64,000 nt of DNA, from NCBI RefSeq assembly GCF_014303395.1, contig NZ_CP060298.1:2995001-3059000 (forward strand), in the 5' to 3' direction. The notes under the pieces were generated by a model that saw only the letters and a program-made list of their open reading frames with translations, did no database searches and was not told the DNA's origin. Source of the DNA: Nakamurella sp. PAMC28650 (lineage in GTDB: Bacteria; Actinomycetota; Actinomycetes; Mycobacteriales; Nakamurellaceae). The position numbers and the translations under genes were made by a program. Of this stretch, positions 1 through 64,000 are shown in pieces (the stretch's first letter is position 1; every line of letters begins with the position of its first letter).

Positions 1-4
1 GCCG

Positions 5-1879
5 GTGACGGCCGCCCACAGCACCTATCGACTCGACACCGAGCCGTCGGTCGGCGTGCTGTGGGTCTACGCAGACCCTCGTCCCGGGAACACCTTCGCC
101 CGGGTCGGTGGTGGCGGGCTCGATCCGGTCACCGGGCACTGGGGCCAGGGCTCGTTCGACGGCGACGACATCGCGCGGGCGGCCATCGTCTATCTGCGTC
201 AGTGGAAGGCGACGGGTGATATCAGCTCGAAAACCGAAGCCTACGAGCAGTTGCGTGGCCTGGCCTACCTGCAGACGCTGACCGGGCCGCACACCGGCGA
301 GTCTGTCCTCTGGATGCAGCCCGACGGCACCCTCAACCCCTCGCCGACACCGGCGGACTCGCCGAACCCGTCCGACTCCGGGGCCTCCTACTGGCTGGCC
401 CGCAGTCTCTGGGCGTTCGGAGAAGGTTCCGCCGCCTTCCGCGACGCCGACCCCCCGTTCGCCGCGTTCTTGCAGAGCCGGATGGATCTCGCGGTGAGTG
501 CACTGCAACGCGACGTCCTTTCCGACTACGGCAAGTATCAGATCATCCACGGGATCAGGGTCCCGGCCTGGCTGATCGTCGACGGCGCCGACGCCTCCTC
601 CGAGGCGATGCTTGGTCTGTCGTCGTACGTCGAGGCGATCGGAACCAGGACCGTCGGCGGTAGTGCTGCCCGGATTGCGCTCGGTCAATTGGCCGCAGGC
701 GTCGCGCAGATGTCAGCCGGCACCACCACGACCTGGCCCTACCGCGCCGTGTTGCCGTGGGCTCTGTCCCGCTCCGACTGGCACGCCTGGGGGGCCCAGA
801 TGCCGGCCGGACTGGCTGCTGCATCGGCTGCGTTGCAGGATAAGTCACTGCTGGGACCAGCGGTCGGCGACGCTGCCGGCTTCACCCCCCATCTGCTGAC
901 GGCGACCGGCCCGGACAACGGGTGGCTCCCGATTCCGGTGGACGGCACCCAGATCGCCTATGGAGTGGATGCCAGGGTGCAGAGCCTGTTGGCGGTGGCG
1001 ACGGCGTCCGGCAGCCGGGGAATCCGGGCGCTCGCGGGCATCGCGGCTAGCTGGTTCTTCGGCCAGAACACCGCCAACACACCGGTGTACGACCCTTCCA
1101 CCGGCGTCACCAACGACGGCGTCTCCGCGAGCGGCACCGTCAACCGCGGTAGCGGCGCGGAATCGACGATCCACGGTCTGCTCACCATGCAGGTCCTGGA
1201 CGCCAACCCGGATCTCGCCGCCATCGCACGGGCCTCTTCCCATCTGGTGTCCCGGGACGGCCAAAAGGTGATCGAAGCGGAAACCGGCGTCCTGCAGGGG
1301 AATGCCTCGGTGCGGAACCCGTCGTCGGCCTGGACCGGTGAGTCCCAGTGGAGCGGCTCGTTCGTCGCGGCCGGGGCGGGCAGCGCCATCTCCTGGCCGC
1401 TGGCCGCGGCCGATCAGCCGCGACTCGTGCAGCCCATTGCCGAGCTGACGCCGGGATCCAATGCGCAGACCAGGTTCACCGCCGATGGCCGGGCGCTCGG
1501 ACGGGTCCGGTTCGGTGCGGTGGGAGCCCAGGGCAATGCCCCTTCGCCGACCGAACTACTGCCGATAGATCTGCGGATGGCAGCGCCCGCGAAAGCGACC
1601 AGCGTCATCGCCACCACCGTGGGTGGCTACGGCAATCTTGATGCGCTGCTGGTGATCCCAATGATATCGACGCTGATCACCGACGGGGGTGGCCACGGAA
1701 CCGTGCTGCTGAGCAGCGTCGCAGCCAGCAGTCAGCTGCGCCGGATCGTCGTGCCGGGCTCGGGTCCCACCGTCGTGCGGGCCTACGACCGGAACGGGGT
1801 GCTGCAGCGCTGCTCCACCGGCGGTGCCGGCGCGTTGGTGGAGGTCCTGCCCGGCGGCTTCACCATCGCCAGTAGGTAG
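5..1879 (+). CDS. Six-hairpin glycosidase-like protein, 5' end probably outside the window
   Basis: The visible 624 residues look like the C-terminal part of a larger secreted carbohydrate-active protein. The first two thirds have the Trp/Asp/Gly-rich, alternating-helix character of six-hairpin (alpha/alpha toroid) glycosidases (for example SYWLARSLWAFGEG near residue 127 and ASWFFGQNT near 350); the last ~180 residues are Thr/Ser/Gly/Val-rich and beta-like, as in an attached accessory domain. The GTG at position 5 is only the first in-frame start in the window and the frame is open to the left edge, so the true start is probably upstream. No catalytic residues can be assigned and the exact GH family is not recognised. 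A strong hairpin follows the stop. Confidence 0.55.
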   Translation: MTAAHSTYRLDTEPSVGVLWVYADPRPGNTFARVGGGGLDPVTGHWGQGSFDGDDIARAAIVYLRQWKATGDISSKTEAYEQLRGLAYLQTLTGPHTGESVLWMQPDGTLNPSPTPADSPNPSDSGASYWLARSLWAFGEGSAAFRDADPPFAAFLQSRMDLAVSALQRDVLSDYGKYQIIHGIRVPAWLIVDGADASSEAMLGLSSYVEAIGTRTVGGSAARIALGQLAAGVAQMSAGTTTTWPYRAVLPWALSRSDWHAWGAQMPAGLAAASAALQDKSLLGPAVGDAAGFTPHLLTATGPDNGWLPIPVDGTQIAYGVDARVQSLLAVATASGSRGIRALAGIAASWFFGQNTANTPVYDPSTGVTNDGVSASGTVNRGSGAESTIHGLLTMQVLDANPDLAAIARASSHLVSRDGQKVIEAETGVLQGNASVRNPSSAWTGESQWSGSFVAAGAGSAISWPLAAADQPRLVQPIAELTPGSNAQTRFTADGRALGRVRFGAVGAQGNAPSPTELLPIDLRMAAPAKATSVIATTVGGYGNLDALLVIPMISTLITDGGGHGTVLLSSVAASSQLRRIVVPGSGPTVVRAYDRNGVLQRCSTGGAGALVEVLPGGFTIASR

Positions 1880-1893
1880 GCATATCCGAACTG

Positions 1894-1926
1894 TCGTCGG
1901 GAGCGAAAGCGGTGCACTCCCGACGA
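1894..1926. terminator. Hairpin terminator between convergent genes
   Basis: A perfect 10-bp stem (TCGTCGGGAG at 1894-1903 pairing with CTCCCGACGA at 1917-1926) with a 13-nt loop lies 15 bp after the glycosidase-like stop and 52 bp before the end of the convergent MarR gene. There is no T-tract, which is common for actinobacterial terminators. It could serve both strands. Confidence 0.6.
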
Positions 1927-1977
1927 AGACGGGGCGTTGGAGGCCACGATCGGCACCAACGGTGTTCAGTGGGGCGG

Positions 1978-2517
1978 CTACCGTTCGTCGGCGGACGACG
2001 TGACCGGGACATCCTGGTCGGGACCGCCGCGCATGCGTTCGGCGATACGACCGCCGATCTCCTGCAGGGCGGTGGTCTGCTCGGTGGTCAGGGGATCCAG
2101 AACGTAGCGCCGGACGGCCCGGACGTGGCCGGGCGCGGCAGACACCACCCTGGCCAGGCCGGCATCCGTGAGCATCGCGATGGTGTAGCGGCCGTTGGTC
2201 GGGTCGGGCGCCCGTCCCACCAACCCTCGCTCTTCGAGCCGTTTCACGACGTTGGAGAGACGTGACATCGATCCCCGCGCCAGCCGGGCCAGTTCGCCCA
2301 TCCGAATCCTGCGGTTCGGGGCCATCGACAGCCAGGACAGGACCATGTAGTCGAACAGCCCCAGGTCTGCGTCCCGCTGAAGTTGGGCATCCAACAGGCC
2401 CGGCAGCTGGAGGGCGATGGTCGCGACCTCGAGCCAGGTGTCCCGTTCGTGGTCAGACAGCCAGGGCGGTTCGTCGTCGGCGCGCTCCGGGCTGGTCTCG
2501 GAGCCGGGTGCAGACAT
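1978..2517 (-). CDS. MarR-family transcriptional regulator
   Basis: A 179-residue MarR/SlyA-type winged helix protein, predicted to bind DNA as a dimer and to be released by a small ligand or oxidant. The recognition part is seen in the middle (MGELARLARGSMSRLSNVVK, residues ~73-92) followed by the wing (RAPDPTNGRYTIAMLTDAG). The N-terminus is about 30 residues longer than a minimal MarR. It is divergent from an azoreductase-like gene, and the 124-bp space between them carries two identical 12-bp palindromes. The likely role is repression of the azoreductase and of itself in response to quinone, azo or electrophile stress; the ligand is not predictable. Confidence 0.85.
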   Translation of the reverse strand: MSAPGSETSPERADDEPPWLSDHERDTWLEVATIALQLPGLLDAQLQRDADLGLFDYMVLSWLSMAPNRRIRMGELARLARGSMSRLSNVVKRLEERGLVGRAPDPTNGRYTIAMLTDAGLARVVSAAPGHVRAVRRYVLDPLTTEQTTALQEIGGRIAERMRGGPDQDVPVTSSADER

Positions 2518-2556
2518 TTCGGCAGCGTACCGGCGTGGACGAGCAACGGGCCAGTA

Positions 2557-2600
2557 TTGACTTCAAGCTTGAACTGCTTGATGCTGAGTTCAAGCTTGAA
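2557..2600. promoter_or_regulatory. Twin palindromic MarR operators over the azoreductase promoter
   Basis: The perfect palindrome TTCAAGCTTGAA occurs at 2562-2573 and again at 2589-2600, 27 bp centre to centre. A -35-like TTGACT (2557-2562) abuts the first copy, and a weak -10 (GATGCT, 2580-2585) lies between the copies, so a bound regulator would cover the plus-strand promoter. The arrangement fits repression of the azoreductase gene and autoregulation of the MarR gene. The palindromes are seen; their function is inferred. Confidence 0.7.
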
Positions 2601-2641
2601 GCCAATCGGCGTCAAGTCGGTTTCGTAGAGAAGAGAACCTG

Positions 2642-3286
2642 ATGGCCTTGTTCCGGTTGGACGCCAGCATCCGTGTCGAGGGCTCTGCGGGCCGGGAAAT
2701 CGCCGATATCGTGGTCGAGGAGTGGCTGGCGGTGCATCCCGGCGATCTGATCGTGCGCCGGCACATCGGCGTCGACGTGCTGCCCGCCGATGCCTGGCCG
2801 CATGCGGTCAGCGCCATGTTCGTTCCAGAACCCGGTCGTAGTCCGGAGCAGAGAGCCGCCGCTGCGTTGGCTGCAACGCTGCTGGACGAGTTGCTGTCCG
2901 CCGATGCTGTCGTGCTGGCCGTTCCGCTCTACAACTTCGGCGTCTCGCAGCACGTCAAGACCTGGATCGATCTGATCATCACCGATCCCCGAGCCGCAGC
3001 CGGAGAGCCACCTCCATTGGCAGGCAAGAAGGTCGTGCTCTGCACGGTGCGCGGCGGCGCTTATGGGGCCGGCACCCCCCGCGAGGGGTGGGATCACTCC
3101 ACCGGCTACCTGCGACGCATCATCGCCGACGTCTGGGGAGCCGAGTTGACCGTCGTGGAACGCGATTTCACCCTCGTCGGTGTCAACCCCGCCCTGGACG
3201 GCTTCAAAGACATGGCCGCTGCCATGCACGAGGAAGCGCTGGCCGCGGCCCAGCAGGCCGGCAAGGCTCTCGCCGTGATGGCCTGA
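2642..3286 (+). CDS. azoR: FMN-dependent NADH-azoreductase family flavoprotein
   Basis: A 214-residue flavodoxin-like protein of the AzoR/NQO family, which reduces quinones and azo compounds by two-electron transfer from NAD(P)H using FMN. It has the usual start (LFRLDASIRVEGSAGREIAD), the central ADAVVLAVPLYNFGVSQHVKTW segment that contacts the flavin and dimer partner, and the VVLCTVRGGAYG phosphate/flavin loop. Length is normal for the family (~200). ATG start at 2642, with AGAGAA just upstream as a weak ribosome site. Likely controlled by the divergent MarR protein through the twin palindromes. Physiologically it is more likely a quinone or electrophile detoxification enzyme than a dye reductase. 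Confidence 0.85.
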   Translation: MALFRLDASIRVEGSAGREIADIVVEEWLAVHPGDLIVRRHIGVDVLPADAWPHAVSAMFVPEPGRSPEQRAAAALAATLLDELLSADAVVLAVPLYNFGVSQHVKTWIDLIITDPRAAAGEPPPLAGKKVVLCTVRGGAYGAGTPREGWDHSTGYLRRIIADVWGAELTVVERDFTLVGVNPALDGFKDMAAAMHEEALAAAQQAGKALAVMA

Positions 3287-3469
3287 CCGCTGACCTCCGC
3301 CGTCTGGTTTCCCCGGTCGCCCGCTCCCGATGCTTTGGTACGTTGGGAGATCAGGTCATGCCGATGCTGACCGAAAATGCGTGGGTGCAGTCCATCAACG
3401 TCCAGCTCGTCGTTCCGCACGCTGCTGACTTCGTCGAGATGGCCCACCACGTCTACAGGAAGGCCCGAA

Positions 3470-3775
3470 GTGAACCGACGCCAAATCCTGCTGGCTGCCC
3501 GCAGCCTGCAGGGCCATTCCTCCACAGCGACACCAGAGAATCAGCAGGCAGATTTGATCTACATCACGAAGTTGATGCTGGAGGCCGAAAAGCTGCGCTG
3601 GCGTCGACGTCCGGTCATCCGTGAACTTGCCGCCGTCGAGGCGGGCCTGATCAGCGAACTCCGCGCCGAGCACCAGGACCGCCCGATGGCCCGCCGCCCC
3701 CAACGTCGGCTGTTCCTCAAACAGCAGGCATCTGCGCGTCGGGACGCGCACAGGACCGCCGCCGAAGAGGAGTGA
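3470..3775 (+). CDS. Small hypothetical basic protein, possibly a frameshifted longer gene
   Basis: 101 residues from a GTG preceded by AGGAAGG. The protein is rich in Arg, Ala and Gln with a helical centre (ADLIYITKLMLEAEKLRW) and a basic tail; codon use is typical of this genome (strong G/C third positions). No family recognised. Upstream, the frame starting at ATG 3358 (MPMLTENAWVQSIN...) also has good codon bias up to about 3460 and then loses it where this frame gains it, so the two may be one ~138-residue gene split by a frameshift near 3460. A minus-strand reading exists here but has poorer codon use. Confidence 0.45.
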   Translation: MNRRQILLAARSLQGHSSTATPENQQADLIYITKLMLEAEKLRWRRRPVIRELAAVEAGLISELRAEHQDRPMARRPQRRLFLKQQASARRDAHRTAAEEE

Positions 3776-3791
3776 ACCGGTGACGGTCTGA

Positions 3792-4238
3792 TCAGCGTCC
3801 GGGTCCGGGTCCGGGTCCGAACCGACGATCCCCGTGCCGGCCGGAGTGCAGCCCGAACAGGGCAATCCAGATCAGCGGGAACGGGAAGAAGAAGCCATGA
3901 GCGACCGCTGCGATCGTCATCAGCGTCAGAAGTGCGAACACCAGCATCCGGCCTGCTCGCGCCGGCGGTCGGGTCCGGCGGAGACCGCTGGAACGGCGCC
4001 GGTCGACGGGACCGTAGCCCTGCTGCCAGGCCGTCTCGTAGGCTTGGGCCTGGATCGGCTCCGGTGGCAGATCGCCGAAAAGCTCTGGTAGCTCGTCCAT
4101 GTAGACGCTTGCGTAGGCGCGGCGTACCCGCTCGTCGTATTCGTAGGCATCGAGCCGGCCTTCGGCGAAGTGACGGGCGAGACGGTCGACCGACTTCTGG
4201 CGGTCGGCGTCGGCGGCCCGAATCCGGGGTGTGGTCAC
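3792..4238 (-). CDS. DUF1707 domain protein with C-terminal membrane segment
   Basis: 148 residues from a GTG at 4238 that has GGGAG 7 nt upstream; an in-frame extension further upstream is not needed. The N-terminal ~55 residues are a clear DUF1707 (SHOCT-like) module: IRAADADRQKSVDRLARHFA followed by EGRLDAYEYDERVRRAY and a DLPELFGDLP-like end. This small helical domain is found at the start of many actinobacterial membrane proteins; its function is unknown. A hydrophobic stretch near residues 100-135 (MLVFALLTLMTIAAVAHGFF) makes one or two membrane helices, and the tail is a Gly-Pro repeat (GPGPGPGR). Confidence 0.8.
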   Translation of the reverse strand: MTTPRIRAADADRQKSVDRLARHFAEGRLDAYEYDERVRRAYASVYMDELPELFGDLPPEPIQAQAYETAWQQGYGPVDRRRSSGLRRTRPPARAGRMLVFALLTLMTIAAVAHGFFFPFPLIWIALFGLHSGRHGDRRFGPGPGPGR

Positions 4239-4603
4239 AGTGCGCTCCCAGTCGGCGAGGTCGTTGGCGAACACTGCGCCACGGTCAGCCGAGGCTGGTC
4301 CCGCAGTGCACATCGAATGTTCAGGTCGTACCGAAAAACTGTCATTGCACACCACTCCGAAGCAGCTCCCGCGATCTGTCGCGATAGCTCAACAGTAGGT
4401 CGCCGCACCGAACTTTCAAGGGCTGAGCTGATCTTCACAGGTGGGCAGGCTCATACCTCGAGCAGGGCGATGACAGGTCCCGATCGACTGAGAATTCTCT
4501 GACCCGCGGGTTGTGGTCCACCGGGTGTGACCGGCCGGGTGGAAGCGAGCTCCGTCGCGGGTTGGGCCGCTGGCAGAACCGCGTTCTACTACTGTCTTGA
4601 CTC
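4239..4603. other. Intergenic region with promoter for the c-di-GMP gene
   Basis: 365 bp without a convincing gene. Short open frames here have poor codon use and no ribosome site. At the right end, TACTGT (4590-4595) lies 8 nt before the ATG at 4604, fitting a -10 element for a leaderless or near-leaderless transcript of the GGDEF-EAL gene. Nothing else is recognised. Confidence 0.4.
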
Positions 4604-6457
4604 ATGCCGAACGATGATTTCGCCTCTGCAGCCGTCAAGGAGATGAACCTGCCCCTGACGAAAGTGCTGATCGAGTTCGCCGACATCCTGGGGACAGATT
4701 TCTCCATTCCGATCATCCTTGATCATCTGGTCAAGCGGATCGTCGACATCCTTCCTGTCACGGGCGTCGGGGTGATGCTGATGGGTGAGGGGCAGGAGCT
4801 CCATTTCGTGGCGGCCAGCGACCACAAGGTCATGTCGATCGAGACGTTGCAGAACGAACTGATCGAGGGTCCCTGCCTTGCCGCCTACCGCACCGGAGAA
4901 CGGGTTTCGGTGCCCGACCTGAGTTCGGACCAGCAATTCGCGAACTTCTCGCCGCGAGCTCTCGAAGCCGGCCTGGCCGCAGTCTTCACCTTCCCACTAC
5001 GCCTGGGCGGCCGGCGCCTGGGCGCACTGGACCTCTACCGCGATACACCTGGAGAGCTCAACGACGACGACCTGCAGATCGCCCAGATCCTCGCCGACGT
5101 GGCCTCCGGGTATCTGATGAACGCCCTGACCCGTCAGGACGCCTCCGCCAAGGCGGCCCAGCTCCGGCACCAGAATCTGCACGACCCGCTGACCGGGTTG
5201 CCCAACCGGACCCTGTTCGCCGAACTGCTGGACCACGCCGTAGAGCGTGCGCGTTCTTCGCAGCAGGTTGCCGCGGTGCTGTTCGTGGACCTGGACGGCT
5301 TCAAGTTCGTCAACGACACGCACGGCCACCATGTCGGCGACGAGTTGCTGATGGCCGTGGCCACCCGGGTGTCAGGATTGTTGCGTCCCGAGGACACCCT
5401 GTCCCGGCAGGGCGGTGATGAATTCGTGGCACTGTGCGAGAACCTCGCCACTGCAGCGGATGCGGAGGTCACAGCGCAGCGGATCACCGCCGCACTGGCG
5501 GAACCGTTCGATCTGCCGAGCACGCAGGTCGTCGTGTCCGCGAGTGTCGGCATCGCCTTCTCGGGACCTGGCCAGGACCTACCCGCGACGCTGCTCCGCG
5601 ACGCAGACTTCGCCATGTACCAGGCCAAGAACAGCGGGGGTGGCCGGCACCACGTCAGCGACCCGACGGCACGGCTGGCCGCCGAGCACCGCACCGAACT
5701 GGACCGAGACCTGAGGACGGCAGAACGTCTCGGTCAGCTGTTCCTGGCCTACCAACCGATCATCTCCCTGAGGACCGGTCTCCTGACCGGGGTGGAGGCG
5801 TTGCTTCGTTGGCAACATCCGCAGCGCGGTCTGGTCATGCCCGACGTGACGATCCCGAGCGCCGAGCGCACCGGCCTGATTTCACCGATCGGGCAATGGG
5901 TTCTGCGCCAGGCTTGCGACGACCTGGTGCGGTGGAGACGAGAGGGAACGGCGGTCGGACAGGTGGCAGTGAACGTATCCGCCCAGCAGGTGATGGGCTC
6001 GTCATTCGTCAAGACCGTCGCTTCGGTGTTGTCGGAGACCGGGGCAGACCCCGGACGTCTGTGCTTGGAGGTCACCGAAAGTCTGTTTCTGAGCGATACC
6101 GAACGTGCGGCCCGCGTCCTCCACGAGGTCAAGGACCTGGGCGTGCGATTGTCGTTGGACGATTTCGGTACCGGCTATTCCTCGTTGAGCTATCTGCAGC
6201 ACTTCCCGGTCGACATCGTGAAGATCGACCGGAGCTTCACCGCCAAGATGACCAAGGACAAGGCGACCAAATCGATCGTGCGCGCAGTCATCGAATTGAG
6301 TCACGTGATGGACAAGAGCGTCGTGGCCGAAGGGGTGGAGACCACGGCGGATCTGCAGGAGATCACCGAGCTGGGCGCCGACTACGCCCAGGGTTTCTAC
6401 TTCAGCCGGCCGGTCAGCAGGGACAAGATCTCGACCTATGTCCAACGGCAGGCCTGA
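4604..6457 (+). CDS. GAF-GGDEF-EAL cyclic-di-GMP turnover protein
   Basis: 617 residues, soluble. An N-terminal GAF sensor (residues ~20-170) is followed by a GGDEF domain with an intact RQGGDEF active-site loop (GGDEF at 270-274) and an EAL domain with intact catalytic signatures: E398-A-L-L, a DDFGTGYSSLSYL loop with Asp519/Asp520, KIDRSF and VVAEGVET. On motifs both diguanylate cyclase and phosphodiesterase activity are possible; which dominates cannot be read from sequence. The GAF domain probably senses a small molecule or redox state. No transmembrane helix. A second EAL gene follows 450 bp downstream on the same strand, after a strong hairpin. Confidence 0.93.
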   Translation: MPNDDFASAAVKEMNLPLTKVLIEFADILGTDFSIPIILDHLVKRIVDILPVTGVGVMLMGEGQELHFVAASDHKVMSIETLQNELIEGPCLAAYRTGERVSVPDLSSDQQFANFSPRALEAGLAAVFTFPLRLGGRRLGALDLYRDTPGELNDDDLQIAQILADVASGYLMNALTRQDASAKAAQLRHQNLHDPLTGLPNRTLFAELLDHAVERARSSQQVAAVLFVDLDGFKFVNDTHGHHVGDELLMAVATRVSGLLRPEDTLSRQGGDEFVALCENLATAADAEVTAQRITAALAEPFDLPSTQVVVSASVGIAFSGPGQDLPATLLRDADFAMYQAKNSGGGRHHVSDPTARLAAEHRTELDRDLRTAERLGQLFLAYQPIISLRTGLLTGVEALLRWQHPQRGLVMPDVTIPSAERTGLISPIGQWVLRQACDDLVRWRREGTAVGQVAVNVSAQQVMGSSFVKTVASVLSETGADPGRLCLEVTESLFLSDTERAARVLHEVKDLGVRLSLDDFGTGYSSLSYLQHFPVDIVKIDRSFTAKMTKDKATKSIVRAVIELSHVMDKSVVAEGVETTADLQEITELGADYAQGFYFSRPVSRDKISTYVQRQA

Positions 6458-6471
6458 CCCCTCATGGGGGT

Positions 6472-6505
6472 GACCCCGCCAGCTGTTGTTTCAACGGGCG
6501 GGGTC
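6472..6505 (+). terminator. Hairpin terminator after the GGDEF-EAL gene
   Basis: A perfect 9-bp stem, GACCCCGCC (6472-6480) with GGCGGGGTC (6497-6505), and a 16-nt loop start 14 bp after the stop codon. No T-tract follows. It separates this gene from the next c-di-GMP gene. Confidence 0.55.
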
Positions 6506-6909
6506 TGGGACTCGACCAGCTGCAGCCAGGCTGCGCCCTACTACCCACTGTGCGCCCTCGATCCTCCGATGGGCACCGAACCCGCACTATTTCTGCTGGC
6601 CGCCCAGCCTTACACTCCGATGCCCGCCACCGCTGCGTCCTCGAGGGGGGGTACCCGCCCAGGACCCACCACGCGACGAGCGAGGGCCAAGGGACCGTGC
6701 CTCGGAATGTTTCAGATATTCGTTCCCCTCAGTAGCTCCAACGCTTCCGGTGGCATGCATCGGACCCGCCCTCAGAGGTTTGATCAGGGCCCTCGCGTGA
6801 GGACCTACAGGTGCTTCAGGCGTTCGCGTGTAAGGCACTTCTCGTTCGAGTGAGAGGTGTGGGTCTGGGTTTTCATAGCGCACAATGACCAGATGGGGAC
6901 GCGAGAATA
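6506..6909. other. Intergenic region upstream of the GAF-EAL gene
   Basis: About 400 bp with no supported gene on either strand; open frames here lack coding-like codon use. CACAAT near 6879 is a possible -10 for the following gene. I looked for a GEMM-type (c-di-GMP) riboswitch and did not recognise one. Confidence 0.3.
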
Positions 6910-8168
6910 GTGGGCAACCACGATGGCAGGCTGCAGACCCGCTCGGCCGCCCACTATTTGGACGAGGGTCGCACCTCCGCCCGATTGCAGACCACGTTGG
7001 CACTGGCCGCTCGGACCCTGGGCTTTCCGACTGCGATGATCAACATCCTGGATCAGAGCACCCGAAACACCATCAACCTGATCGGAACCGGCGCTGCGGC
7101 GGTTTCGCCGCGGGAAGAGGTGCTCTGTGACGTGGTGGTCACGTCCGGCCGGCCGTTGGAGGTACCGGACGCACGGGCAGATGCACGGTTCGTCGGCCTG
7201 CCGGGCGTCATCAGGGGTGAGGTCGGCTGCTACCTGGGCGTTCCCCTGGCGGGCCGCGAGTCGTTCGTGATCGGGACGTTGTGCGTGATCGACCCGCGTT
7301 CCCGCACCATCGATTCCGACCTGACCAGCCGGCTCGTGGAATTCGGCAAGATCGTCGAGGACCAACTGGACCTGGTCCGCCGCCTGGATGAACAGCGCAT
7401 CGACGGGCAGGTGGCCGTCGCCGAGCTGGTGGCCGCGATCGACCAGGACCAGATCATCCCGTGGTACCAACCGATCGTCCACCTGCCGTCCGGCCGGACG
7501 GTCGGGTTCGAGGCCTTGGCCAGGTGGCAACACTCGTCCGGCCAGATCCACGACTCGAAACAGTTCGTCCCCTGGCCGAGGACACCGACCTGATCGTCGA
7601 TCTGGATCTGCTGGTGATGCGACGCGCCGTGGCGGATCTTCGACGCTGGCAGGAGATCAATCCCGATCTCCGGGTCAATGTCAACCTTTCCAGTCGGCAC
7701 TTCAACCACCACGGGACCGCCGCAGCGATCAACGACGCCGTTCTCCAGGCCGGGGTGTCCCCGGCGGCAGTGGGTCTGGAGATCACCGAGACGACCCGGC
7801 TCAATCCGGCCCGTGCCGCTCAGGTGCTCGGCGAGTTGCGCGAAGCGGGATTCGGGGTGTGGCTGGACGACTTCGGTACCGGCTGGTCCGCCCTGGACTA
7901 CCTGCTGCGACTACCGGTGAGCGGCGTCAAGATCGACCGCGCCGTCTCCATCGCGCTCGGCAGCCGACTGGGCAATGCGCTGACCCGTGCCGTCACCGGC
8001 CTGGCCGCCGAATTGCATCTGGTCACCACCATCGAAGGAATTGAAAAGCCCCAACATACTGCCCTGGCCTACGAACTGGGCTGTGACTACGCCCAGGGCT
8101 ACCTGTGGTCGGCGCCCCAGCCCGCCTGCGCCATCGACGACAGCCTGACCACAGCGGAACTGCCCTGA
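6910..8168 (+). pseudogene. GAF-EAL phosphodiesterase gene with a one-base frameshift
   Basis: Two overlapping frames together encode one ~419-residue GAF-EAL protein. The first (GTG 6910 to a stop near 7593) holds the GAF domain (VGCYLGVPLAGRESFVIGTL) and the start of the EAL domain (FEALARWQHSSGQI). At the CCCC run 7569-7572, one missing C makes the frame change: ...KQFVP in frame one is continued as LAEDTDLIVDLDLLVMRRA in frame two, which runs to 8168 with NVNLS, EITETT, DDFGTGWSALDYL, KIDRAV and IEGIE. All EAL catalytic residues are present across the two frames and codon use stays good on both sides, so the lesion is recent, a sequencing error, or a slippery homopolymer. As written, the protein is cut inside the EAL barrel and would be inactive. 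Confidence 0.8.
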
Positions 8169-8175
8169 GACGTCG

Positions 8176-8835
8176 TCAGCCGGACCGGGGCCGGCCGGAG
8201 ATGGTAGGTAGGTGCCGGGAGCAGATGCGCTCGGCGTCCTCGCGTGGAACGTCGAACATCGAGAGAAGATTGAGCGCGAGTTGGTCGGCCGCCCGATCGA
8301 CGGCCTTCGAGGTGGTGCTCGCGGCGGCGAGGTTCAGGACGCCCAGCAAGGCGCCGCCGACGCAGGCCAGCGCGACCACGGGATCGCCCACCGTGAAGCG
8401 ACCTGAGTCGCGGGCGGCCAGGATGTCGCGGCGGGCGCGCGGCGCGAGGCCGGTCTCGGCGGCCAGGTAGGTGGCGCCGGTGTTGCGGATGATTCTGGCC
8501 ATCTGCGGATGTGTCTTGGGCAGCCGTGCGGTCAACCGGACGCTGGTGGCGAAAACCTCGGCGGGGTCATCGATGTCGGCGGTCAGCTCGTCGAGCATGG
8601 CGCCGTGTTCCTCGAGCGTCTCGGCGATCGCGGTGTCGAAGAGGTCGGTCTTCGCGGGGAAGTGGTTGTAGAAGGAGCCGAAGCCGACATCGGCAAGATC
8701 GGTGATTTCCTGGATGCTCGACTCGGTGCCGTCCTCGCGGGCCAACAGCTCGCGGGCTGCTGCGACGAGAGCCGCGCGGGTGCGCGCCCGCCGACGCTCG
8801 CCCCGGTTTTCCACGGTGCTGGTCGCAGTCATCAC
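8176..8835 (-). CDS. TetR-family regulator of the P450/extradiol cluster
   Basis: 219 residues. The N-terminal HTH is clear: RRRARTRAALVAAARELLAR, then IQEITDLADVGFGSFYNHFP (recognition helix GFGSFYNHF), followed by a helical ligand-binding domain. The start may be GTG 8835 or the ATG one codon later. It is divergent from the six-gene catabolic operon; a 9-bp inverted repeat overlaps its own start and two TGATG-N4-CATCA sites lie between the genes, one on the operon promoter. Expected role: repressor of the operon, relieved by a pathway substrate or CoA thioester. Confidence 0.88.
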   Translation of the reverse strand: MMTATSTVENRGERRRARTRAALVAAARELLAREDGTESSIQEITDLADVGFGSFYNHFPAKTDLFDTAIAETLEEHGAMLDELTADIDDPAEVFATSVRLTARLPKTHPQMARIIRNTGATYLAAETGLAPRARRDILAARDSGRFTVGDPVVALACVGGALLGVLNLAAASTTSKAVDRAADQLALNLLSMFDVPREDAERICSRHLPTISGRPRSG

Positions 8836-8965
8836 ATCAGGCTATCCCAGATGTGATGCCTTCATCAGACATGACCGGACGAAGTCACACGACCCACGAT
8901 CGTCAGAAGGCCGCAGGCCGGGCGAGGCGTTGACAAGCGGTGCATCTGGAATGATGGTGTCATCA
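8830..8965. promoter_or_regulatory. Divergent promoter with repeated TetR-type operators
   Basis: Three related dyads: CATCACATC (8830-8838) with GATGTGATG (8850-8858), an exact 9-bp inverted repeat with an 11-bp spacer; TGATG-CCTT-CATCA at 8854-8867; and TGATG-GTGT-CATCA at 8952-8965. The plus-strand promoter has a consensus -35 TTGACA at 8930-8935, and its -10 window (about 8952-8958) lies inside the last dyad, just before the GAGAGGA ribosome site of the dioxygenase gene. The sequence supports one repressor controlling both directions. Confidence 0.72.
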
Positions 8966-8983
8966 CAAGCGACGAGAGGATCA

Positions 8984-10132
8984 ATGGTGACCACTCCCAC
9001 GGCGGAGGCCGATGCACGGAACATCCACCGCGACCTGCACAGCGAGCAGGGTGCGGTGCGTGGCGAGCGACCGGACCGCGACCGCAATCCGGTGATCAAG
9101 GTGGAGGACCTGGCCTGGCTGGAGTTCGAGAAGCCGGATCTGGACCGGGCCGAGAAGTTCGCCCACGACTTCGGTTTCACGACGGTCGCGCGCACGCCTG
9201 ATTCCGTCTCGTTGCGCGGAGCGCTCGCCGGCAGCCAATGCCTGGTCATCCGCCGGGGGACTGAATCACGCTTCGTCGCGCCGGTGTTCCGTGCGGCCGA
9301 CCGCGCGGATCTCGACCGGCTGGCCCGCGCGAACGACGCGATCGCCCGGCCGCTGACCGGGCCGGGCGGCGGCGCGGTTCTGGATCTTCACGACCCGTCA
9401 GGTTCCCTGCTCCGGGTGGTCGCCGGAATCGACGACCTCTCGGCCCAGCCCCTCGTCGCTCCGTTGACCATCAACGTCAGCGGCTCAGTTCTGCGGACGA
9501 ACGCCGTGCAGCGGCCGCAGATCGCGCCGGCCCAGGTCCAGCGACTGGGTCATGTCGTCCTGGAGACGACGTCCTTCCAGCGCTCGCTGGACTGGTACCA
9601 GCACAATCTCGGGCTGATCGTCAGCGATTTCCTGTTCTTCCCCGGCCAACGCCAACGCGGCCCGACGATGGCCTTCATCCGTTGCGACCGCGGCGATGCC
9701 CCGTCCGATCACCACACCCTTGCAATGCACCTGGGTCCCAGCTGCCGCTACATCCATTCCGCCTACCAGGTCGCCGATCTCGACGCGATCGCCGCGGGTG
9801 GCCGCTATCTCGCCGAACAGGGCTATCGCCATGCCTGGGGCATCGGTCGCCACATCCAGGGCAGCCAGATCTTCGACTACTGGCGCGATCCCGACCGTTT
9901 CATGGTCGAACACTTCACCGACGGCGACATGTTCGACTCCTCCGTCGAAGCCGGCTGGGCTCCGATGACCGCCAGCGGACTCTCGCAATGGGGTCCGCCC
10001 GTCACCCGTGATTTCCTCGACGCCACGCCCTCGCCCCGCCTCGTCCGCGAACTCGTCCGGGCTCTCCGCGACGGCAACAACGAATTCGACCTCCGCCGAC
10101 TCGTCGGCCTGCTGAAAGTAGCCACCTCATGA
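8984..10132 (+). CDS. Type I extradiol (catechol 2,3-)dioxygenase-like VOC protein
   Basis: 382 residues from ATG 8984 (ribosome site GAGAGGA). Two VOC modules: a degenerate N-terminal one (~40-145) and a C-terminal one that carries the 2-His-1-carboxylate iron site: His190 (RLGHVVLETTSF), the His243/His244 pair (SDHHTLAMH) and Glu309 (RFMVEHFTDGD). Such enzymes cleave a catechol ring next to the hydroxyls using Fe(II) and O2. The N-terminal ~40-residue polar extension is unusual. First gene of a probable operon with an FAH-family hydrolase, FAD hydroxylase, SDR, P450 and thioesterase; its stop overlaps the next start (ATGA). The substrate is not predictable. Confidence 0.85.
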   Translation: MVTTPTAEADARNIHRDLHSEQGAVRGERPDRDRNPVIKVEDLAWLEFEKPDLDRAEKFAHDFGFTTVARTPDSVSLRGALAGSQCLVIRRGTESRFVAPVFRAADRADLDRLARANDAIARPLTGPGGGAVLDLHDPSGSLLRVVAGIDDLSAQPLVAPLTINVSGSVLRTNAVQRPQIAPAQVQRLGHVVLETTSFQRSLDWYQHNLGLIVSDFLFFPGQRQRGPTMAFIRCDRGDAPSDHHTLAMHLGPSCRYIHSAYQVADLDAIAAGGRYLAEQGYRHAWGIGRHIQGSQIFDYWRDPDRFMVEHFTDGDMFDSSVEAGWAPMTASGLSQWGPPVTRDFLDATPSPRLVRELVRALRDGNNEFDLRRLVGLLKVATS

Positions 10133-11058
10133 GCATCAGCATTCTGCGCACCGCCGACGACTGGTGGGTCGAGACCGCTGACGGTGCAATTCGTATCGAC
10201 ACCGCGGCCACCACGACCGCTGCGCTGCTGGCGGACCGGTCGGCGATCACCGGGGCCACGGGGCCGACCACGGCAGTGCGGGATCTCGAACTGCTGTCAC
10301 CGGTCACCGCGCCCTGCCGGGTCGTGGCACAGATGGTCAACTTCCGCTCGCACGCGCTCGACTCCCACATCGACCCCGACCGGGTACCGACCACCTTCTT
10401 CCGCAAGACCTCCGGTTCGATCAGCGGCCCGTTCGACGACATCCGTACCCCGACGCACGTGCGTCTGCTCGACTACGAGGTCGAGATCGGTCTCGTCTTC
10501 GGTGCAGAGGTTCCCGTGGGCACCAGGATCACCCAGGCCAACCTCGCCGACTACGTGGCCGGCATCGTGATCACCAACGACGTCAGTGCTCGCGACCTCC
10601 AGCTGCCCAAAACCCAGTTCTACGAGTCGAAGTCGTATCCGACCTTCACCCCCGTCGGCCCCCGGCTGGTGCTGCTGGACGCCGCCGAACTGGCCCGCTT
10701 CGGCGAGCTCCGCCTGCGGACCTGGGTCAACGGCGAGATCCGCCAGGACCGGACGGCGGCCGACATGATCGTCCGGCCGGTGGGAGCGCTCGAGGTGCTC
10801 ACGGGGTTCCAGCGACTCTCACCCGGCGATATTCTGCTCACCGGCACACCGGGTGGCACCGCCCTGAGCGCACCGCCGAAGCCGATCGAACTGATCGGCA
10901 ACCTGCTGCCGCCGCATCTGAAGTGGAAGACGTTCTTCAAGCGCCAGGCCACGAATCCGAAGTACCTGCACGACGGCGATGTCGTGGAGCTCGCGGTGGC
11001 GACCGCCGACGGAGCCATCGATCTCGGTCGGCAGCGGACGACGGTCCGCGGAGCATGA
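10129..11058 (+). CDS. Fumarylacetoacetate hydrolase (FAH) family protein
   Basis: 309 residues. The FAH fold metal site is visible: LLDYEVEIGLV (E-x-E pair), a downstream Asp in VITNDVSARDLQ, and the LLTGTPGG loop. Family members hydrolyse C-C bonds of diketo acids, or act as hydratases, decarboxylases or isomerases of 2-hydroxymuconate-type products, which fits a position directly after a ring-cleaving dioxygenase. Starts at ATGA overlapping the dioxygenase stop and ends with ATGA overlapping the next gene, so translation is probably coupled. Confidence 0.88.
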   Translation: MSISILRTADDWWVETADGAIRIDTAATTTAALLADRSAITGATGPTTAVRDLELLSPVTAPCRVVAQMVNFRSHALDSHIDPDRVPTTFFRKTSGSISGPFDDIRTPTHVRLLDYEVEIGLVFGAEVPVGTRITQANLADYVAGIVITNDVSARDLQLPKTQFYESKSYPTFTPVGPRLVLLDAAELARFGELRLRTWVNGEIRQDRTAADMIVRPVGALEVLTGFQRLSPGDILLTGTPGGTALSAPPKPIELIGNLLPPHLKWKTFFKRQATNPKYLHDGDVVELAVATADGAIDLGRQRTTVRGA

Positions 11059-12653
11059 GCCAGGAGCACGCCCGCCATCCGGACACGGAGCGCGACCACC
11101 ATCCGGACGCCGAGCACGCGGCGGTCGTCATCGTGGGTGCCGGACCGGTCGGGGTGGTGGCCGCCACCCTGCTGTCCCAGCGTGGGATCGACAGCGTGGT
11201 GCTGGAACACCACACCGCTCCGTACCCGTTGCCGCGCGCCGTCCATCTCGACGACGAGGTCTACTGCATCCTGCGGGAGCTCGGAGTGGATGACCGGTTC
11301 GCAGCGATCAGCCGGCCGATGCCAGGTATGCGGTTGGTGGACGGCGGCCACCGCACGATGGCCGAGTTCCGTCGCGACGCCGTGACCGGACCGATGGGCT
11401 GCCCGCAGGCGAGCATGTTCGACCAGCCCGACCTCGAACAGCTCCTGCTGGACAATCTCGCCGCCCACTCCCGCGTCGTCCTCCGCCGCGGCGCGACCGT
11501 CACCTCGATCGAGTCGCTCCCCGGGAGTGCCGTGGTCCGCTACGCCGACACGACCGGCGAGCACTGCATTCTCGCCGATGCGGTGCTGGGCTGCGACGGG
11601 GCGAACAGCGTCGTGCGTGACGCCATCGGCGCGTCCATGCTCGATCTGCGGTTCCGGGAACGGTGGCTCGTCATCGACGTTCGCACTTCGGCGCCACTAC
11701 TGGTCTGGGGGGGTGTGCACCAGATCTGCGACCCGCACCGCCCCGCGACCTTCATGCACGTCACCGGCACCCGGTACCGATGGGAGTTCCGGCTCGCCGA
11801 CGGCGAGGAGGCCGCCGACCTGACCGCGCCGGAGGTGCTGGCGGGGCTGCTCGAGCCATGGTTCGGCCCATCGCTGCCCGCGGACGTGGAGATCATCCGG
11901 CACGCCACCTACACGTTCCGGGCCCAGGTCGCCGACCGCTGGCGCAGCGGCCGCGTCTTCCTGCTCGGCGACGCTGCGCACCAGACGCCCCCGTTCATCG
12001 GGCAGGGCCTTGGCGCCGGACTGCGGGACGCACACAACCTGGCCTGGAAGCTGGCCGGGGTACTGCACGGCCAACTCGGCGAGAACGTCCTGGAGACCTA
12101 CGAAGCGGAACGCCGCCCGCACGCCACCCGTACGGTCCGAGCCGCGGTCGCCGTCGGCTGGGCCCTGACCGGCGGACAGGACCGCGCCGCCCTGCTGCGC
12201 AAGAACGTCCTCGCCGTGCTGTGCCGGGTCCCCGGCTTCTCTCGCGCAGTGCTCAGCAGCGCCTCCCCGGCTCTCGGCCACAGCGCGCTGGTCACCGGCA
12301 ATCTCGTCACCGGACGGCTCGCCCACCGCCAACCCGGCCGGGTCTTCCCCGCCGTCCTGGCCGCGGCATCCCCCTCTCGCGGGTTCACTATCGTCTCGAA
12401 CCACACGCCGAAACCAGCCGAGGCCCGCGCCCTGCGCACCCTGGGCGTCGGTCATTCGGTCGGCCGCGGTCGCGGTGGAGCCGCGCTGATCCGACCGGAC
12501 GGGGCGGTCGCCGCCGTGGAATACGGCAGGTCTGCGGTGACGCGGCTCCTGGCGCTCGTGCAATCGGTCTCGACCTCGACCGTCGCCGGCGCGGCCGGAT
12601 CCGTGTCGGCCGGGCCCGCCCGGCTCACCTCCATCAGGGAGACGCACTCTTGA
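11055..12653 (+). CDS. FAD-dependent aromatic monooxygenase (MhpA/UbiH-like)
   Basis: 532 residues from ATG 11055, overlapping the upstream stop. Group A flavoprotein hydroxylase: Rossmann GxGxxG near residue 27 (VVIVGAGPVGVVAATLLSQR), the internal DG motif (AVLGCDGANSVVRDAIG) and the GD motif near residue 305 (VFLLGDAAHQTPPFIGQGLG). Closest in style to 3-(3-hydroxyphenyl)propionate hydroxylase, which makes a catechol for extradiol cleavage, matching its neighbours. The N-terminus has an extra His/Asp/Glu-rich tail (~20 residues). The TGA stop overlaps the TTG start of the SDR. Confidence 0.9.
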   Translation: MSQEHARHPDTERDHHPDAEHAAVVIVGAGPVGVVAATLLSQRGIDSVVLEHHTAPYPLPRAVHLDDEVYCILRELGVDDRFAAISRPMPGMRLVDGGHRTMAEFRRDAVTGPMGCPQASMFDQPDLEQLLLDNLAAHSRVVLRRGATVTSIESLPGSAVVRYADTTGEHCILADAVLGCDGANSVVRDAIGASMLDLRFRERWLVIDVRTSAPLLVWGGVHQICDPHRPATFMHVTGTRYRWEFRLADGEEAADLTAPEVLAGLLEPWFGPSLPADVEIIRHATYTFRAQVADRWRSGRVFLLGDAAHQTPPFIGQGLGAGLRDAHNLAWKLAGVLHGQLGENVLETYEAERRPHATRTVRAAVAVGWALTGGQDRAALLRKNVLAVLCRVPGFSRAVLSSASPALGHSALVTGNLVTGRLAHRQPGRVFPAVLAAASPSRGFTIVSNHTPKPAEARALRTLGVGHSVGRGRGGAALIRPDGAVAAVEYGRSAVTRLLALVQSVSTSTVAGAAGSVSAGPARLTSIRETHS

Positions 12654-13489
12654 ACACGTCTCACCCGAACACGTCTCGCCCGAAAACGCCTCGCACCGCC
12701 CTCGTCACCGGTGCCTCGTCGGGGATCGGCCGTGCGTGCGCGGAGGCTCTCGTGGCACGCGGATACCGGGTCTTCGGCACCAGTCGCGAACCGTCGAAGA
12801 TTGCCCCGGGCGATGTCGTCGACGGCGTCCGGTACGTTCCGCTGGACCTGCGCGTCCCGTCCTCGATCGAGGCGTTGCCCGCACTGGTCGGCGATGTCGT
12901 CGTCCTGGTCAACAACGCGGGCGAGAGTCAGTGCGGCCCGCTGGAGGATCTGCCCGCCGAGACCATCGCTGATCTGTTCCAACTGAACGTGTTCGGGCCT
13001 CTCCGGCTCACCCAGCTGTTCCTGCCCGGCATGCGGGCACGGCGCTTCGGCCGGGTGGTCATGGTCGGATCCATGCTCGCCAGTTTCCCGTTGGCCTACC
13101 GGTCCTGCTACGTGGCGACAAAAGCGGCACTGAAGGGTTTCTCGGATGCGGCGCGTTTCGAGACATCTCCGTTCGGCGTCTGGCTCACCACGGTCGAGCC
13201 CGGTTCGATCAACACCGGGATCGCCGAGCGGCGCACCACCTCCATCGCTGACGGATCGCCCTACGCCGGTGATTTCACCACCGTCCTGGCGGCTCTGGAC
13301 CAGCGCAGCCACGCCGGGATCGCGCCGCGTCAGGTCGCCGAGATCGTGCTCGCTGCCGTCGAATCGGAGCATCCCAAGCCGCTGTACGCCGTCGGGAGTC
13401 GAGCTCCCATGATGTTCGCACTCAAGCGGCTCGCCCCGCGGACCATGGTCGAGAAGCTGGTGGCACGGGGCCATGGCCTCGCGCGCTGA
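12650..13489 (+). CDS. Short-chain dehydrogenase/reductase
   Basis: 279 residues from a TTG at 12650 (TTGA overlap with the upstream stop; AGGGAG 9 nt before). Classical SDR: cofactor loop TGASSGIG, the NNAG motif, and catalytic Tyr154/Lys158 in CYVATKAA. The short basic-free loop after TGASSGIG does not settle NAD versus NADP. The extended C-terminus (to RGHGLAR) resembles actinobacterial SDRs acting on hydrophobic alcohols. In this operon it would oxidise an alcohol or reduce a ketone of the pathway substrate. Confidence 0.9.
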   Translation: MNTSHPNTSRPKTPRTALVTGASSGIGRACAEALVARGYRVFGTSREPSKIAPGDVVDGVRYVPLDLRVPSSIEALPALVGDVVVLVNNAGESQCGPLEDLPAETIADLFQLNVFGPLRLTQLFLPGMRARRFGRVVMVGSMLASFPLAYRSCYVATKAALKGFSDAARFETSPFGVWLTTVEPGSINTGIAERRTTSIADGSPYAGDFTTVLAALDQRSHAGIAPRQVAEIVLAAVESEHPKPLYAVGSRAPMMFALKRLAPRTMVEKLVARGHGLAR

Positions 13490-13576
13490 TCGAAGAGAGG
13501 GCCGATCTACAATTCGTCGAGGGGCCGGCAACGACCGCAATCACCGCAAGCGCACCCGACCGCAGGGGACCCGCAA

Positions 13577-14941
13577 GTGAAACCAGACGTGCACCTGAAC
13601 AGGCTCCTGGATCCGATCCAGCAGGAGACCAGGCTGGCGGTGCGCTGGGGCCTCGGGCACCAGCTGCCGCGGACGGTGATGGCCATCGCCGGGCGACGCG
13701 GCGACCTGCAGGGCCAGATGGTCGCCGCGGCCGGCCGCAACGGCGACCCCTTCGCTGCGTTCGAACGCATGAGGGCCAGGGGGCCTCTGTACCGGGGCCG
13801 GTTCGCCTACGTCACCACGTCCCTGCCGGTCGCGCGGGAAGTCCTGTCCAGCCATGACTCCCGGGCCCGGTCGAACCGCAGGTCGTTGAGTGGCCCGGTC
13901 GGACGTCTGCTGGCCTGGGCGGGTACCACACGCGCCCTCGGACCACTCGACCCCCCCTCCCTGCTCGCGACCGAACCGCCCGAGCACACCCGTTATCGCA
14001 AGCTGGTCACCCGGGTGTTCAGTGCGCGCGCCGTCGCGGCGCTGCGCGAGCGCGCGGAGGTCATCGCCGGCGAACTGCTGGACGAACTGGCCGGCCGGCG
14101 CACGGTCGACCTCGTGCCCGCCTACTGCACCAGGCTCCCGCTCACCATGATCGGCCAGATCCTCGGGGTGCCGGCGTCGGAGTACGACCGCGTCCTGGCC
14201 TTCGGGCAGGCCGCAGCGCCCAGCCTGGATCTGGGCCTGTCGTGGTCCACGTTCCGCCGCGTCGACTCCTCGCTGCGCGACTTCGACGTCTGGCTCGGCG
14301 AACACCTCGCCAGGCTGCGCGCCGATCCCCAGGACGACCTGTTGAGCCAGCTGGTGATGGCACAGGACGACGGCGTCGGACTCACCGAAATCGAGCTCAG
14401 GTCCATTGCCGGTCTGGTGCTCTCCGCCGGGTTCGAGACGACCGTCAACCTGCTCGGCAACGGGATCGCTCTGTTGCTGGAACATCCGGCGCAGCGGGCC
14501 GTACTGGAACGGTCGCCCGAGCTGTGGCCCAACGCGATCGACGAGATGCTGCGCATCGACCCGCCGGTCCTGCTCACCGGGCGGACCGCGGAGCGCGACA
14601 CCGAACTGGCCGGCGTGCCCATCCCCCGCGGCGCCGTCGTCACGGCCGCGCTGGCCGGCGCCAATCGCGATCCGGAAGTGTTCACCGACCCCGCCCGCTT
14701 CGACGTCGCCCGCCACAACGCGAAGGAGCACGTGTCCTTCTCGGCCGGGCGCCACTTCTGCCTCGGTGCCGCACTCGTCCGCATGGAGGGCGAGGTCGGG
14801 CTGCGCTCGCTGTTCGCCCGTTACCCGCACCTGAAGCCGCAGGCCGGGGCGCGCCGACGGGACACCAGAATCCTGCGGGGTTACGAAAGGTTCCCGGTCG
14901 AGCTCGGGTCGTCCACCGGTCTCTCGGTCGCGACGGGATGA
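13577..14941 (+). CDS. Cytochrome P450 monooxygenase
   Basis: 454 residues from GTG 13577. The heme ligand is Cys395 in FSAGRHFCLGAALVRME; the I-helix oxygen-activation motif is AGFETT and the K-helix ExxR is EMLR. Soluble bacterial class, longer than average (~400) because of an N-terminal segment before the first conserved helix. No ferredoxin or ferredoxin reductase gene is adjacent, so redox partners must come from elsewhere. Placed between the SDR (87 bp gap) and a thioesterase (ATGA overlap). Probably hydroxylates the pathway substrate before ring processing. Confidence 0.93.
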   Translation: MKPDVHLNRLLDPIQQETRLAVRWGLGHQLPRTVMAIAGRRGDLQGQMVAAAGRNGDPFAAFERMRARGPLYRGRFAYVTTSLPVAREVLSSHDSRARSNRRSLSGPVGRLLAWAGTTRALGPLDPPSLLATEPPEHTRYRKLVTRVFSARAVAALRERAEVIAGELLDELAGRRTVDLVPAYCTRLPLTMIGQILGVPASEYDRVLAFGQAAAPSLDLGLSWSTFRRVDSSLRDFDVWLGEHLARLRADPQDDLLSQLVMAQDDGVGLTEIELRSIAGLVLSAGFETTVNLLGNGIALLLEHPAQRAVLERSPELWPNAIDEMLRIDPPVLLTGRTAERDTELAGVPIPRGAVVTAALAGANRDPEVFTDPARFDVARHNAKEHVSFSAGRHFCLGAALVRMEGEVGLRSLFARYPHLKPQAGARRRDTRILRGYERFPVELGSSTGLSVATG

Positions 14942-15423
14942 CCGACGTGGCCCGCGGAAGCGGGTCGGGCGTCGGGCCGGGCGCCTCCGGCGACCCACAG
15001 CCGCCGGCCGGCTACGTCCGGTACTCCTCCCGCAGCGGCTTCACCGCGCCATGGGAACCGTTGTGGCGCAAGGAGACAAACCTCGACGTGACCATACTGG
15101 CGGTCAGGTTGGACCGACGACACTGCAACAGTCGCGGCACGGCGCACGGCGGGCTGATCACCGCACTCGCCGACAACGCCATGTCGTTGGCGTGCGAGCA
15201 GGCCGCGCACCCGGCGGAGCCGGTCGGGCAGATCCGGGCGGCCACCGTGAACCTCAGCGCCGACTTCCTGGCGACCAGCCACATCGGGCAGTGGCTGAGC
15301 TGGACCGCGGCCACCGACCGCGTCGGTCGATCTCTGATCTTCGCCCACTGCACCGTCAGCGCGGACGACACGATCACCGCGACGGTGTCCGGCATCTACC
15401 GCCCGATGACGGCGGCCCCCTGA
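14938..15423 (+). CDS. PaaI-type hotdog thioesterase
   Basis: 161 residues from ATG 14938, overlapping the P450 stop. Hotdog fold with the family motif RGTAHGGLITALADNAM (HGG-x-x-x-x-x-D/E-type site) and a central ATVNLSADFL strand. PaaI-like enzymes hydrolyse aryl- or acyl-CoA thioesters and often rescue CoA in aromatic degradation. Last gene of the operon; it ends 20 bp before the convergent TetR gene, with GC-rich sequence between but no clear hairpin. Confidence 0.85.
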   Translation: MTDVARGSGSGVGPGASGDPQPPAGYVRYSSRSGFTAPWEPLWRKETNLDVTILAVRLDRRHCNSRGTAHGGLITALADNAMSLACEQAAHPAEPVGQIRAATVNLSADFLATSHIGQWLSWTAATDRVGRSLIFAHCTVSADDTITATVSGIYRPMTAAP

Positions 15424-15443
15424 GCCGGGCGGGGGCCGCGGTG

Positions 15444-16112
15444 TCACAGCACCGGCACCGAGCCTGCCGCCGCGGTTGGCCCTGCCGCCGCGAGTTGGAG
15501 GAATGTTCTTCGGGCGAAGGTGCAGAAATGGTCCACGATCCGCTCCCGGGGGATTTCGGGGTTGTGGAGCCACCAGCGCCCGATCTGTTCCCCGGCACCG
15601 GAGACGGCATGGGCGTGGGCGGTGACCGCCTCGCGGTCCGCATGCGGCGCGAAGCGGATCGTGATGGCCGAGATGCGGTCGATGGTCTGGGTTCTCAGTT
15701 CGTAGATCTGATCAGCCAGGGAACCAACCAGTTCGCTGGGCCCGCCGTAGACCAGGGACCATCGGCGCGGGTCCCGTTCGATGATGGTGAAGAAGGCGTC
15801 GGCTCCCTGGCGGATGGCGGTCTCCAGATCGGGAGCGTCACGGGCGGCGTCGATCAGCGTGTTCTCGAATTCTTCCCGCACGCGGCGCAGGCACGCGAGG
15901 TAGAGGCCATCTCTGGAACCGAAGTGGTCGTAGACGATAGGGCGGCTCACGCCGGCCTCGCGACAGAGATCCTCGACGGAGAACCCGCCGTATCCACCCT
16001 CGATGAAGAGCCGTTCGGCCAATTCGAGCAATTGTTGCTCGCGCACCGCTCGTGGGACTCGACCGTGTTTGAACCCGCCCACTCGGTCCGACGCTGATTT
16101 CGATATCGCCAC
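15444..16112 (-). CDS. TetR-family regulator, divergent from an MFS transporter
   Basis: 222 residues. HTH in residues ~25-70: QQLLELAERLFIEGGYGGFS, then VEDLCREAGVSRPIVYDHFG (recognition helix), then a helical sensor domain. The space in front of it holds two related 16-bp sites (near 16121 and 16161) that fit its operators. Candidate targets are its own gene, the small frame at 16191 and the large MFS transporter at 16475; it sits at the end of the P450 operon, so it may also sense that pathway. Confidence 0.88.
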   Translation of the reverse strand: MAISKSASDRVGGFKHGRVPRAVREQQLLELAERLFIEGGYGGFSVEDLCREAGVSRPIVYDHFGSRDGLYLACLRRVREEFENTLIDAARDAPDLETAIRQGADAFFTIIERDPRRWSLVYGGPSELVGSLADQIYELRTQTIDRISAITIRFAPHADREAVTAHAHAVSGAGEQIGRWWLHNPEIPRERIVDHFCTFARRTFLQLAAAGPTAAAGSVPVL

Positions 16113-16176
16113 TTGACGAACCTACAGTATGTAACCTACATTCGCGCTGATGGGGTCTGACCTACTGCACGTAACC
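16113..16176. promoter_or_regulatory. Two direct operator-like repeats in the TetR/MFS spacer
   Basis: CCTACAGTATGTAACC (16121-16136) and CCTACTGCACGTAACC (16161-16176) match at 13 of 16 positions, 40 bp apart, each with a TAC-N5-GTA dyad. A plus-strand promoter candidate is TTGACG (16113-16118) and TACATT (16137-16142), 18-bp spacer, so the sites flank the predicted -10. Probable TetR binding sites. Confidence 0.6.
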
Positions 16177-16190
16177 CAATGGAGGGTGCC

Positions 16191-16322
16191 GTGAAAGCTT
16201 CTGGTGCTGCGTCCGGGCGGGAAAACCCCTGTCCGCACCCCGAAGTGACGATTTCGCCCCCGAACGACGATCCTCGGTACCGGTCGCAGATCGACGACCG
16301 GCCAGAGGCTCAACGTCACTGA
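16191..16322 (+). CDS. Possible 43-residue small protein
   Basis: GTG at 16191 follows GGAGGG with a 4-nt gap, a good ribosome site, and the frame runs 43 codons to TGA (16320-16322). The peptide is polar with a Pro-rich centre (ENPCPHPEVTISPPNDD) and no membrane segment. It lies just after the operator-like repeats, so it could be a leader gene of the transporter transcript, or chance. The following ~150 bp up to 16475 hold nothing recognised. Confidence 0.25.
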   Translation: MKASGAASGRENPCPHPEVTISPPNDDPRYRSQIDDRPEAQRH

Positions 16323-16474
16323 CTACCCAGCAGCCTCACGTTCCCGGAACGTCAACGCGGAGATTGCCTGTCGACTCGGATTTTCCGTCCGCGTGATGGG
16401 CCCGAGTGCAGATGTATGCCGGTATCAACCCGAGCCTGTCGGCACCAAACCCCCACCAGCCGGAACGGACAAAG

Positions 16475-18586
16475 ATGTCATCGCAGACCCTGCCTGATTC
16501 CACCCCCACCACCCTGCACGCCAATGGCGGTATCTGGGGGCGCCAACTCGACCGCTACCCGGACGGGCCTCGACGAATCCTCTACCTCGTCATCGTGGTG
16601 CTGGCCACCGTGGTGCTCTACTACGAGTTCTACGTACAAGGCTCCGTGGCCACCCTGATCAGCGCCAACCTGCACATGTCGCTGACCTACTTCATCATGG
16701 TCTCGGTCATCGGGAACGCGCTGGGCGCACTGGCGTCGGTGGCCGCCGGGCTGGCCGACCGCTTCGGGCGGGCGAACTTCGTCGTCTACGGACTGGCCAT
16801 CACCGGCGCGTTGATCCTGTTCGGACTGCCCAATGCCCACGGGAAACTCACCTACCTGGTGCTGTTCGGGCTGGTCAGTCTGGTCGAGGGAATGATCCTG
16901 GTGGCCACTCCCGCACTGATCAGGGATTTCTCGCCGCAGCTGGGCCGGGCGTCGGCCATGGGATTCTGGACGATGGGCCCGGTCATCGGCAGCCTGGTCG
17001 TCACCGAGGTGTCGAGCCACACCCTGGATTCGCACCCCGACTGGCAGTTCCAGTTCCGCGTGTGCGGCGCAGTCGGGCTTCTCGTCTTCCTCGTCGCCTT
17101 CATCGGGCTGCGCGAACTGGCCCCGCAGCTTCGCGATCAACTGATGATCAGCCTGCGCGAGCGGACCCTCGTCGAGGCCCGGGCCCGTGGGATCGACCTG
17201 GTCGAAGCGTCGAAGAGCCACTGGCGTCAGATGCTGCGACGGGACATCATCGTCCCCGCGCTGGGTATCAGTGTGTTCCTGCTGTTCTACTACACCGCAG
17301 TGGGCCTGTTCGTCGTGTTCTACGCAACGGCCTTCGGGTACACCGAGGCGCGAGCCAACGCTCTGGCCAACTGGTACTGGGTCGCCCAGGCGGTGGCGTT
17401 GATCGTCGGCGGGGCCCTGTCCGACCGGCTCCGGGTACGCAAGCCGTTCATGGTGGTCGGCGGTGTCGTCAGCGCGATCGGAGTCGGCCTCTTCGCAATC
17501 GCCACTGGTGACTCCTCCACCAGCTACTCCCACTTCGTCTGGATCATCCTGCTGATCTCGATCGGCAGTGCGGTGGCTTTCGCCACCTGGATGGCCGCGT
17601 TCACCGAGACCGTGGAAAGGCACAGCCCGGCCGGGATCGCCACCGGGTTGGCGGTGTGGGGGGCCACCCTGCGATCCGTGGTCGTCGTCGGGCTCCTCGG
17701 TCTGATCGTCGCCATCCCCGCGTCGGGCATCCTGGTCGACAAGGGAGCACAGGTCAGAGCCGCGGCCGCTGGGGCGGACCACAGCCTGTCCGCACCCCAG
17801 AACGCAACGGTCAAAGCCGTTGCGGCCGATCCGAGCATCGTCACGAAGGCACAATCGCTTGCGGGGCAATACAAATCGCAGCTGGCGACCGCTGCTCTGC
17901 TCACCCCCGCCACCACCGCAGCACTGCAGAGCAATCCGACCGATCCGACCACCCAGGCGCAGGCGCTCGCCGAGATCTCCGGAACACCGGTGGCCGACGT
18001 CGCTCGCACGATATCGCTGGGCACGCAGTACAAGGACCAGCTGATCACCGCGGCCACGCTGGACACCACCACGACGACCACCTTGTTCCTGAACCCGACC
18101 GATGCGGCCGCGCAGGCCAAGGCCGTCGGTGAGATCGCCGTCGGCCGCAAGATCGACCCTGCGGCCGCGATCGCGAAACTGCAGGCTCTGTCCCAGGTCC
18201 CGAAAGCAGACCTGCTCTTCCTGAACAGCAACGCCAAGCCGGTGCAGACCGCCGCGGCGCAGTTGGGTGCGCTGGCCACCGTGCCGGTTGCCGACCTGAC
18301 CTTCCTGTCCACGTACGGGCCTGGACTCAGGGATCCGAAAGTGGTCGCGCAGTTGACCTATCTGCAGTCCCAGGGCCCTCTCGTGCAGCAGGCAGCCAAC
18401 GACGCTCCGGGGCAGTGGCAGCGCTGGTGGTGGATCTGCTTCGCCGGCCAGTTGCTCTTCCTCCCGTGCATCTGGCTGCTGAAGGGTCGCTGGAGCCCGG
18501 CCAAGGCCCGGGTCGACGCACAGGCCCACGAGGAAGCCGTCAACCGGGAACTGCTGGCGCTGGCCGACGCGGAGCCGCGGGCCTGA
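16475..18586 (+). CDS. MFS transporter with a ~230-residue extracytoplasmic insert
   Basis: 703 residues from ATG 16475. The first ~420 residues are an ordinary MFS core with 11 helices, including the loop-2 motif GLADRFGRANF and GGALSDRLRVR. Instead of ending, the chain has a ~230-residue Ala/Thr/Gln-rich insert before a final helix (WWWICFAGQLLFLPCIWLL) and a charged cytoplasmic tail. The insert has an internal duplication: QYKSQLATAALL...NPTD and QYKDQLITAATL...NPTD start 53 residues apart. With 12 helices the insert lies outside the membrane. Substrate unknown; the neighbouring TetR and catabolic operon suggest uptake or export of an aromatic acid or related compound. Confidence 0.85.
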   Translation: MSSQTLPDSTPTTLHANGGIWGRQLDRYPDGPRRILYLVIVVLATVVLYYEFYVQGSVATLISANLHMSLTYFIMVSVIGNALGALASVAAGLADRFGRANFVVYGLAITGALILFGLPNAHGKLTYLVLFGLVSLVEGMILVATPALIRDFSPQLGRASAMGFWTMGPVIGSLVVTEVSSHTLDSHPDWQFQFRVCGAVGLLVFLVAFIGLRELAPQLRDQLMISLRERTLVEARARGIDLVEASKSHWRQMLRRDIIVPALGISVFLLFYYTAVGLFVVFYATAFGYTEARANALANWYWVAQAVALIVGGALSDRLRVRKPFMVVGGVVSAIGVGLFAIATGDSSTSYSHFVWIILLISIGSAVAFATWMAAFTETVERHSPAGIATGLAVWGATLRSVVVVGLLGLIVAIPASGILVDKGAQVRAAAAGADHSLSAPQNATVKAVAADPSIVTKAQSLAGQYKSQLATAALLTPATTAALQSNPTDPTTQAQALAEISGTPVADVARTISLGTQYKDQLITAATLDTTTTTTLFLNPTDAAAQAKAVGEIAVGRKIDPAAAIAKLQALSQVPKADLLFLNSNAKPVQTAAAQLGALATVPVADLTFLSTYGPGLRDPKVVAQLTYLQSQGPLVQQAANDAPGQWQRWWWICFAGQLLFLPCIWLLKGRWSPAKARVDAQAHEEAVNRELLALADAEPRA

Positions 18587-18745
18587 TCGAGCGCCGGCGG
18601 CCACGGGCTCAGGTCCAGGTCCGACCACGGTGGTCGATGTCGTTCGGTCCACCGGCGAGGGAATCCGGCGGATTGCGGTTGTCGGGCTTCAGCTATTGCG
18701 ATTCGAAGGACCGTGGCACCATGTCGTCAGACCAAGGAGGACGAC

Positions 18746-18925
18746 ATGGTGTCAGGCCGAGAGGTGTGCCCCTGTGGCGAAGCCATCGAGAAAATCACGC
18801 ACTTCGAGTTGGACGCGCAAGAATGGGTCGAATTCGACCACGGCCTGGTCGTCCACCGATTCGAGAAGGACGAGGACGGAACCATCAAGCTCGGCCATCC
18901 GGCGCCCAGAGTCGATGGGGCCTGA
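18746..18925 (+). CDS. Small CxC protein of unknown function
   Basis: 59 residues from ATG 18746, preceded by an excellent ribosome site (AAGGAGG, 5-6 nt spacing). Starts MVSGREVCPCGEAI, with a CPC pair that could be part of a metal site or redox pair, followed by an acidic/aromatic stretch (HFELDAQEWVEFDHG). No family recognised. It stands alone between the MFS gene and a minus-strand membrane protein, so it is probably its own transcription unit. Confidence 0.6.
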   Translation: MVSGREVCPCGEAIEKITHFELDAQEWVEFDHGLVVHRFEKDEDGTIKLGHPAPRVDGA

Positions 18926-19015
18926 GGGGCACCGTGTCCTCGTATGACGGGCCGGCTGCTCGTCGGACCCTCGAGGGTCGTACCGGGACCGGTCGCGTCA
19001 TACAGGGGGGTGAGG

Positions 19016-19261
19016 TCACCTGTCGGTCGGGCTGCTCGGCCCCGAGGGGTGGGCCCTGCGTCGGGACGCACCGGTCCCGAACTGACGCGCCCGGCGTTCG
19101 GCGTCCACTTCCAACCGCTTGGTCAGGAATGGCCAGGGGAAGAAGAAGGCCACTCCCATCCTGATCAGGATGAACGCATCCTTCCAGGAGCGCGGGTTCG
19201 GCTCGGCCGGCAACGGCGAACGTGGCGGACGGGGTGAGGCAGGTTGGGCGGCGGCGGTCAT
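19016..19261 (-). CDS. Small single-pass membrane protein, hypothetical
   Basis: 81 residues from ATG 19261, which has GGAGAAG 4-5 nt upstream. The Pro-rich N-terminus leads into one short hydrophobic segment (FILIRMGVAFFFPWPFLTKR, about residues 30-50) and a basic, Ser/Pro-rich tail. No family recognised; a membrane anchor or small membrane peptide is as much as can be said. Confidence 0.5.
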   Translation of the reverse strand: MTAAAQPASPRPPRSPLPAEPNPRSWKDAFILIRMGVAFFFPWPFLTKRLEVDAERRARQFGTGASRRRAHPSGPSSPTDR

Positions 19262-19499
19262 GGTCTTCTCCACATCTGTGGCCCGGAGTCGGATTCGCAG
19301 GCGATGGCAAGGTCAGACTGCGCCCCGGGCAGCCATCACGACAGGGTCGAAAGTCCTGACCTTGCGGGTGACCGTGACCGGCCGGACGGTGTTTGCGCCG
19401 AATGCGGTCTGGTCCTCATTTTCGGGGACCTTGGGCCCTGTCGACGCGCATTCATGCTCACGCATGCTTAGCCTGTCCAATTCCTCGAAAGGATCGAAA

Positions 19500-20084
19500 A
19501 TGAAGCGCAGAATGTTCGACGTACTCGTCAGTGCCACCGGCTTGTTGATCGCACTGATATTGCTGGTTGCGGGAGGTCTGCTGACCTGGGCCCACAATTT
19601 TGTCTCGGATCAGGTGCACACACAGCTTGCCGCGCAACAGATCTACTTCCCCCCTGCGGACAGCGCCGCCGTGGCCGGCGATGCCTTCGCGCCGATGCGC
19701 GCCTACGCCGGGCAGCAGTTGACCACCGGGGCCCAGGCCGAGACCTACGCCGATCATTTCATCGCCATCCATCTCCAGGCGATCGGCGGAGGCAAGACCT
19801 ACTCCCAGCTCAGCGCCGAATCCCAGGCCAGTCCCACCGATCTCAAACTGGCGGCGACGGTCAACACCGTCTTCAAGGGCGAGACCCTGCGGGGCCTCCT
19901 GCTCAATGCCTACGCCTTCGGCACCATGGCCACGATCGCCGGTATCGCGGCCATCTCCGCGTTCGTCGCGGCGTTGGTCATGCTCGTCCTGGGCGGTCTG
20001 GGACTGCGCCACGCACGTCGGGTCCCACCGGCCACCGACGTCGTCATCGGGCACCGCACGGCGGATCCAGTTCCGGTCGGATAG
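19500..20084 (+). CDS. Two-helix membrane protein, hypothetical
   Basis: 194 residues from ATG 19500 (AAAGGA 8 nt upstream). A first helix (residues ~7-30, VLVSATGLLIALILLVAGGL), a ~110-residue external domain with an FPPADSAAVAGDAFAPMRAY segment, and a second helix (~150-180) ending in a short cytoplasmic tail. This layout occurs in uncharacterised actinobacterial membrane proteins; no enzyme motif is visible. An upstream in-frame extension to 19119 has poor codon use and overlaps the minus-strand gene, so it was not used. Confidence 0.65.
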   Translation: MKRRMFDVLVSATGLLIALILLVAGGLLTWAHNFVSDQVHTQLAAQQIYFPPADSAAVAGDAFAPMRAYAGQQLTTGAQAETYADHFIAIHLQAIGGGKTYSQLSAESQASPTDLKLAATVNTVFKGETLRGLLLNAYAFGTMATIAGIAAISAFVAALVMLVLGGLGLRHARRVPPATDVVIGHRTADPVPVG

Positions 20085-20130
20085 CCGGTCCTCCTCCACG
20101 GTGCCATTCCGGCCATGCGAAAATGAGGCC

Positions 20131-20187
20131 ATGTCCGTTCCTGGCAACTCGTCGACAGTCGTTCTTCCCGTGGAGGTCTCCAATTGA
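20131..20187 (+). CDS. Possible 18-residue leader peptide coupled to the SDR
   Basis: ATG 20131 opens an 18-codon frame (MSVPGNSSTVVLPVEVSN) whose TGA stop overlaps the TTG start of the SDR as TTGA. GAAAAT (20119-20124) lies 6 nt before this ATG, the spacing expected of a leaderless -10. Ribosomes ending here would sit on the GGAGG and TTG of the SDR. Too short to judge by codon use. Confidence 0.3.
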   Translation: MSVPGNSSTVVLPVEVSN

Positions 20188-20948
20188 ACAGGGGAGTGCT
20201 GGTCACGGGGGGATCCCGCGGGATCGGGCGGGCGATCGCGGTGGCCTTCGCCGAGCAGGGTGACCGGGTCGTCGTGCACTACGCCGCAGCGCGCGAGGAC
20301 GCCGAGCAGACGCTGGCGCTGTTGGAAGGCAGCGGGCACACCCTGGTGGCCGGTGACCTGGGCGATCCGGCCGCGGCGCAACGGGTCGCCGACGTGGCCG
20401 AGGCCGAACTGGGCGGGGTCGACGTCCTGGTCAACAACGCGGGCATCGTCCCGACGGCCGACAGTCTGCAACGGCTGCCTGAGGTGACCTACCTGGACTG
20501 GCAACGGATCTGGCGGCAGATGGTCGACGTCAACCTGCTCGGAGCGGCGAACGTCACCTACTGCGTCGCCCAGCATCTGATCGGCCGTCACGCCGCCGGC
20601 AGCATCGTCAACGTCGGTTCCCGCGGTGCTTTCCGCGGCGAACCCGACTTCCCCGCCTACGGGGCGAGCAAGGCTGCGCTGCACGCTTTCGGGCAGTCGA
20701 TGGCGGTCGCGCTGGCTCCCGAGGGGATCGCCGTCACGTCGGTGGCGCCGGGCTTCGTGGCGACGGACCGGCAGGAGACCATGTTGGCCACTCCCGCGGG
20801 CGCTGCGATCCGCGACCAGAGCCCGTTCGGCCGGGTGGCCACTCCGCAGGAGGTGGCCGCCGCGGTGATCTACCTCGCCTCACCGGCGGCGGCCTGGGCC
20901 TCTGGCACCATCGTCGATCTCAACGGAGCTTCCTATCTGCGGGGTTGA
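20184..20948 (+). CDS. SDR-family oxidoreductase (FabG-like)
   Basis: 254 residues from TTG 20184 with GGAGG 7 nt upstream. Classical SDR: TGGSRGIG cofactor loop, NNAG, catalytic Ser in NVGSRGAFRG and the YGASKAAL Tyr-Lys pair; C-terminal GTIVDLNGA is typical of FabG-type 3-oxoacyl reductases. It is not next to fatty-acid genes, so a stand-alone alcohol dehydrogenase or ketoreductase is likely. Its stop overlaps the frame of a [2Fe-2S] protein, suggesting a two-gene unit. Confidence 0.9.
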   Translation: MNRGVLVTGGSRGIGRAIAVAFAEQGDRVVVHYAAAREDAEQTLALLEGSGHTLVAGDLGDPAAAQRVADVAEAELGGVDVLVNNAGIVPTADSLQRLPEVTYLDWQRIWRQMVDVNLLGAANVTYCVAQHLIGRHAAGSIVNVGSRGAFRGEPDFPAYGASKAALHAFGQSMAVALAPEGIAVTSVAPGFVATDRQETMLATPAGAAIRDQSPFGRVATPQEVAAAVIYLASPAAAWASGTIVDLNGASYLRG

Positions 20949-21342
20949 GACCGACGGGAAAAACGGGCAGGGGGACGACAGCCTCGTCGGACTTCCGAGC
21001 ATCACCGTCTGCCGGGGGTGTTGCTGCGGAACCGCCGCCAAGCATCCGGAGATCGATCACGACGAGCAGATCCGACGTCTGCTCGCGGCAGTCGACGAGA
21101 GCCAGGTCCGGGTGGTCCGGGAGTGCCTGGGGCAGTGCGAGCGGTCCAACGTCATGGTCATGGCGCCCTCCCGGCTGGGACGGGTGTTCGGCGGCCGACC
21201 GGTCTGGCTCGGGCAGGTCCTGGACGAGCCGACCCTGAGTGCCGTTGCCGAATGGTTGACCTCGGCGGGCCCCGGTCTTGCCCCCGTGCCGGAAGCGGTG
21301 CGTGGGTCGGTGTTCGTGCCCACCCGCCCGGCCGTGCGCTAG
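20935..21342 (+). CDS. Thioredoxin-like [2Fe-2S] ferredoxin, start codon non-canonical
   Basis: The frame ending at 21342 encodes a (2Fe-2S) ferredoxin-domain protein: ITVCRGCCCGTAAKHP supplies the first Cys cluster, and VVRECLGQCERSNVMVMAPS the C-x3-C pair, as in thioredoxin-like ferredoxins. The in-frame stop upstream is TGA 20866-20868, and between it and the Cys motif there is no ATG, GTG or TTG. The best candidate is ATC 20935, 6 nt after GGAG and overlapping the SDR stop; CTG 20902 is another. From GTG 21112 only a truncated protein without the first Cys group would be made. About 135 residues if ATC is used. The exact start is uncertain; the family is clear. Confidence 0.7.
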   Translation: MCGVETDGKNGQGDDSLVGLPSITVCRGCCCGTAAKHPEIDHDEQIRRLLAAVDESQVRVVRECLGQCERSNVMVMAPSRLGRVFGGRPVWLGQVLDEPTLSAVAEWLTSAGPGLAPVPEAVRGSVFVPTRPAVR

Positions 21343-21356
21343 CTCAGCCGGGCGGC

Positions 21357-22325
21357 TCACACATGCAGCTTCTCTCGCGCCGCGCCCAACAAGGTCCGCG
21401 GCAACGAGATCGGGTGGAAAGCTCGCGCGGCGGCCGTGAGGGATGCCACCGCGTCGGCGTCCAGCTCCAGATCGGCTGCGGCCACGTTGAACTCGAGCTG
21501 TTCGACGCTGGAAGCGCCGGGGATGACGACCACGCCGGGCAAGCTGAGCAGCCAGGCCAGTGCCACCTGCGCGGGTTTCGCGTCGTGCGCGGCAGCAACA
21601 CTGCGGAGCAGGTCCAGCAGCGGCTTCGCCCGCTGCAGATTCTCCGTCCCGAACAGCGGGTTGATCGCGCGGACGCCGCCCGGGCGGTGGTCTGCGGAGT
21701 ACCTGCCGCCGAGCAGACCCTGGGCGAGCGGGCTGTAGGCCATGATCATCCGGTTCTCCCGTTGGGCGAATGGCACCAGATCCTCCAACGGCCCCGCATG
21801 AGCGAGCGAGAACTGCACCTGATTGCTCACCACCGGTCGGCCGAGTGCGGCATCGGCCTTGCGCCAGCGCTGCAGCGAGTAGTTGGAGACTCCGACCGCG
21901 CCGATCCGGCCCTCGTCCAGCAGGCTCCGCATGCCGGGCATGATCACCGAATCCGGTACCACGGGATTGGCCTGGTGCACCTGGTAGAGCGGAATCCGGT
22001 CCAGCTCCAGACGGTCGGCGCTGCCCTGCTCCCGCCGGCGGATCACGGGTGGGAACGGCGCGATCGGAAAGATCTTGCTCGCGACGATCACGTCCTTCCG
22101 TTCCGCGCCGAGCGCCTTCCCCAGGATCCGCTCGCTCTTGCCGGTTCCGTAGATCTCGGCCGTGTCGAACAGGTTCACCCCCAGCTCGCGCGCCCGGTGG
22201 ACGATGTCCGCGGCCGCGTTGGAAGCGTATCCGTCGCCGTAACCCCATTCCCGCGATCCGAACTGCCACGTACCCAGTCCGACCCGACCGACCTGCCCGA
22301 GACCCGCCACTTCCAGAAATTTCAT
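21357..22325 (-). CDS. Aldo/keto reductase
   Basis: 322 residues from ATG 22325 (an upstream in-frame TTG at 22349 is possible). TIM-barrel AKR with the catalytic tetrad: Asp and Tyr in FDTAEIYGTGKSE, Lys in VIVASKIF, His in YQVHQANP. The NADPH pocket is in the C-terminal part (VVVIPGASSVEQLEFN). Most like AKR5/AKR11-type bacterial oxidoreductases. Convergent with the [2Fe-2S] gene (14-bp gap) and divergent from the spermidine-synthase-like gene. Substrate unknown. Confidence 0.88.
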   Translation of the reverse strand: MKFLEVAGLGQVGRVGLGTWQFGSREWGYGDGYASNAAADIVHRARELGVNLFDTAEIYGTGKSERILGKALGAERKDVIVASKIFPIAPFPPVIRRREQGSADRLELDRIPLYQVHQANPVVPDSVIMPGMRSLLDEGRIGAVGVSNYSLQRWRKADAALGRPVVSNQVQFSLAHAGPLEDLVPFAQRENRMIMAYSPLAQGLLGGRYSADHRPGGVRAINPLFGTENLQRAKPLLDLLRSVAAAHDAKPAQVALAWLLSLPGVVVIPGASSVEQLEFNVAAADLELDADAVASLTAAARAFHPISLPRTLLGAAREKLHV

Positions 22326-22424
22326 CCTCCCATTGTGACCCAGCAGCACATCGGGCCGGGAGGACCACCGCCGACCTCGACCCGGCCCGGATGCCTGACG
22401 TGCCAGGATGCCTACAGTGGTCGG

Positions 22425-23270
22425 GTGGACGGTGGCGAGGTCGAACTGCTGGCCGACGAGGACCTACCGGGCGGATGGTGGGTCCTGCTGGATCGGGTCC
22501 GGCAGTCCTACGTCAGCCTCGACGATCCGACCTACCTCGAGTTTCCCTACGTGCAGGTGCTGGCCGGGACCATCGACGCGCTGCCGCCGGGACCGTTGGA
22601 GGCGGTGCACGTCGGCGGCGGCGGCGCCACGCTGCCCCGCTGGCTGGCAGCGGTCCGTCCCGGCAGCGTGCAGGTGGTCTTCGACACCCACGAGGAACTC
22701 CGCCGCATCGTGCGCCACCGGTTGCCGTTGCAGGCCGACTCGGGAGTCGACTTCCGGCTGGGCGACGGACGATCGGGAGTGGCCGGACTACCGGCGGACT
22801 CCGCCGATGTCGTCGTGATCGACGCCTTCAGCGGCGGGCGCGTCCCGGCCGGACTGGGGACGGCGGAGTTCTTCGCCGACGTATCCAGGGTGCTCAGGCC
22901 GTCCGGGATCCTGCTGATGAACACCACCGGCCGGAAGACGTCGCTCTACGTGCGCCGTCTGATGGCGGCCATCTCTGCGTCGTTCCCGGAAGTGGCGGTG
23001 CACGGTGACTCCCTCAGTGCCGTCGGCAATCTCGTGATCGCAGCCACCGCAGGCGGCCGCCTGACGAACGTGGATCATCCGGCCGATGACGGACCGATGG
23101 GAGCGCCCATCGCCCTGTCCGGGGCAACGCTGGCCGGCTTCATCGGTGCGGCGGAACCGCTGACCGACGCATCCCCGATGCGTTCGCCGGTGCCGCCGGA
23201 CGAGACCTGGCGGGTGGGCGGCGACCGACCCGGGCCAGGGTCGGTTGACGACGAGTCGGTCACCCTTTGA
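22425..23270 (+). CDS. Spermidine-synthase-like Rossmann protein
   Basis: 281 residues from GTG 22425, with TACAGT (22413-22418) 6 nt before it, as in a leaderless transcript. Shows the SAM/dcSAM-binding glycine loop (VHVGGGGATLPRWL), the acidic residue after beta-2 (VVFDTHEEL) and the VVVIDAFSGGRVPAGLGT segment of the spermidine synthase/SpeE-like fold. Actinobacterial proteins of this type are usually annotated as fused or stand-alone spermidine synthase-like; catalysis is unproven. The C-terminal ~60 residues are Pro/Asp-rich and look disordered. Confidence 0.75.
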   Translation: MDGGEVELLADEDLPGGWWVLLDRVRQSYVSLDDPTYLEFPYVQVLAGTIDALPPGPLEAVHVGGGGATLPRWLAAVRPGSVQVVFDTHEELRRIVRHRLPLQADSGVDFRLGDGRSGVAGLPADSADVVVIDAFSGGRVPAGLGTAEFFADVSRVLRPSGILLMNTTGRKTSLYVRRLMAAISASFPEVAVHGDSLSAVGNLVIAATAGGRLTNVDHPADDGPMGAPIALSGATLAGFIGAAEPLTDASPMRSPVPPDETWRVGGDRPGPGSVDDESVTL

Positions 23271-23399
23271 CTGTAAGGCCGATGAAAGCGGCTAGCTTGG
23301 AGCCGATGCCCTGCTAGGCCGGGATCGCATCGCACGACACCATCGGTCAACGACCAGTCGGCACTCACGATGCGACCCCTTCCGGGAAGAAGCCCAGAC

Positions 23400-24146
23400 A
23401 TGGCAAGCCTCATCGCGGACAGTCCCGCGGCATCCAGTGCAATGATCAGGGCCTTGTCGGCCCACCCCGAGCAGATGGCCGATCTCATCGAAGCGCTGCA
23501 TCGCCGGGCACAGGACGCCGACACCCTCCTGGACCTGATGGGCCGGCTGTCCCGGGAAGCCGTCCGTCTGCTGAAGGGTGTCCGGTGGGCAGGCGTCACC
23601 GCTCAGTTCGACGGGTTGCCGTTCACTGCCACCCATACCGACCACCAGGTGCTCATCGTCGACGAGAGTCAGTACTCCGCCCACGACGGTCCCTGTCTGC
23701 GGGCCATGCACACCGATACCCCGGTGCGGATGACCACGGACGAGGTCCAGGCGATCTGGCCGCGCCTGGGCCAGATCGCTGCCGGGGTCGGCGTGCGTTC
23801 CTTCCTTGCCGTGCCGCTGCACGCCGACGGACAGGCCGTCGGCGCGCTCAACCTGTACAGCGCAGACGCGGAGCCTCCCGATCCTGATCCGGACCTGCTG
23901 ACCGTGCTCACCGAATACGCGGACCGGGGTCTGACCGACTATCAGAACAGTCAGCCCTACCCGACGGTGGAGGAAGCCATCCGGCGGGCTCTGGTGCAGT
24001 GGAACGCAGTGGAGCAGGCCGTCGAAATGCTGGTGTCCATCAACGGTTTCACCCTCAACTACGCCCGGGATGTGCTGCGGGACCAGGCCGAGGACTGGGG
24101 TCGGACCCTGTCCGAGCAGGCGGCTCACAACAACGCGCTGGGCTGA
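23400..24146 (+). CDS. GAF-ANTAR transcription antiterminator
   Basis: 248 residues from ATG 23400 (GGAAGAAG upstream). A GAF domain (~40-185) with the usual DGPCLRAMHTDTPV and SFLAVPLHADGQAVGALNLY segments is followed by a C-terminal helical bundle (AIRRALVQWNAVEQAVEMLV) that corresponds to ANTAR, an RNA-binding antitermination module. The ANTAR part is divergent: it lacks the common Ala-Lys-Gly core of the family, so RNA binding is uncertain. Such proteins act as single-component sensors in actinobacteria. Confidence 0.75.
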   Translation: MASLIADSPAASSAMIRALSAHPEQMADLIEALHRRAQDADTLLDLMGRLSREAVRLLKGVRWAGVTAQFDGLPFTATHTDHQVLIVDESQYSAHDGPCLRAMHTDTPVRMTTDEVQAIWPRLGQIAAGVGVRSFLAVPLHADGQAVGALNLYSADAEPPDPDPDLLTVLTEYADRGLTDYQNSQPYPTVEEAIRRALVQWNAVEQAVEMLVSINGFTLNYARDVLRDQAEDWGRTLSEQAAHNNALG

Positions 24147-24280
24147 CGGCCGCCGGTTCACCTGCTCGGGTCCGACCGGTGGTCGGTGCCGGTCAGCGTC
24201 ATCGTGGCGTAGCTGCCCGACCTGACGCACACTGGAGGAAGCCGCAGATGCTGCGGATGGTGTCGCCAAGGAGGACCACG

Positions 24281-24676
24281 ATGGCCAGCAATGAACCGTT
24301 CGGTTTCGACCCCGAGGATCTCGATCGCGTCGTCCGGGGGGCCGGTGATCAGCTGCGCGGTGCGCTGGGTCAGTTCGGCCGGCTCTTCGAAGGCTCCGGT
24401 CAGCGGGCGGGATGGTCGACGATCTTCGACGACGGCCGAGGTCGCGGCCGTTCGGCGCCCGAGCCGGAGACGACCGGAGGAACCGGCGACGGTGCTTGGG
24501 TGATCTACGCCGTCAACGGTGACGGAGGCGCCCAGGTCGAACAGGTCTTCGCCACCGAGCTCGATGCCCTGCGCGGGAACAAGAACAACACCGACAGCAA
24601 CCGTAGAGTCCGCTTCCTCCCGTATGGAATGCCGGTCACCGTACTGGATGCCGCCGAGGACTCCTCGAACGACTGA
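24281..24676 (+). CDS. Conserved hypothetical protein
   Basis: 131 residues from ATG 24281 with an AAGGAGG ribosome site. N-terminal helix-rich part (FDPEDLDRVVRGAGDQLRGA), a Gly/Arg/Glu linker, then a compact C-terminal part (AWVIYAVNGDGGAQVEQVFA...FLPYGMPVTVLD) that looks like the short uncharacterised beta-alpha domain found in many actinobacterial proteins. Followed with no gap by a GNAT, so the two are probably co-transcribed. Confidence 0.6.
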   Translation: MASNEPFGFDPEDLDRVVRGAGDQLRGALGQFGRLFEGSGQRAGWSTIFDDGRGRGRSAPEPETTGGTGDGAWVIYAVNGDGGAQVEQVFATELDALRGNKNNTDSNRRVRFLPYGMPVTVLDAAEDSSND

Positions 24677-25195
24677 GTGAGCCGCCGAAGTAGTGGGCGG
24701 CTGGACGATGTGATCCGGCCCGGAGCAGTGGTGCGCCGCGCGTCCATCGGTGACCTCTCGGCGCTGGTTGCTCTGCGGGCGGAGATGTTTCGCGCGATGG
24801 GAACGCCGCAGACGGAGGAGCCGCTTTGGCAGTCGGCCACCCACCAGTGGTTCACCGACCACATCGCGGACGATCAGGTCTTCATCGTGGTGGTGGAGGT
24901 CGATCACGAGGTCGTCGCGACGGCGATGGCCGCAATTCGCGATGCCATGCCCTCGCCGAGTTGCCCGGCCGGTCGCGACGTCCTGATCACCAACGTCTGC
25001 ACGCTACCGACAGCGCGGCGTCAGGGATTCGCGAGGGAAGCGTTCGAGGCAGTCATGCGGTGGGCGGGATCGACCGGTATCGGCAGGGCAGAATTGATGG
25101 CCACCGGTGATGGTCAGGCGATGTACGAGTCCGCCGGTTTCACCGTGACGGCCCATCCCGCGATGCGGGCCACGCTCCGACACCACGTGGTCTAG
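24677..25195 (+). CDS. GNAT-family N-acetyltransferase
   Basis: 172 residues from GTG 24677, directly after the previous stop. GNAT core: a long N-terminal helix-strand (VVRRASIGDLSALVALRAEM), the acetyl-CoA loop in ITNVCTLPTARRQGFAREAF (R-Q-G-x-A) and the C-terminal MYESAGF turn. Substrate unknown. Its end overlaps the convergent diguanylate cyclase by 4 bp. Confidence 0.85.
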   Translation: MSRRSSGRLDDVIRPGAVVRRASIGDLSALVALRAEMFRAMGTPQTEEPLWQSATHQWFTDHIADDQVFIVVVEVDHEVVATAMAAIRDAMPSPSCPAGRDVLITNVCTLPTARRQGFAREAFEAVMRWAGSTGIGRAELMATGDGQAMYESAGFTVTAHPAMRATLRHHVV

Positions 25196-26553
25196 CGAAG
25201 GGCCTTGATGGTGGCCAGACCTTGCAGCTCCGGTGACACCGCAGGCCGGGGCGTGGTCTGGCCGGACGTGTCCTGGACGACCACCCGATCGCGGCCGTCG
25301 CGCTTGGCCTGGAAGAGAGCAACATCTGCCCGCGCCAGGACCATGGGCAGGTTCTCCTCGGGTGCAGCCTCGACGAGGCCGAAGCTCACGGTGAACCTCG
25401 GTAGGCCGGCAACCGTGATGGCCGCGTCGAGCCGTTCCCTGAGGCCGTCCAATATGCCGCGGGCCGCTTCGGTGGGGCACCCGGGCAGCGCCACCACGAA
25501 TTCTTCGCCGCCGTGACGGCTCACCAGGTCCCCGGCGCGCACCGACTCGGTGATGACCTGAGCGAACAGCAGAAGTGCACGATCCCCGGTCTCGTGACCG
25601 TATTTGTCGTTGAGCAATTTGAAATGGTCCAGATCGGCCATCGCAACCGAGACCACGTTCCCCTGCCGACGGATCAGCGAAAACCGCTGTTCGAAGGAAC
25701 GCCGATTCAGCAGCCCGGTCAGGCTGTCCGTCGCGGCCTGGATCGCGGTCTCGGCCATCACCCTCAGCAGCCCGATCCGGGCCCCCGCCAGCTTGGCCAG
25801 CGTTTCGACGTCCTGTGCCGTCGTGTGCGAGAAGACCGTGTGCTGCTGCGAAGTCGCATGGATGACGCCCACGGTGCGGCCCATGATCGAGACCGGCACG
25901 CACAGTGCGGACACCGCGCCGCCGGAACGCCCGCGCAACTTCGGGCAGGCGTCCAATTCCTCGCTGTCGGTGAATCGTTGGACCTGGGCCCGGCGTGCGG
26001 CCGGGCAGTGATCCGGCGAGTCGACCCCGCATCCGGATGACGCTTCGGTCGCCGACACGGCTCTGGCCATTCGCAGCAGATGGGCGTGACTGTTGTCGGC
26101 GAGCAGCAACTCCACCGGCGCGTCGGGCGCGATGGAGGCGAACGACCGCTCGATCACGTCGATGACCTCCGGCTCTCCCTCGGCCATGTCCAGGGCGTTC
26201 GCCAATCGGCGTTCGAACCTCTGCCCGCGAGCTTGGGTTTCCCTGTCGACGGCATCCCGGTCCGCCGCCTGGACAGCTTCGGTCAGTTCACGTGTCAAGG
26301 TGGCCACCACCGCGTCGGTGGTGGATTGTTGTTTGATGTTGAGCCGCAGCACCGCCACCACGACCGGCACCATCAACACGATGAGCCACCCCGCGGTGAA
26401 CGGATAGCGGGCGTTGCCCGACGCGGTGAGACTCCCGAGATAGACCGCCGGCAGGCCCAGCACGGCGGCGGCCATCAATGCCCCGCACCCGCTCAAGATG
26501 GCGACCCGCTTTGCTCGGAGGCGAGCGTGGGCCCACTCCTGCTCGGTCGTCAT
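25192..26553 (-). CDS. Membrane GAF-GGDEF diguanylate cyclase
   Basis: 453 residues from ATG 26553 (GGAGG 8 nt upstream). Two N-terminal helices (~18-60), a coiled-coil linker, a GAF domain (~110-265) and a C-terminal GGDEF domain whose active loop is SRHGGEEF (near residue 348), an accepted GGEEF variant, so cyclase activity is expected. There is no EAL domain. The region just upstream holds an 18-bp direct repeat. Convergent with the GNAT gene. Confidence 0.9.
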   Translation of the reverse strand: MTTEQEWAHARLRAKRVAILSGCGALMAAAVLGLPAVYLGSLTASGNARYPFTAGWLIVLMVPVVVAVLRLNIKQQSTTDAVVATLTRELTEAVQAADRDAVDRETQARGQRFERRLANALDMAEGEPEVIDVIERSFASIAPDAPVELLLADNSHAHLLRMARAVSATEASSGCGVDSPDHCPAARRAQVQRFTDSEELDACPKLRGRSGGAVSALCVPVSIMGRTVGVIHATSQQHTVFSHTTAQDVETLAKLAGARIGLLRVMAETAIQAATDSLTGLLNRRSFEQRFSLIRRQGNVVSVAMADLDHFKLLNDKYGHETGDRALLLFAQVITESVRAGDLVSRHGGEEFVVALPGCPTEAARGILDGLRERLDAAITVAGLPRFTVSFGLVEAAPEENLPMVLARADVALFQAKRDGRDRVVVQDTSGQTTPRPAVSPELQGLATIKALR

Positions 26554-26715
26554 CTGCGAGGCCTCCGGCCGCTGACCGGTCGCACAGGGCGGCGTGCGCC
26601 GTCTGCGGTCGGGTTCGACCCGAGCAATGCGGATCGTGGGTTGGTCTTCATCCGGGCTGGCCTCCGATCCGGGCCGGTCAGAGTAGGCCCAGCCACCCAA
26701 CAAGATACACCGGGT

Positions 26716-26809
26716 GACGCTTGTTGACGCTGTGTGGTTTGCCGACGCTATGTTGTCTGGTGACGCTGTGTTGTCACGGTTCACACCCGGAATCGGGGTC
26801 GCCGACGCT
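26716..26809. repeat. Short direct repeats (18-bp period)
   Basis: The hexamer GACGCT recurs at 26716, 26726, 26744, 26762 and 26804; the copies at 26726, 26744 and 26762 lie exactly 18 bp apart within a longer GACGCT[G/A]TGT unit. On the minus strand this reads as a short in-frame NTASPD/NIASAN/HTASTS repeat in the extended N-terminus of the diguanylate cyclase frame. It may be an iteron-like operator or a chance micro-duplication. Confidence 0.5.
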
Positions 26810-26817
26810 TCCCTGGT

Positions 26818-27540
26818 CTAGATCCGGATGCGCTGCCAGAGGCTGATCGTCAGGTCATCGCCGTCCAGCCGCACCTGTGCTGGTCGGTTCCACGTCCAGA
26901 GGTACAGCGCCGAGGACGTGCCCGTCACGGTCGCGGTAGCGCAGGAGACGTCGTCGGTCTGCGTGACGACGTTGCGTTCACCCCCGAAGGTCACCAGCCA
27001 GGACGCACCATCGGTACACGAGAGTGCAAGGGTGCCAGGTGTTTGAGTGGCGAACGTTCGCTGGAGCGCGAACCCGGCCACCAACTCGGCGATGCCGTCC
27101 TGGGCGAAGTGCGGCTCGAATGGCGTGACGTCGCCGACGGCGGCTTGGGCGTCCGCGCGGTGGATGGCGGTCTCGTGCGCCTGTCGCCGAGCCCAGAAGT
27201 ACCGCGGGGTCGGCGATCGCAGGAACGTGAAGACCTGCAGCTGGTCCCCGGCCGCACGCAGGGTCGTGGCGAGCGTGCCCAGCCCCTCGGTGAACCATCT
27301 GCTCAGCCCGTCGTCCGGCGTGAGGCCGTGGAACGCCGCGCTGCCACCGGTCTCGTTCGTCGTCAGTTCCCGCGAGATCGCGTCGGTGGCCCAGCGGTGC
27401 ACGGCGCCCGTATGCACGATGAGGGAGCGTAGGTCCCATTCCGTCCCTGGCACCGGGGCGTTCCAGTCGGCCCCCTCGACAGTGGCGGCCATCAGCGCAC
27501 CCTCGCACTCGAGCCGATCGATGAAACCAGGGACGTCCAT
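26818..27540 (-). CDS. MDMPI/DinB-like maleylpyruvate isomerase family protein
   Basis: 240 residues from ATG 27540; GACAAT 6 nt upstream suggests a leaderless start. N-terminal four-helix DinB-like domain of the TIGR03083 type, with metal-ligand positions in IVHTGAVHRWATD (His) and RRQAHETAIHRAD (Glu/His), and a C-terminal beta-rich domain. Related enzymes are mycothiol-dependent isomerases; many homologues are only predicted. Downstream of and same strand as the ABC permease (67-bp gap). Confidence 0.75.
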   Translation of the reverse strand: MDVPGFIDRLECEGALMAATVEGADWNAPVPGTEWDLRSLIVHTGAVHRWATDAISRELTTNETGGSAAFHGLTPDDGLSRWFTEGLGTLATTLRAAGDQLQVFTFLRSPTPRYFWARRQAHETAIHRADAQAAVGDVTPFEPHFAQDGIAELVAGFALQRTFATQTPGTLALSCTDGASWLVTFGGERNVVTQTDDVSCATATVTGTSSALYLWTWNRPAQVRLDGDDLTISLWQRIRI

Positions 27541-27607
27541 ACCGGGATTGTCCCCCCGCCGATATGCCGGTGTCGGCGACGGTGATGTTGTCGTCGAACC
27601 GATGTGC

Positions 27608-28834
27608 TCACGCGTGGCTGTGCCGCCGGAGAGCATTTCTGATGGAGAGCTTCTTCGAGTATTCGATGGATCCGTAGTGGAAGAGGTGGACGGCCAGGCG
27701 CAGTGCGACGAACCCGAGGATGAACAGTTCGGCGATCACCACGGCTGATTGGACGGAGGTGAGGGATCCGAAGCCGTTCCGGAGCATTGCCGTGACCGGG
27801 GCGGTGAAGGGGAGGTAGGTGAAGATCTGCACGATGGGTGCCTGGGGGTTGCTGACGATGAGCGTGACCACGTAGAAGGGAAGGAAGATCATCACCATCA
27901 AGGACGCGAAGATCGGACCGGCATCCTTGGCGGTGGGCATGATGGCGCCCAGCGCGACCAATGTCCCGGTGAACAGGATGAAGCCTCCCAGGAGCAGCAG
28001 GGCCCCGACGAGCATCGGGCCGGCCTGGAGGCTCAGGTGCGACAGGTCGACGTTGGGCAGGCTCAGTTTCGAGCGGAAGAAGGCGTATCCGATTGCGATG
28101 GGAATGGCGAGGACGAGCATCTGGACGAGGCCGATGATCAACAGCGAGAGGACTTTCCCGATGATCAAGGTGGTGGGGCTCAGGGTGGTCAGGATCATTT
28201 CGGTGATCCTGTTCTCCTTCTCCTCCAGGGTGCTGCTCAGCATCTGGTTGCTCAACAGTCCGATGATGAGATAGAAGATCAACAGGAACAACAGGGGAGG
28301 AATCACCGCGCTGAGACCACCTGACAGCGTCCCGCTCTTGTAGGTCCTGGAGACAACGGTGATGTTGCCCTGGGCGAGGGCGGTCAACCGGGGTGAGCCG
28401 ATCCTCTGCTGGGCGGCTGCCACAAGAATCTGTTTGGCCACTGCATCGTATTTCCCGTTCTCGAAGACTCCCTTGTCGGTGCCGTACACCATCACCGGTT
28501 GGTCGACCGGATCTGCGGGGAAGGCGAAATACGCTTCCACGTTGCCCGTTTTCACCTCCGTGATGGCCCGGGCCGCGTCCGTGGTCCTGGTGCCACCGTA
28601 GGTCGTGGCCAACGCGCCGGTGACGAATCCGGAGGCATCGGTGTAGAGGAACGACAGGTGCGCGTTCTTCTGGGCTTCGGCGGCGGAACTGGTGCTCCGG
28701 TCGCTCAGGCCGACCAGGACGAAGACGATGGCCAGTGCAACGGGAATGGCCAGGGTGGTGATCCAGAACCGCCGCCTCTTCACCGTGCGAAAGAATTCGA
28801 AGCCGATGACGGTATTCAGATTGTGCTGTGACAT
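27608..28834 (-). CDS. ABC-2 type permease (NatB-like)
   Basis: 408 residues from ATG 28834, 4 bp after the ATPase stop. First helix at residues ~20-43, a large external domain (~45-190, with TYGGTRTTDAARAITEVKTG), then five C-terminal helices, including the conserved EEKENRITEMILTTLSPTTL loop that contacts the ATPase in NatB/ABC-2 proteins. Pairs with the ATPase as an exporter of Na+-type or small hydrophobic substrates. Confidence 0.88.
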   Translation of the reverse strand: MSQHNLNTVIGFEFFRTVKRRRFWITTLAIPVALAIVFVLVGLSDRSTSSAAEAQKNAHLSFLYTDASGFVTGALATTYGGTRTTDAARAITEVKTGNVEAYFAFPADPVDQPVMVYGTDKGVFENGKYDAVAKQILVAAAQQRIGSPRLTALAQGNITVVSRTYKSGTLSGGLSAVIPPLLFLLIFYLIIGLLSNQMLSSTLEEKENRITEMILTTLSPTTLIIGKVLSLLIIGLVQMLVLAIPIAIGYAFFRSKLSLPNVDLSHLSLQAGPMLVGALLLLGGFILFTGTLVALGAIMPTAKDAGPIFASLMVMIFLPFYVVTLIVSNPQAPIVQIFTYLPFTAPVTAMLRNGFGSLTSVQSAVVIAELFILGFVALRLAVHLFHYGSIEYSKKLSIRNALRRHSHA

Positions 28835-28838
28835 GCCA

Positions 28839-29822
28839 TCACGCCCCTTCGGATCGATGCTGTTCGCCGTAGACCTTGATGAAGATTTCCTCCAGGGATG
28901 TCCGGGCCGGGGTGAAGCTACGCACCGCGACGCCCTGCCGGACGAGTTCGCGAAGGATATCCACCTCGTCGGTCCCGGCGTGCGGAGCCAGCTCGGCATA
29001 GTCGTGCTGTACCAACGTGATCTCGTAGAGGCGGGAGGACGGCAGCGAGCCGGAGTGGCGAAGGCGAATGATGCGGCCACCGTAGCGATCCTGGACGTCC
29101 TCGATGGTTCCGTAGGCTTCGGCCGTGCCGTTCTTCAGCAGCAGGACGCGATCGCAGAGACGTTCGACCTCCTCCATCTGATGGGTGACCATGATGACCG
29201 TTGCGCCGGCCTGCTTCTGCTCCTGGATGATGTCCATCAACAGCCGCCGGTTGACCGGATCGAAGCCCTTGGTGGGTTCGTCCAGGATCAGTAGTTCCGG
29301 GTCGTTCATGATGGTCACGCCGAGCTGGATCTTCTGTTGCTCCCCGCCGGAGAGCTTGTCCAGGCGGGTGCTCGCCTTGTCCACCAGGCCGACGCGCTCC
29401 AAGTACGTCCGGGACCAATCCTTGGCCTGTCGTCGGCCCAGACCCTTCAGCCTGCCGAAGTACACCATGACGTCCAGCACGGACTCCTTCTTGTACAGGC
29501 CGCGTTCTTCGGGCAGATAACCGAGGCTGGCCCCGCCCTGAGGCTGGAAGACCTTCGCGCCGATGTGCAGCGTGCCGGCGGTCGGCTGATAGATCCCCAA
29601 CAGTGCCCGGAGTGTCGTGGTCTTCCCGGATCCGTTGCTTCCCAGGAACCCGAAGGTCTCGCCGGCATGGACGTCGAAGGACAGGTCGCGGATCACCGTC
29701 TGAACACCGAAATCCATCCGGAAGTGCCTGATGTGCACGAGCGGCTCGCCCAGCGGGTGCTGACGGTCGTCGGACCGGACGGGCGTTGTCCTGCTCGGTG
29801 CCAGTGCCTCGGGCGTGGTCAT
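28839..29822 (-). CDS. ABC transporter ATP-binding protein (NatA-like)
   Basis: 327 residues from ATG 29822 (GAGGG 7 nt upstream). Walker A GSNGSGKT, signature LSGGEQQKIQLG, Walker B LLILDEPTKGFDP, and the downstream H-loop VTHQMEE. The C-terminal ~90 residues are the DUF4162-like tail of NatA/DrrA-type ATPases. Forms an operon with the permease 27608-28834. No obvious regulator adjacent in the same orientation. Confidence 0.92.
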   Translation of the reverse strand: MTTPEALAPSRTTPVRSDDRQHPLGEPLVHIRHFRMDFGVQTVIRDLSFDVHAGETFGFLGSNGSGKTTTLRALLGIYQPTAGTLHIGAKVFQPQGGASLGYLPEERGLYKKESVLDVMVYFGRLKGLGRRQAKDWSRTYLERVGLVDKASTRLDKLSGGEQQKIQLGVTIMNDPELLILDEPTKGFDPVNRRLLMDIIQEQKQAGATVIMVTHQMEEVERLCDRVLLLKNGTAEAYGTIEDVQDRYGGRIIRLRHSGSLPSSRLYEITLVQHDYAELAPHAGTDEVDILRELVRQGVAVRSFTPARTSLEEIFIKVYGEQHRSEGA

Positions 29823-29956
29823 CGAGATTCCCTCTGCCGTCATCTGTCGCCACCGTCCGCGGCCGCGACGAGAGTTCGTCCTGGGCTGGACGATTTCCTC
29901 CTGCCCATCCCTCGTCGATCCCCGTGACTGCGGCAGAGGCAAAGGTCCCGTCGCGT

Positions 29957-30520
29957 TCAGGAGAAGCGTTTGGTCAATGCCACCAGATACCGGCACCGGG
30001 TTGCGGTCGTATTGGCGAAGACGCACGGCTTCGGGCTACCCAGTTGCAAGCAGTCACCGACGTCGAGCTGGTGGATCTCGGATCCCTCGGTGAAGGTCAG
30101 TCGTCCTTCGAGCACCCACATCTGCTGATGGACGAAGGCGTAGGTGTCGGCCCCGAAGGAGACCTGCTCGCCTGCCGGTAGTTCCACTTCGATCAGTTCG
30201 AGCGACCCACCACCGGGCGGCGACACGGCCCGTCTCCGGTAACCGCTGACCGGGTCGATCCACACCGGTTGTTCGGCGGCCCTGCTCAATCGGCGGCTAT
30301 CGCCTTCGGCCCGCGCGATGAGCTCGGAGAGGGTCAACCCGAGTGATCCGGACAGGCGTCCCAGCAGCATGGCCGTCGGCTGCACCTCACCGCGCTCGAT
30401 CTTGCCGATCATCGCTCGGGATACTCCCGAACTCGATGCCAGTCCGGTGACGGACAACCCGCGCGCCACGCGTGCCGCCTGCACGGTACGAGCCAGTCGT
30501 TGGGTGAGTAGGTCCGTCAT
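29957..30520 (-). CDS. XRE-family HTH regulator with C-terminal cupin
   Basis: 187 residues from ATG 30520, 7 nt after a -10-like TATACT on its strand. HTH near residues 15-65: ARVARGLSVTGLASSSGVSR, then AMIGKIERGEVQPTAMLLGR. The C-terminal ~110 residues are a cupin barrel (FVHQQMWVLEGRLTFTEG). This architecture is typical of PuuR/YdcN-type regulators. Divergent from the PAT-like acetyltransferase across 39 bp that hold an imperfect palindrome, so it likely regulates that gene and itself. Confidence 0.9.
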   Translation of the reverse strand: MTDLLTQRLARTVQAARVARGLSVTGLASSSGVSRAMIGKIERGEVQPTAMLLGRLSGSLGLTLSELIARAEGDSRRLSRAAEQPVWIDPVSGYRRRAVSPPGGGSLELIEVELPAGEQVSFGADTYAFVHQQMWVLEGRLTFTEGSEIHQLDVGDCLQLGSPKPCVFANTTATRCRYLVALTKRFS

Positions 30521-30522
30521 GA

Positions 30523-30556
30523 TTGACAGTATAGGAGTCGTTTCGCCTACTATAAT
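30523..30556. promoter_or_regulatory. Face-to-face promoters with an imperfect palindrome
   Basis: The 39-bp spacer has TATAAT on the plus strand (30551-30556, 3 nt before the ATG 30560) and TATACT on the minus strand (30533-30528, 7 nt before ATG 30520). Between and over them lies TATAGGAG (30530-30537) with CTACTATA (30547-30554), matching at 7 of 8 when inverted. It fits an operator for the XRE-cupin protein. Confidence 0.55.
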
Positions 30557-30559
30557 CAC

Positions 30560-31084
30560 ATGACGTGGATCATTCGTGATGCCCAGACCGCCGATGCCTG
30601 CGCCTGTGCCGCAATCTACCGACCGTACGTCGCCGAAACGGCCATCACCTTCGAGACCCAACCCCCGTCCGAGGCAGAAATGGCCCAGCGCATGGCAACT
30701 GCCGCTGCCACTCATGCCTGGCTGGTGCTGGAGGAGCAGGACCGGGTGGTCGGATACGCCTACGCGCACGCCTTTGCCTCTCGCGCGGCCTATCGGTGGG
30801 CGTGCGAGACCAGCATCTATCTCGAGTGGGGACGCCGTCGAACCGGTGGGGGACGTGCCCTGTACGAAGTCCTGTTCAGCCGCCTGGTGGCCCGCGGACT
30901 CCGCCGAGCGATCGCGGGAATGACCCTGCCGAACGAAGCCAGCCAGGGCCTGCACCTGGCCCTGGGTTTTGAGCCCGTCGGTACCTACCGCCAGATCGGC
31001 TGGAAGAACGACGCATGGCACGACGTCGCGTGGATGCAGAAGACGATCTCCCTCGAGCCGGATCCGCCGGAGGAGCCACGATGA
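30560..31084 (+). CDS. Phosphinothricin acetyltransferase-like GNAT
   Basis: 174 residues. GNAT of the PAT/Bar type: IIRDAQTADACACAAIYRPYV, ETAITFETQPPSEAEMAQRM, the acetyl-CoA loop WGRRRTGGGRALYEVLF, and the end GYTYRQIGWKNDAWHDVAW type motif. PAT enzymes acetylate phosphinothricin or methionine-sulfoximine-like amino acid analogues. Controlled, by position, by the XRE-cupin protein. Confidence 0.88.
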   Translation: MTWIIRDAQTADACACAAIYRPYVAETAITFETQPPSEAEMAQRMATAAATHAWLVLEEQDRVVGYAYAHAFASRAAYRWACETSIYLEWGRRRTGGGRALYEVLFSRLVARGLRRAIAGMTLPNEASQGLHLALGFEPVGTYRQIGWKNDAWHDVAWMQKTISLEPDPPEEPR

Positions 31085-31751
31085 CCGGGCGTCGCAACGG
31101 TCTCGATGACCGATCGACCAGCACTCACGGATCGAGACCCGCTGCCAGGGCGGCGAAGTGACAGGCTGCCCGGTGTGAGCGTTCCGCCGCCATCGTCTGT
31201 CAGATCACCCTCGTCTGGCGTGGATCCCCCCCGTCTGGCGTGGATCAACTTCCCAGGCATGGACGAAAGTGATGACTTCTGTCCCACCCGTCCCAAAAGG
31301 GCGAAGTTGATCCATGCAGCCCGCGTGACGGTGCTACGGGTCGACCGCGTCACGTACATGGTGCATCTGATTGCGGCGGGCTCGTTGACTGATGGAAGTC
31401 GTCGCCGGCGGCGGTGAGCCGCTGCGGTGCTGTCTTCGCGACGCACGACCCGGCGAGGCGTGTTTGCTGTCCGGCTACGAGCCCGAGCTTCCGCCGAGTC
31501 CCTATCGAGAGATCGGGGCCATCTCCGCGCCTACGACGACCGGGGCTGGATCCACGGAACCACGACGATGCACGACGGATCCGACCCGCAGTCGGCAATC
31601 CGGAGCATCCTCGCCGACCCGACGGTGGTTCGTCTGCACAGCCGCAATCCTGCGCACGGCTGCTTCATGTGCGCCGTCAGCAGGTGAGGCTCCGGCGTCG
31701 CCCACGCCGCGTAGGTGTTTACCCCGTTGATGCTCGGGCACACTCTCTTGC
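31085..31751. other. Long intergenic region with repeats, no supported gene
   Basis: 667 bp. Open frames here (for example around 31106-31417 and 31568-31687) have irregular codon use and no ribosome site. The only notable content is the repeat group at 31212-31317 and a CACACT-like -10 just before the Kup start. Confidence 0.4.
31212..31317. repeat. Direct and inverted repeat element (GCGTGGATCAACTTC)
   Basis: CGTCTGGCGTGGATC occurs twice with a 20-bp period (31212-31226 and 31232-31246). Overlapping the second copy, GCGTGGATCAACTTC (31238-31252) pairs with GAAGTTGATCCATGC (31303-31317), 14 of 15 bp, across a 50-nt loop. The form suggests a dispersed REP-like element or a long RNA hairpin, not a gene. 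Confidence 0.55.
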
Positions 31752-33791
31752 ATGAGCGAAAGCAAAGACTCCGTCAAGAGCGGCAGCCGAGACGGGAAGG
31801 GCACCGGTGCCGGTGCGGCATCGGGCGCCCCCGAGGGATCGCCCGGGCAGGCCGTCGAGGAGATGGCGGTACCCGCTGCACCACAGGGGAATCCGCGTCA
31901 TCCGGCGGTCCGCAACGCCAGCCTGGCCGGGCTTGCGCTCGGCGCCATCGGCGTCGTGTTCGGTGACATCGGGACCAGCCCCCTCTACGCAATGCAGACC
32001 GTCTTCGCCATCGACGGCAACTTGGTCAAACCGACTCCCGCGGACGTCTACGGGGTGATCTCGCTGGTCTTCTGGTCGATCACCCTGATCGTCTCGATCA
32101 AGTACGTCGTCTTCATCCTGCGGGCCGACAACGACGGCGAGGGTGGGATCATGGCCCTCGCGGCCCTGATCCGCGAACGTCTCGGTTCGCGCAGCCGCCG
32201 GGTCGCGGTGGCGATGGTGTTGGGCGTCGTCGGCGCGTCCCTGTTCTACGGGGACAGTCTCATCACCCCGGCGATCTCGGTGTTGTCGGCGACCGAGGGC
32301 ATCGAGGTGGTCGCGCCCGGCGCGCACAGCTTCGTCCTGCCCGTCGGCATTGCGATCGTGGTGGTGCTCTTCCTCGTCCAGCGTCTTGGCACGCACCGCA
32401 TCGGCCGGCTGTTCGGTCCCATCATGATGCTGTGGTTCCTGGTCCTCGTGTTGACCGGCCTGCCCCACATCGTGGCCCGACCCGGAATCCTGCGGGGCCT
32501 GTCACCGAGCTACATCGTCAGCTTCGTCGCTCAACATCCCTTCACCGCGTTCATCTCGATGGGGGCGGTGGTGCTCGCCATCACCGGGGCAGAGGCGCTG
32601 TACGCCGACATGGGGCACTTCGGTCGCCGGCCGATCCGGATGTCCTGGTTCATCGTGGTCTTCCCGGCCCTGACCATCAACTATCTGGGCCAGGGCGCTC
32701 TGATCCTCGACACGCCCGCTGCCATCTCGAACCCGTTCTACCTGCTCGCCCCGAGCTGGTCGCGGATCCCACTGGTCGTGTTGGCCACCTTCGCCACCGT
32801 GATCGCCTCGCAAGCCGTGATCTCGGGCGCCTTCTCGGTCTCCCGGCAGGCCGTCCGGCTCGGCTTCCTACCGCACCTGACCGTGCGGCACACCTCGAAG
32901 GAGGAGAGCGGCCAGATCTACGTCCCCGCCGTCAACTGGCTGCTGTTCGCGGGAGTACTGGTCCTGATGCTCGCGTTCCGATCTTCCAGCAAACTGGCCA
33001 CCGCCTACGGTCTGGCCGTCACCGGGACGCTGATCCTGACGACGACGCTGTTCCTGATCCTGGCCGGTTCGAGCTGGCACTGGCCCGGGTGGCGACTGAT
33101 CCTGGTCGGGGTGGTGTTCGGCGGGGTCGAGCTCACCTTCTTCGCCGCGAACCTGACGAAGGTCGTGCACGGCGGCTGGCTGCCGTTGCTCATCGCGGTG
33201 ATCGTGGTGACGGTGATGATGACCTGGCAACGCGGTCGTCGGCTGATCACCGGGCGGCGGGTCGAGGCCGAGGGACAGTTGACGGACTTCGTGGAAGAGA
33301 TACGCAAGCACCCGGTGCCCCGGGTACCGGGTACCGCCGTCTTTCCGCACCCCGGCAAGGAGACGACGCCGCTGGCGCTCCGGGCGAACACGGACTTCAA
33401 CCACATCCTGCACGACCACGTCGTCATCATCTCGATCCAGTCGGAGAACGTTCCGCACATCGCACCCGACGAGCAGGTCACGGTCGACGACCTCGGCTAC
33501 GGCGATGACGGGATCGTGCATCTGGCCGTCCGCGTCGGGTTCCAGGACGAGCAGAACATCCCGGCGGCGCTGCGCAAGGCCGTCGGGATGACTCCGGAAC
33601 TGGAGCTCGAACCGGATGAAGCGTTCTACTTCCTGTCGCGGATCACCATCGAGCAGGGGAGCGAGCCCGGTATGGCCAACTGGCGCAAACGTCTGTTCAT
33701 CGCCCTGGTCCACAACGCGGCCAGCCCCGCGGTGTATTTCAAGCTTCCCGAGGACCGCACGGTGGTGATGGGTTCGCGCATCGATCTCTAG
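31752..33791 (+). CDS. kup: Kup-type potassium uptake transporter
   Basis: 679 residues. Family motif at the start of helix 1 (GVVFGDIGTSPLYAMQTVF, residues ~68-86), then the usual 12 helices (~65-490) and a C-terminal cytoplasmic domain ending at SRIDL. The N-terminal ~50 residues are a low-complexity Gly/Ala/Lys tail not common in other Kup proteins. Proton-coupled K+ uptake at the cell membrane. No c-di-AMP riboswitch recognised upstream. A 7-bp hairpin (33796-33802/33811-33817) follows the stop. Confidence 0.95.
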   Translation: MSESKDSVKSGSRDGKGTGAGAASGAPEGSPGQAVEEMAVPAAPQGNPRHPAVRNASLAGLALGAIGVVFGDIGTSPLYAMQTVFAIDGNLVKPTPADVYGVISLVFWSITLIVSIKYVVFILRADNDGEGGIMALAALIRERLGSRSRRVAVAMVLGVVGASLFYGDSLITPAISVLSATEGIEVVAPGAHSFVLPVGIAIVVVLFLVQRLGTHRIGRLFGPIMMLWFLVLVLTGLPHIVARPGILRGLSPSYIVSFVAQHPFTAFISMGAVVLAITGAEALYADMGHFGRRPIRMSWFIVVFPALTINYLGQGALILDTPAAISNPFYLLAPSWSRIPLVVLATFATVIASQAVISGAFSVSRQAVRLGFLPHLTVRHTSKEESGQIYVPAVNWLLFAGVLVLMLAFRSSSKLATAYGLAVTGTLILTTTLFLILAGSSWHWPGWRLILVGVVFGGVELTFFAANLTKVVHGGWLPLLIAVIVVTVMMTWQRGRRLITGRRVEAEGQLTDFVEEIRKHPVPRVPGTAVFPHPGKETTPLALRANTDFNHILHDHVVIISIQSENVPHIAPDEQVTVDDLGYGDDGIVHLAVRVGFQDEQNIPAALRKAVGMTPELELEPDEAFYFLSRITIEQGSEPGMANWRKRLFIALVHNAASPAVYFKLPEDRTVVMGSRIDL

Positions 33792-33795
33792 CCAG

Positions 33796-33817
33796 ACCCC
33801 ACGCTCTACTGTGGGGT
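33796..33817 (+). terminator. Short hairpin after kup
   Basis: ACCCCAC (33796-33802) pairs with GTGGGGT (33811-33817), loop 8 nt, right after the kup stop. It overlaps the -10-like TACTGT (33807-33812) of the next small gene, so it may act as a terminator, an operator, or both. Confidence 0.35.
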
Positions 33818-34060
33818 GTGCCCAGCTACCAGATCACCATCCTGTTCAACGACGCCGCCGCCCCACTGGTCCTGGATCTGCCTGACACAGATCTGGAGAC
33901 CGCCGAGAACCTGACGGCCGGCATGCGTGACGAGGTCGAACAGGGCAGAGAAGTCGACGCGCCGGTGGTCACGGCCCGGGCGCCCGACGGCTCCGACCTC
34001 GCTCTCGAACCGGGCCGCATCGTCTCGATCGACCTGGAGGAAACCCCCGACCCCGGGTGA
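33818..34060 (+). CDS. Small hypothetical protein
   Basis: 80 residues from GTG 33818; TACTGT 5 nt before it suggests leaderless transcription. One beta-rich domain (SYQITILFNDAAAPLVLDLP, VVTARAPDGSDLALEPGRIV). No signal or membrane segment. Close behind kup on the same strand; a functional link is unproven. Confidence 0.6.
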   Translation: MPSYQITILFNDAAAPLVLDLPDTDLETAENLTAGMRDEVEQGREVDAPVVTARAPDGSDLALEPGRIVSIDLEETPDPG

Positions 34061-34102
34061 TCGCCCCGGGTCGATGGCGGTGCCGCAGAGCGCTCCGTCG
34101 GT

Positions 34103-35083
34103 TCAGGTCGACTCGCCGAGGTCCAACGTGTAGGCCACCCGACGGTGGGAGTGCGATCCCCCGCCGGGCAGGGTGCCCGCGTGCATGCTCAGCACCAGGT
34201 CCAGCGCTTCCCCTGCCACACGGTGCATGTCGATGGCCAACGTGGTGAGGCGGGGGGTGATGAAACGACCGATTCCCAACCCGTCCACACCGATCACCCT
34301 GACCTCGCCCGGAACATCGACCCCGGCCAGGCGAAGTGCCCGCAGCACACCGATTCCCATCAGGTCGTTGTAGGCCACCACCGCGTCGGTCCCGGGATGG
34401 TCGAGCAGGAGGCGGTCGGTTCCGTCCAACCCGCCCTGCAGATCGGTGGATTCGGACACGACCCGGACCGGATCGATGCCGAGGGCCGTGAAGGCCCCCA
34501 GGAAGGCGGTGGCACGCGGGCTCGGCCGGGGATGGTCGAAGACCACCGGGTGCGCCACCCCGCGCTGGTGCAGATGGGCAACGGCGTCCTCGACTGCCTC
34601 CGTCATGTCGAGTTCCACACAGCCGTGGCGTCCTGCCCTTACGCCAGGGTCGATCTCGACCAGTGGCAGATCGGGAAGTCCGTCACGGCGGGCCGACAAC
34701 CCGATCCGGGTGAAACTGATCAGCGCGTCCACCTGCCCGGAGAACTCGTCGATCAGGAACTCGTCGGCCGCGGCGTGGGCCCGCTCGCCCAGGATCACGT
34801 TCCAGCCCGCGTCAGCGGCGAGACCCAGTACGGCAGAGGCAAGTTCGGCGTAGTACGGGTTCGTCAGGTCGTCGATCAGCAGACCCAACGTCCGGGTCAG
34901 CGGTTTCACCAGTCCCCGTCCGAACCGGGACGGCCGGTAGTGCAGTTCCCGGGCCGCGGCGAGAACCCGTTCGCGGGTGGCGGCATTGATGCCCGGCATG
35001 TCGTTGACCGCCCTGGTCACGGTCTGCCGGGACACCCCCGCCGCTGCCGCGACGTCGTTGATCGTCGCGGGCCTGCCGGCCAC
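34103..35083 (-). CDS. LacI-family transcriptional regulator
   Basis: 326 residues from GTG 35083, one base after the stop of the upstream oxidoreductase. HTH at the N-terminus (TINDVAAAAGVSRQTVTRAV) with the hinge helix, then the periplasmic-binding-like sugar domain (TLGLLIDDLTNPYYAELASA). Second gene of an operon with the Gfo/AKR fusion; the operon has a perfect 16-bp LacI-type palindrome at its promoter, so autorepression with a sugar-like inducer is expected. Confidence 0.9.
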   Translation of the reverse strand: MAGRPATINDVAAAAGVSRQTVTRAVNDMPGINAATRERVLAAARELHYRPSRFGRGLVKPLTRTLGLLIDDLTNPYYAELASAVLGLAADAGWNVILGERAHAAADEFLIDEFSGQVDALISFTRIGLSARRDGLPDLPLVEIDPGVRAGRHGCVELDMTEAVEDAVAHLHQRGVAHPVVFDHPRPSPRATAFLGAFTALGIDPVRVVSESTDLQGGLDGTDRLLLDHPGTDAVVAYNDLMGIGVLRALRLAGVDVPGEVRVIGVDGLGIGRFITPRLTTLAIDMHRVAGEALDLVLSMHAGTLPGGGSHSHRRVAYTLDLGEST

Positions 35084-35084
35084 G

Positions 35085-37076
35085 TCAGTCCCGCAGATCC
35101 AGCCAGGCGACCTGCGCCGCATCGAGTTCCACCGACAGGCCGGCCATCGACGACCTCGTCTCGGCGATCGTCCTGGGTCCGAACAGTGGGAAGGTCGGGA
35201 ACGGCTGCGCCAGGACGAAGGCCAGTGCGACGGCCGTCGCCGGCACCCCGAGCTCGGCCCCGAGCTGCTCGGCCCGTGCCTTGCGCTCGAAGTTGGAATC
35301 GCTGTAGTAGCAGCGCACCAGCTCGGCATCGCTGCGATCGGCCGCGTCCCCCCGCGCGAAGAAACCGCGGGCCTGGGAGGACCACGGAAGCAGCGCGATC
35401 CTCTTCTGCGCCAGCCACGCCTTGGACGCGGCATCGGTCATCCGGAGGCACCCGACCCAGGGGACGTCGTAGGCCTCGGCGAGTCCGAAGTGGTTGCTGA
35501 GCACCGAGAATCCGCGCTTGCCGTTGGCCGCCGCGTAGGCGTCGGCCGCATCGACCCGTTCCGGTGACCAGTTGGACCCGCCGAACACCGTGATGCGTCC
35601 GGCGTCGACGTGCTCGTTGAGCACGTCGACGAACTCACCCACGGGGACGTCGGTGTTGTCGCGGTGCAACATGTAGATGTCGGCGACGCCCTGCTGCTGG
35701 CGTTCGAGCGATTCCAGCAGCTGACGAGTGAGCGATTCGGGATCGCAGTACGGGGTGTGTGCGCCCTTGACGACCACCACCACGTCGTCGCGGATGTCAC
35801 GGTTCGCGACCCACTGCCCGAAAAGCTTCTCGTACTTGCCTCTTCCGTACTGCCAGGCCGTGTCGAAGGTGTTTCCGCCCGCCTCGAAGAAGTGATCGAA
35901 GACGGCCGAGGCGTACGCCAGGTCGGGCTGGTTGTCACACCCCATGATCAGGCGGGAGACCGGCTTGGCCAGCCCGGGGATGGTGCCGTAGCGCATGCTC
36001 GGCCGGGTGGCGACGGTCAGCGGTAGACCGGAAACGGTAGGGATGGGGGCGGTGTCGGTCTCGAACGGATAGCGCAACGAGATCGCTTCACGCCAACGGT
36101 CGAGAACCCTGGCGTTGCCGAGAGAGTCCTGCAGCGACATCTCGACGGCGTCACCAGCGCCATTGGCGACCGCGCGGGCCAGCGCGTCCGCTTCGAGCGC
36201 GTACGGCTGGTGGTCCGCGGTGTCGGAGGCGAACGAGAACACCTGCGGCTCGGCGCCGACCACGCGCAGGGTGAGTGCGGTGTCGGTGCGGATGGTCCAT
36301 GGATCGGCCAGTGCGATCGACCCGCCGGACCCGTAGACCGACACCGTCTCCGGCTCGGCCAGGCGCACGCCGGTGCGGACCGAAGCGGTGATCCCGCCGG
36401 CGAAGCTCAGCTGGGCCACCGACCATTCGTCCACCCCGGTGACGCCGATCGTTCCGCGTGCCTGGACGTCGGTGGGCTCGGCGAAGGCCTTTCCGGTGGC
36501 GGCACCGGCGACCGCGCGAGCGATCGAGACGGGATAGCCGCCGACGTCCAGGATGCCGCCGCCGGCCAGCTCGGGGTCGAACAATCGCCCGGTGGTGGAT
36601 GACGTCGCGAACGAGAACCCGGCGTCGATGTGCAGGACGTCGCCGATGGCACCCTCGGAGACCAACCGGAGGAGCATGCGCGTCTGCGGGTGGAAGCGGT
36701 ACATGTAGGCCTCGACGACCGTCACGCCGGCCTCGCGGGCCGCATCGACGACGGCCATCACGCTCCCGAAGTTCGGTGCCAGCGGCTTCTCGACCAGCAC
36801 GTGCTTTCCGGCCCGGATCGCGGCAAGGGCCAGGCGGGCGTGGGTGGTGTGCACGGTCGAGATGTAGACGGCGTCCACCGCGGGGTCGGCGAGGATCTCC
36901 TCGTAGCTGCCCGCCCGCACGTCATCACCGGCCTCACCGGCCAGGGCCTTCGCCCGGCCGGGGTCGGAGCTTCCGACGGCCACCAGCCGTCCGGAGCGGC
37001 TTGCGGGCAGTTGCGAGATGAACCTGCGGGCGATGGCGCCCGGGCCGAGAACGGCCCAGCCACATGTGTTGTCCAT
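35085..37076 (-). CDS. Gfo/Idh/MocA oxidoreductase fused to aldo/keto reductase
   Basis: 663 residues. N-terminal half (1-~330): NAD(P)-dependent Gfo/Idh/MocA enzyme with a Rossmann start (WAVLGPGAIARRF), the EKPLAPN motif near residue 95 and the usual C-terminal beta sheet. C-terminal half (~345-663): aldo/keto reductase with all tetrad residues: Asp and Tyr in NTFDTAWQYGRG, Lys in VVVVKGAH, His in YMLHRDN. No frameshift at the join; a short linker (~330-345) connects them. Two redox domains on one chain suggest coupled steps on one sugar or cyclitol. Co-transcribed with LacI. Confidence 0.88.
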   Translation of the reverse strand: MDNTCGWAVLGPGAIARRFISQLPASRSGRLVAVGSSDPGRAKALAGEAGDDVRAGSYEEILADPAVDAVYISTVHTTHARLALAAIRAGKHVLVEKPLAPNFGSVMAVVDAAREAGVTVVEAYMYRFHPQTRMLLRLVSEGAIGDVLHIDAGFSFATSSTTGRLFDPELAGGGILDVGGYPVSIARAVAGAATGKAFAEPTDVQARGTIGVTGVDEWSVAQLSFAGGITASVRTGVRLAEPETVSVYGSGGSIALADPWTIRTDTALTLRVVGAEPQVFSFASDTADHQPYALEADALARAVANGAGDAVEMSLQDSLGNARVLDRWREAISLRYPFETDTAPIPTVSGLPLTVATRPSMRYGTIPGLAKPVSRLIMGCDNQPDLAYASAVFDHFFEAGGNTFDTAWQYGRGKYEKLFGQWVANRDIRDDVVVVVKGAHTPYCDPESLTRQLLESLERQQQGVADIYMLHRDNTDVPVGEFVDVLNEHVDAGRITVFGGSNWSPERVDAADAYAAANGKRGFSVLSNHFGLAEAYDVPWVGCLRMTDAASKAWLAQKRIALLPWSSQARGFFARGDAADRSDAELVRCYYSDSNFERKARAEQLGAELGVPATAVALAFVLAQPFPTFPLFGPRTIAETRSSMAGLSVELDAAQVAWLDLRD

Positions 37077-37100
37077 GGGGATACTCGGGGGGAGAGGGGG

Positions 37101-37154
37101 CCGTGAACGTTCACGGTCTGCGGCAGCCTAGGGTTCGGTCATCGCTGCTGTCAA
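37101..37154 (-). promoter_or_regulatory. Promoter and perfect LacI-type operator of the fusion operon
   Basis: On the minus strand, -35 TTGACA (37154-37149) and -10 TAGGCT (37130-37125) are 18 bp apart. Just downstream, at about +2 to +17, is the perfect palindrome CCGTGAACGTTCACGG (37101-37116) with the central CpG of LacI sites. A bound repressor would block elongation or initiation. Confidence 0.75.
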
Positions 37155-37301
37155 CGACCCGCCGGCGATGGTGGACACGCTTCCCGGCGGTTCCTGCTCG
37201 GGTCATCCGGAGCTGTCGACTTCTCCGACCACACGTGTGAGGCTTGCGCAGCGGCGCGTGCCACCGCACCAGCATCGTCACGCCACCAGGGATGAGCGAC
37301 C

Positions 37302-39650
37302 ATGAGCGAACTTCTCGAGCACCCGATCCCGGCCGGTCGGGCCCCGGACGAGGCCAGTCTGGCGACACTGCGGCAGATCTCCCAACGAGTCCTCTGGCTC
37401 TCCACCGCCATCGTCGACGCTGCGAACCGGGGCCGCGAGAACACCACCGGGATCAAGGTGGGTGGCCACCAGGCGTCGTCCGCGTCGATGGTCGATGTGA
37501 TGGTGGCGCTCTGGTTCCACGAGCTCACCAGCCAGGACCGGGTGTCGGTCAAACCGCACGCCTCGCCTGTTCTGCATGCGATCAACTACCTGCTGGGTGA
37601 TCTCGATCCGAAGTACCTGACGACCCTGCGGGAGATGGGTGGGTTGCAGAGCTATCCGAGCCGGCTCAAGGACCCCGACACCGTGGACTTCTCGACCGGT
37701 TCGGTGGGAATCGGGGCCACCGCGGCGCTGTGGGCCGCCATGTCACACCGGTACGTCCGTTCGCACCTTCCCGACGCGCCCGGAGCCGGCCGGTTCATCA
37801 GCCTGCTCGGCGATGCCGAACTGGACGAAGGTGCGATCTGGGAGGCCGTCGCGGACCCGTCGGTCTCCTCGCTCGGTGAGCTCCTGTGGGTGGTGGACCT
37901 CAATCGGCAGTCCCTGGACCGGGTGGTGCCGGACATCCAGATCCAACGGCTGCAAGGCATGTTCGCTGCAGCGGGATGGCAGGTGATCACCGTCAAGTGG
38001 GGCCGGCGGATCAGCAAGATCTTCGAGCGCCCCGGCGGTGACGAGCTGCGCCGGCGCCTCGAGGAGATGTCCAACGAGGAGTACCAGCGGATGCTGCGGG
38101 TACCGCGCCCGGAGATCGCCGGCCGGATTCTCGCCGACGGAGGCTCAGAAGCCCTGCACGCGTTGGTGAACGGGATGATCGACGAGGAGCTGACCGCCGC
38201 CGTGAGGGACCTCGGTGGCCATGACCTCGGACTGCTGATCGACACCTTCGACTCGGTCGACCGTCATCGCCCCAGCGTGGTGTTCGCCTACACGGTCAAG
38301 GGACGTGGACTGGCGACCGAGGGCCATCCCAACAACCACTCGGCGCTGCAGACCGGCGCTCAGATGGAAGACCTCGCACGCGAGAGTGGCGTCGACATCG
38401 CCGATCCGTGGCGGACCTTCGATCCGGACAGTCCTGCCGATGTGCTGTGCCGTCGACGGCAGGTCCAGCTGCGGCGCCCCCAGGTCGAGGTGACGGCAGA
38501 CATCCTGATGCCGGTCTCGCTCGGGCATCCGCATCGCAAGCCGTTGTCGACGCAGGCGGCCCTCGGACGGCTGCTGGCCGACCTGCCGCGTGACGCTCCA
38601 TCAGTAGCGGCCCGGGTGGTCACCTGCAGTCCTGACGTGGCCTCCTCGACGAACCTCGGCGGCTGGATCAACAAGACCGGGGTCTGGGCGGTGCGGGCGC
38701 GCCGCGACTGGTTCGCCGACGACGCCGAACGGGTACTCCGCTGGGCGGAGGCCAGCAGCGGACAACACATCGAACTGGGAATCGCGGAGGTGAACCTGGT
38801 CGGCCTGCTCAGCGAACTGGGAGCCACCTGGAGCCGGTGGGGCGAGCGGCTGATCCCGATCGCGACCATCTACGACCCGTTCGTCTCCCGGGCGCTGGAG
38901 CCCTGGTCCTACGGCATCTACGCCGGTGGCCAGTCGATCCTCGTCGGTACCCCCTCGGGTGTCACCCTGGCGCCCGAAGGCGGTGCGCACCAGTCGATCA
39001 CCACCCCGTCGATCGGTCTGGAGCAGCCGGGTTGCGTGGCCTGGGAACCGGCCTCCAGCCAGGATCTCGAGTGGTGCTTCCTGCACGCGATGTCGCAGGT
39101 CGGGGTCGTCGGCGGCACGTCCTCCTACTTCCGGCTGTCGACAAGGCCCGTCGATCCGGCATCGTTCGCGGTGCCCCAGGAGCCGATGCTGCTGGAACGG
39201 CGCCGGCGGCAGGCCGTCGCCGGCGGCTACCGGGTGAGCGGTCACGACCCGAAGCTGGAGCAGGTCACGCTGGTGGGTGTCGGTGCGATGATGCCCGAGA
39301 TCTTCGGGGCGGCCGATCTTCTCGCCGGTGCGGGGGTGACCGCCGGTGTCATCTGCCTGACCAGTCCCGATCTGCTGTTCCGGTCGCTCCAGCAGCGGGG
39401 GAGTCGGGCGCCGGCAGGCTCCGACATCCTGGACATGCTCTTCCCGGCTGCCTGTCCGACCCCGTTGGTCACCGTGCTCGACGGACACCCGCACACCCTG
39501 GCGTTCCTTGCCGCTGCGCGGGGCGATCGGATCCGCTGTCTCGGGGTGAGTGGTTTCGGGCAGTCGTCCAACCTTCCGGATGCCCATGCCCTGCACGGCA
39601 TCGACATCGCGTCCATCGCCGACGCCGCACTGACGTTGCTGGGTCGATAA
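37302..39650 (+). CDS. AceE-like thiamine-diphosphate E1/transketolase-family enzyme
   Basis: 782 residues. Whole-chain layout of homodimeric 2-oxoacid dehydrogenase E1 (AceE): ThDP/Mg motif as GDAELDEGAIWEA...VVDLNRQSLD (residues ~165-205), a middle part with VVFAYTVKGRGLATEG, and the catalytic Glu region HIELGIAEVNLVG (~488). It is shorter than AceE (~890) by trimmed N- and C-terminal regions. No E2 or E3 gene is nearby and the divergent neighbour is the Gfo/AKR operon, so it may act alone as a transketolase-like or 2-oxoacid decarboxylase enzyme. The substrate is unknown. Confidence 0.8.
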   Translation: MSELLEHPIPAGRAPDEASLATLRQISQRVLWLSTAIVDAANRGRENTTGIKVGGHQASSASMVDVMVALWFHELTSQDRVSVKPHASPVLHAINYLLGDLDPKYLTTLREMGGLQSYPSRLKDPDTVDFSTGSVGIGATAALWAAMSHRYVRSHLPDAPGAGRFISLLGDAELDEGAIWEAVADPSVSSLGELLWVVDLNRQSLDRVVPDIQIQRLQGMFAAAGWQVITVKWGRRISKIFERPGGDELRRRLEEMSNEEYQRMLRVPRPEIAGRILADGGSEALHALVNGMIDEELTAAVRDLGGHDLGLLIDTFDSVDRHRPSVVFAYTVKGRGLATEGHPNNHSALQTGAQMEDLARESGVDIADPWRTFDPDSPADVLCRRRQVQLRRPQVEVTADILMPVSLGHPHRKPLSTQAALGRLLADLPRDAPSVAARVVTCSPDVASSTNLGGWINKTGVWAVRARRDWFADDAERVLRWAEASSGQHIELGIAEVNLVGLLSELGATWSRWGERLIPIATIYDPFVSRALEPWSYGIYAGGQSILVGTPSGVTLAPEGGAHQSITTPSIGLEQPGCVAWEPASSQDLEWCFLHAMSQVGVVGGTSSYFRLSTRPVDPASFAVPQEPMLLERRRRQAVAGGYRVSGHDPKLEQVTLVGVGAMMPEIFGAADLLAGAGVTAGVICLTSPDLLFRSLQQRGSRAPAGSDILDMLFPAACPTPLVTVLDGHPHTLAFLAAARGDRIRCLGVSGFGQSSNLPDAHALHGIDIASIADAALTLLGR

Positions 39651-39651
39651 C

Positions 39652-39670
39652 CGTCCGCGGTGCCCGGACG
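39652..39670 (+). terminator. Weak hairpin after the E1-like gene
   Basis: CGTCCG (39652-39657) pairs with CGGACG (39665-39670), 7-nt loop, two bases after the stop and before the end of the convergent diguanylate cyclase gene. Weak but correctly placed. Confidence 0.3.
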
Positions 39671-39698
39671 ACTGCACCGGAGCGGGCACGGCCCGGGG

Positions 39699-40970
39699 TC
39701 AGGCGGCGCGCACCCGGTTCCGCCCGTCTGCTTTCGCGATGCGGAGCGCCTTGTCCGCACGACCGATGAGAGGCTGGAGTTCCGGGGCAACCAGGCCGGG
39801 TTCGTGACTGGCCATGCCGACCGACATCGTGATGGTCAGGTCGTCGTCGAAGTGCAGCGCACTCACCGCGGTCCGCAGTCGTCCGGCCACCGCGTCGGCC
39901 TCGGCCGCGCTGATCGCGTCCAGGACGACGACGAACTCCTCGCCACCGAACCTGCCGATGCCGTCGTGTCCTCGCAGTTCGCGGCGCAGGCACTGAGCCA
40001 CGGCGGCCAGCACCCGGTCGCCGACCTGATGGCCGTACATGTCGTTGACGACCTTGAAGTGGTCCAGATCGCAGAACAGGATGGTGACCGTCTGGCCGTG
40101 CCGGTGGCTGTGCGCCAGCACGGCCTGCGCATGTTCGGTCCAGGCCGGCAGATTGGGCAGACCGGTCTTGGGATCTGTCCGTGACGAGCGATGCAGCGAA
40201 TTCACCAGAGAACTCCGGTGCAGGTACGCGGCCAGGATCAGGGCGACAGGTGTGAGGGCCAAGGAGTGCACGAGGAACTCGGCCGTGACGATACCCAGCG
40301 CCAGGGTCGCGATCTCGTAACCGAAGGAGTCGGAGTCGGGGAGCATCGCCCGCAGCGTCGGGGGCCGTCGCACCAGGCACATACCCGTCAGCAACACCCC
40401 GAAGTTGACCAGGGTGAAGACCAGTAGAGCTGCGATCACCACGACGGGGGCCCGCAGACCTCCGCGCAGGACGTCACCCCCGCCGTCCCAGGTCACCAGA
40501 GCGCCGGCGGCTTCCGCCGACAACATCACGGTCGCGCCGGCGAAGATCACCCGATACGGCACGCCGGTCCGGTCGCGGCAGCGACGGACCAGGTACTGCC
40601 CGTACAGGAGGGCGACCAGCACGGCTGCCCAACCCGAGGGAACCGTCAGGACCGCGGCGAACGCCCAGACCGACACCTGGTTGGACGCCACCTTGTCGCC
40701 ACCGGGTGAGAGGTATCGCTTCAGCCGTTCGATCCGGGCGCCTGCCTCGGCATACCCGATGGCCAGAAAAGTGAGCACGCCGAGCCGGACCCATTCGGCG
40801 GTGCTCACGCGTTGGGCCACCAGGAGGGCGACCGTGATGGCGACGGCGGTCAGTTCCACCAGGAGAAGGAACACCTTCGCTGGGTGGGGAACGGTTCGTA
40901 GCTGCCAGTGACGAAGTGTCCACGAACGGGTGGCAGGGGTGGGCGGAGATCTGCGGCTGATCTTCGACAT
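39699..40970 (-). CDS. Membrane-bound GGDEF diguanylate cyclase
   Basis: 423 residues from ATG 40970 (AGAGGTGG upstream); an ATG at 40991 is possible. The N-terminal ~225 residues form six or so helices, an integral membrane sensor of MASE type. The C-terminal GGDEF domain has IGRFGGEEFVVVL near residue 342 and a DLDHFKVVNDMYGH strand-helix, so cyclase activity is expected. It lies downstream of the 71-bp repeat array, which occupies the space between it and the MFS gene. Confidence 0.9.
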   Translation of the reverse strand: MSKISRRSPPTPATRSWTLRHWQLRTVPHPAKVFLLLVELTAVAITVALLVAQRVSTAEWVRLGVLTFLAIGYAEAGARIERLKRYLSPGGDKVASNQVSVWAFAAVLTVPSGWAAVLVALLYGQYLVRRCRDRTGVPYRVIFAGATVMLSAEAAGALVTWDGGGDVLRGGLRAPVVVIAALLVFTLVNFGVLLTGMCLVRRPPTLRAMLPDSDSFGYEIATLALGIVTAEFLVHSLALTPVALILAAYLHRSSLVNSLHRSSRTDPKTGLPNLPAWTEHAQAVLAHSHRHGQTVTILFCDLDHFKVVNDMYGHQVGDRVLAAVAQCLRRELRGHDGIGRFGGEEFVVVLDAISAAEADAVAGRLRTAVSALHFDDDLTITMSVGMASHEPGLVAPELQPLIGRADKALRIAKADGRNRVRAA

Positions 40971-41163
40971 CCGGCGCCACCTCTTCCCCATGAAAACAAG
41001 CACGAGACAACGTAAACCGAAGCCGGACGTGCACGAACTCTGAACCAGACCGTACCGCAGCGACTCGGTCCCGGGCAGGGGCTCGGCCGCGGCCATCGGG
41101 GTGACATTTGGACGATCTCTAGCGATAGTTGCGTAGAAGAGTGAACCGAGGGACGTGATGGCT
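40971..41163. other. Unique part of the spacer upstream of the diguanylate cyclase
   Basis: About 190 bp between the cyclase start and the repeat array, without a gene. An open minus-strand frame spans this and the repeats, but its codon use is irregular and the repeat length (71) is not a multiple of three, so it is not a gene. Confidence 0.4.
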
Positions 41164-41545
41164 GTGAGCAGAGCGTGGGACTGGTGACCAGAAGAGGCCG
41201 TGAGTGTGACGCATTCGAAGGGGAGGTGGAGCAGATGAGCAGAGCTTGGGATTGGTGAGCAAGTGCGGAAGGTGACCGGGATCGATGCGAACGGAGGTGG
41301 GGCAGATGAGCAGAGCGTGGGATTGGTGAGCAGGTGCGGAAGGCGACCGGGATCGATGCGGCAGGGGGTGATGGCAGTGAGCAGAGCGTGGGATTGGTGA
41401 GCAGGTGCGGAAGGCGACCGGGATCGATGCGGCAGGGGGTGATGGCAGTGAGCAGAGCGTGGGATTGGTGACCAGGTGCGGGCGGTGACCGGGACGGATT
41501 CATCAGGGGGTGATGGCAGTGAGCAGAGCGTGGGATTGGTGAGGA
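41164..41545. repeat. 71-bp tandem repeat array, about six units
   Basis: The core GTGAGCAGAGCGTGGGATTG (ATGAGC in two units) starts at 41164, 41235, 41306, 41377, 41448 and 41519, exactly 71 bp apart each time. Units 3 and 4 are nearly identical, the outer units are more divergent, and the last is partial, the usual pattern of a tandem array that grew by duplication. Within a unit GTGAGCAG occurs twice, about 21 bp apart. It is intergenic, upstream of a diguanylate cyclase and downstream of an MFS gene, and not in frame with either. Confidence 0.9.
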
Positions 41546-41564
41546 CGGCAGGATCCGGGTGCGT

Positions 41565-42848
41565 TCAGCGCTCGGCTGGGTCGATCGGGTGGTGTCGATA
41601 TCGGACCAGCATGAGCGCGCTTCCCAGGACCACAGCCGCTCCACCTGCAGCGGCGATGGCGGTAGAGGGCGCGGCGAACTGCGTGATCAGGCCGCCGGCC
41701 AGGAGGCCGACACCCTGAGCACCCAGCAGTCCCGCCGAGGCGATGGCGATGCCCTGGCCCCGGATGTGCGGGGAAATCGTCTGGACGAACTCCGTGACGA
41801 CCTGGACCTGGTAGCCGGTGAAACTCCCCGCGAAAGCCCAGAACAGGCAGCTGAGGATGAGGCCGGGGGCAGTGAGGCAGGCGACCAGGGGCAGGCCGGC
41901 CGCGGCAGCGAAGGGACCCAGCAGGGCGGCGCGCGTCGGTGCCGACAGACATCTCGTGTAGAGGACCGTCCCGACCAGTACGCCGGCCGGACCGGACGCC
42001 AGCAGGATCCCGACACTCTGCGGACCCCCGCCGAGCTGGGCCGCATACGGGGCCGCCAGACCTTCCGGGACGACGATGAGTCCCAGTAGCCAGGAGAAGG
42101 CCAGGAGGGTACGGAGCCGGGTGTCCCCGAACACTGCGCGGGGACCATCCAGCCAGTGGCGTTGTCGGTGGTGCTGTGGTTCAGGTGATTCAGAGGTCGC
42201 CGAAGGAGTGAGATGCGTCACTAACGGACGACAGCGCACCCCGAGGCGAATGACGACCGCCGAGACCAGGAAGGTTGCGGCATCCACGGCCAGGGCCGTA
42301 CGGGGGCCGATGGCCGCCACCGCCAGACCGCCGACGGCGAAACCGGCCAGCTGGGCGGCCTGGCTGGTCGCCGACCGTAGTCCCAGCCCCATCGGATAGT
42401 CCGACTTCGGGAGGATGTCCACGACGAGAGCGGACTCGGCGGCCTTCCAGGGGGTGCCGACCAGTACGGACAGCACGAGCAGGGAGGCCAGGACGGTGAT
42501 CGAGAGGTGCGGGATCGTCATCGCGGCGAGCAGTGCGGCGCGGATCAGGTCGCCGGCCACCAGGAGCGCGCGGCGCGGCAGACGGTCGGCCAGGTGCCCG
42601 AGAAGGACGCTGCCCACCAGTGCCGGCAGGAAGGTCAGGGCATAGACGGCCGCGGTGGCCAGCCCGGATCGGGTGCTGTCGAAGACCAGGACCGACAACG
42701 CGACCCGGGCGACCTGATCGCCCAGCAGCGACTGGATGTCCGCCAGCCACAGCAGACGGAACTCGCGGATGCGGAGGACCGCCGTGAATCCTGGAGCCGG
42801 GGTTCCGACGGTTTCTGCATCGGGTTGACCCGTGGAATCGACCGGCAT
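41565..42848 (-). CDS. MFS exporter (MFS_3/EntS-like)
   Basis: 427 residues from ATG 42848; TACCTT 7 nt upstream suggests a leaderless start. Twelve helices with the loop motif LGHLADRLPRRALL and an interdomain central loop (RQRHWLDGP). Group resembles EntS/MFS_3 exporters of small molecules. No neighbouring biosynthetic genes. Its 3' end is 19 bp from the repeat array. Confidence 0.85.
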   Translation of the reverse strand: MPVDSTGQPDAETVGTPAPGFTAVLRIREFRLLWLADIQSLLGDQVARVALSVLVFDSTRSGLATAAVYALTFLPALVGSVLLGHLADRLPRRALLVAGDLIRAALLAAMTIPHLSITVLASLLVLSVLVGTPWKAAESALVVDILPKSDYPMGLGLRSATSQAAQLAGFAVGGLAVAAIGPRTALAVDAATFLVSAVVIRLGVRCRPLVTHLTPSATSESPEPQHHRQRHWLDGPRAVFGDTRLRTLLAFSWLLGLIVVPEGLAAPYAAQLGGGPQSVGILLASGPAGVLVGTVLYTRCLSAPTRAALLGPFAAAAGLPLVACLTAPGLILSCLFWAFAGSFTGYQVQVVTEFVQTISPHIRGQGIAIASAGLLGAQGVGLLAGGLITQFAAPSTAIAAAGGAAVVLGSALMLVRYRHHPIDPAER

Positions 42849-43005
42849 GTGGATCAAGGTAGCTGTCGGGTCGGACACCGAGATCGACCGTCATCGCGAT
42901 GCGGCGGGGTCCATTCGACTCGAAAACACGCTGTGTAGTCAGAGTCTGAATTATTTCACCCTGGGTGACACCGGGACGGTTCGATCAAGCTGAAACAATT
43001 CAGAC

Positions 43006-44349
43006 ATGCGTAGAACCTTCTTCCGATCGCTGATTTCGTTGACGGCAGCAGTCGTGCTGACCTGGGCGGGCTTCAGCCATGCGGCGGCGTCGGCGTCGCC
43101 GGCGCGGCCGGCGGTCGCGGAGAAGCCGGTCCCGGCAGTGGCGAACGTGGCGCCGGTGGCGGCCGCCGTCACCCAGGTCATCGCCGCAGCTGCCAGCATC
43201 GACGTGGGAGTCGCGACCAGCTCGGCGATGGCCGCCCCGACGTCGGCCGCCGCGACCGCTCCTGCCGCGACCGCGCCTGCCGCGACCGCTCCTGCCGCGA
43301 CCGCGCCTGCCGCGACCGCTCCTGCCGCGACGGCTCCTGCCGCGACGGCTCCTGCCGCGACGGCTCCTGCCGCGACCGCTCCTGCCGCGACGGCTCCTGC
43401 CGCGACGGCTCCTGCCGCGACGGCGCCCGTCACGACGGCGCCCGCCACGACGGCGGCGGTCACAAGCCCGGCTGGTGCGGCATCTCCGCAGATCAGCTAC
43501 GCCCACCTCAGATTCGGTCTCGGTACCCCCGGGGGTTTCTACGATGACTCCGAGCTGCCCCCGGTCGAGTCTGCGGTCGGCGAGGTGCCGTCGGTGATCC
43601 TGGCCTACAGCGACTTCACGCAGGGGGCACCGATCGCCGGACTCGACGCCGTCACCAGCCGGGGCCAGACGCCCCTGCTCACCTGGGAGCCGTGGCAGGC
43701 GGGCAGTGCCGATCAGCCGAACTACTCACTGGGCCACATCATCTCGGGCGATTACGACACCTACATCAGGTCCTGGGCGAGCGACCTGAAGAGCTGGGGG
43801 AAGCCCGTGATGCTGCGCTTCGCTCACGAGATGAACGGCAACTGGTACCCCTGGTCCGAGCAGGTCAACGGGAACCAGCCGGGCCAGTACGTCGCGGCCT
43901 GGCGTCACGTGCACGACATCTTCACCAGGATGGGCGATCACAACGTCTCCTGGGTGTGGAGTCCGAACGTCGTGTACGACGGCTCGATCGCGCTGCACGA
44001 GCTGTACCCGGGTCCGGGCTATGTCGACGTGGTGGCGATGGACGGCTACAACTGGGGCACCACCCATTCCGACTCGGTCTGGACGAGCCCGGCCGATCTG
44101 TTCGGCTCGACGCTCTCACAGGTACGGAGGATCGCACCCGGTCTCCCGATCATCATCGGTGAAACCGCTTCGGCCGAGTCCGGTGGTTCCAAGGCGGACT
44201 GGATCACAACCCTGTTCTCCTACCTGACGTCCCAGCCGGACGTCACCGCCGTGGTCTGGTTCGACTACAACAAGGAAGCGGACTGGCGGATCAACAGCTC
44301 GGACGCCTCGGTTGCGGCTTTCAAGGCAGCGCTGTCCTCCCGGAGCTAG
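43006..44349 (+). CDS. Secreted GH26-like beta-glycanase
   Basis: 447 residues. Signal peptide (MRRTFFRSLISLTAAVVLTW, cleavage near ASA), an Ala/Thr/Pro linker made of about 12 ATAPA pentapeptides (residues ~82-145), then a GH26-type TIM barrel: acid/base Glu275 in RFAHEMNGNWYPW and nucleophile Glu386 in IIIGETAS. GH26 enzymes cut beta-mannan or mixed glucan. The linker probably spaces the catalytic domain from the cell surface. No polysaccharide locus adjacent. Confidence 0.87.
   Translation: MRRTFFRSLISLTAAVVLTWAGFSHAAASASPARPAVAEKPVPAVANVAPVAAAVTQVIAAAASIDVGVATSSAMAAPTSAAATAPAATAPAATAPAATAPAATAPAATAPAATAPAATAPAATAPAATAPAATAPAATAPVTTAPATTAAVTSPAGAASPQISYAHLRFGLGTPGGFYDDSELPPVESAVGEVPSVILAYSDFTQGAPIAGLDAVTSRGQTPLLTWEPWQAGSADQPNYSLGHIISGDYDTYIRSWASDLKSWGKPVMLRFAHEMNGNWYPWSEQVNGNQPGQYVAAWRHVHDIFTRMGDHNVSWVWSPNVVYDGSIALHELYPGPGYVDVVAMDGYNWGTTHSDSVWTSPADLFGSTLSQVRRIAPGLPIIIGETASAESGGSKADWITTLFSYLTSQPDVTAVVWFDYNKEADWRINSSDASVAAFKAALSSRS
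43261..43425 (+). repeat. 15-bp in-frame tandem repeat (ATAPA linker)
   Basis: Eleven contiguous units of CCTGCCGCGAC(C/G)GC(T/G) encode P-A-A-T-A. Only the third positions of two codons vary, so copies are kept nearly identical. A likely site of length variation between strains. Confidence 0.9.
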
Positions 44350-44380
44350 ACGGTGCCGGGCTCGACCTCCGTCCCGGGCG

Positions 44381-44848
44381 CTACCTGAGAACGGGGCCGG
44401 CCACCAGCAGTGCAAGCCCGGTCATGCCTCCGACCACGCGCAGGAGGTGGAAGGAGACCCATCGGTCGCGAAGCCGCTGCCAGTCCGCCGGCATCGTCGC
44501 CACTGTCCAGGCACGGATCTGCGTGACGATCGGTACCTCCACGAACGCTGTCACCAGCAGGGTCATCAGGAACAGTGCGAAGCCGAACAGCGTGGGGTAG
44601 AACGTCTCCGGCCGGGATCGGTAGGAATTGACCAGTACCGCGATCATCGACGCCAGGGCCACGGGCATCAGGACCCCCATCACCGATCCGAGATTGCGGT
44701 CCATCCGCTGCACGAGAGCCAGTAAAACGGTCGGCGAGAAGCTGTTCATCGAGCGACTCACGGCCAGCCATGGCCCCCAGAACACCCCGGCCACCAGTGC
44801 GGCCAGCAGGATGCTGGCCAGGTCCAGAATGCGACCTGTGATCGTCAT
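44381..44848 (-). CDS. DUF1772 (anthrone-oxygenase-like) membrane protein
   Basis: 155 residues, four helices with the DUF1772 pattern (GVFWGPWLAVSRSMNSFSP; NLGSVMGVLMPVALASMIAV). Some relatives are anthrone oxygenases, most are uncharacterised. Its promoter is the second copy of the operator module found in front of the HTH gene. An 8-codon frame (ATG 44871) ends in ATGA overlap with this start. Confidence 0.75.
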   Translation of the reverse strand: MTITGRILDLASILLAALVAGVFWGPWLAVSRSMNSFSPTVLLALVQRMDRNLGSVMGVLMPVALASMIAVLVNSYRSRPETFYPTLFGFALFLMTLLVTAFVEVPIVTQIRAWTVATMPADWQRLRDRWVSFHLLRVVGGMTGLALLVAGPVLR

Positions 44849-44875
44849 CGGTCAGTGCGGTTCGTCGGCATCCAG

Positions 44876-44906
44876 GCAACCTAAGTTGCTCATTCGACTT
44901 TGTCAA
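44876..44906 (-). promoter_or_regulatory. Operator-promoter module of the DUF1772 gene
   Basis: On the minus strand, -35 TTGACA (44906-44901), 17-bp spacer, -10 TAGGTT (44883-44878). The -10 lies inside the palindrome GCAACCTAAGTTGC (44876-44889), which differs at one base from the perfect palindrome upstream of the HTH gene. An ATG lies 6 nt after the -10. Confidence 0.75.
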
Positions 44907-45400
44907 CGTGTGTTGCTTGTCCTGGCCTGCATCTGTCCCAGGCGAGCGACGAGCGCGGGTCGGTCGACCCCGACGATCGCCAGCGCGCGCGGCACGGTAC
45001 CGATGTCGGCCCGGAGAATGCCGACCAGGACGTCGATCTCGGGGAAGCGCCGACGTAGGCCGTGGGTCGGGGAACGATGTTCCCTTGCTCTTGCTGCCAC
45101 GACGGAGGCACCCCAGGTCGGCTTCCTGGTCCGCGGGGTAGCGGTCAGGTCCTGGGCGTCGATGGGGGTGACGCCGGCGGTGGCCAGGCTCAGCAGGCGT
45201 TCCTGGCGGAGGGCGGCCACCAGCGCCCCGTGCGGGAGGCCCGCTTCGAGCAGGACGACCCCGAGATCGCCGGCGGGGTCGGCGGTCAACGCCAGCAGGA
45301 CGTGCTCGGCCTCCACCGTGGCGCTGCCGCGTCGAACGGCCTCTGCGACGCACCTCCGGACGAGCCCGCGCATGCCACGGGTCAACCAGTCGTCATCCAT
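44903..45400 (-). CDS. Clp N-terminal domain protein
   Basis: 165 residues. A Clp_N-type double repeat: VEAEHVLLALTADPAGDLGV and the second half FPEIDVLVGILRADIGTVPR, as in the N-domain of ClpA/ClpB/ClpC, but with no ATPase domain. Stand-alone Clp_N proteins in actinobacteria are thought to be adaptors or redox sensors. Start overlaps the HTH gene by 8 bp, so they form one unit. Confidence 0.85.
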   Translation of the reverse strand: MDDDWLTRGMRGLVRRCVAEAVRRGSATVEAEHVLLALTADPAGDLGVVLLEAGLPHGALVAALRQERLLSLATAGVTPIDAQDLTATPRTRKPTWGASVVAARAREHRSPTHGLRRRFPEIDVLVGILRADIGTVPRALAIVGVDRPALVARLGQMQARTSNTR

Positions 45401-45629
45401 GGCGCCTCCTCAATTCGATCCCGGCCTCGACCAGGCGGTGCAGGTGCTTCTTGTGCACGGCCTGGCGTGTGACACCCAGGGCCTGGGCCACCTCCGTCCA
45501 CGACCAGCCCTCGCGCATGGCCTGCTCGACACCGGCATCCTCCATGCGGTCGGCCAGTTCTCGGAGCGCGACGACGGCGGCCAGTCGATCGGCCGGGCCC
45601 CCGGTATGGGCTGGCGGGGGCGAGGGCAT
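45393..45629 (-). CDS. Small HTH regulator paired with Clp_N protein
   Basis: 78 residues. HTH WSWTEVAQALGVTRQAVHKK occupies residues ~42-61; the N-terminal half is a helix (ALRELADRMEDAGVEQAM). The start ATG lies 6 nt after a -10 embedded in a perfect 14-bp palindrome, so it probably binds its own promoter as well as the DUF1772 promoter. The HTH/Clp_N pair recurs in actinobacteria. Confidence 0.8.
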   Translation of the reverse strand: MPSPPPAHTGGPADRLAAVVALRELADRMEDAGVEQAMREGWSWTEVAQALGVTRQAVHKKHLHRLVEAGIELRRRHG

Positions 45630-45633
45630 ACAG

Positions 45634-45664
45634 GCAACCTAGGTTGCTCCCGGTGTCCGGTCAA
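45634..45664 (-). promoter_or_regulatory. Operator-promoter module of the HTH/Clp_N pair
   Basis: Minus strand: -35 TTGACC (45664-45659), 17-bp spacer, -10 TAGGTT (45641-45636). The -10 is part of the perfect palindrome GCAACCTAGGTTGC (45634-45647). ATG 45629 begins 6 nt after the -10, leaderless. Confidence 0.8.
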
Positions 45665-45753
45665 ACCGTGGTCGGGACACCGGGTGCGAAGAGTGTCCGG
45701 TTTTCGAGGCGGGCGTCAGGACGCCGCGGGTGCGAACCATCTCTGGACACCGG
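45649..45753. repeat. Inverted repeats CCCGGTGTCC/GGACACCGGG
   Basis: CCCGGTGTCC (45649-45658) pairs exactly with GGACACCGGG (45675-45684); further half-sites are GTGTCCGG (45693-45700) and GGACACCGG (45745-45753). A separate dyad GGCGTC-AG-GACGCC lies at 45712-45725. They fill the divergent HTH/ABC region and may be operators for the ABC operon. Confidence 0.6.
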
Positions 45754-45807
45754 ATGTTCATCTTCTGATCCCTTGAACGGGTCGCGGTCATTGCGTTACC
45801 TGTAGTC

Positions 45808-46815
45808 GTGAGGTCTTCCGGGGGTACCGCTGTGCACGCCATCAGACCGGCAGTGGAGACGGCACCGCCCGATCCGGTCCTGGTGTTGTCCGGACTGTCC
45901 AAACGTTTCGGAGCAAGGGTGGCGGTGGACGATGTCTCGCTGACCGTTCACCGGGGGCGTATCCACGGCCTGCTCGGGCCGAACGGGGCCGGCAAGACGA
46001 CCACGCTCCGCATGGTGCTCGGCGTGGTCCGGCCCGACCTGGGCACCATCGAGCTGGACGGTCGCGCCCTGACCCCCGACGTCCCCCGCGGCCGTTGTGG
46101 CATCGCCGGTTTCGTGGAGACACCGAACTTCTACCCCTATCTCAGCGCGAGCCGCAACCTGGAACTGCTGTCGGCGTGGGACGGGCCGATGGCTCATCGC
46201 AAGGTCGAGGAACTGCTGGAACGCGTGGGTCTGGCCGACCGGGCCCACAGCAGGGTCCGCGGCTTCTCCACCGGAATGCGGCAACGCCTCGGACTGGCCG
46301 CGGCGCTGATCAGCGACCCGCAGGTCCTGGTCGTCGACGAACCCACCACCGGGCTGGATCCGGCCGGCATCAGGGACCTGCACGCGCTGCTGACGCAGTT
46401 GGCGGCAGCCGGCCACACCATCGTGTTGTCCAGCCACGACCTGGCCGAGGTCGACCAGCTGTGTACGGACGTGTCCGTGCTGCGGTCCGGTGCGGTGGTC
46501 TACGACGGCACCATGACCGCGCTCCGCGACCGGGCTCCGGCACACGCCTGGCGGCTGCGCACCTCGGACGACGAGCGTGCCGCCGAATTGGCGACCGGGC
46601 AGGCGCAGCTGAGCGTCCACCCGGGATCGGGTGCGCTGATGGTCGCTGCGGGGACCGCGGAACTGGACGACTACGTCATCGCTCTTGCTGCCGCCGGGGT
46701 GGCCGTCCGTGAGTTGCGCCGCGAGGATCTACCGTTCGAATCGCTGTTCTTCCAACTGACCGAACCTGCCTCCGACCCCCCGCAACCGCTGCTGTCCGGG
46801 CGGTCCGACCAGTGA
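45808..46815 (+). CDS. ABC transporter ATP-binding protein
   Basis: 335 residues from GTG 45808. Walker A GPNGAGKT (~66), signature FSTGMRQRLGLAAAL, Walker B VLVVDEPTTGLDP, H-loop SSHDLAEVD. Bcr/DrrA-type exporter ATPase with a C-terminal regulatory tail. Stop overlaps the permease start (GTGA); first gene of a three-gene operon. Confidence 0.92.
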   Translation: MRSSGGTAVHAIRPAVETAPPDPVLVLSGLSKRFGARVAVDDVSLTVHRGRIHGLLGPNGAGKTTTLRMVLGVVRPDLGTIELDGRALTPDVPRGRCGIAGFVETPNFYPYLSASRNLELLSAWDGPMAHRKVEELLERVGLADRAHSRVRGFSTGMRQRLGLAAALISDPQVLVVDEPTTGLDPAGIRDLHALLTQLAAAGHTIVLSSHDLAEVDQLCTDVSVLRSGAVVYDGTMTALRDRAPAHAWRLRTSDDERAAELATGQAQLSVHPGSGALMVAAGTAELDDYVIALAAAGVAVRELRREDLPFESLFFQLTEPASDPPQPLLSGRSDQ

Positions 46816-47708
46816 CCGAGAACCTGCTGGTTCCCATAGGTTCCAGGACGGGGGAGCGCTCCGGCCCTGCGGAGCAACGGGACCGGATCAAGCATCCGCT
46901 GTGGCTCACGTATCAGTGGGAGCTGGAGAAATTGACCGCGCAGTTCCGCACCAGGCTCGCCCTGGTGCTCGCCCTGCTGGGACCTGCACTGTTCGCCGTG
47001 GGCCTGAAGTTCGCCACCGACGTACCGGCAGACACGTTGTTCGGCCGCTGGGTGACCGACTCCGGGTACGCGGTCCCGCTGGTGGTACTGGGTTTCGCGG
47101 GTTCGTGGGGGTTTCCGCTGCTGGTCTGCCTGATCGCCGGGGATATCTTCTCCGCCGAGGACCACTACCGCACCTGGACCTCCCTGCTCACCCGTTCGGT
47201 AGGCCGCCGCAGTGTGTTCGGAGGCAAAGTCCTTGCTGCGGCCACCTACTCGGTTCTGATCGTCGTGCTGCTGACCGTGAGCAGCGTGCTGTCCGGTCTG
47301 CTGCTGGTCGGGCGTCAGCCGTTGGTCGGGCTGTCGGGCAATCTGCTGGGCTCCTCGCAGGCCGCCTTGCTGGTGCTGTCGGGTTGGGCGTCGGTGCTGC
47401 CTGCGGTCCTCTCGTTCGCGGCGTTGGGTGTGCTGGTGTCGGTGGCCACCCGCAACAGCCTGGCCGGGATCCTGGTGCCCACCGTGCTGGGACTGCTGCT
47501 GCAGTTGCTCCTGCTGGTCGGCGGGGTGATGGACGGCGTCCGGGCGTTCCTGCCGGGGGCCTCCTTCGTGGCCTGGGTCGGCTTGTTCGCCGCCCCGTCC
47601 TTCGTTCGGCCGATGCTGATCGGCGTCGGTTGCTCGCTGGTCTACGGCGCGCTCTTCCTCATGGTGGCGTGGACGCTCTTCCGGCGCCGGGACGTGACCG
47701 GTGCCTGA
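46812..47708 (+). CDS. ABC-2 type permease
   Basis: 298 residues from GTG 46812, overlapping the ATPase stop. Six helices (RTRLALVLALLGPALFAVGL first; last near residues 275-290), with the acidic EDHYRTWTSLLTRSVGRR loop common in ABC-2 permeases after helix 2. Partner of the ATPase. The end overlaps the lipoprotein start (GTG 47701). Confidence 0.87.
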   Translation: MTENLLVPIGSRTGERSGPAEQRDRIKHPLWLTYQWELEKLTAQFRTRLALVLALLGPALFAVGLKFATDVPADTLFGRWVTDSGYAVPLVVLGFAGSWGFPLLVCLIAGDIFSAEDHYRTWTSLLTRSVGRRSVFGGKVLAAATYSVLIVVLLTVSSVLSGLLLVGRQPLVGLSGNLLGSSQAALLVLSGWASVLPAVLSFAALGVLVSVATRNSLAGILVPTVLGLLLQLLLLVGGVMDGVRAFLPGASFVAWVGLFAAPSFVRPMLIGVGCSLVYGALFLMVAWTLFRRRDVTGA

Positions 47709-48186
47709 CCTGGGCGGGTCGGCCGACCTCGGGCCGGGAGGGCGAGATCACCGCGTGGACAGAAGGTTCGGGCTACCTCTGATGGCCGTCGCGGCCGTGC
47801 TGGGGCTGGTGCTGAGCGGCTGCGGTGGACCTGCGGTGACCAACAGCAGGTTGCAGGCTGCCGTCGGGGTGAGCTTTGCTCGGTTGTACGTACTGCAGCA
47901 GAACGAACTGGGTCATGATGTCACCGCGCCGGACCCGTCGTCGGTCTGCGTCCGCAACGGCTCGGCGGCCCTCACCGGGGCCGGCAGCTGGACCTGCGCC
48001 GTGCATTTCCCCTCTCCGGACGGTCACATCCAGCCGCTCTCCTTCGATGTCGAGGTGCAGCCCATCGGCTGCTACACCGCCGCCGGGCCACCGGCTGCGG
48101 TGGGGCCGCAGAACATGCAGAGCGCGTCCGGTGCCATGGTGACCAATCCACTGTTCACCTTCGACGGGTGTTTCGACGTCACCTGA
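47701..48186 (+). CDS. Lipoprotein, accessory to the ABC exporter
   Basis: 161 residues from GTG 47701. The signal peptide follows a 25-residue polar start and ends in a lipobox, LGLVLSGC (Cys near residue 41). After it a ~115-residue domain with four Cys (VCVRNGS, WTCAVHF, IGCYTAA, DGCFDV), likely two disulfides. Co-translated with the permease, so a surface component of the exporter or of its substrate handling is plausible. Confidence 0.75.
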   Translation: MPDLGGSADLGPGGRDHRVDRRFGLPLMAVAAVLGLVLSGCGGPAVTNSRLQAAVGVSFARLYVLQQNELGHDVTAPDPSSVCVRNGSAALTGAGSWTCAVHFPSPDGHIQPLSFDVEVQPIGCYTAAGPPAAVGPQNMQSASGAMVTNPLFTFDGCFDVT

Positions 48187-48335
48187 TCGGGAAGCTTGGC
48201 GTTCGCACAGCCTTTTCAGGTCTTGTTCATCAAATGTTTCATCGCAACGGGTCTCGATGCTCCTAGCGTGGCTAACGGCCCGCGAAGATCCGTCGGGGAT
48301 ATTCGACGTCATTGAAAGTCAGGGATCAGAGGAAA

Positions 48336-51149
48336 ATGCGCACATCATTACGAACCGGACAAAGCTCCCGGTCGAGATCCGGCCGGAAGGTCCGAGGCAC
48401 CACGGTGGCGGCGATCGCGGTGGGTGCCCTGGTGCTGACCGCCGGCGCGGCCACCGCGGTCGGTGCCGCCGGTGGTTTCGGCCGGAGCACGGTGGGGACC
48501 ACCGACGCCCGCGGCGTCCTGCTGCCGTCCAACCAGCGGGTCAAGCCGCTGGGTGAACGGACGTTGGTATCGAACGGGCGCCTGCTGTCCAGCGTGCTGA
48601 GCCCTGACGGCCGGCACCTCGCTGCGTTGAGCTACGAGCACGGCACCGGCTTCCTGACGGTGTTCGACGCCGAGGCCGGCAAGATCCTGCAGCAGATCGG
48701 TACCGGGGTCGGTGCCGATGCAAGGCTGGGTGACGGCACGGTCGCCGCGGACGGGCCGTACTACTCGGCCGACGGCAGAACCCTGTGGATGTCGCAGACC
48801 TCGGATCTGCTGCGGTTCGACGTCAATGCCGATGGCACGGTGGCCGCGGCCCCGGTCAAGATCACCCTGATCAACGCCGCAGGTCCGGAACTGCCGTCCG
48901 GCATGACCGAATCGGTGGATCACCGCACGCTCTACGTCGCGCTGAACGGCGCGAACACCCTGGGCGTCATCGACATCGCCACCAACACGGTGACCCGGCA
49001 GATCGCGGTGGGCAACGCGCCGCGGCAGGTCGCACTGGTCGGGGGGAAGTTGTTCGTCTCCAACGAGGGCGGCCGTGTCGCCACCGCGAACGATTTCACC
49101 AACCTGTCGGACAACACCCCGGTGGTGGCCGACAAGGTCACCGGCGCGGCCACTTCCGGTACGGTGTCGGTCGTCGATCCGGCCGCGGGCACGCAGATCG
49201 CCAGCATCAAGGTCGGCCTGCAGCCGACGGCGCTGAAGGTCTCCGGTTCCACCCTGTTCGTGGCCAACTCCAACGGCGACAGCGTCTCGATCATCGACAC
49301 GGCCAAGCGGACTGTGACGCAGACCTTCAATGTCGCGCCGCTGCCCGGATCGACGGTCGGCAGCAACCCCAACGCGATCGAGATGACCGATGGCAAGCAT
49401 CTTCTGGTGAGCATCGGCCGCGACAACGCGCTGGCCGTCTACGGCTACAACGGACCGTCGGCCCCGGTGCAGTACGAGGGTCTGATCCCGACCGACTGGT
49501 ACCCGGTCAACGTGCAGGTCGACCACGCCACCGGCAAGATCATCGTGACCAACGACAAGGGCATCGGAGCACGCGGGCCTCAGACGTCGATCAGTGAAGG
49601 CCCCGACGCAAACGTGGTCACCGGCCACAACACGTACAACGACACCGGTTCGCTGACCCGCTTCGCGGTGCCGACCGAGGCTGACCTGGCCGGTCTGACC
49701 CACCAGGTGTTCGTGAACAACGACTGGCAGAAGCTGCTGCAGAATACGCCGCTGGCCCAGGCCCAGGCCCGGCCGGTGGCGATCCCGGCCACTCTCGGAG
49801 CGCCGTCGACGATCAAGCACGTGTTCCTGATCGTCAAGGAGAACCGCACGTACGACCAGGTTCTGGGTGACATCGGCAAGGGCAACAGCGATCCCTCGCT
49901 GACCCAGTTCGGTGGCAGCGTGACGCCGAACCAGCATGTGCTGGCCAATCGGTACGGGCTGTTCGACAACTTCTACGACGAGGGCACGCTGTCGGCCGAC
50001 GGCCACAACTGGCTGATGCAGGCCGATGCCAACGACTACATCGAGAAGGAGTTCGGCGCCTTTTACCGGAGCTACCCGGCCCAGGGCGGCGACGCGCTGG
50101 CCTACCAGCGCAACGGTTTCCTCTGGAACGCGGCGCAGAAGGCCGGCAACACGGTCGCGGCCTTCGGCGAATACGCCAATTTCCAGACGTTGCCCGCCAC
50201 CGGCGCACCGACCTGGGCCGACTGGTACCAGGCCAGCCAGGTCAAGGAGGGGAAGGTGCCGGGTCCGTCGCCGATCGCCGACGGCCAGTACCCGACCTAT
50301 TCCGACATTCCCTCCCTGAACAAGGTTCTCGACCCGGCCTACCCGAAGTTCAACACCGACATCCCGGATCAGTACCGGGTGGACATCTGGCAGCAGAACT
50401 TCGCCAAGGCGGAGCAGGCCGGCAAGCTGGCCAACCTGAACCTGCTGTGGCTGCCCGATGACCACACCGCCGGCATCTCGGGCAAAGATCCGTACCCGAC
50501 CGCCCAGGTGGCCGACAACGACCTGGCCGTCGGCCGGATCGTCGACACCATCAGTCATTCCAAGGACTGGAAGGACTCGGCGATCTTCGTCCTGGAGGAC
50601 GACTCGCAGGCCGGCACCGACCACATCGATGGTCACCGCGCCCCGCTGTACATCGTCAGCCCCTATGCGAAGACGAATGTCGTGAACAGCACGTACTACT
50701 CGCAGCTGAACGTGGTGAAGACGATCGAGCAGATTCTTGCGATCGCCCCGATGAATCAGGAGGACCGGGCGGCCGAGCCGATGACGGACGCCTTCACCAA
50801 CACCGCGAACCTCAAGCCGTTCACGGCGGTGCCCAACCAGATTCCGCTGACCTACGGACTCCAGGTCACGACTCCCAGTGGCGCCAAGGCGAATGCGGTG
50901 ACGCCGCAGGCGGTCCCCAGCGTGCCGGCGGCGGCGGGAGCCTTGGTTGCGCAGTGGCAGATCTGGAGCAACCACCAGAACTTCGGCGGCATCAAGGCCA
51001 CCGAGGATGCCTCGAATCCGGCGCTCCTCAACCGCCTCGACTGGTACACCGCCACCGGTTGGGTCAAGCCGTACCCGGGGGACAAGAGCATCCTGGGTCC
51101 CTATCAGGTGCCGGGCTGGGACCGGCCGGCCGCTGAACTCGGAGGCTGA
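48336..51149 (+). CDS. Secreted bifunctional YncE beta-propeller/phosphoesterase
   Basis: 937 residues from ATG 48336 (AGAGGAAA upstream). Signal segment with Arg-rich start and hydrophobic TTVAAIAVGALVLTAGAATA. Residues ~55-440 are a YVTN/YncE-type propeller with repeats such as DIATNTVTRQIAVGNAPRQV. The rest is an alkaline-phosphatase-superfamily phosphoesterase (VFLIVKENRTYDQVLGD; LLWLPDDHTAGISG; VLEDDSQAGTDHIDGHRAP with metal-ligand Asp/His). Actinobacterial proteins of this type are often induced by phosphate lack; a GTTCATC-like pair lies upstream at 48225-48243. Confidence 0.9.
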   Translation: MRTSLRTGQSSRSRSGRKVRGTTVAAIAVGALVLTAGAATAVGAAGGFGRSTVGTTDARGVLLPSNQRVKPLGERTLVSNGRLLSSVLSPDGRHLAALSYEHGTGFLTVFDAEAGKILQQIGTGVGADARLGDGTVAADGPYYSADGRTLWMSQTSDLLRFDVNADGTVAAAPVKITLINAAGPELPSGMTESVDHRTLYVALNGANTLGVIDIATNTVTRQIAVGNAPRQVALVGGKLFVSNEGGRVATANDFTNLSDNTPVVADKVTGAATSGTVSVVDPAAGTQIASIKVGLQPTALKVSGSTLFVANSNGDSVSIIDTAKRTVTQTFNVAPLPGSTVGSNPNAIEMTDGKHLLVSIGRDNALAVYGYNGPSAPVQYEGLIPTDWYPVNVQVDHATGKIIVTNDKGIGARGPQTSISEGPDANVVTGHNTYNDTGSLTRFAVPTEADLAGLTHQVFVNNDWQKLLQNTPLAQAQARPVAIPATLGAPSTIKHVFLIVKENRTYDQVLGDIGKGNSDPSLTQFGGSVTPNQHVLANRYGLFDNFYDEGTLSADGHNWLMQADANDYIEKEFGAFYRSYPAQGGDALAYQRNGFLWNAAQKAGNTVAAFGEYANFQTLPATGAPTWADWYQASQVKEGKVPGPSPIADGQYPTYSDIPSLNKVLDPAYPKFNTDIPDQYRVDIWQQNFAKAEQAGKLANLNLLWLPDDHTAGISGKDPYPTAQVADNDLAVGRIVDTISHSKDWKDSAIFVLEDDSQAGTDHIDGHRAPLYIVSPYAKTNVVNSTYYSQLNVVKTIEQILAIAPMNQEDRAAEPMTDAFTNTANLKPFTAVPNQIPLTYGLQVTTPSGAKANAVTPQAVPSVPAAAGALVAQWQIWSNHQNFGGIKATEDASNPALLNRLDWYTATGWVKPYPGDKSILGPYQVPGWDRPAAELGG

Positions 51150-51185
51150 CCCCGGGCGTCCCACAGAACGGCAGGCGCGAGTCGC

Positions 51186-51210
51186 CGCCGCCCGGATCCA
51201 CCGGGCGGCG
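51186..51210 (+). terminator. Strong hairpin terminator
   Basis: CGCCGCCCGG-type arms (51186-51195 with 51201-51210) form a 10-bp GC stem with an ATCCA loop, 37 bp after the phosphoesterase stop. Confidence 0.6.
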
Positions 51211-51220
51211 ACGGCTCGCG

Positions 51221-51460
51221 TTGCTGTTCCTGGAGCGAGATGTTGCCCCCGGGATCAAGGCCGCGGCGGGTTCTGTCAACAACGGACCAGGGGTCCGAGC
51301 CATGATGGAGTCGAAAGCGTTCGCAGCGTTGTCGTGCGCCTTTGTCATCGGTGACGACTGGCGCATCGCGCCGGCTGCCCCAGTGGCGCCGGCCGTGGTG
51401 GCACGAGCAGGGACCAGACCGGTCAGGAATCAAGAAGCGCAGGCCCGTACCCGTCACTAA
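51221..51460 (+). pseudogene. Decayed copy of the 57.5-kb membrane protein junction
   Basis: This region reads SVNNGPGVRAMMESKAFAAL then CAFVIGDDWRIAPAAP. It matches the junction at 57521-57700, where the COG4280-like protein ends (FNTGSGV) and a small protein starts (MKQLKAFGAF...DFVIGDDWRIALAV). DNA identity is high over GTCATCGGTGACGACTGGCG, but the frame is compacted, the downstream membrane helix is lost and the upstream gene is missing. A pseudogene or partial duplication, not an active gene. The 289-bp gap around it holds nothing else. Confidence 0.65.
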
Positions 51461-51499
51461 CGTGACAGCTTCGCACCCCACCACGACCTCAGGAGTGAA

Positions 51500-51850
51500 A
51501 TGACCACCACCCAGGGCATCAGGACCGTGCTGCATCCCGTGGCGGATCTGGAGGCGGCCAAGGCGGTCTACGCGGCTCTGCTCGGCGTGGCGCCACAGAC
51601 CGACTCGCCCTACTACGTGGGCTTCGTGGCCGCCGGCCAGCAGATCGGACTGGTGCCGAACCGTGGACCACAGGGCATGGCCTCGCCGGTGGCGTACTGG
51701 CACGTCTCCGACCTCGGGGTGAAGATCGCCGAGATGATCGCGGCGGGTGCCACGGAGAAGGAGTCTGCGCACGACGTGGGTGGAGGTCGCCTGATCGCCA
51801 CCCTGACCGATCCGGATGGCAATGTTCTCGGCCTCATCCAGGACAACTGA
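51500..51850 (+). CDS. VOC-family (glyoxalase-like) protein
   Basis: 116 residues, AGGAGTGAA ribosome site. One VOC unit: IRTVLHPVADLEAAKAVYAA, YVGFVAAGQQIGLVPN, and the closing TLTDPDGNVLGLIQD. Function unknown; often antibiotic resistance or glyoxalase-like. Confidence 0.85.
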   Translation: MTTTQGIRTVLHPVADLEAAKAVYAALLGVAPQTDSPYYVGFVAAGQQIGLVPNRGPQGMASPVAYWHVSDLGVKIAEMIAAGATEKESAHDVGGGRLIATLTDPDGNVLGLIQDN

Positions 51851-51988
51851 GCCACCACCTCGGACTCACGACAGCCAGGTGCGTCCATGTGTTTCAACCG
51901 CTCTCGGCCGTCAGGCAGGCCTGCCAGACGAGTTCCGCCCAGCGCCCGCGCTATCCCGCAGCCGGCCGGGTATGGCACGATCTCGAAG

Positions 51989-52438
51989 ATGACCGGCCGT
52001 CCCGCCCTGGCGCAACGTCTGCGTGATCTCGCGCTGCTGCGGCGTGTCCGGGATCGGATGGACCGGGAGTACGCCCAGCCGCTCGATGTCGAGGCACTCG
52101 CCCGTGGCGTGCACCTGTCGGCCGGCCATCTCAGCCGCGAGTTCCGGCGTGCGTACGGCGAATCCCCCTACAGCTACCTGATGACGCGGCGGATCGAGCG
52201 TGCGATGGCGTTGCTGCGCCGGGGCGACATGAGCGTGACCGAGGTGTGTTTCGCAGTTGGCTGCTCGTCGTTGGGCACGTTCAGTGCCCGCTTCACCGAG
52301 CTGGTCGGGGTGGCGCCGAGCCTCTACCGCCGGCAGACGGTGCCCGCGACGGCAGAAATGCCGTCCTGCGTGACCAAGCAGGTGACCAGACCGGTAAGGA
52401 TTCGAGACGCGCCGGCCACCGAGCCGCAACCAGCGTGA
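51989..52438 (+). CDS. AraC-type regulator, DNA-binding domain only
   Basis: 149 residues from ATG 51989. Two HTH motifs: PLDVEALARGVHLSAGHLSR and VTEVCFAVGCSSLGTFSARF; no sensor domain. Followed with a GTGA overlap by a VOC gene, the common AraC/VOC pair, so it likely regulates that gene. Confidence 0.87.
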   Translation: MTGRPALAQRLRDLALLRRVRDRMDREYAQPLDVEALARGVHLSAGHLSREFRRAYGESPYSYLMTRRIERAMALLRRGDMSVTEVCFAVGCSSLGTFSARFTELVGVAPSLYRRQTVPATAEMPSCVTKQVTRPVRIRDAPATEPQPA

Positions 52439-52854
52439 CCGCCATGGACATCACCGTTCATTCCAGTTTTCTCCCGCAGGACGATCCGGATGCCGCCCTG
52501 GCCTTCAACCGCGACACGCTCGGCTTCGAGGTGCGGCTGGATGTCGGCTACGACGGAATGCGTTGGATCACGGTCGGTCCCGTCGACCAGCCGAGCACGT
52601 CGATCGTCCTGCACCCCCCGGCCGCCGACCCTGGCATCACCGAGGACGAGCGCCGCACCATCCTGGAGATGATGGCCAAGGGGACCTACGCGCGCCTGCT
52701 CCTGGCCACCGCCGATCTCGACGGCACCTTCGAGAGGATCCGGGCCAGCGGGGCCGAGATCGTGCAGGAGCCGATCGAGCAGCCCTACGGGGTTCGCGAC
52801 TGCGCCGTCCGGGATCCCGCGGGTAATTTGATCCGTGTCCAGGAAAAGCGGTGA
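52435..52854 (+). CDS. VOC-family protein coupled to AraC regulator
   Basis: 139 residues; GTG 52435 overlaps the AraC stop, or ATG 52444 could be used. VOC motifs: AFNRDTLGFEVRLDVGYDGM and DCAVRDPAGNLIRVQEKR. Probably controlled by the adjacent AraC protein; detoxification is plausible. Confidence 0.85.
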   Translation: MTAMDITVHSSFLPQDDPDAALAFNRDTLGFEVRLDVGYDGMRWITVGPVDQPSTSIVLHPPAADPGITEDERRTILEMMAKGTYARLLLATADLDGTFERIRASGAEIVQEPIEQPYGVRDCAVRDPAGNLIRVQEKR

Positions 52855-52951
52855 TCCAGCTGATTTCTGGAAAGGGCAGCCCACGTGCGGTCGACACTGG
52901 CTCACCTGTGACCGATTGTCTGGCTTGATGTTCGACCCGGCTTGGTCTGGC

Positions 52952-53809
52952 CTAGTGGACGGCCGGCTGGGCGAGCACGTCGCGTGCCGTCAGTGGTTGA
53001 CGGTTCAGCAGGGTGCCGAGCAGCGGGTCGACCCCGGCGAAGAAGCCCTGTTCGGCGGCATGGTACATGCCGAGCAGGAACCGCACCATGAACTCCTTCT
53101 GCCCGGCCGCGACCTGCGCGGCCACCCATTCCTCCGCGTCCATCACGACCAGCCGGATCATTCGGCCGGACACCTCGGACGCGATGGCGGCAATCTCCTG
53201 GAACGTCGGCGCCGCGCCCGCGGTCAGGGTCGTCGGACCGTCGTAGGCGTCGTTGGACGTGAGAATGACGGCCGCGGCCTCGGCGGCGTCCGCGCGGGCC
53301 GTCCACGACACCGGTCCGTCGGCTGGGACCGTGATCACGCCGGTCTCGCGCCACGGACCGGTCAGCCAGCTCAGGCTGTGGGCGTAGAACCCGTTGCGGA
53401 GTGAGGTCCACGGGATTCCGGACTCGACGAGCAGCTGCTCGGTGGCGGCGTGGTCGCGTCCCGGCCCGAACGGTGTGTCCGATGCCGCGCCCTGATGGCT
53501 GGTATACAGGATGCGCCCGACCCCGGCGGTGACCGCTGCGGCGATTGCGTTGCGGTGCAGGCTGACTGCATCGGCGGCCGGGTCGCTGGAGGACACCAGG
53601 AGCAGTTGGTCGGCGCCCTCGAATGCGGCCGGCAGGGAGTCCGGGTCGGCGTAGTCGCCGTGTCTGACGGCCGCGCCGCGATCTGCGAACCTCAGGGCTT
53701 TGGCCGGGTCGCGGGCGACCACGACGATCTCGGTGGCGGGTACTCGCTCGAGCAGGTGGTCGACGGTCGCGCCGTTGAGCGCGCCGGTTGCGCCGGTGAT
53801 GACGATCAT
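52952..53809 (-). CDS. NmrA-like NAD(P)-binding protein (QorB/SDR-like)
   Basis: 285 residues. Rossmann start MIVITGATGALNGATVDHLL and the atypical-SDR layout of NmrA/QOR2 quinone reductases (NGFYAHSLSWLTGPW). AAGGGA 7 nt before the ATG. Divergent from TetR with a repeat-rich 87-bp spacer. Likely redox or quinone-stress enzyme. Confidence 0.85.
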   Translation of the reverse strand: MIVITGATGALNGATVDHLLERVPATEIVVVARDPAKALRFADRGAAVRHGDYADPDSLPAAFEGADQLLLVSSSDPAADAVSLHRNAIAAAVTAGVGRILYTSHQGAASDTPFGPGRDHAATEQLLVESGIPWTSLRNGFYAHSLSWLTGPWRETGVITVPADGPVSWTARADAAEAAAVILTSNDAYDGPTTLTAGAAPTFQEIAAIASEVSGRMIRLVVMDAEEWVAAQVAAGQKEFMVRFLLGMYHAAEQGFFAGVDPLLGTLLNRQPLTARDVLAQPAVH

Positions 53810-53896
53810 GATTTGTCCCTTGATGGTAGCGATGGTATCAATGCAACGGTATCACCGGAAACATACTGCTAGCAAGGATGCGTTATCGTTGGCAAC
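53810..53896. promoter_or_regulatory. Divergent NmrA/TetR spacer with GGTATCA repeats
   Basis: GATGGTA repeats at 53822 and 53831, and GGTATCA at 53834-53840 and 53848-53854, 14 bp apart. On the plus strand TATCGT (53884-53889) lies 7 nt before the TetR ATG, a leaderless -10. The repeats fit TetR binding. Confidence 0.5.
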
Positions 53897-54613
53897 ATGA
53901 TCGAAACGACCAGCGCCCGGGCCGACACGCGGTCGAGGATCGTCGAAGTCGCGGCGCGACTCCTCCAGGAGGAAGGTCCCGCTGCGGTCACCACTCGTGG
54001 CGTTGCCGAGGGGGCCGGTGTGCAGGCCCCGACCATCTACCGCTTGTTCGGTGACAAGGACGGCCTGCTCGACGCAGTGGCCGAACACGTGATGGCCGCC
54101 TTCGTGTCCGCCAAATCCGAGATCGTGAAGGCCGCCTCCGCAGCAGATGTCGATCCGCTGGAGGATCTCCGGGCCGGCTGGGAAACGCAGATCGATTTCG
54201 GTGTCGACAATCCGGCTCTCTTCCGGCTGCTGAGCGATCCCGCCCGGGTCGTGCCATCGCCGGCGGCCCAGTCGGGCAGGAAGGTGCTGGAATCAAGAGT
54301 GCATCGGGTGGCGGTGACCGGCCGGCTCCGGGTGAGCGAGGCCCGCGCGGTCGACCTCATCCAGGCTGCCGGCATCGGCACCATCCAGAGTCTGCTCGCG
54401 ACAGTCCCTGATCAACGCGATCCGGGCCTGGCCGGCGCCATGTACGAGGCGGTGCTCAGGCAGATCATCACCGACGCTCCGGAGCGCTCGGATGACGGAT
54501 CGAAGGCGACGGCCGTCGCGTTCCGGGCAATAGCGCACCGACTTGACGTGCTGAGTGAATCCGAACGTCGGCTCCTGGCCGAGTGGCTGGACCGTGTGAT
54601 CAACGCCGGCTGA
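53897..54613 (+). CDS. TetR-family regulator
   Basis: 238 residues. HTH: RSRIVEVAARLLQEEGPAAV, then TTRGVAEGAGVQAPTIYRLF; helical sensor after. Likely represses the divergent NmrA-type gene and itself. The 383-bp interval after it (54614-54996) has no gene; an upstream extension of the glycosyltransferase frame there has poor codon use. Confidence 0.88.
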   Translation: MIETTSARADTRSRIVEVAARLLQEEGPAAVTTRGVAEGAGVQAPTIYRLFGDKDGLLDAVAEHVMAAFVSAKSEIVKAASAADVDPLEDLRAGWETQIDFGVDNPALFRLLSDPARVVPSPAAQSGRKVLESRVHRVAVTGRLRVSEARAVDLIQAAGIGTIQSLLATVPDQRDPGLAGAMYEAVLRQIITDAPERSDDGSKATAVAFRAIAHRLDVLSESERRLLAEWLDRVINAG

Positions 54614-54996
54614 ACGAAAGCTCTGAATTCCATTCGTCAGGCCTGCCACGGTGAGCTCGCCTTCCGGGCGTCGGTCGGATGGCGATAGATCAGCGGATCA
54701 GTGTCGGGTGAACGCTTCATCGTTATCAATTCCGATGTCGCAGAAGCAGATGTCGTGTCGCAACAGAGGGAATGGAGCTCAACCGACACCATCACGCAGA
54801 TCACCGAAATAGGTGGGGCTGTCGATGATCACGAGTGACCCTGGCAGGAGGAGCCCAGTATCTGGAACGCGAGTCCCGGCGGAACCCCGTGAATTTGCTT
54901 CCGATGCAACCACTTCGGTGGCTAGACTCACCCGCGTCGGTAGATCGAGGCGAAGCCCCGCATGGTGGGTCCGCGGTTGGCGACCTGGAGGCTGGT

Positions 54997-56148
54997 GTGC
55001 GGGTTCTGTTTTCGTCGACCTCCGGGCTTGGCCATGTGTATCCGTTGGTTCCGCTGGCGCGTGCGTTGTCGACCGCTGGACACCAGGTGCTGTGGGCCGG
55101 GCACGCCAGTGTCGGGGCGCTGGTCAGCTGGGCCGGGCTGGCGTCAGCTCCGGCCGGGTTGCAGGGCGCCGGTTTCACGGCCGTGATCGACGATTTGCGT
55201 CGTCGGGGCAGGCAGCTGCCGCCGACCGAGCGGGCGGCGTTCATGTTTCCCCACGTGTTCGGCAGCGCACTGCCCCCGGCGATGGCAACCGGGTTGCTTG
55301 CTCTGGCGCGGGAGTGGCACCCCGACCTGCTGATCCACGAGCAGGCCGAAATGGCCTCGCCGTTGGTCGCGGCGGTGATCGGTGTGCCCAGCGTGATGCA
55401 GTCCTACGGGGGCGCCGTCCCGCCGGCCATCCTCACCGAGGCAGCGGACCGCCTGGAGTCCCTGTGGCGTGCGTACGGGCTGGCCATCCCTGCCTACGCC
55501 GGCTGCTTCGACGCCCCGTTCCTGGACATCTGCCCGCCGAGCGTTCGGCCGGTGCCGTTGACCCACGTCCCCATCGTGCAACAGCTCCGACCAACCCCGT
55601 ACGCCGGGCCCTACCAGGACGGCCTGGTCGTCCCCGGGGGCTCGGACCCGCTGATCTACCTGACCCTGGGCACCATCCCCGGAACGACGGCCACCCTGTC
55701 CGCTGTCCTGCGCGCACTGTCGAGGATGTCGGTCCGGATCATCGCCACTGCGGGGCCGGAGGCAGATCCGGCTGCGCTCGGGGAGCAGCCCGCCCACATC
55801 GCCGTCACCCGCTATGCGCCCCAGACCCAGATTCTTCCGCTGTGCGACGCGGTCATCTCCCATGCCGGGTCCGGCACCTTCCTCGGTGCCCTGGCCCACG
55901 GACTACCCCAGCTCTGCCTACCTCAGGCCGCGGACCAGTTCCGCAACGCCCACGCGTGCGTGCGCGCAGGCGCCGGGCTCGCCCTGCACCCGGACGACGC
56001 GACGCCGAGCGCCATCGTGCAGGCCACCTGGGCACTGCTGGATCAACGCCCGCTCCGGGACCACGCCGCACGTATCCGAATCGAGATCGAGGCCATGCCG
56101 ACACCGGAGGACGTCGTTCCGCTCCTTGAATTTCTGACGACCTCGTGA
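54997..56148 (+). CDS. GT1-type glycosyltransferase
   Basis: 383 residues from GTG 54997 (GGAGG 5 nt upstream). GT-B fold: N-terminal VLFSSTSGLGHVYPLVPLAR and C-terminal donor site YAPQTQILPLCDAVISHAGS with GTFLGALAHGLPQLCLP. Resembles macrolide or sterol/UDP-sugar transferases. Stands alone; acceptor unknown. Confidence 0.88.
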   Translation: MRVLFSSTSGLGHVYPLVPLARALSTAGHQVLWAGHASVGALVSWAGLASAPAGLQGAGFTAVIDDLRRRGRQLPPTERAAFMFPHVFGSALPPAMATGLLALAREWHPDLLIHEQAEMASPLVAAVIGVPSVMQSYGGAVPPAILTEAADRLESLWRAYGLAIPAYAGCFDAPFLDICPPSVRPVPLTHVPIVQQLRPTPYAGPYQDGLVVPGGSDPLIYLTLGTIPGTTATLSAVLRALSRMSVRIIATAGPEADPAALGEQPAHIAVTRYAPQTQILPLCDAVISHAGSGTFLGALAHGLPQLCLPQAADQFRNAHACVRAGAGLALHPDDATPSAIVQATWALLDQRPLRDHAARIRIEIEAMPTPEDVVPLLEFLTTS

Positions 56149-56747
56149 TCGCCTCGGACTATTGCCCTCAGGCTGTCTGTCGTCGGGTGTGCACCACGGG
56201 AATGAGGCCAGGGGTAGGCCGGTGGTGGGGAACCCAAGTCCGTTGCTGACGAAGACGATGCGTTCAGCACCGACCACACCAGCGGCGATGTTCAACCACG
56301 CAGAAGTTGATGCAGCTTGCGGCGGAACGCAATTTCACAGCTTGTACATGTTACGGCGCTGCAGTTTTCAATGGATGCCGACGGTCATCGGCATGGGGTT
56401 GACGGCACGACGTACGATGCCGATCTGCCCGGATGGACCCGTTCGACCCTAACGAATCTGCGCGGCCACGCAGCACGGCAAGCACAGGTGGCCGGTGCCG
56501 TCGTGGGTGCAGTCCCGCTCCCACTGCACTTTCCGTCGCTGCTGTTGGCTGAGTCGCAGGGTCAATTGGCGGAACAGGTTTTCCCATCTCACCTGTCCGA
56601 TGGTGGTGCGTCTGGTTGAACGGAGGATGACTGCGATCTGAACTGCGCTCGGTGGTCCGGGAACGTCTTGACCATGGATGACCGCGCTCAAGTGATACCG
56701 AGCCAAGACAGCGGACCCACTGCCGACACCTCATGAGCTGCCGTAAC
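56149..56747. other. Unassigned 600-bp region
   Basis: No supported gene. A minus-strand frame 56706-56449 begins at TTG without ribosome site and ends in a Cys-rich tail (ERDCTHDGTGHLCLPCC); it might be a remnant of a zinc-site protein. Some parts (around 56320) are lower in GC than the surroundings. A palindrome precedes the next gene. Confidence 0.3.
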
Positions 56748-56759
56748 TAACAGCTGTTA
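56748..56759 (+). promoter_or_regulatory. Palindromic operator before the COG4280-like operon
   Basis: TAACAGCTGTTA is a perfect 12-bp palindrome 54 bp before the ATG 56814, and a further TAACAG half-site follows about 21 bp on (near 56769). Probable regulator site for the membrane protein/ChrB operon. Confidence 0.5.
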
Positions 56760-56813
56760 TCCTCGAATCTAACAGGTCTGGGCTGGCGGCCCAGCGACCG
56801 GAGGAGTTGTCCC

Positions 56814-57587
56814 GTGAGTGGTTCAGCGTTGTTCGTCGCCGTCTTCCTGGCCTGCATCGTGGAGGCTGTCGAGGCGTTGACGATCATCCTTGCGGCCGGA
56901 ACGGCCAGGGACTGGCGTTCGGCGATCACCGGGTTGGTGGCCGGACTGACAGTCCTTGCCGTGGTGGTGGCGGTGCTCGGTCCGGCGATCTCGGTGATCC
57001 CCCTGGGTGGTCTCCGGCTCTTCGTCGGGGGCCTCTTGTTGATCTTCGGGTTGCAATGGCTGCGGAAGGCCATTCTGAGGGCCAGCGGGCACAAGGCGCT
57101 GCACGACGAGGCCGAGATCTATCGCCGAGAGCTGGCCGCGGCCCGGGCTGCGCAGGGGAGCGGCCGCGGATTCGTCCAGGACTGGTATGCCTTCACACTG
57201 TCCTTCAAAGGTGTTGTCCTGGAGGGCCTGGAGGTCGTTTTCATCACCTTGACCTTCGGCAGCAACCAGCACGACATCCCGCTCGCGGCGGCGGCGGCCC
57301 TGGCCGCGGTGCTCTTGGTGACGGCGGTGGGATTTGCGATTCGGGCGCCGTTGGCCCGGGTGCCGGAGAACAGCATGAAGTTCGTCGTCGGGATCATGCT
57401 GACCGCATTCGGGCTGTTCTGGGGAGGTGAGGGTGCCGGCGCCCACTGGCCCGGTTCCGATGCCGCACTCCTGGTGCTCATCCCGGCGATCGCGGTGTTC
57501 GCGCTCTTGCTGGTGGCGCTGTTCCGTCGGTCCGCCCCTCGCGAGGTAGCCGTTGCGGCCTCCTTCAACACCGGATCTGGGGTCTGA
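56814..57587 (+). CDS. COG4280-like membrane protein with duplicated E-x-x-E motif
   Basis: 257 residues, about seven helices. Two related segments, IVEAVEALTIILAAGTARDW (residues ~11-30) and VLEGLEVVFITLTFGSNQHD (~140-160), each with E-x-x-E in a helix, as in duplicated cation-transport folds such as FTR1 or GDT1. That suggests an inverted-repeat metal or cation transporter; no experimental family function is known to me. First gene of a probable operon with a small membrane protein and a ChrB-like protein. Confidence 0.7.
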   Translation: MSGSALFVAVFLACIVEAVEALTIILAAGTARDWRSAITGLVAGLTVLAVVVAVLGPAISVIPLGGLRLFVGGLLLIFGLQWLRKAILRASGHKALHDEAEIYRRELAAARAAQGSGRGFVQDWYAFTLSFKGVVLEGLEVVFITLTFGSNQHDIPLAAAAALAAVLLVTAVGFAIRAPLARVPENSMKFVVGIMLTAFGLFWGGEGAGAHWPGSDAALLVLIPAIAVFALLLVALFRRSAPREVAVAASFNTGSGV

Positions 57588-57590
57588 GCC

Positions 57591-57797
57591 ATGAAGCAGT
57601 TGAAAGCGTTCGGCGCGTTCTGGTACGACTTCGTCATCGGTGACGACTGGCGCATCGCGCTGGCTGTCGCGGTCGCTCTGGCCACCACCTTCTTCCTGGC
57701 CAGGGCCACCGCCATCCCGGTGTGGTGGCTGCTGCCTGCGGTGGTGGTCATCTGCCTGCCGCTGAGCATCCGACGCGCGACGCGGTCCACTGGCTGA
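57591..57797 (+). CDS. Small membrane protein in the ChrB-like operon
   Basis: 68 residues, 3 bp after the previous stop. A leading DFVIGDDWRIALAVAVALAT segment and two hydrophobic helices, basic C-terminus. The same start recurs in the decayed copy at 51221-51460, so the unit is mobile or has been duplicated. Confidence 0.7.
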   Translation: MKQLKAFGAFWYDFVIGDDWRIALAVAVALATTFFLARATAIPVWWLLPAVVVICLPLSIRRATRSTG

Positions 57798-57860
57798 CGC
57801 CTTCGGTTCGCGGGGTCGCGAGGTGTCCGGGGCGCAGGCGGAGAGTTCGGTGCGGGCAGG

Positions 57861-58451
57861 ATGTACCAGATGAGTGATGCCGATGACGCCGGGGCAGTCG
57901 ATGGGGGCGCCGATGACCTGGCCGGGGTCTGGTTGCTGCTGGTGTACCGGGTGCCCTCGGAGCCCACCCGGCTCCGGGCTACGGTCTGGCGCCGCTTGAA
58001 GTCACTGGGCGCGGTCTATCTTCAGAATTCGGCCGCTGTCCTACCGGCCGGAGAGGGCGCCGAACGGGCATTGCGCCGTCTGCGCCACGAAATCGGCGAG
58101 ATGCAAGGGACGGCGATGTTGCTGTCGTGTACGCCGGTGGTCGGCGGGCAGGACGTCGCCGCGTTGTTCCAGGCAGCCCGCGACGGTGAATACGAGGAGA
58201 TCTTGGACAAGTGCCTGGACTTCCATACCGGGTTGGAAAAGGAATATGCAGCAGCGCATTTCACCTTCGGCGAGTTGGAGGAGAACGAGGTCGAATTGGT
58301 GAAGTTGCGGAACTGGTATGCCAAGGTGCGGGAGCGGGACGTATTCGGCGCACCGAGACGGCAACCCGCCGCCGACGCGCTGGATGGCTGCGAGAAGGCG
58401 CTGGAAGCCTACGCGACCCGGGTGTACCTGGAGGAGGGGGACGGCGTCTGA
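57861..58451 (+). CDS. ChrB N-terminal-like protein
   Basis: 196 residues. The conserved WLLLVYRVPSEPTRLRATVW and LKSLGAVYLQNSAAVLPAGE segments are the ChrB_N pattern (chromate-resistance regulator). The second ~90 residues are helical with an acidic EELEENEVELVKLRNWY-like region. ChrB acts as a chromate sensor in other operons, but no ChrA transporter is present here; the COG4280-like protein might be the effector. Confidence 0.75.
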   Translation: MYQMSDADDAGAVDGGADDLAGVWLLLVYRVPSEPTRLRATVWRRLKSLGAVYLQNSAAVLPAGEGAERALRRLRHEIGEMQGTAMLLSCTPVVGGQDVAALFQAARDGEYEEILDKCLDFHTGLEKEYAAAHFTFGELEENEVELVKLRNWYAKVRERDVFGAPRRQPAADALDGCEKALEAYATRVYLEEGDGV

Positions 58452-58456
58452 AGGCC

Positions 58457-58479
58457 TCTCGCGGCGTGTCACCGCGAGG
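58457..58479 (+). terminator. Hairpin terminator after the ChrB-like gene
   Basis: CTCGCGG (58458-58464) pairs with CCGCGAG (58472-58478), loop 7 nt, directly after the stop. Confidence 0.5.
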
Positions 58480-58640
58480 AAAGGTGATGGGGCGCAGTCG
58501 AGGACCTGTTCTCCAGCACGACGCCGGGTAGGACCGAACTCTTCGACCGGTCGGAACTTCCGGTGTGGCGACCGGGGACTATCTGACGGAATTGCCGGTG
58601 GTGGCTTTCGCGTCACGACCACGGGGCGGCCGATATCGCG

Positions 58641-60569
58641 TCACGTTGATCCTGTCGAGCGGTGGAGCCGCCAGGAACGCAGGGGACGCATCAGTGCGTT
58701 CTTCTTGTCGTGGTGGCCGGTCATCCGTTCCAGGATGTCGGCGAGGGTGTCGACGGCGTCCAGGATGTGGGGACCCTTGTTGAGCATCACGCATTCGGCG
58801 CGCACTCCCATCGCTGCGTCGGTGATCTCGGCTCGGGACGGCTGCCCGGTACGGGCCATTTGATCAAGGACCTGGGTCGCCCAGATGACCGGTAGGTGCG
58901 CTGCTTCGGCGAGCCACATGATCTCTTCCTGCAATTCGGCGAGCCTTTCGTATTCACATTCCCCGGCCAGGTCCCCGCGGGCGATCATCACCCCGGTGTG
59001 CCGCCGTTGCATCGCAGCCAGCAGGATCGCCGGCAGGTTCGAAAATCCCTGCGCGGTCTCGATCTTCAGTACGATCCCGAGCCGTTGATCGCCCAGATCG
59101 GTCAGGGCGACAAGGAGGTCGGCCACGTCCTGGGCGCTTCGCGCGAACGACATCTCGACGATGTCGGCATGCTCGCTGACGAACGGCAGATTTTCGCGGT
59201 CTGCGTTGGTCAGGGCCGGGACCGGCAGGAACGTATCCGGCAGGTTGATGCCCTTCGCAGCGCGTAGACGGCTGCCGTTGACCGCGGCGGTGGTGATCCG
59301 CACGGTGAATTGATCTTCGGCGGCGGCGATCACCTCAGCGCTCATCTTCCCGTCGTCGAGGTGGACTGCGTGACCCACCTGGACGTGGCCGAATGCCTCG
59401 GGCAGGGTGCAGCCGATGCGTGCCGGATGACCGCCGGTAGGCATCGGTGCGGGGGAGCAGTCGCGGGTCAGCACCAGTTCGTCGCCCACCTGAAGGGTCA
59501 GGAACTGTTCGATCGCCGGTAGCGCTGTCACGGTGACCCGGTCGCCGTTGTGGGCGCGTAGTTCCGTTCCGGTTCCCACGTAGGTGCTCTGCCGGGTGGA
59601 CACCAGGGCGCCGCCGACGTCAGTTCTCTCCACCAGGAGGTGACGCCTTTCCTCCCGGGTGTCGTTCAGGTCGATGGTCTCCTTCACCTGGAGCTGCGCA
59701 ATCCAGGATCGGGGTAGGCGGATCGTTGCCATGCCGGATCGCGGCGGCGGTTGCGGGTCCTCGGCCGGGGTCAACCAGCCGTACCCGACCGCAGTGACGA
59801 CGCCCACGCTGTTCCGGGTGGGTTTGAGCTTGATGACCTGGGGGCCAGGTGCCAGGGGTCCGGTACGCAGCTTCGGCCCCGGCAGGTCCATCGCCACCCG
59901 GCAATGTCGCCCGGTCGCAGCGGTCGCGGCCCGGACGTGGCCGATCATCAACGCCCACGCGACGCTGTCGTCGTGGGCGCAGTTGACCCGGGCCACCTCC
60001 ATCCCGTGTTCGACGAGTTCCTGCACCAGCTTCGGATCGGTGGCCGCTTCAGGAGGCAGGGTCACCATGATCCGGGTCTGTCGGTTCAACGGAGCCGGCC
60101 CGAACAGTTCTGCAGCCCGCCGCCGCAGCAGGCGGGGTCCGTCACCGAACTCCGCCAACGGGTCGCGTCGGGCGACCGGTGCACCGATCAGGGCTTCGAC
60201 GGTGGCGGCGATTGCCTCCAGGGTGTTTCGGACGTGTGGTTCGCTTCGACCCAACGAAGACAACCCGAATGCGGCCAGCTGCGATTGCAGGGCGCGCAGG
60301 TCGTGCTTGCGGATCGACCAGTAGTGGACCAGGTTCACCGCGCTGGCTCGATTTGCGGGGTCGACCAGGGCGATCTGACGGGCCCACAGCGCCTCGGCCT
60401 CCGTCAACTGGCGGCGCAGGTCGCCGAGCTGCTCGGCCACCCGCAGAAGCATCTCGCTGTTCGAGGTGCTCACGAATGCCCGTTCGGTCTCATGTGTGGC
60501 GGGCGGCGTCTCTGCCGGCTCCACCGGAACACCGTTGGAGATGACGAGCGCAGGTACGATTTTACTCAT
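58641..60569 (-). CDS. Non-canonical pyruvate-kinase-like enzyme
   Basis: 642 residues from ATG 60569. An extra ~190-residue helical N-terminal domain, then a PK barrel: VARVNCAHD (where PKs have RxNFSH), MDLPGPKLRTG (PKs have D-T-K-G-P-E-I-R), KIETAQGFSNL with the catalytic Lys, MIARGDLA (Mg ligand) and WATQVLDQM. The usual C-terminal allosteric domain is missing. Lys at the E117-equivalent position (GPKLR) is the mark of K+-independent enzymes. The metal and phosphoryl-transfer residues are kept, so it may be active on phosphoenolpyruvate or a related substrate, not clearly glycolytic. Confidence 0.78.
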   Translation of the reverse strand: MSKIVPALVISNGVPVEPAETPPATHETERAFVSTSNSEMLLRVAEQLGDLRRQLTEAEALWARQIALVDPANRASAVNLVHYWSIRKHDLRALQSQLAAFGLSSLGRSEPHVRNTLEAIAATVEALIGAPVARRDPLAEFGDGPRLLRRRAAELFGPAPLNRQTRIMVTLPPEAATDPKLVQELVEHGMEVARVNCAHDDSVAWALMIGHVRAATAATGRHCRVAMDLPGPKLRTGPLAPGPQVIKLKPTRNSVGVVTAVGYGWLTPAEDPQPPPRSGMATIRLPRSWIAQLQVKETIDLNDTREERRHLLVERTDVGGALVSTRQSTYVGTGTELRAHNGDRVTVTALPAIEQFLTLQVGDELVLTRDCSPAPMPTGGHPARIGCTLPEAFGHVQVGHAVHLDDGKMSAEVIAAAEDQFTVRITTAAVNGSRLRAAKGINLPDTFLPVPALTNADRENLPFVSEHADIVEMSFARSAQDVADLLVALTDLGDQRLGIVLKIETAQGFSNLPAILLAAMQRRHTGVMIARGDLAGECEYERLAELQEEIMWLAEAAHLPVIWATQVLDQMARTGQPSRAEITDAAMGVRAECVMLNKGPHILDAVDTLADILERMTGHHDKKNALMRPLRSWRLHRSTGST

Positions 60570-60868
60570 GCGCCTATTGAACATGCTGAAGATGAACAAT
60601 GCAGAATAGGGGACGTTGGATGTGGACGAATACCACCTGGACACTATTCGTGCCGGCAAGGACCAGAGTCTTCGTGCCCCTTCTGCGCAGGCCTTTTGTC
60701 CCAGCCGGCGAATATGAAACCGTAGGCCTGGGGAGATGAATTCTTCGACGCATTCGCCGGTCGGCCTGGTGTGACTTGTATCCTCGAATCGAGCACCAGC
60801 TTCCCAAGTGGAGCCCAGCAGCAGCACCATGTGAGCAGACGGTCAATCAGCCGTGATCGGAGAAGGGC

Positions 60869-61531
60869 ATGGAAATCATCTCGGGTTCGCAACCTGCGTC
60901 GACTCCGAGTGTGGAAGGCCAGGCCTGCTCCGGAGTTCGTCTGGAGCTCAAACGGAACATTCCCGATCTGGCGTGGGTCGACGGGGCGTGGTGGCCTCGA
61001 ACCACCGATCTGACTGCGGAGTTGCCGCCGCTGCTGACAGCGCTGTTCGACCGGGTCGGAACCGCTGCGATGGTTGGCTATCAACTCAACGCCTGGAACT
61101 TTGCCGAGCCTCACCTGGACACCGTGATCGGAAGGGTCGTTCTGCAGGGATTCACCGGCGATGACCTGCAGACCGTTCTGGTCGTCGGCACGGACGGACA
61201 GCGGCTCACCCTGCTCGTCATTCCCCCGGGGACCGGGAACGCCACCGCCTTGGGCGCGCTGCAAGCGGTAGCCCGGCCGACCTCGGCCCCCAACCGTCCA
61301 CGGAGTCACAGCGACGGGGCGATCGAGCAGTCATTGGAGGAAGTGGCGAAAAGGTTGGCCGACCTGGGGCGCCGGACCGACGAGCGGACCGAGAACATCG
61401 CGCGGTGGGTACAGGAGGCGGGCCGAGAGTTCGTCAACGCACCGGTTCAAGCATTCGTACCAATTCTGGTCGAGCACATCGTCCGTCAAAAGCTCGGTCC
61501 CTCTGCCCGGACTGCCATTGCCGAACCGTGA
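60869..61531 (+). CDS. DUF5994 protein with C-terminal three-helix-bundle domain
   Basis: 220 residues (GAGAAGGGC upstream). Residues 1-130 are DUF5994-like (LAWVDGAWWPRTTDLTAELP, LLVIPPGTG). The last ~70 (IEQSLEEVAKRLADLGRRTD, APVQAFVPILVEHIVRQKL) match the three-helix-bundle dimerization domain usually found as separate small proteins, so this is a fusion. Function unknown. Confidence 0.75.
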   Translation: MEIISGSQPASTPSVEGQACSGVRLELKRNIPDLAWVDGAWWPRTTDLTAELPPLLTALFDRVGTAAMVGYQLNAWNFAEPHLDTVIGRVVLQGFTGDDLQTVLVVGTDGQRLTLLVIPPGTGNATALGALQAVARPTSAPNRPRSHSDGAIEQSLEEVAKRLADLGRRTDERTENIARWVQEAGREFVNAPVQAFVPILVEHIVRQKLGPSARTAIAEP

Positions 61532-61581
61532 CGTGAGTGTGGCGCCGCCGGCCCACAGATCGCGCGGGGGACACTGATGGG

Positions 61582-64000
61582 GTGAGCAATCGTCCGGTGG
61601 AACCCGAGATGCCGTTTGATGTGTTGGGCATCGTCGCGGCGGCCACGGATCGGGTGTTCGAGAACTTGACGGCGTTGGCGGGCAGCTTGTGCGGCGTGCC
61701 GCTCGCTGCCGTCGGCGTCGTCGACCGGGGTCGGGAGTACTTCGCTGCAACCACAGGATCGCTGGTGATGGGCCATCACGACGGCAGTTCCTTCTGCTCC
61801 CACGTCATGGCCGGCCGAGAGGCTTTCGAGGTCGTCGATGCCGCCGCCGACGACCGGTTCCGCCTGGCGCCGTTCGTGACGTCGGCGCCGTGGGTGCGTT
61901 TTTGCGCCGGCGCCCCGATGATCCTTGGCGACGGGTCCATCGTCGGGGCGTTGTGCGTCATGGACGTGGTGCCACGTCGTCTGACTAACGACCAGCGTCG
62001 CGACCTGGTGAGGCTGGCCGCTCAGCTGGCCAGCCAGCTGGAACTGCGGTGGCGCAACGCTGCACTCGCAGCGGCGCAGATCGCCCAGCTCCGTGATCGG
62101 CAGGCCCTGGACGGGGTGGTCCAGCAGACCGACGTGATGATCTACGCCAAAGATCTGGCTGGCCGGTTCATCCTGGCCAACCCGGTGCTGGAGGCCACCC
62201 TCGCGGTACCGGGCGGACTGTTGGGGCGCCGCGATGACGAACTGTTCACCGCCGAGATGGCGGATGTCCTCCGTAGCAACGACATCGCAGTCGCCACTGA
62301 ACGGGTCCGGCAGGAGTTCGAGGAAAACCTCGCTCACCCCGATGGTTCGGTGCATGTGTACCGTTCCACCAAGTTCCCGCTGCTCGATGACCAGCAGCAG
62401 GTCTACGGCATCGCCGGGGTGTCCACCGACGTCACCGAGTTGATCACCACCCGGGCCGCCCTGGCCGAGTCCGAGCAGCGGTGGCGGGCCCTGGTGGAGC
62501 ACTCGCCGGTGGCGGTCGCGGTGATCGGCGGCGACGGACGGTTCTGCTACGCCAATCCAGAAGCGGTGGCCCTCTACGGCGGGACGGTCGTCTCCGACGT
62601 CGAAGGTCAGCCGGCGCGGGATTTCGTCGACGCCCAGGATCGCGAGGAGATCGGTGGCCTGTTCCAGGCCGTGCTGGCCGGTGGCCCACCGGTGCGCGGC
62701 CGTCGTTGGCGGTTGCGGCAACTGGGCGGCCGACACCGGACGGTCGAGATCAACGCGGTGGGTGTGCTTCATCGGGGTGCCCCCGCCGTGCAGGTCGAGG
62801 TGCGGGACGTCAGCATCCAGGCCGCTGCCCAGAAGGAACTGCAGGACTCCGAGCGCCGTTTTCACGCTGTCTTCAACGACAGTCCGGTGGCCATGGCGCT
62901 TTCGGACGAGCAGGGGCGATGGGTGGAGACGAACGCCGCCTTCGGGGTCCTGCTGGGTGTCCCGCCCACCGATCTCATCGGCAAGACGGCGCTGCAGTAC
63001 GCCCACCCCGAGGACCACCACCTGATCGACGGTTCCGAGCAGGGCCAGCAGGACAGTCCGGACCGGGTACACCGCCTGGAGGTGAGATTCATCAGGCCCG
63101 ACAGCACCATTCGGTGGGCCTGGGTCAGCATCACCGCCACTCCCGGGCCCGAGGGCCGGTCCTGGACGCTGGCCATCGTGCAGGACATCACCACCAGGAA
63201 GGCGGCGGAGGAGGCGTTGCGCCAATCGGACTCAGATCTGGCGGCGATCGCCACGGTGACTCGCTCGGTGCAGGCCGGGCTCGATCCGCGGCCGGCCGTG
63301 GTGCAGGCCATCAAGGCCCTTTCCGGCGCCTCCACCGTGGCGATGCTGGAGCCCTCCGACCCGCAGACGCTCGAGGTCACCGCCTCGGCCGGCAGGGAAG
63401 CCGTCGGCATCGCGGTGTCCCTGCTCGATCTGTCGATGACCGCAACGGTGTGGCGCACCGGGGAGGAGGTTTTTCTCTCCGACGCTGCCGACAATCCCAT
63501 CGTCAACCCGGCGCTGCTCGCATTGGACGGCACGATCAGCGCACTGTGGCAGCCGGTGGTGGTTCAGGGCCAGGTCCAGGCCATGCTGAATGTGACATGG
63601 CAACACCGCGTCGCGGATTTCAGCGATCGCGCAGTGCGGTCGGTGGCCATGGTCGCCAATGAAGCGGGCGTGGCCATGCACGCTGTGCAGATGCAGCAGG
63701 AGCTGCAACGCTCGGCGCTGACCGACCCGCTGACCGGTTCGCTCAATCGTCGGGCCTGGGATGAGCAGATGGCGCAGATGGTCGATCAGGTCCGGGCGGG
63801 CGGTCAGGTGCTGACCGTGGCGCTGGTGGATCTGGACCACTTCAAGGTCTACAACGACACCTACGGCCACGGTGCCGGGGACATCCTGCTCCGTGATTTC
63901 GCCGACGCAGCACGGGAGTCGTTGCGGCACACCGATGTCTTCGCCCGCTGGGGCGGGGAGGAATTCATCGTCGCCATTCCCGGCGCCACCGAAGCCCAGG
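61582..64000 (+). CDS. GAF-PAS-PAS-PAS-GAF-GGDEF protein, cut by the window end
   Basis: At least 806 codons from GTG 61582, still open at 64000. Order: GAF (~1-150, FCSHVMAGREAFEVVDAAAD), three PAS domains (~170-300, 305-420, 430-545; e.g. MALSDEQGRWVETNAAFGVL), a second GAF (~555-690), and GGDEF with ARWGGEEFIVAIPG at about 788-797. Expected diguanylate cyclase integrating several signals. An EAL domain, if any, would lie beyond the window. Confidence 0.9.
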   Translation, partial: MSNRPVEPEMPFDVLGIVAAATDRVFENLTALAGSLCGVPLAAVGVVDRGREYFAATTGSLVMGHHDGSSFCSHVMAGREAFEVVDAAADDRFRLAPFVTSAPWVRFCAGAPMILGDGSIVGALCVMDVVPRRLTNDQRRDLVRLAAQLASQLELRWRNAALAAAQIAQLRDRQALDGVVQQTDVMIYAKDLAGRFILANPVLEATLAVPGGLLGRRDDELFTAEMADVLRSNDIAVATERVRQEFEENLAHPDGSVHVYRSTKFPLLDDQQQVYGIAGVSTDVTELITTRAALAESEQRWRALVEHSPVAVAVIGGDGRFCYANPEAVALYGGTVVSDVEGQPARDFVDAQDREEIGGLFQAVLAGGPPVRGRRWRLRQLGGRHRTVEINAVGVLHRGAPAVQVEVRDVSIQAAAQKELQDSERRFHAVFNDSPVAMALSDEQGRWVETNAAFGVLLGVPPTDLIGKTALQYAHPEDHHLIDGSEQGQQDSPDRVHRLEVRFIRPDSTIRWAWVSITATPGPEGRSWTLAIVQDITTRKAAEEALRQSDSDLAAIATVTRSVQAGLDPRPAVVQAIKALSGASTVAMLEPSDPQTLEVTASAGREAVGIAVSLLDLSMTATVWRTGEEVFLSDAADNPIVNPALLALDGTISALWQPVVVQGQVQAMLNVTWQHRVADFSDRAVRSVAMVANEAGVAMHAVQMQQELQRSALTDPLTGSLNRRAWDEQMAQMVDQVRAGGQVLTVALVDLDHFKVYNDTYGHGAGDILLRDFADAARESLRHTDVFARWGGEEFIVAIPGATEAQ

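What the first reader, a model, noticed from the sequence alone, without database searches (positions are those of the whole stretch)
44381..45664. HTH/Clp_N/DUF1772 regulon with duplicated promoter-operator module
Both promoters have -35 TTGAC(C/A), a 17-bp spacer and the same TAGGTT -10 embedded in GCAACCTAGGTTGC or its one-base variant, and both have an ATG 6 nt after the -10. This is a precise two-promoter regulon around a stand-alone Clp N-domain protein whose job is unknown; a Clp adaptor controlling a repressor, perhaps by proteolysis, is possible.
Basis: partly seen in the sequence, partly recalled or inferred. Interest (0 to 1): 0.7.

Follow-up and report, generated by a model that had tools for sequence, protein, structure and literature searches.

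The report
Split ClpC2-like repressor with tandem operators
Two neighbouring genes look like the separated halves of ClpC2, a known antibiotic-sensing repressor of mycobacteria, and the same DNA switch sits in front of them and of a nearby membrane-protein gene; the gene pair with this switch recurs in many actinobacteria, so it looks like a widespread chemical sensor whose trigger is still unknown.

Summary
In detail: an HTH gene, an overlapping Clp_N gene and a DUF1772 gene, with the stated boxes at both promoters. This tandem operator occurs in 97 of 298 genomes of the order, the reversed control in 3. Of 152 sites examined, 123 precede an HTH gene like this one, and 105 of those 123 continue into Clp_N. 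HTH plus Clp_N is ClpC2, the cyclomarin-sensing autorepressor, in two pieces: the HTH profiles match, and fused ClpC2 genes have the same tandem layout with n5 spacers. Variant operators go with variant recognition helices, so the HTH probably reads the operator; this genome has one such HTH. In the window's branch the switch is mostly followed by ABC ATPase, beta-lactamase-fold or DUF998 genes. Best reading: a ligand-responsive repressor switch with Clp_N as sensor and DUF1772 as output. Binding, ligand and output role are inferred; the cyclomarin-contact residues are lost, and the DUF1772 link is seen in this genome only. Proteolytic control is not supported.

The parts
45393..45629 (-). HTH gene, 78 aa, proposed operator-reading repressor subunit; start 6 nt after the -10 (leaderless by sequence)
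   Evidence: PF13384 E 3.5e-6; profile match to ClpC2 N-terminal part 97.8% over 48 columns; AlphaFold pLDDT 89.5, helices 12-39, 44-51, 55-68; only family member in the genome at E<=1e-6
44903..45400 (-). Clp_N gene, 165 aa, proposed sensor subunit; start overlaps the HTH stop by 8 nt
   Evidence: PF02861 E 1.6e-7; AlphaFold pLDDT 91.3, eight helices as in a two-repeat Clp N-domain; best PDB folds are ClpC N-domains, 5gui TMq 0.68, E 6e-4
44381..44848 (-). DUF1772/PF08592 membrane-type protein gene, 155 aa, proposed output gene
   Evidence: PF08592 E 2.1e-7, over cut-off
45634..45647 (.). proximal operator of the HTH promoter, GCAACCTAGGTTGC, contains the -10
45659..45664 (-). -35 TTGACC of the HTH promoter
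45636..45641 (-). -10 TAGGTT of the HTH promoter
44876..44889 (.). proximal operator of the DUF1772 promoter, GCAACTTAGGTTGC on the minus strand, contains the -10
44904..44915 (.). distal operator of the DUF1772 promoter, CAACACACGTTG on the minus strand, overlaps the -35 and the Clp_N stop codon; dyad centres 27 bp apart
44901..44906 (-). -35 TTGACA of the DUF1772 promoter
44878..44883 (-). -10 TAGGTT of the DUF1772 promoter
44845..44871 (-). 8-codon mini-ORF (MPTNRTDR) whose stop overlaps the DUF1772 ATG (ATGA), possibly coupling translation
   Evidence: direct reading

Best explanation
This is a split ClpC2: a sensor-repressor whose DNA reader (HTH) and sensor (ClpC-type N-domain) are two translationally coupled proteins. 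The HTH dimer binds CAAC-n4-GTTG dyads that coincide with the promoter boxes, so binding excludes RNA polymerase. It represses its own operon at one proximal site and the DUF1772 gene at two sites. The Clp_N partner binds the HTH protein and lets go, or pulls it off DNA, when its groove is occupied by a ligand such as a toxic natural product or an unfolded peptide. That yields more Clp_N (sensor and possible sponge) and the output membrane protein. Shown by sequence: gene pair, operators, promoter overlap, recurrence across genomes, co-variation of operator with recognition helix. Inferred: repression, HTH-Clp_N contact, ligand release, role of DUF1772.
For: Tandem dyads in 97 of 298 genomes of the order against 3 of 298 reversed controls (a few of these sites, as in G192, G263 and G267, look unrelated by sequence), and in 20 of 396 of the phylum, this genome included, with no reversed match in the listed rows. 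123 of 152 sites lie before an HTH ORF, 116 of the 123 with the start 4-6 nt downstream; 105 of 123 continue into Clp_N. In loci found through the Clp_N protein and not the operator, 7 of 9 distinct split pairs have an n4 dyad at the HTH start. ClpC2 homology: HTH profile 97.8%; fused ClpC2, 28 of 30 fetched loci parsed: n5 dyads in 26, in tandem in 23, n4 in 0. Specificity: with CAAC operators residue 57 is A in 113 and G in 9 of 123 rows (1 gap), never S/T. With CAG half-sites it is S or T in L017, L019, L264, L284, L285 and, in a differently built protein, L287; L272, with CAAA dyads, has K60 changed to H. One HTH of the family in this genome.
Against: No binding, repression or HTH-Clp_N contact has been measured. 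Of 30 DUF1772-homologue loci fetched (of 46 matches), only this window's has an n4 dyad; n5-type dyads, one each or two in L179, occur in five others and look unrelated, so the DUF1772 link rests on one genome. The window Clp_N has lost the cyclomarin-contact residues F2, F80, E89, so its ligand differs or is absent. In ClpC2, mutating two arginines in the Clp_N half reduced DNA binding (PMC10030653 section 11), so Clp_N may also touch DNA. Only 2 of the 16 other same-genus genomes sampled have a detectable homologue of this Clp_N. The HTH model has no PDB match at E<=0.001. In the blind search for CAG operators 3 of 6 genomes with a hit gave no HTH of the family. L017 and L019 differ from the CAAC set at residue 60 too, L264, L284 and L285 at residue 54, so the code is not one residue.
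Confidence: 0.72

Rival explanations
1. Clp adaptor / proteolysis: Clp_N carries the HTH repressor to, or shields it from, the ClpC-ClpP protease, so that proteolysis sets the repressor level.
For: The Clp_N fold matches ClpC N-domains, including complexes with the adaptor MecA. The genome has a ClpC-type protein (843-aa frame with two Clp_N matches).
Against: The protein resembles the chaperone's own N-domain, not an adaptor that binds it. ClpC2, the fused relative, is released by ligand. Nothing seen here points to degradation.
Confidence: 0.1
2. Sponge: the main job of the pair is to make Clp_N in excess so that it soaks up ClpC1-targeting toxins; DUF1772 control is incidental.
For: Shown for ClpC2 (PMC10030653 abstract and passages). 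Most split Clp_N keep F2 (71), F80 (66) and E89 (69) of 107 rows.
Against: The window protein has D, W and A there. In its own branch 10 of 11 loci have a further gene after Clp_N, which a pure sponge would not need.
Confidence: 0.12
3. Toxin-antitoxin-like pair: the HTH resembles RelI, an antitoxin related to the ClpC2 HTH, and Clp_N would be its partner.
For: The best PDB sequence match of the HTH is RelI 9sdc, E 0.002. PMC13284704 (passages) suggests that RelI-type antitoxins emerged from ClpC2.
Against: No toxin family among the five neighbouring proteins scanned. Clp_N is a peptide/ligand-binding fold. For RelI no inverted repeats were found upstream, while here the dyads recur.
Confidence: 0.04
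4. The palindromes are only a shared promoter motif with no regulator.
For: The proximal dyads contain the -10 and the distal one overlaps the -35, so promoter constraint alone explains some bases. The 14-mer itself is not over-represented against its reversed control.
Against: The CAAC arms lie partly outside the boxes yet recur. In L264 and L272 both arms of both dyads differ from CAAC/GTTG symmetrically, together with HTH residues. Reversed controls of the tandem form are near zero.
Confidence: 0.02

Closest known systems
ClpC2 (Rv2667 and actinobacterial orthologues), cyclomarin-sensing autorepressor
   Same: Homologous HTH followed by a ClpC-type N-domain; CAAC/GTTG dyads, often two, over the -35 and -10; start codon next to the operator, leaderless (PMC10030653 passages; own loci L206-L235)
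   Different: Two overlapping genes instead of one; spacer n4 instead of n5; cyclomarin-contact residues lost; a second target gene, DUF1772, with its own operator pair
RelI antitoxin (Rv2664) and other ClpC2-related HTH proteins
   Same: Related HTH (9sdc, E 0.002)
   Different: Partner is a RelE-like toxin; no inverted repeats found upstream (PMC13284704 passages)
One-component drug-responsive repressors of the TetR/MarR type (recalled as a functional class, from no call)
   Same: Repressor proposed to be released by a small molecule, next to exporter and enzyme genes
   Different: HTH and sensor are separate proteins and the sensor is a Clp N-domain

Membership tests
ClpC2 | N-terminal HTH homologous to that of ClpC2 | tested here: met
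   hhalign 97.8%, E 7e-13 for the single pair, 48 columns; phmmer to 8ada E 0.012
ClpC2 | ClpC1-type N-domain as the other half | tested here: met
   PF02861 31.8 bits over 20.7 cut-off; fold match to ClpC N-domains
ClpC2 | both halves in one polypeptide | tested here: not met
   Two ORFs, 78 and 165 aa, overlapping by 8 nt
ClpC2 | cyclomarin-contact residues F2, F80, E89 (ClpC1 numbering) | tested here: not met
   D, W, A in the window protein by alignment
ClpC2 | operator CGTCAAC-n5-GTTGACG just before a leaderless start | tested here: not met
   Same CAAC/GTTG half-sites and position, but n4 spacer and GCAAC/GTTGC flanks at the proximal sites; fused genes have n5 in 26 of 28
ClpC2 | autorepression released by ligand | not testable with these tools
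   needs bench work
split HTH/Clp_N family (defined here) | CAAC-n4-GTTG dyad before an HTH gene followed at once by Clp_N | tested here: met
   window; 105 of 123 HTH sites elsewhere
PF08592 (DUF1772, anthrone oxygenase) | Pfam cut-off | tested here: met
   31.5 bits against 27.3
RelI-type antitoxin | adjacent RelE/BrnT-like toxin gene | tested here: not met
   Scanned neighbours are Clp_N, DUF1772, GH26 and ABC transporter

The most novel reading that the evidence does not exclude
A large, mostly undescribed class of two-protein chemical sensors in which a Clp N-domain, freed from the protease, serves as an evolvable ligand receptor for an HTH repressor with a readable operator code. In the window's branch it has left cyclomarin-like ligands and moved to other toxic compounds, with exporters, hydrolases, monooxygenases, DUF998 and DUF1772 membrane proteins as outputs. 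In this reading the DNA reader of ClpC2 itself is its N-terminal HTH, whose recognition helix lies just beyond the end of the crystallised fragment, and not the Clp_N helix proposed in print.
Probability: 0.4. Interest if true: 0.8.

Novelty: new variant of a known kind. Interest (0 to 1): 0.6.

Why it matters
ClpC2 is studied because it blunts drugs aimed at ClpC1. The split family shows the same two-part logic in many actinobacteria and some alphaproteobacteria, with reader and sensor in separate proteins, and it offers an operator code from which targets could be predicted. It makes a direct prediction about which part of ClpC2 reads DNA. It also gives DUF1772 and DUF998 proteins, whose functions are open, a testable context: outputs of a toxin-sensing switch.

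Tried and rejected
Structure search with the HTH model gave no match at E<=0.001, only loose HTH hits. Phmmer of the window Clp_N against PDB sequences found nothing at E<=0.01; the fold comparison did. TTGAC-N17/18-TAGGTTG gives 2 hits against 1 reversed control and is weak on its own. DUF1772 homologues of the order (46 matches in 39 of 298 genomes) were checked in the 30 fetched loci: only the window's has an n4 dyad; n5-type dyads occur in L178, L179 (two), L185, L202 and L203. Those of L179 lie before the gene but 49 bp apart inside GCAAC..GTTGCGATATTG repeats and are taken as another regulator's sites. The divergent ABC operon (45808-47708) was considered as a further target; its likely promoter by direct reading (TTGAAC 45773-45778, TTACCT 45796-45801, GTG 45808) does not overlap the dyad, and its ATPase is 36% identical to the third genes of L080 and L138, so it was left out.

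Of the 29 sites without an HTH hit, two are the window's own DUF1772 site (L055, L056); three lie at the edge of a fetched stretch with HTH-like starts (L107, L113, L148); L060 and L167 have an HTH gene with a more distant start; ten are named in the report as other targets, by Pfam or by eye, or were considered as such (L073, L079, L110, L117, L127, L139, L142, L161, L168, L175; L117 is 82 nt from its gene and doubtful); the other twelve, in eleven loci (L061, L067, L081, L094 twice, L098, L111, L131, L143, L153, L156, L174), look like chance or other systems. Counts were not de-duplicated: L041 and L057 have the same match in a contig of equal length and are probably one genome. The third-gene rule found a further ORF in 52 of 96 pairs, many of which look spurious; for the window's branch it found 7 of 11, three more (L084, L108, L076) were read, and for L166 none was found. 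G066, a same-genus genome, has two tandem sites, one of them about 300 nt from a weak HTH match; not resolved.

Paper searches listed no paper that I recognised as describing the split gene pair; the library holds only openly licensed PMC papers and most listed papers were not opened, so this is not proof of absence.

Full report
WHAT IS THERE. The window is 64 kb of a single-contig 5.63-Mb actinobacterial genome (the kin of the order are seen). On the minus strand lie, in order, an HTH gene (45629-45393, 78 aa), a Clp_N gene (45400-44903, 165 aa, overlapping the HTH stop by 8 nt) and a DUF1772/PF08592 gene (44848-44381, 155 aa). Correction: the ATG six bases after the second -10 opens an 8-codon ORF that ends in an ATGA overlap with the DUF1772 start. 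Addition: the DUF1772 promoter has a second dyad, CAAC-ACAC-GTTG, over its -35, with centres 27 bp from the first. The HTH promoter has only the proximal dyad; its distal place matches 5 of 8 arm bases.

IS IT MORE THAN CHANCE. The exact palindrome and its one-base variant are two of three places in the genome within one mismatch; at two mismatches the pattern gives 6 places and its reversed control 24, so rarity alone is no argument. The tandem form CAAC-n4-GTTG, 14-17 nt, CAAC-n4-GTTG is: it occurs once in this genome, at DUF1772, and in 97 of 298 genomes of the order, against 3 of 298 (G004, G150, G212) for the pattern read backwards. A few of the 97 have sites that look unrelated by sequence. 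A phylum-wide sample with a slightly stricter pattern gave 20 of 396, this genome included, and no reversed match in the listed rows.

WHAT THE OPERATOR MARKS. Together with the loci L025-L056 this made 152 sites, not de-duplicated. At 123 of them an HTH ORF of this family starts downstream, 116 of these with the start 4-6 nt after the second dyad, 82 at exactly 5 nt. In 105 of the 123 the next gene is Clp_N, 42 of these with a 4-nt overlap. As a check free of the operator, the Clp_N protein search of 200 genomes (13 with a match) gave 13 loci besides the window's. Nine distinct split pairs could be read among them, and 7 of the 9 have an n4 dyad at the HTH start; of the other four loci two had neither gene, one was a fused ClpC2 and one was a second match in the same gene pair. 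Members also occur in Devosia, Ensifer and Shinella, which are alphaproteobacteria.

THE CLPC2 LINK. ClpC2 has an N-terminal part that dimerises and a C-terminal part like the ClpC1 N-domain that binds cyclomarin. It represses its own leaderless gene through CGTCAAC-n5-GTTGACG sites, often two, over -35 and -10, and cyclomarin releases it (PMC10030653: abstract, passages and section 11). The profile of the split HTH proteins matches the N-terminus of fused ClpC2 at 97.8% over 48 columns. Of 30 fetched ClpC2 loci 28 could be parsed; 26 have n5 dyads, 23 in tandem, and none has n4. So split and fused forms share protein parts, promoter layout and half-sites and differ by one spacer base. In a midpoint-rooted tree of 109 concatenated pairs the 14 fused proteins form one clade (support 1.0). 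The window pairs with L138, Leifsonia sp. Root227 (0.997), inside a 12-member clade (0.957). That placement, and a detectable homologue in only 2 of 16 other same-genus genomes, suggest horizontal transfer.

WHICH PROTEIN READS THE DNA. The published ClpC2 model puts DNA recognition on a Clp_N helix with R185 and R189. The sequence evidence favours the N-terminal HTH. (a) The crystallised fragment 8ADA ends at V72, the turn of the HTH, so the recognition helix is missing from it (alignment; residues 4-72). R57, whose change raised clpC2 expression 4.6-fold against 2.0-fold for the arginine pair, lies just before that HTH; the authors explain it by dimerisation. PMC13284704 (passages) also notes an HTH region in ClpC2. 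(b) Fifteen HTH loci, six Arthrobacter or Pseudarthrobacter, eight Microbacteriaceae and one Acidimicrobiales, have the operator but no Clp_N in the fetched stretch; in six of the eight Microbacteriaceae the next gene looks like an ABC exporter (L130 by Pfam, five by eye). They were found through the operator, and Clp_N elsewhere in those genomes was not excluded. (c) Operator and recognition helix co-vary. Among 123 rows with CAAC operators residue 57 is A (113), G (9) or a gap (1), never S or T. Paralogues with CAG half-sites have S (L017, L019, L264). A blind search of 397 genomes for CAG tandem operators hit six: two lead to HTH genes with T at 57 (L284, L285), one to a differently built protein with S (L287), and three to no HTH of the family. 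Residues 54 or 60 change as well in several of these. L272, with CAAA dyads, has H at 60. In L264 and L272 both arms of both dyads differ symmetrically. The window genome has exactly one HTH of this family at E<=1e-6, the window gene, so it is the only candidate of its family for the two sites.

WHAT THE SWITCH CONTROLS ELSEWHERE. In the window's own branch (11 of the 96 pairs with enough sequence), 10 have a further gene on the same strand after Clp_N: 7 by the rule, 3 read. By Pfam these are ABC ATPases in five (L138 with a DrrA-type C-terminus, L136, L171, L080, L076), beta-lactamase fold in three (L152, L141, L084), an NAD-epimerase type protein (L122) and DUF998 (L108). Distances reach about 200 nt, so not all need be one operon. 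Tandem operators with no HTH in the fetched stretch also stand before DUF998 genes (L073, L110, L161), alpha/beta hydrolases (L079, L175; L127 alike by eye), an aromatic-ring FAD hydroxylase (L168; L139 alike by eye) and a beta-lactamase-fold gene (L142). Eight genomes holding such sites could be searched (L079's was not held); all eight encode strong HTH family members. Of the 12 strongest of those HTH loci, 11 have Clp_N next door (not found for L255), 10 have at least one exact CAAC-n4-GTTG dyad and 2 the variant dyads named above. These outputs suggest handling of toxic compounds; that is inference from family names.

THE SENSOR. The window Clp_N is predicted as a complete two-repeat N-domain (pLDDT 91.3), nearest to ClpC N-domains. 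Across 107 relatives (split pairs plus one fused) the cyclomarin-contact positions are F2 in 71, F80 in 66 and E89 in 69; the window has D, W and A. Its ligand is therefore probably not cyclomarin-like.

MECHANISM AND CERTAINTY. I hold that the HTH represses both promoters by covering their boxes (about 85%), that Clp_N is its bound sensor (about 60%), and that DUF1772 is an output of the switch (about 70%, resting on this one genome). Proteolytic control is possible but has no support beyond the domain name. The result is a new variant of a known kind: ClpC2 in two pieces, with an enlarged regulon.

Noticed in passing
window 45808-47708 (+): An ABC exporter operon (ATPase PF00005 and a permease-like gene) runs divergently from the HTH gene; ABC ATPases are the third gene of the switch in five relatives, but here the operator does not overlap its likely promoter.
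   Followed up: partly
window 45646-45658 and 45675-45687: A 13-nt inverted repeat (GCTCCCGGTGTCC / GGACACCGGGTGC) flanks the -35 of the HTH promoter, with further GTGTCCGGT and GGACACCGG copies up to 45756; perhaps a second regulator's sites.
   Followed up: no
window 43006-44349 (+): A GH26-type glycosidase gene with a long ATAPA repeat linker.
   Followed up: no
L067:2215-2505 and L098 near 915-955: In records titled Proteobacteria and Burkholderia the same tandem-dyad pattern stands 4 nt before a small RelE/HigB-looking gene, perhaps convergent toxin-antitoxin autoregulation (family by eye only).
   Followed up: no
L160 (Trebonia kvetii), site on minus strand: A 317-aa protein with an HTH of this type and, by eye, a methyltransferase-like rest starts 6 nt after tandem dyads.
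   Followed up: no
L023:985-1944: A Clp_N gene extended to about 320 aa with what looks like a START/polyketide-cyclase type domain; 9 of 105 partner proteins exceed 310 aa.
   Followed up: no
L007:1081-1695 (genome C1 near 2063918): A second stand-alone Clp_N protein of this genome that keeps the F2 and PFTP positions by eye; a possible sponge.
   Followed up: no
L069, L077, L097, L133: HTH/Clp_N pairs with the operator in alphaproteobacteria (titles), pointing to horizontal spread of the whole switch.
   Followed up: partly
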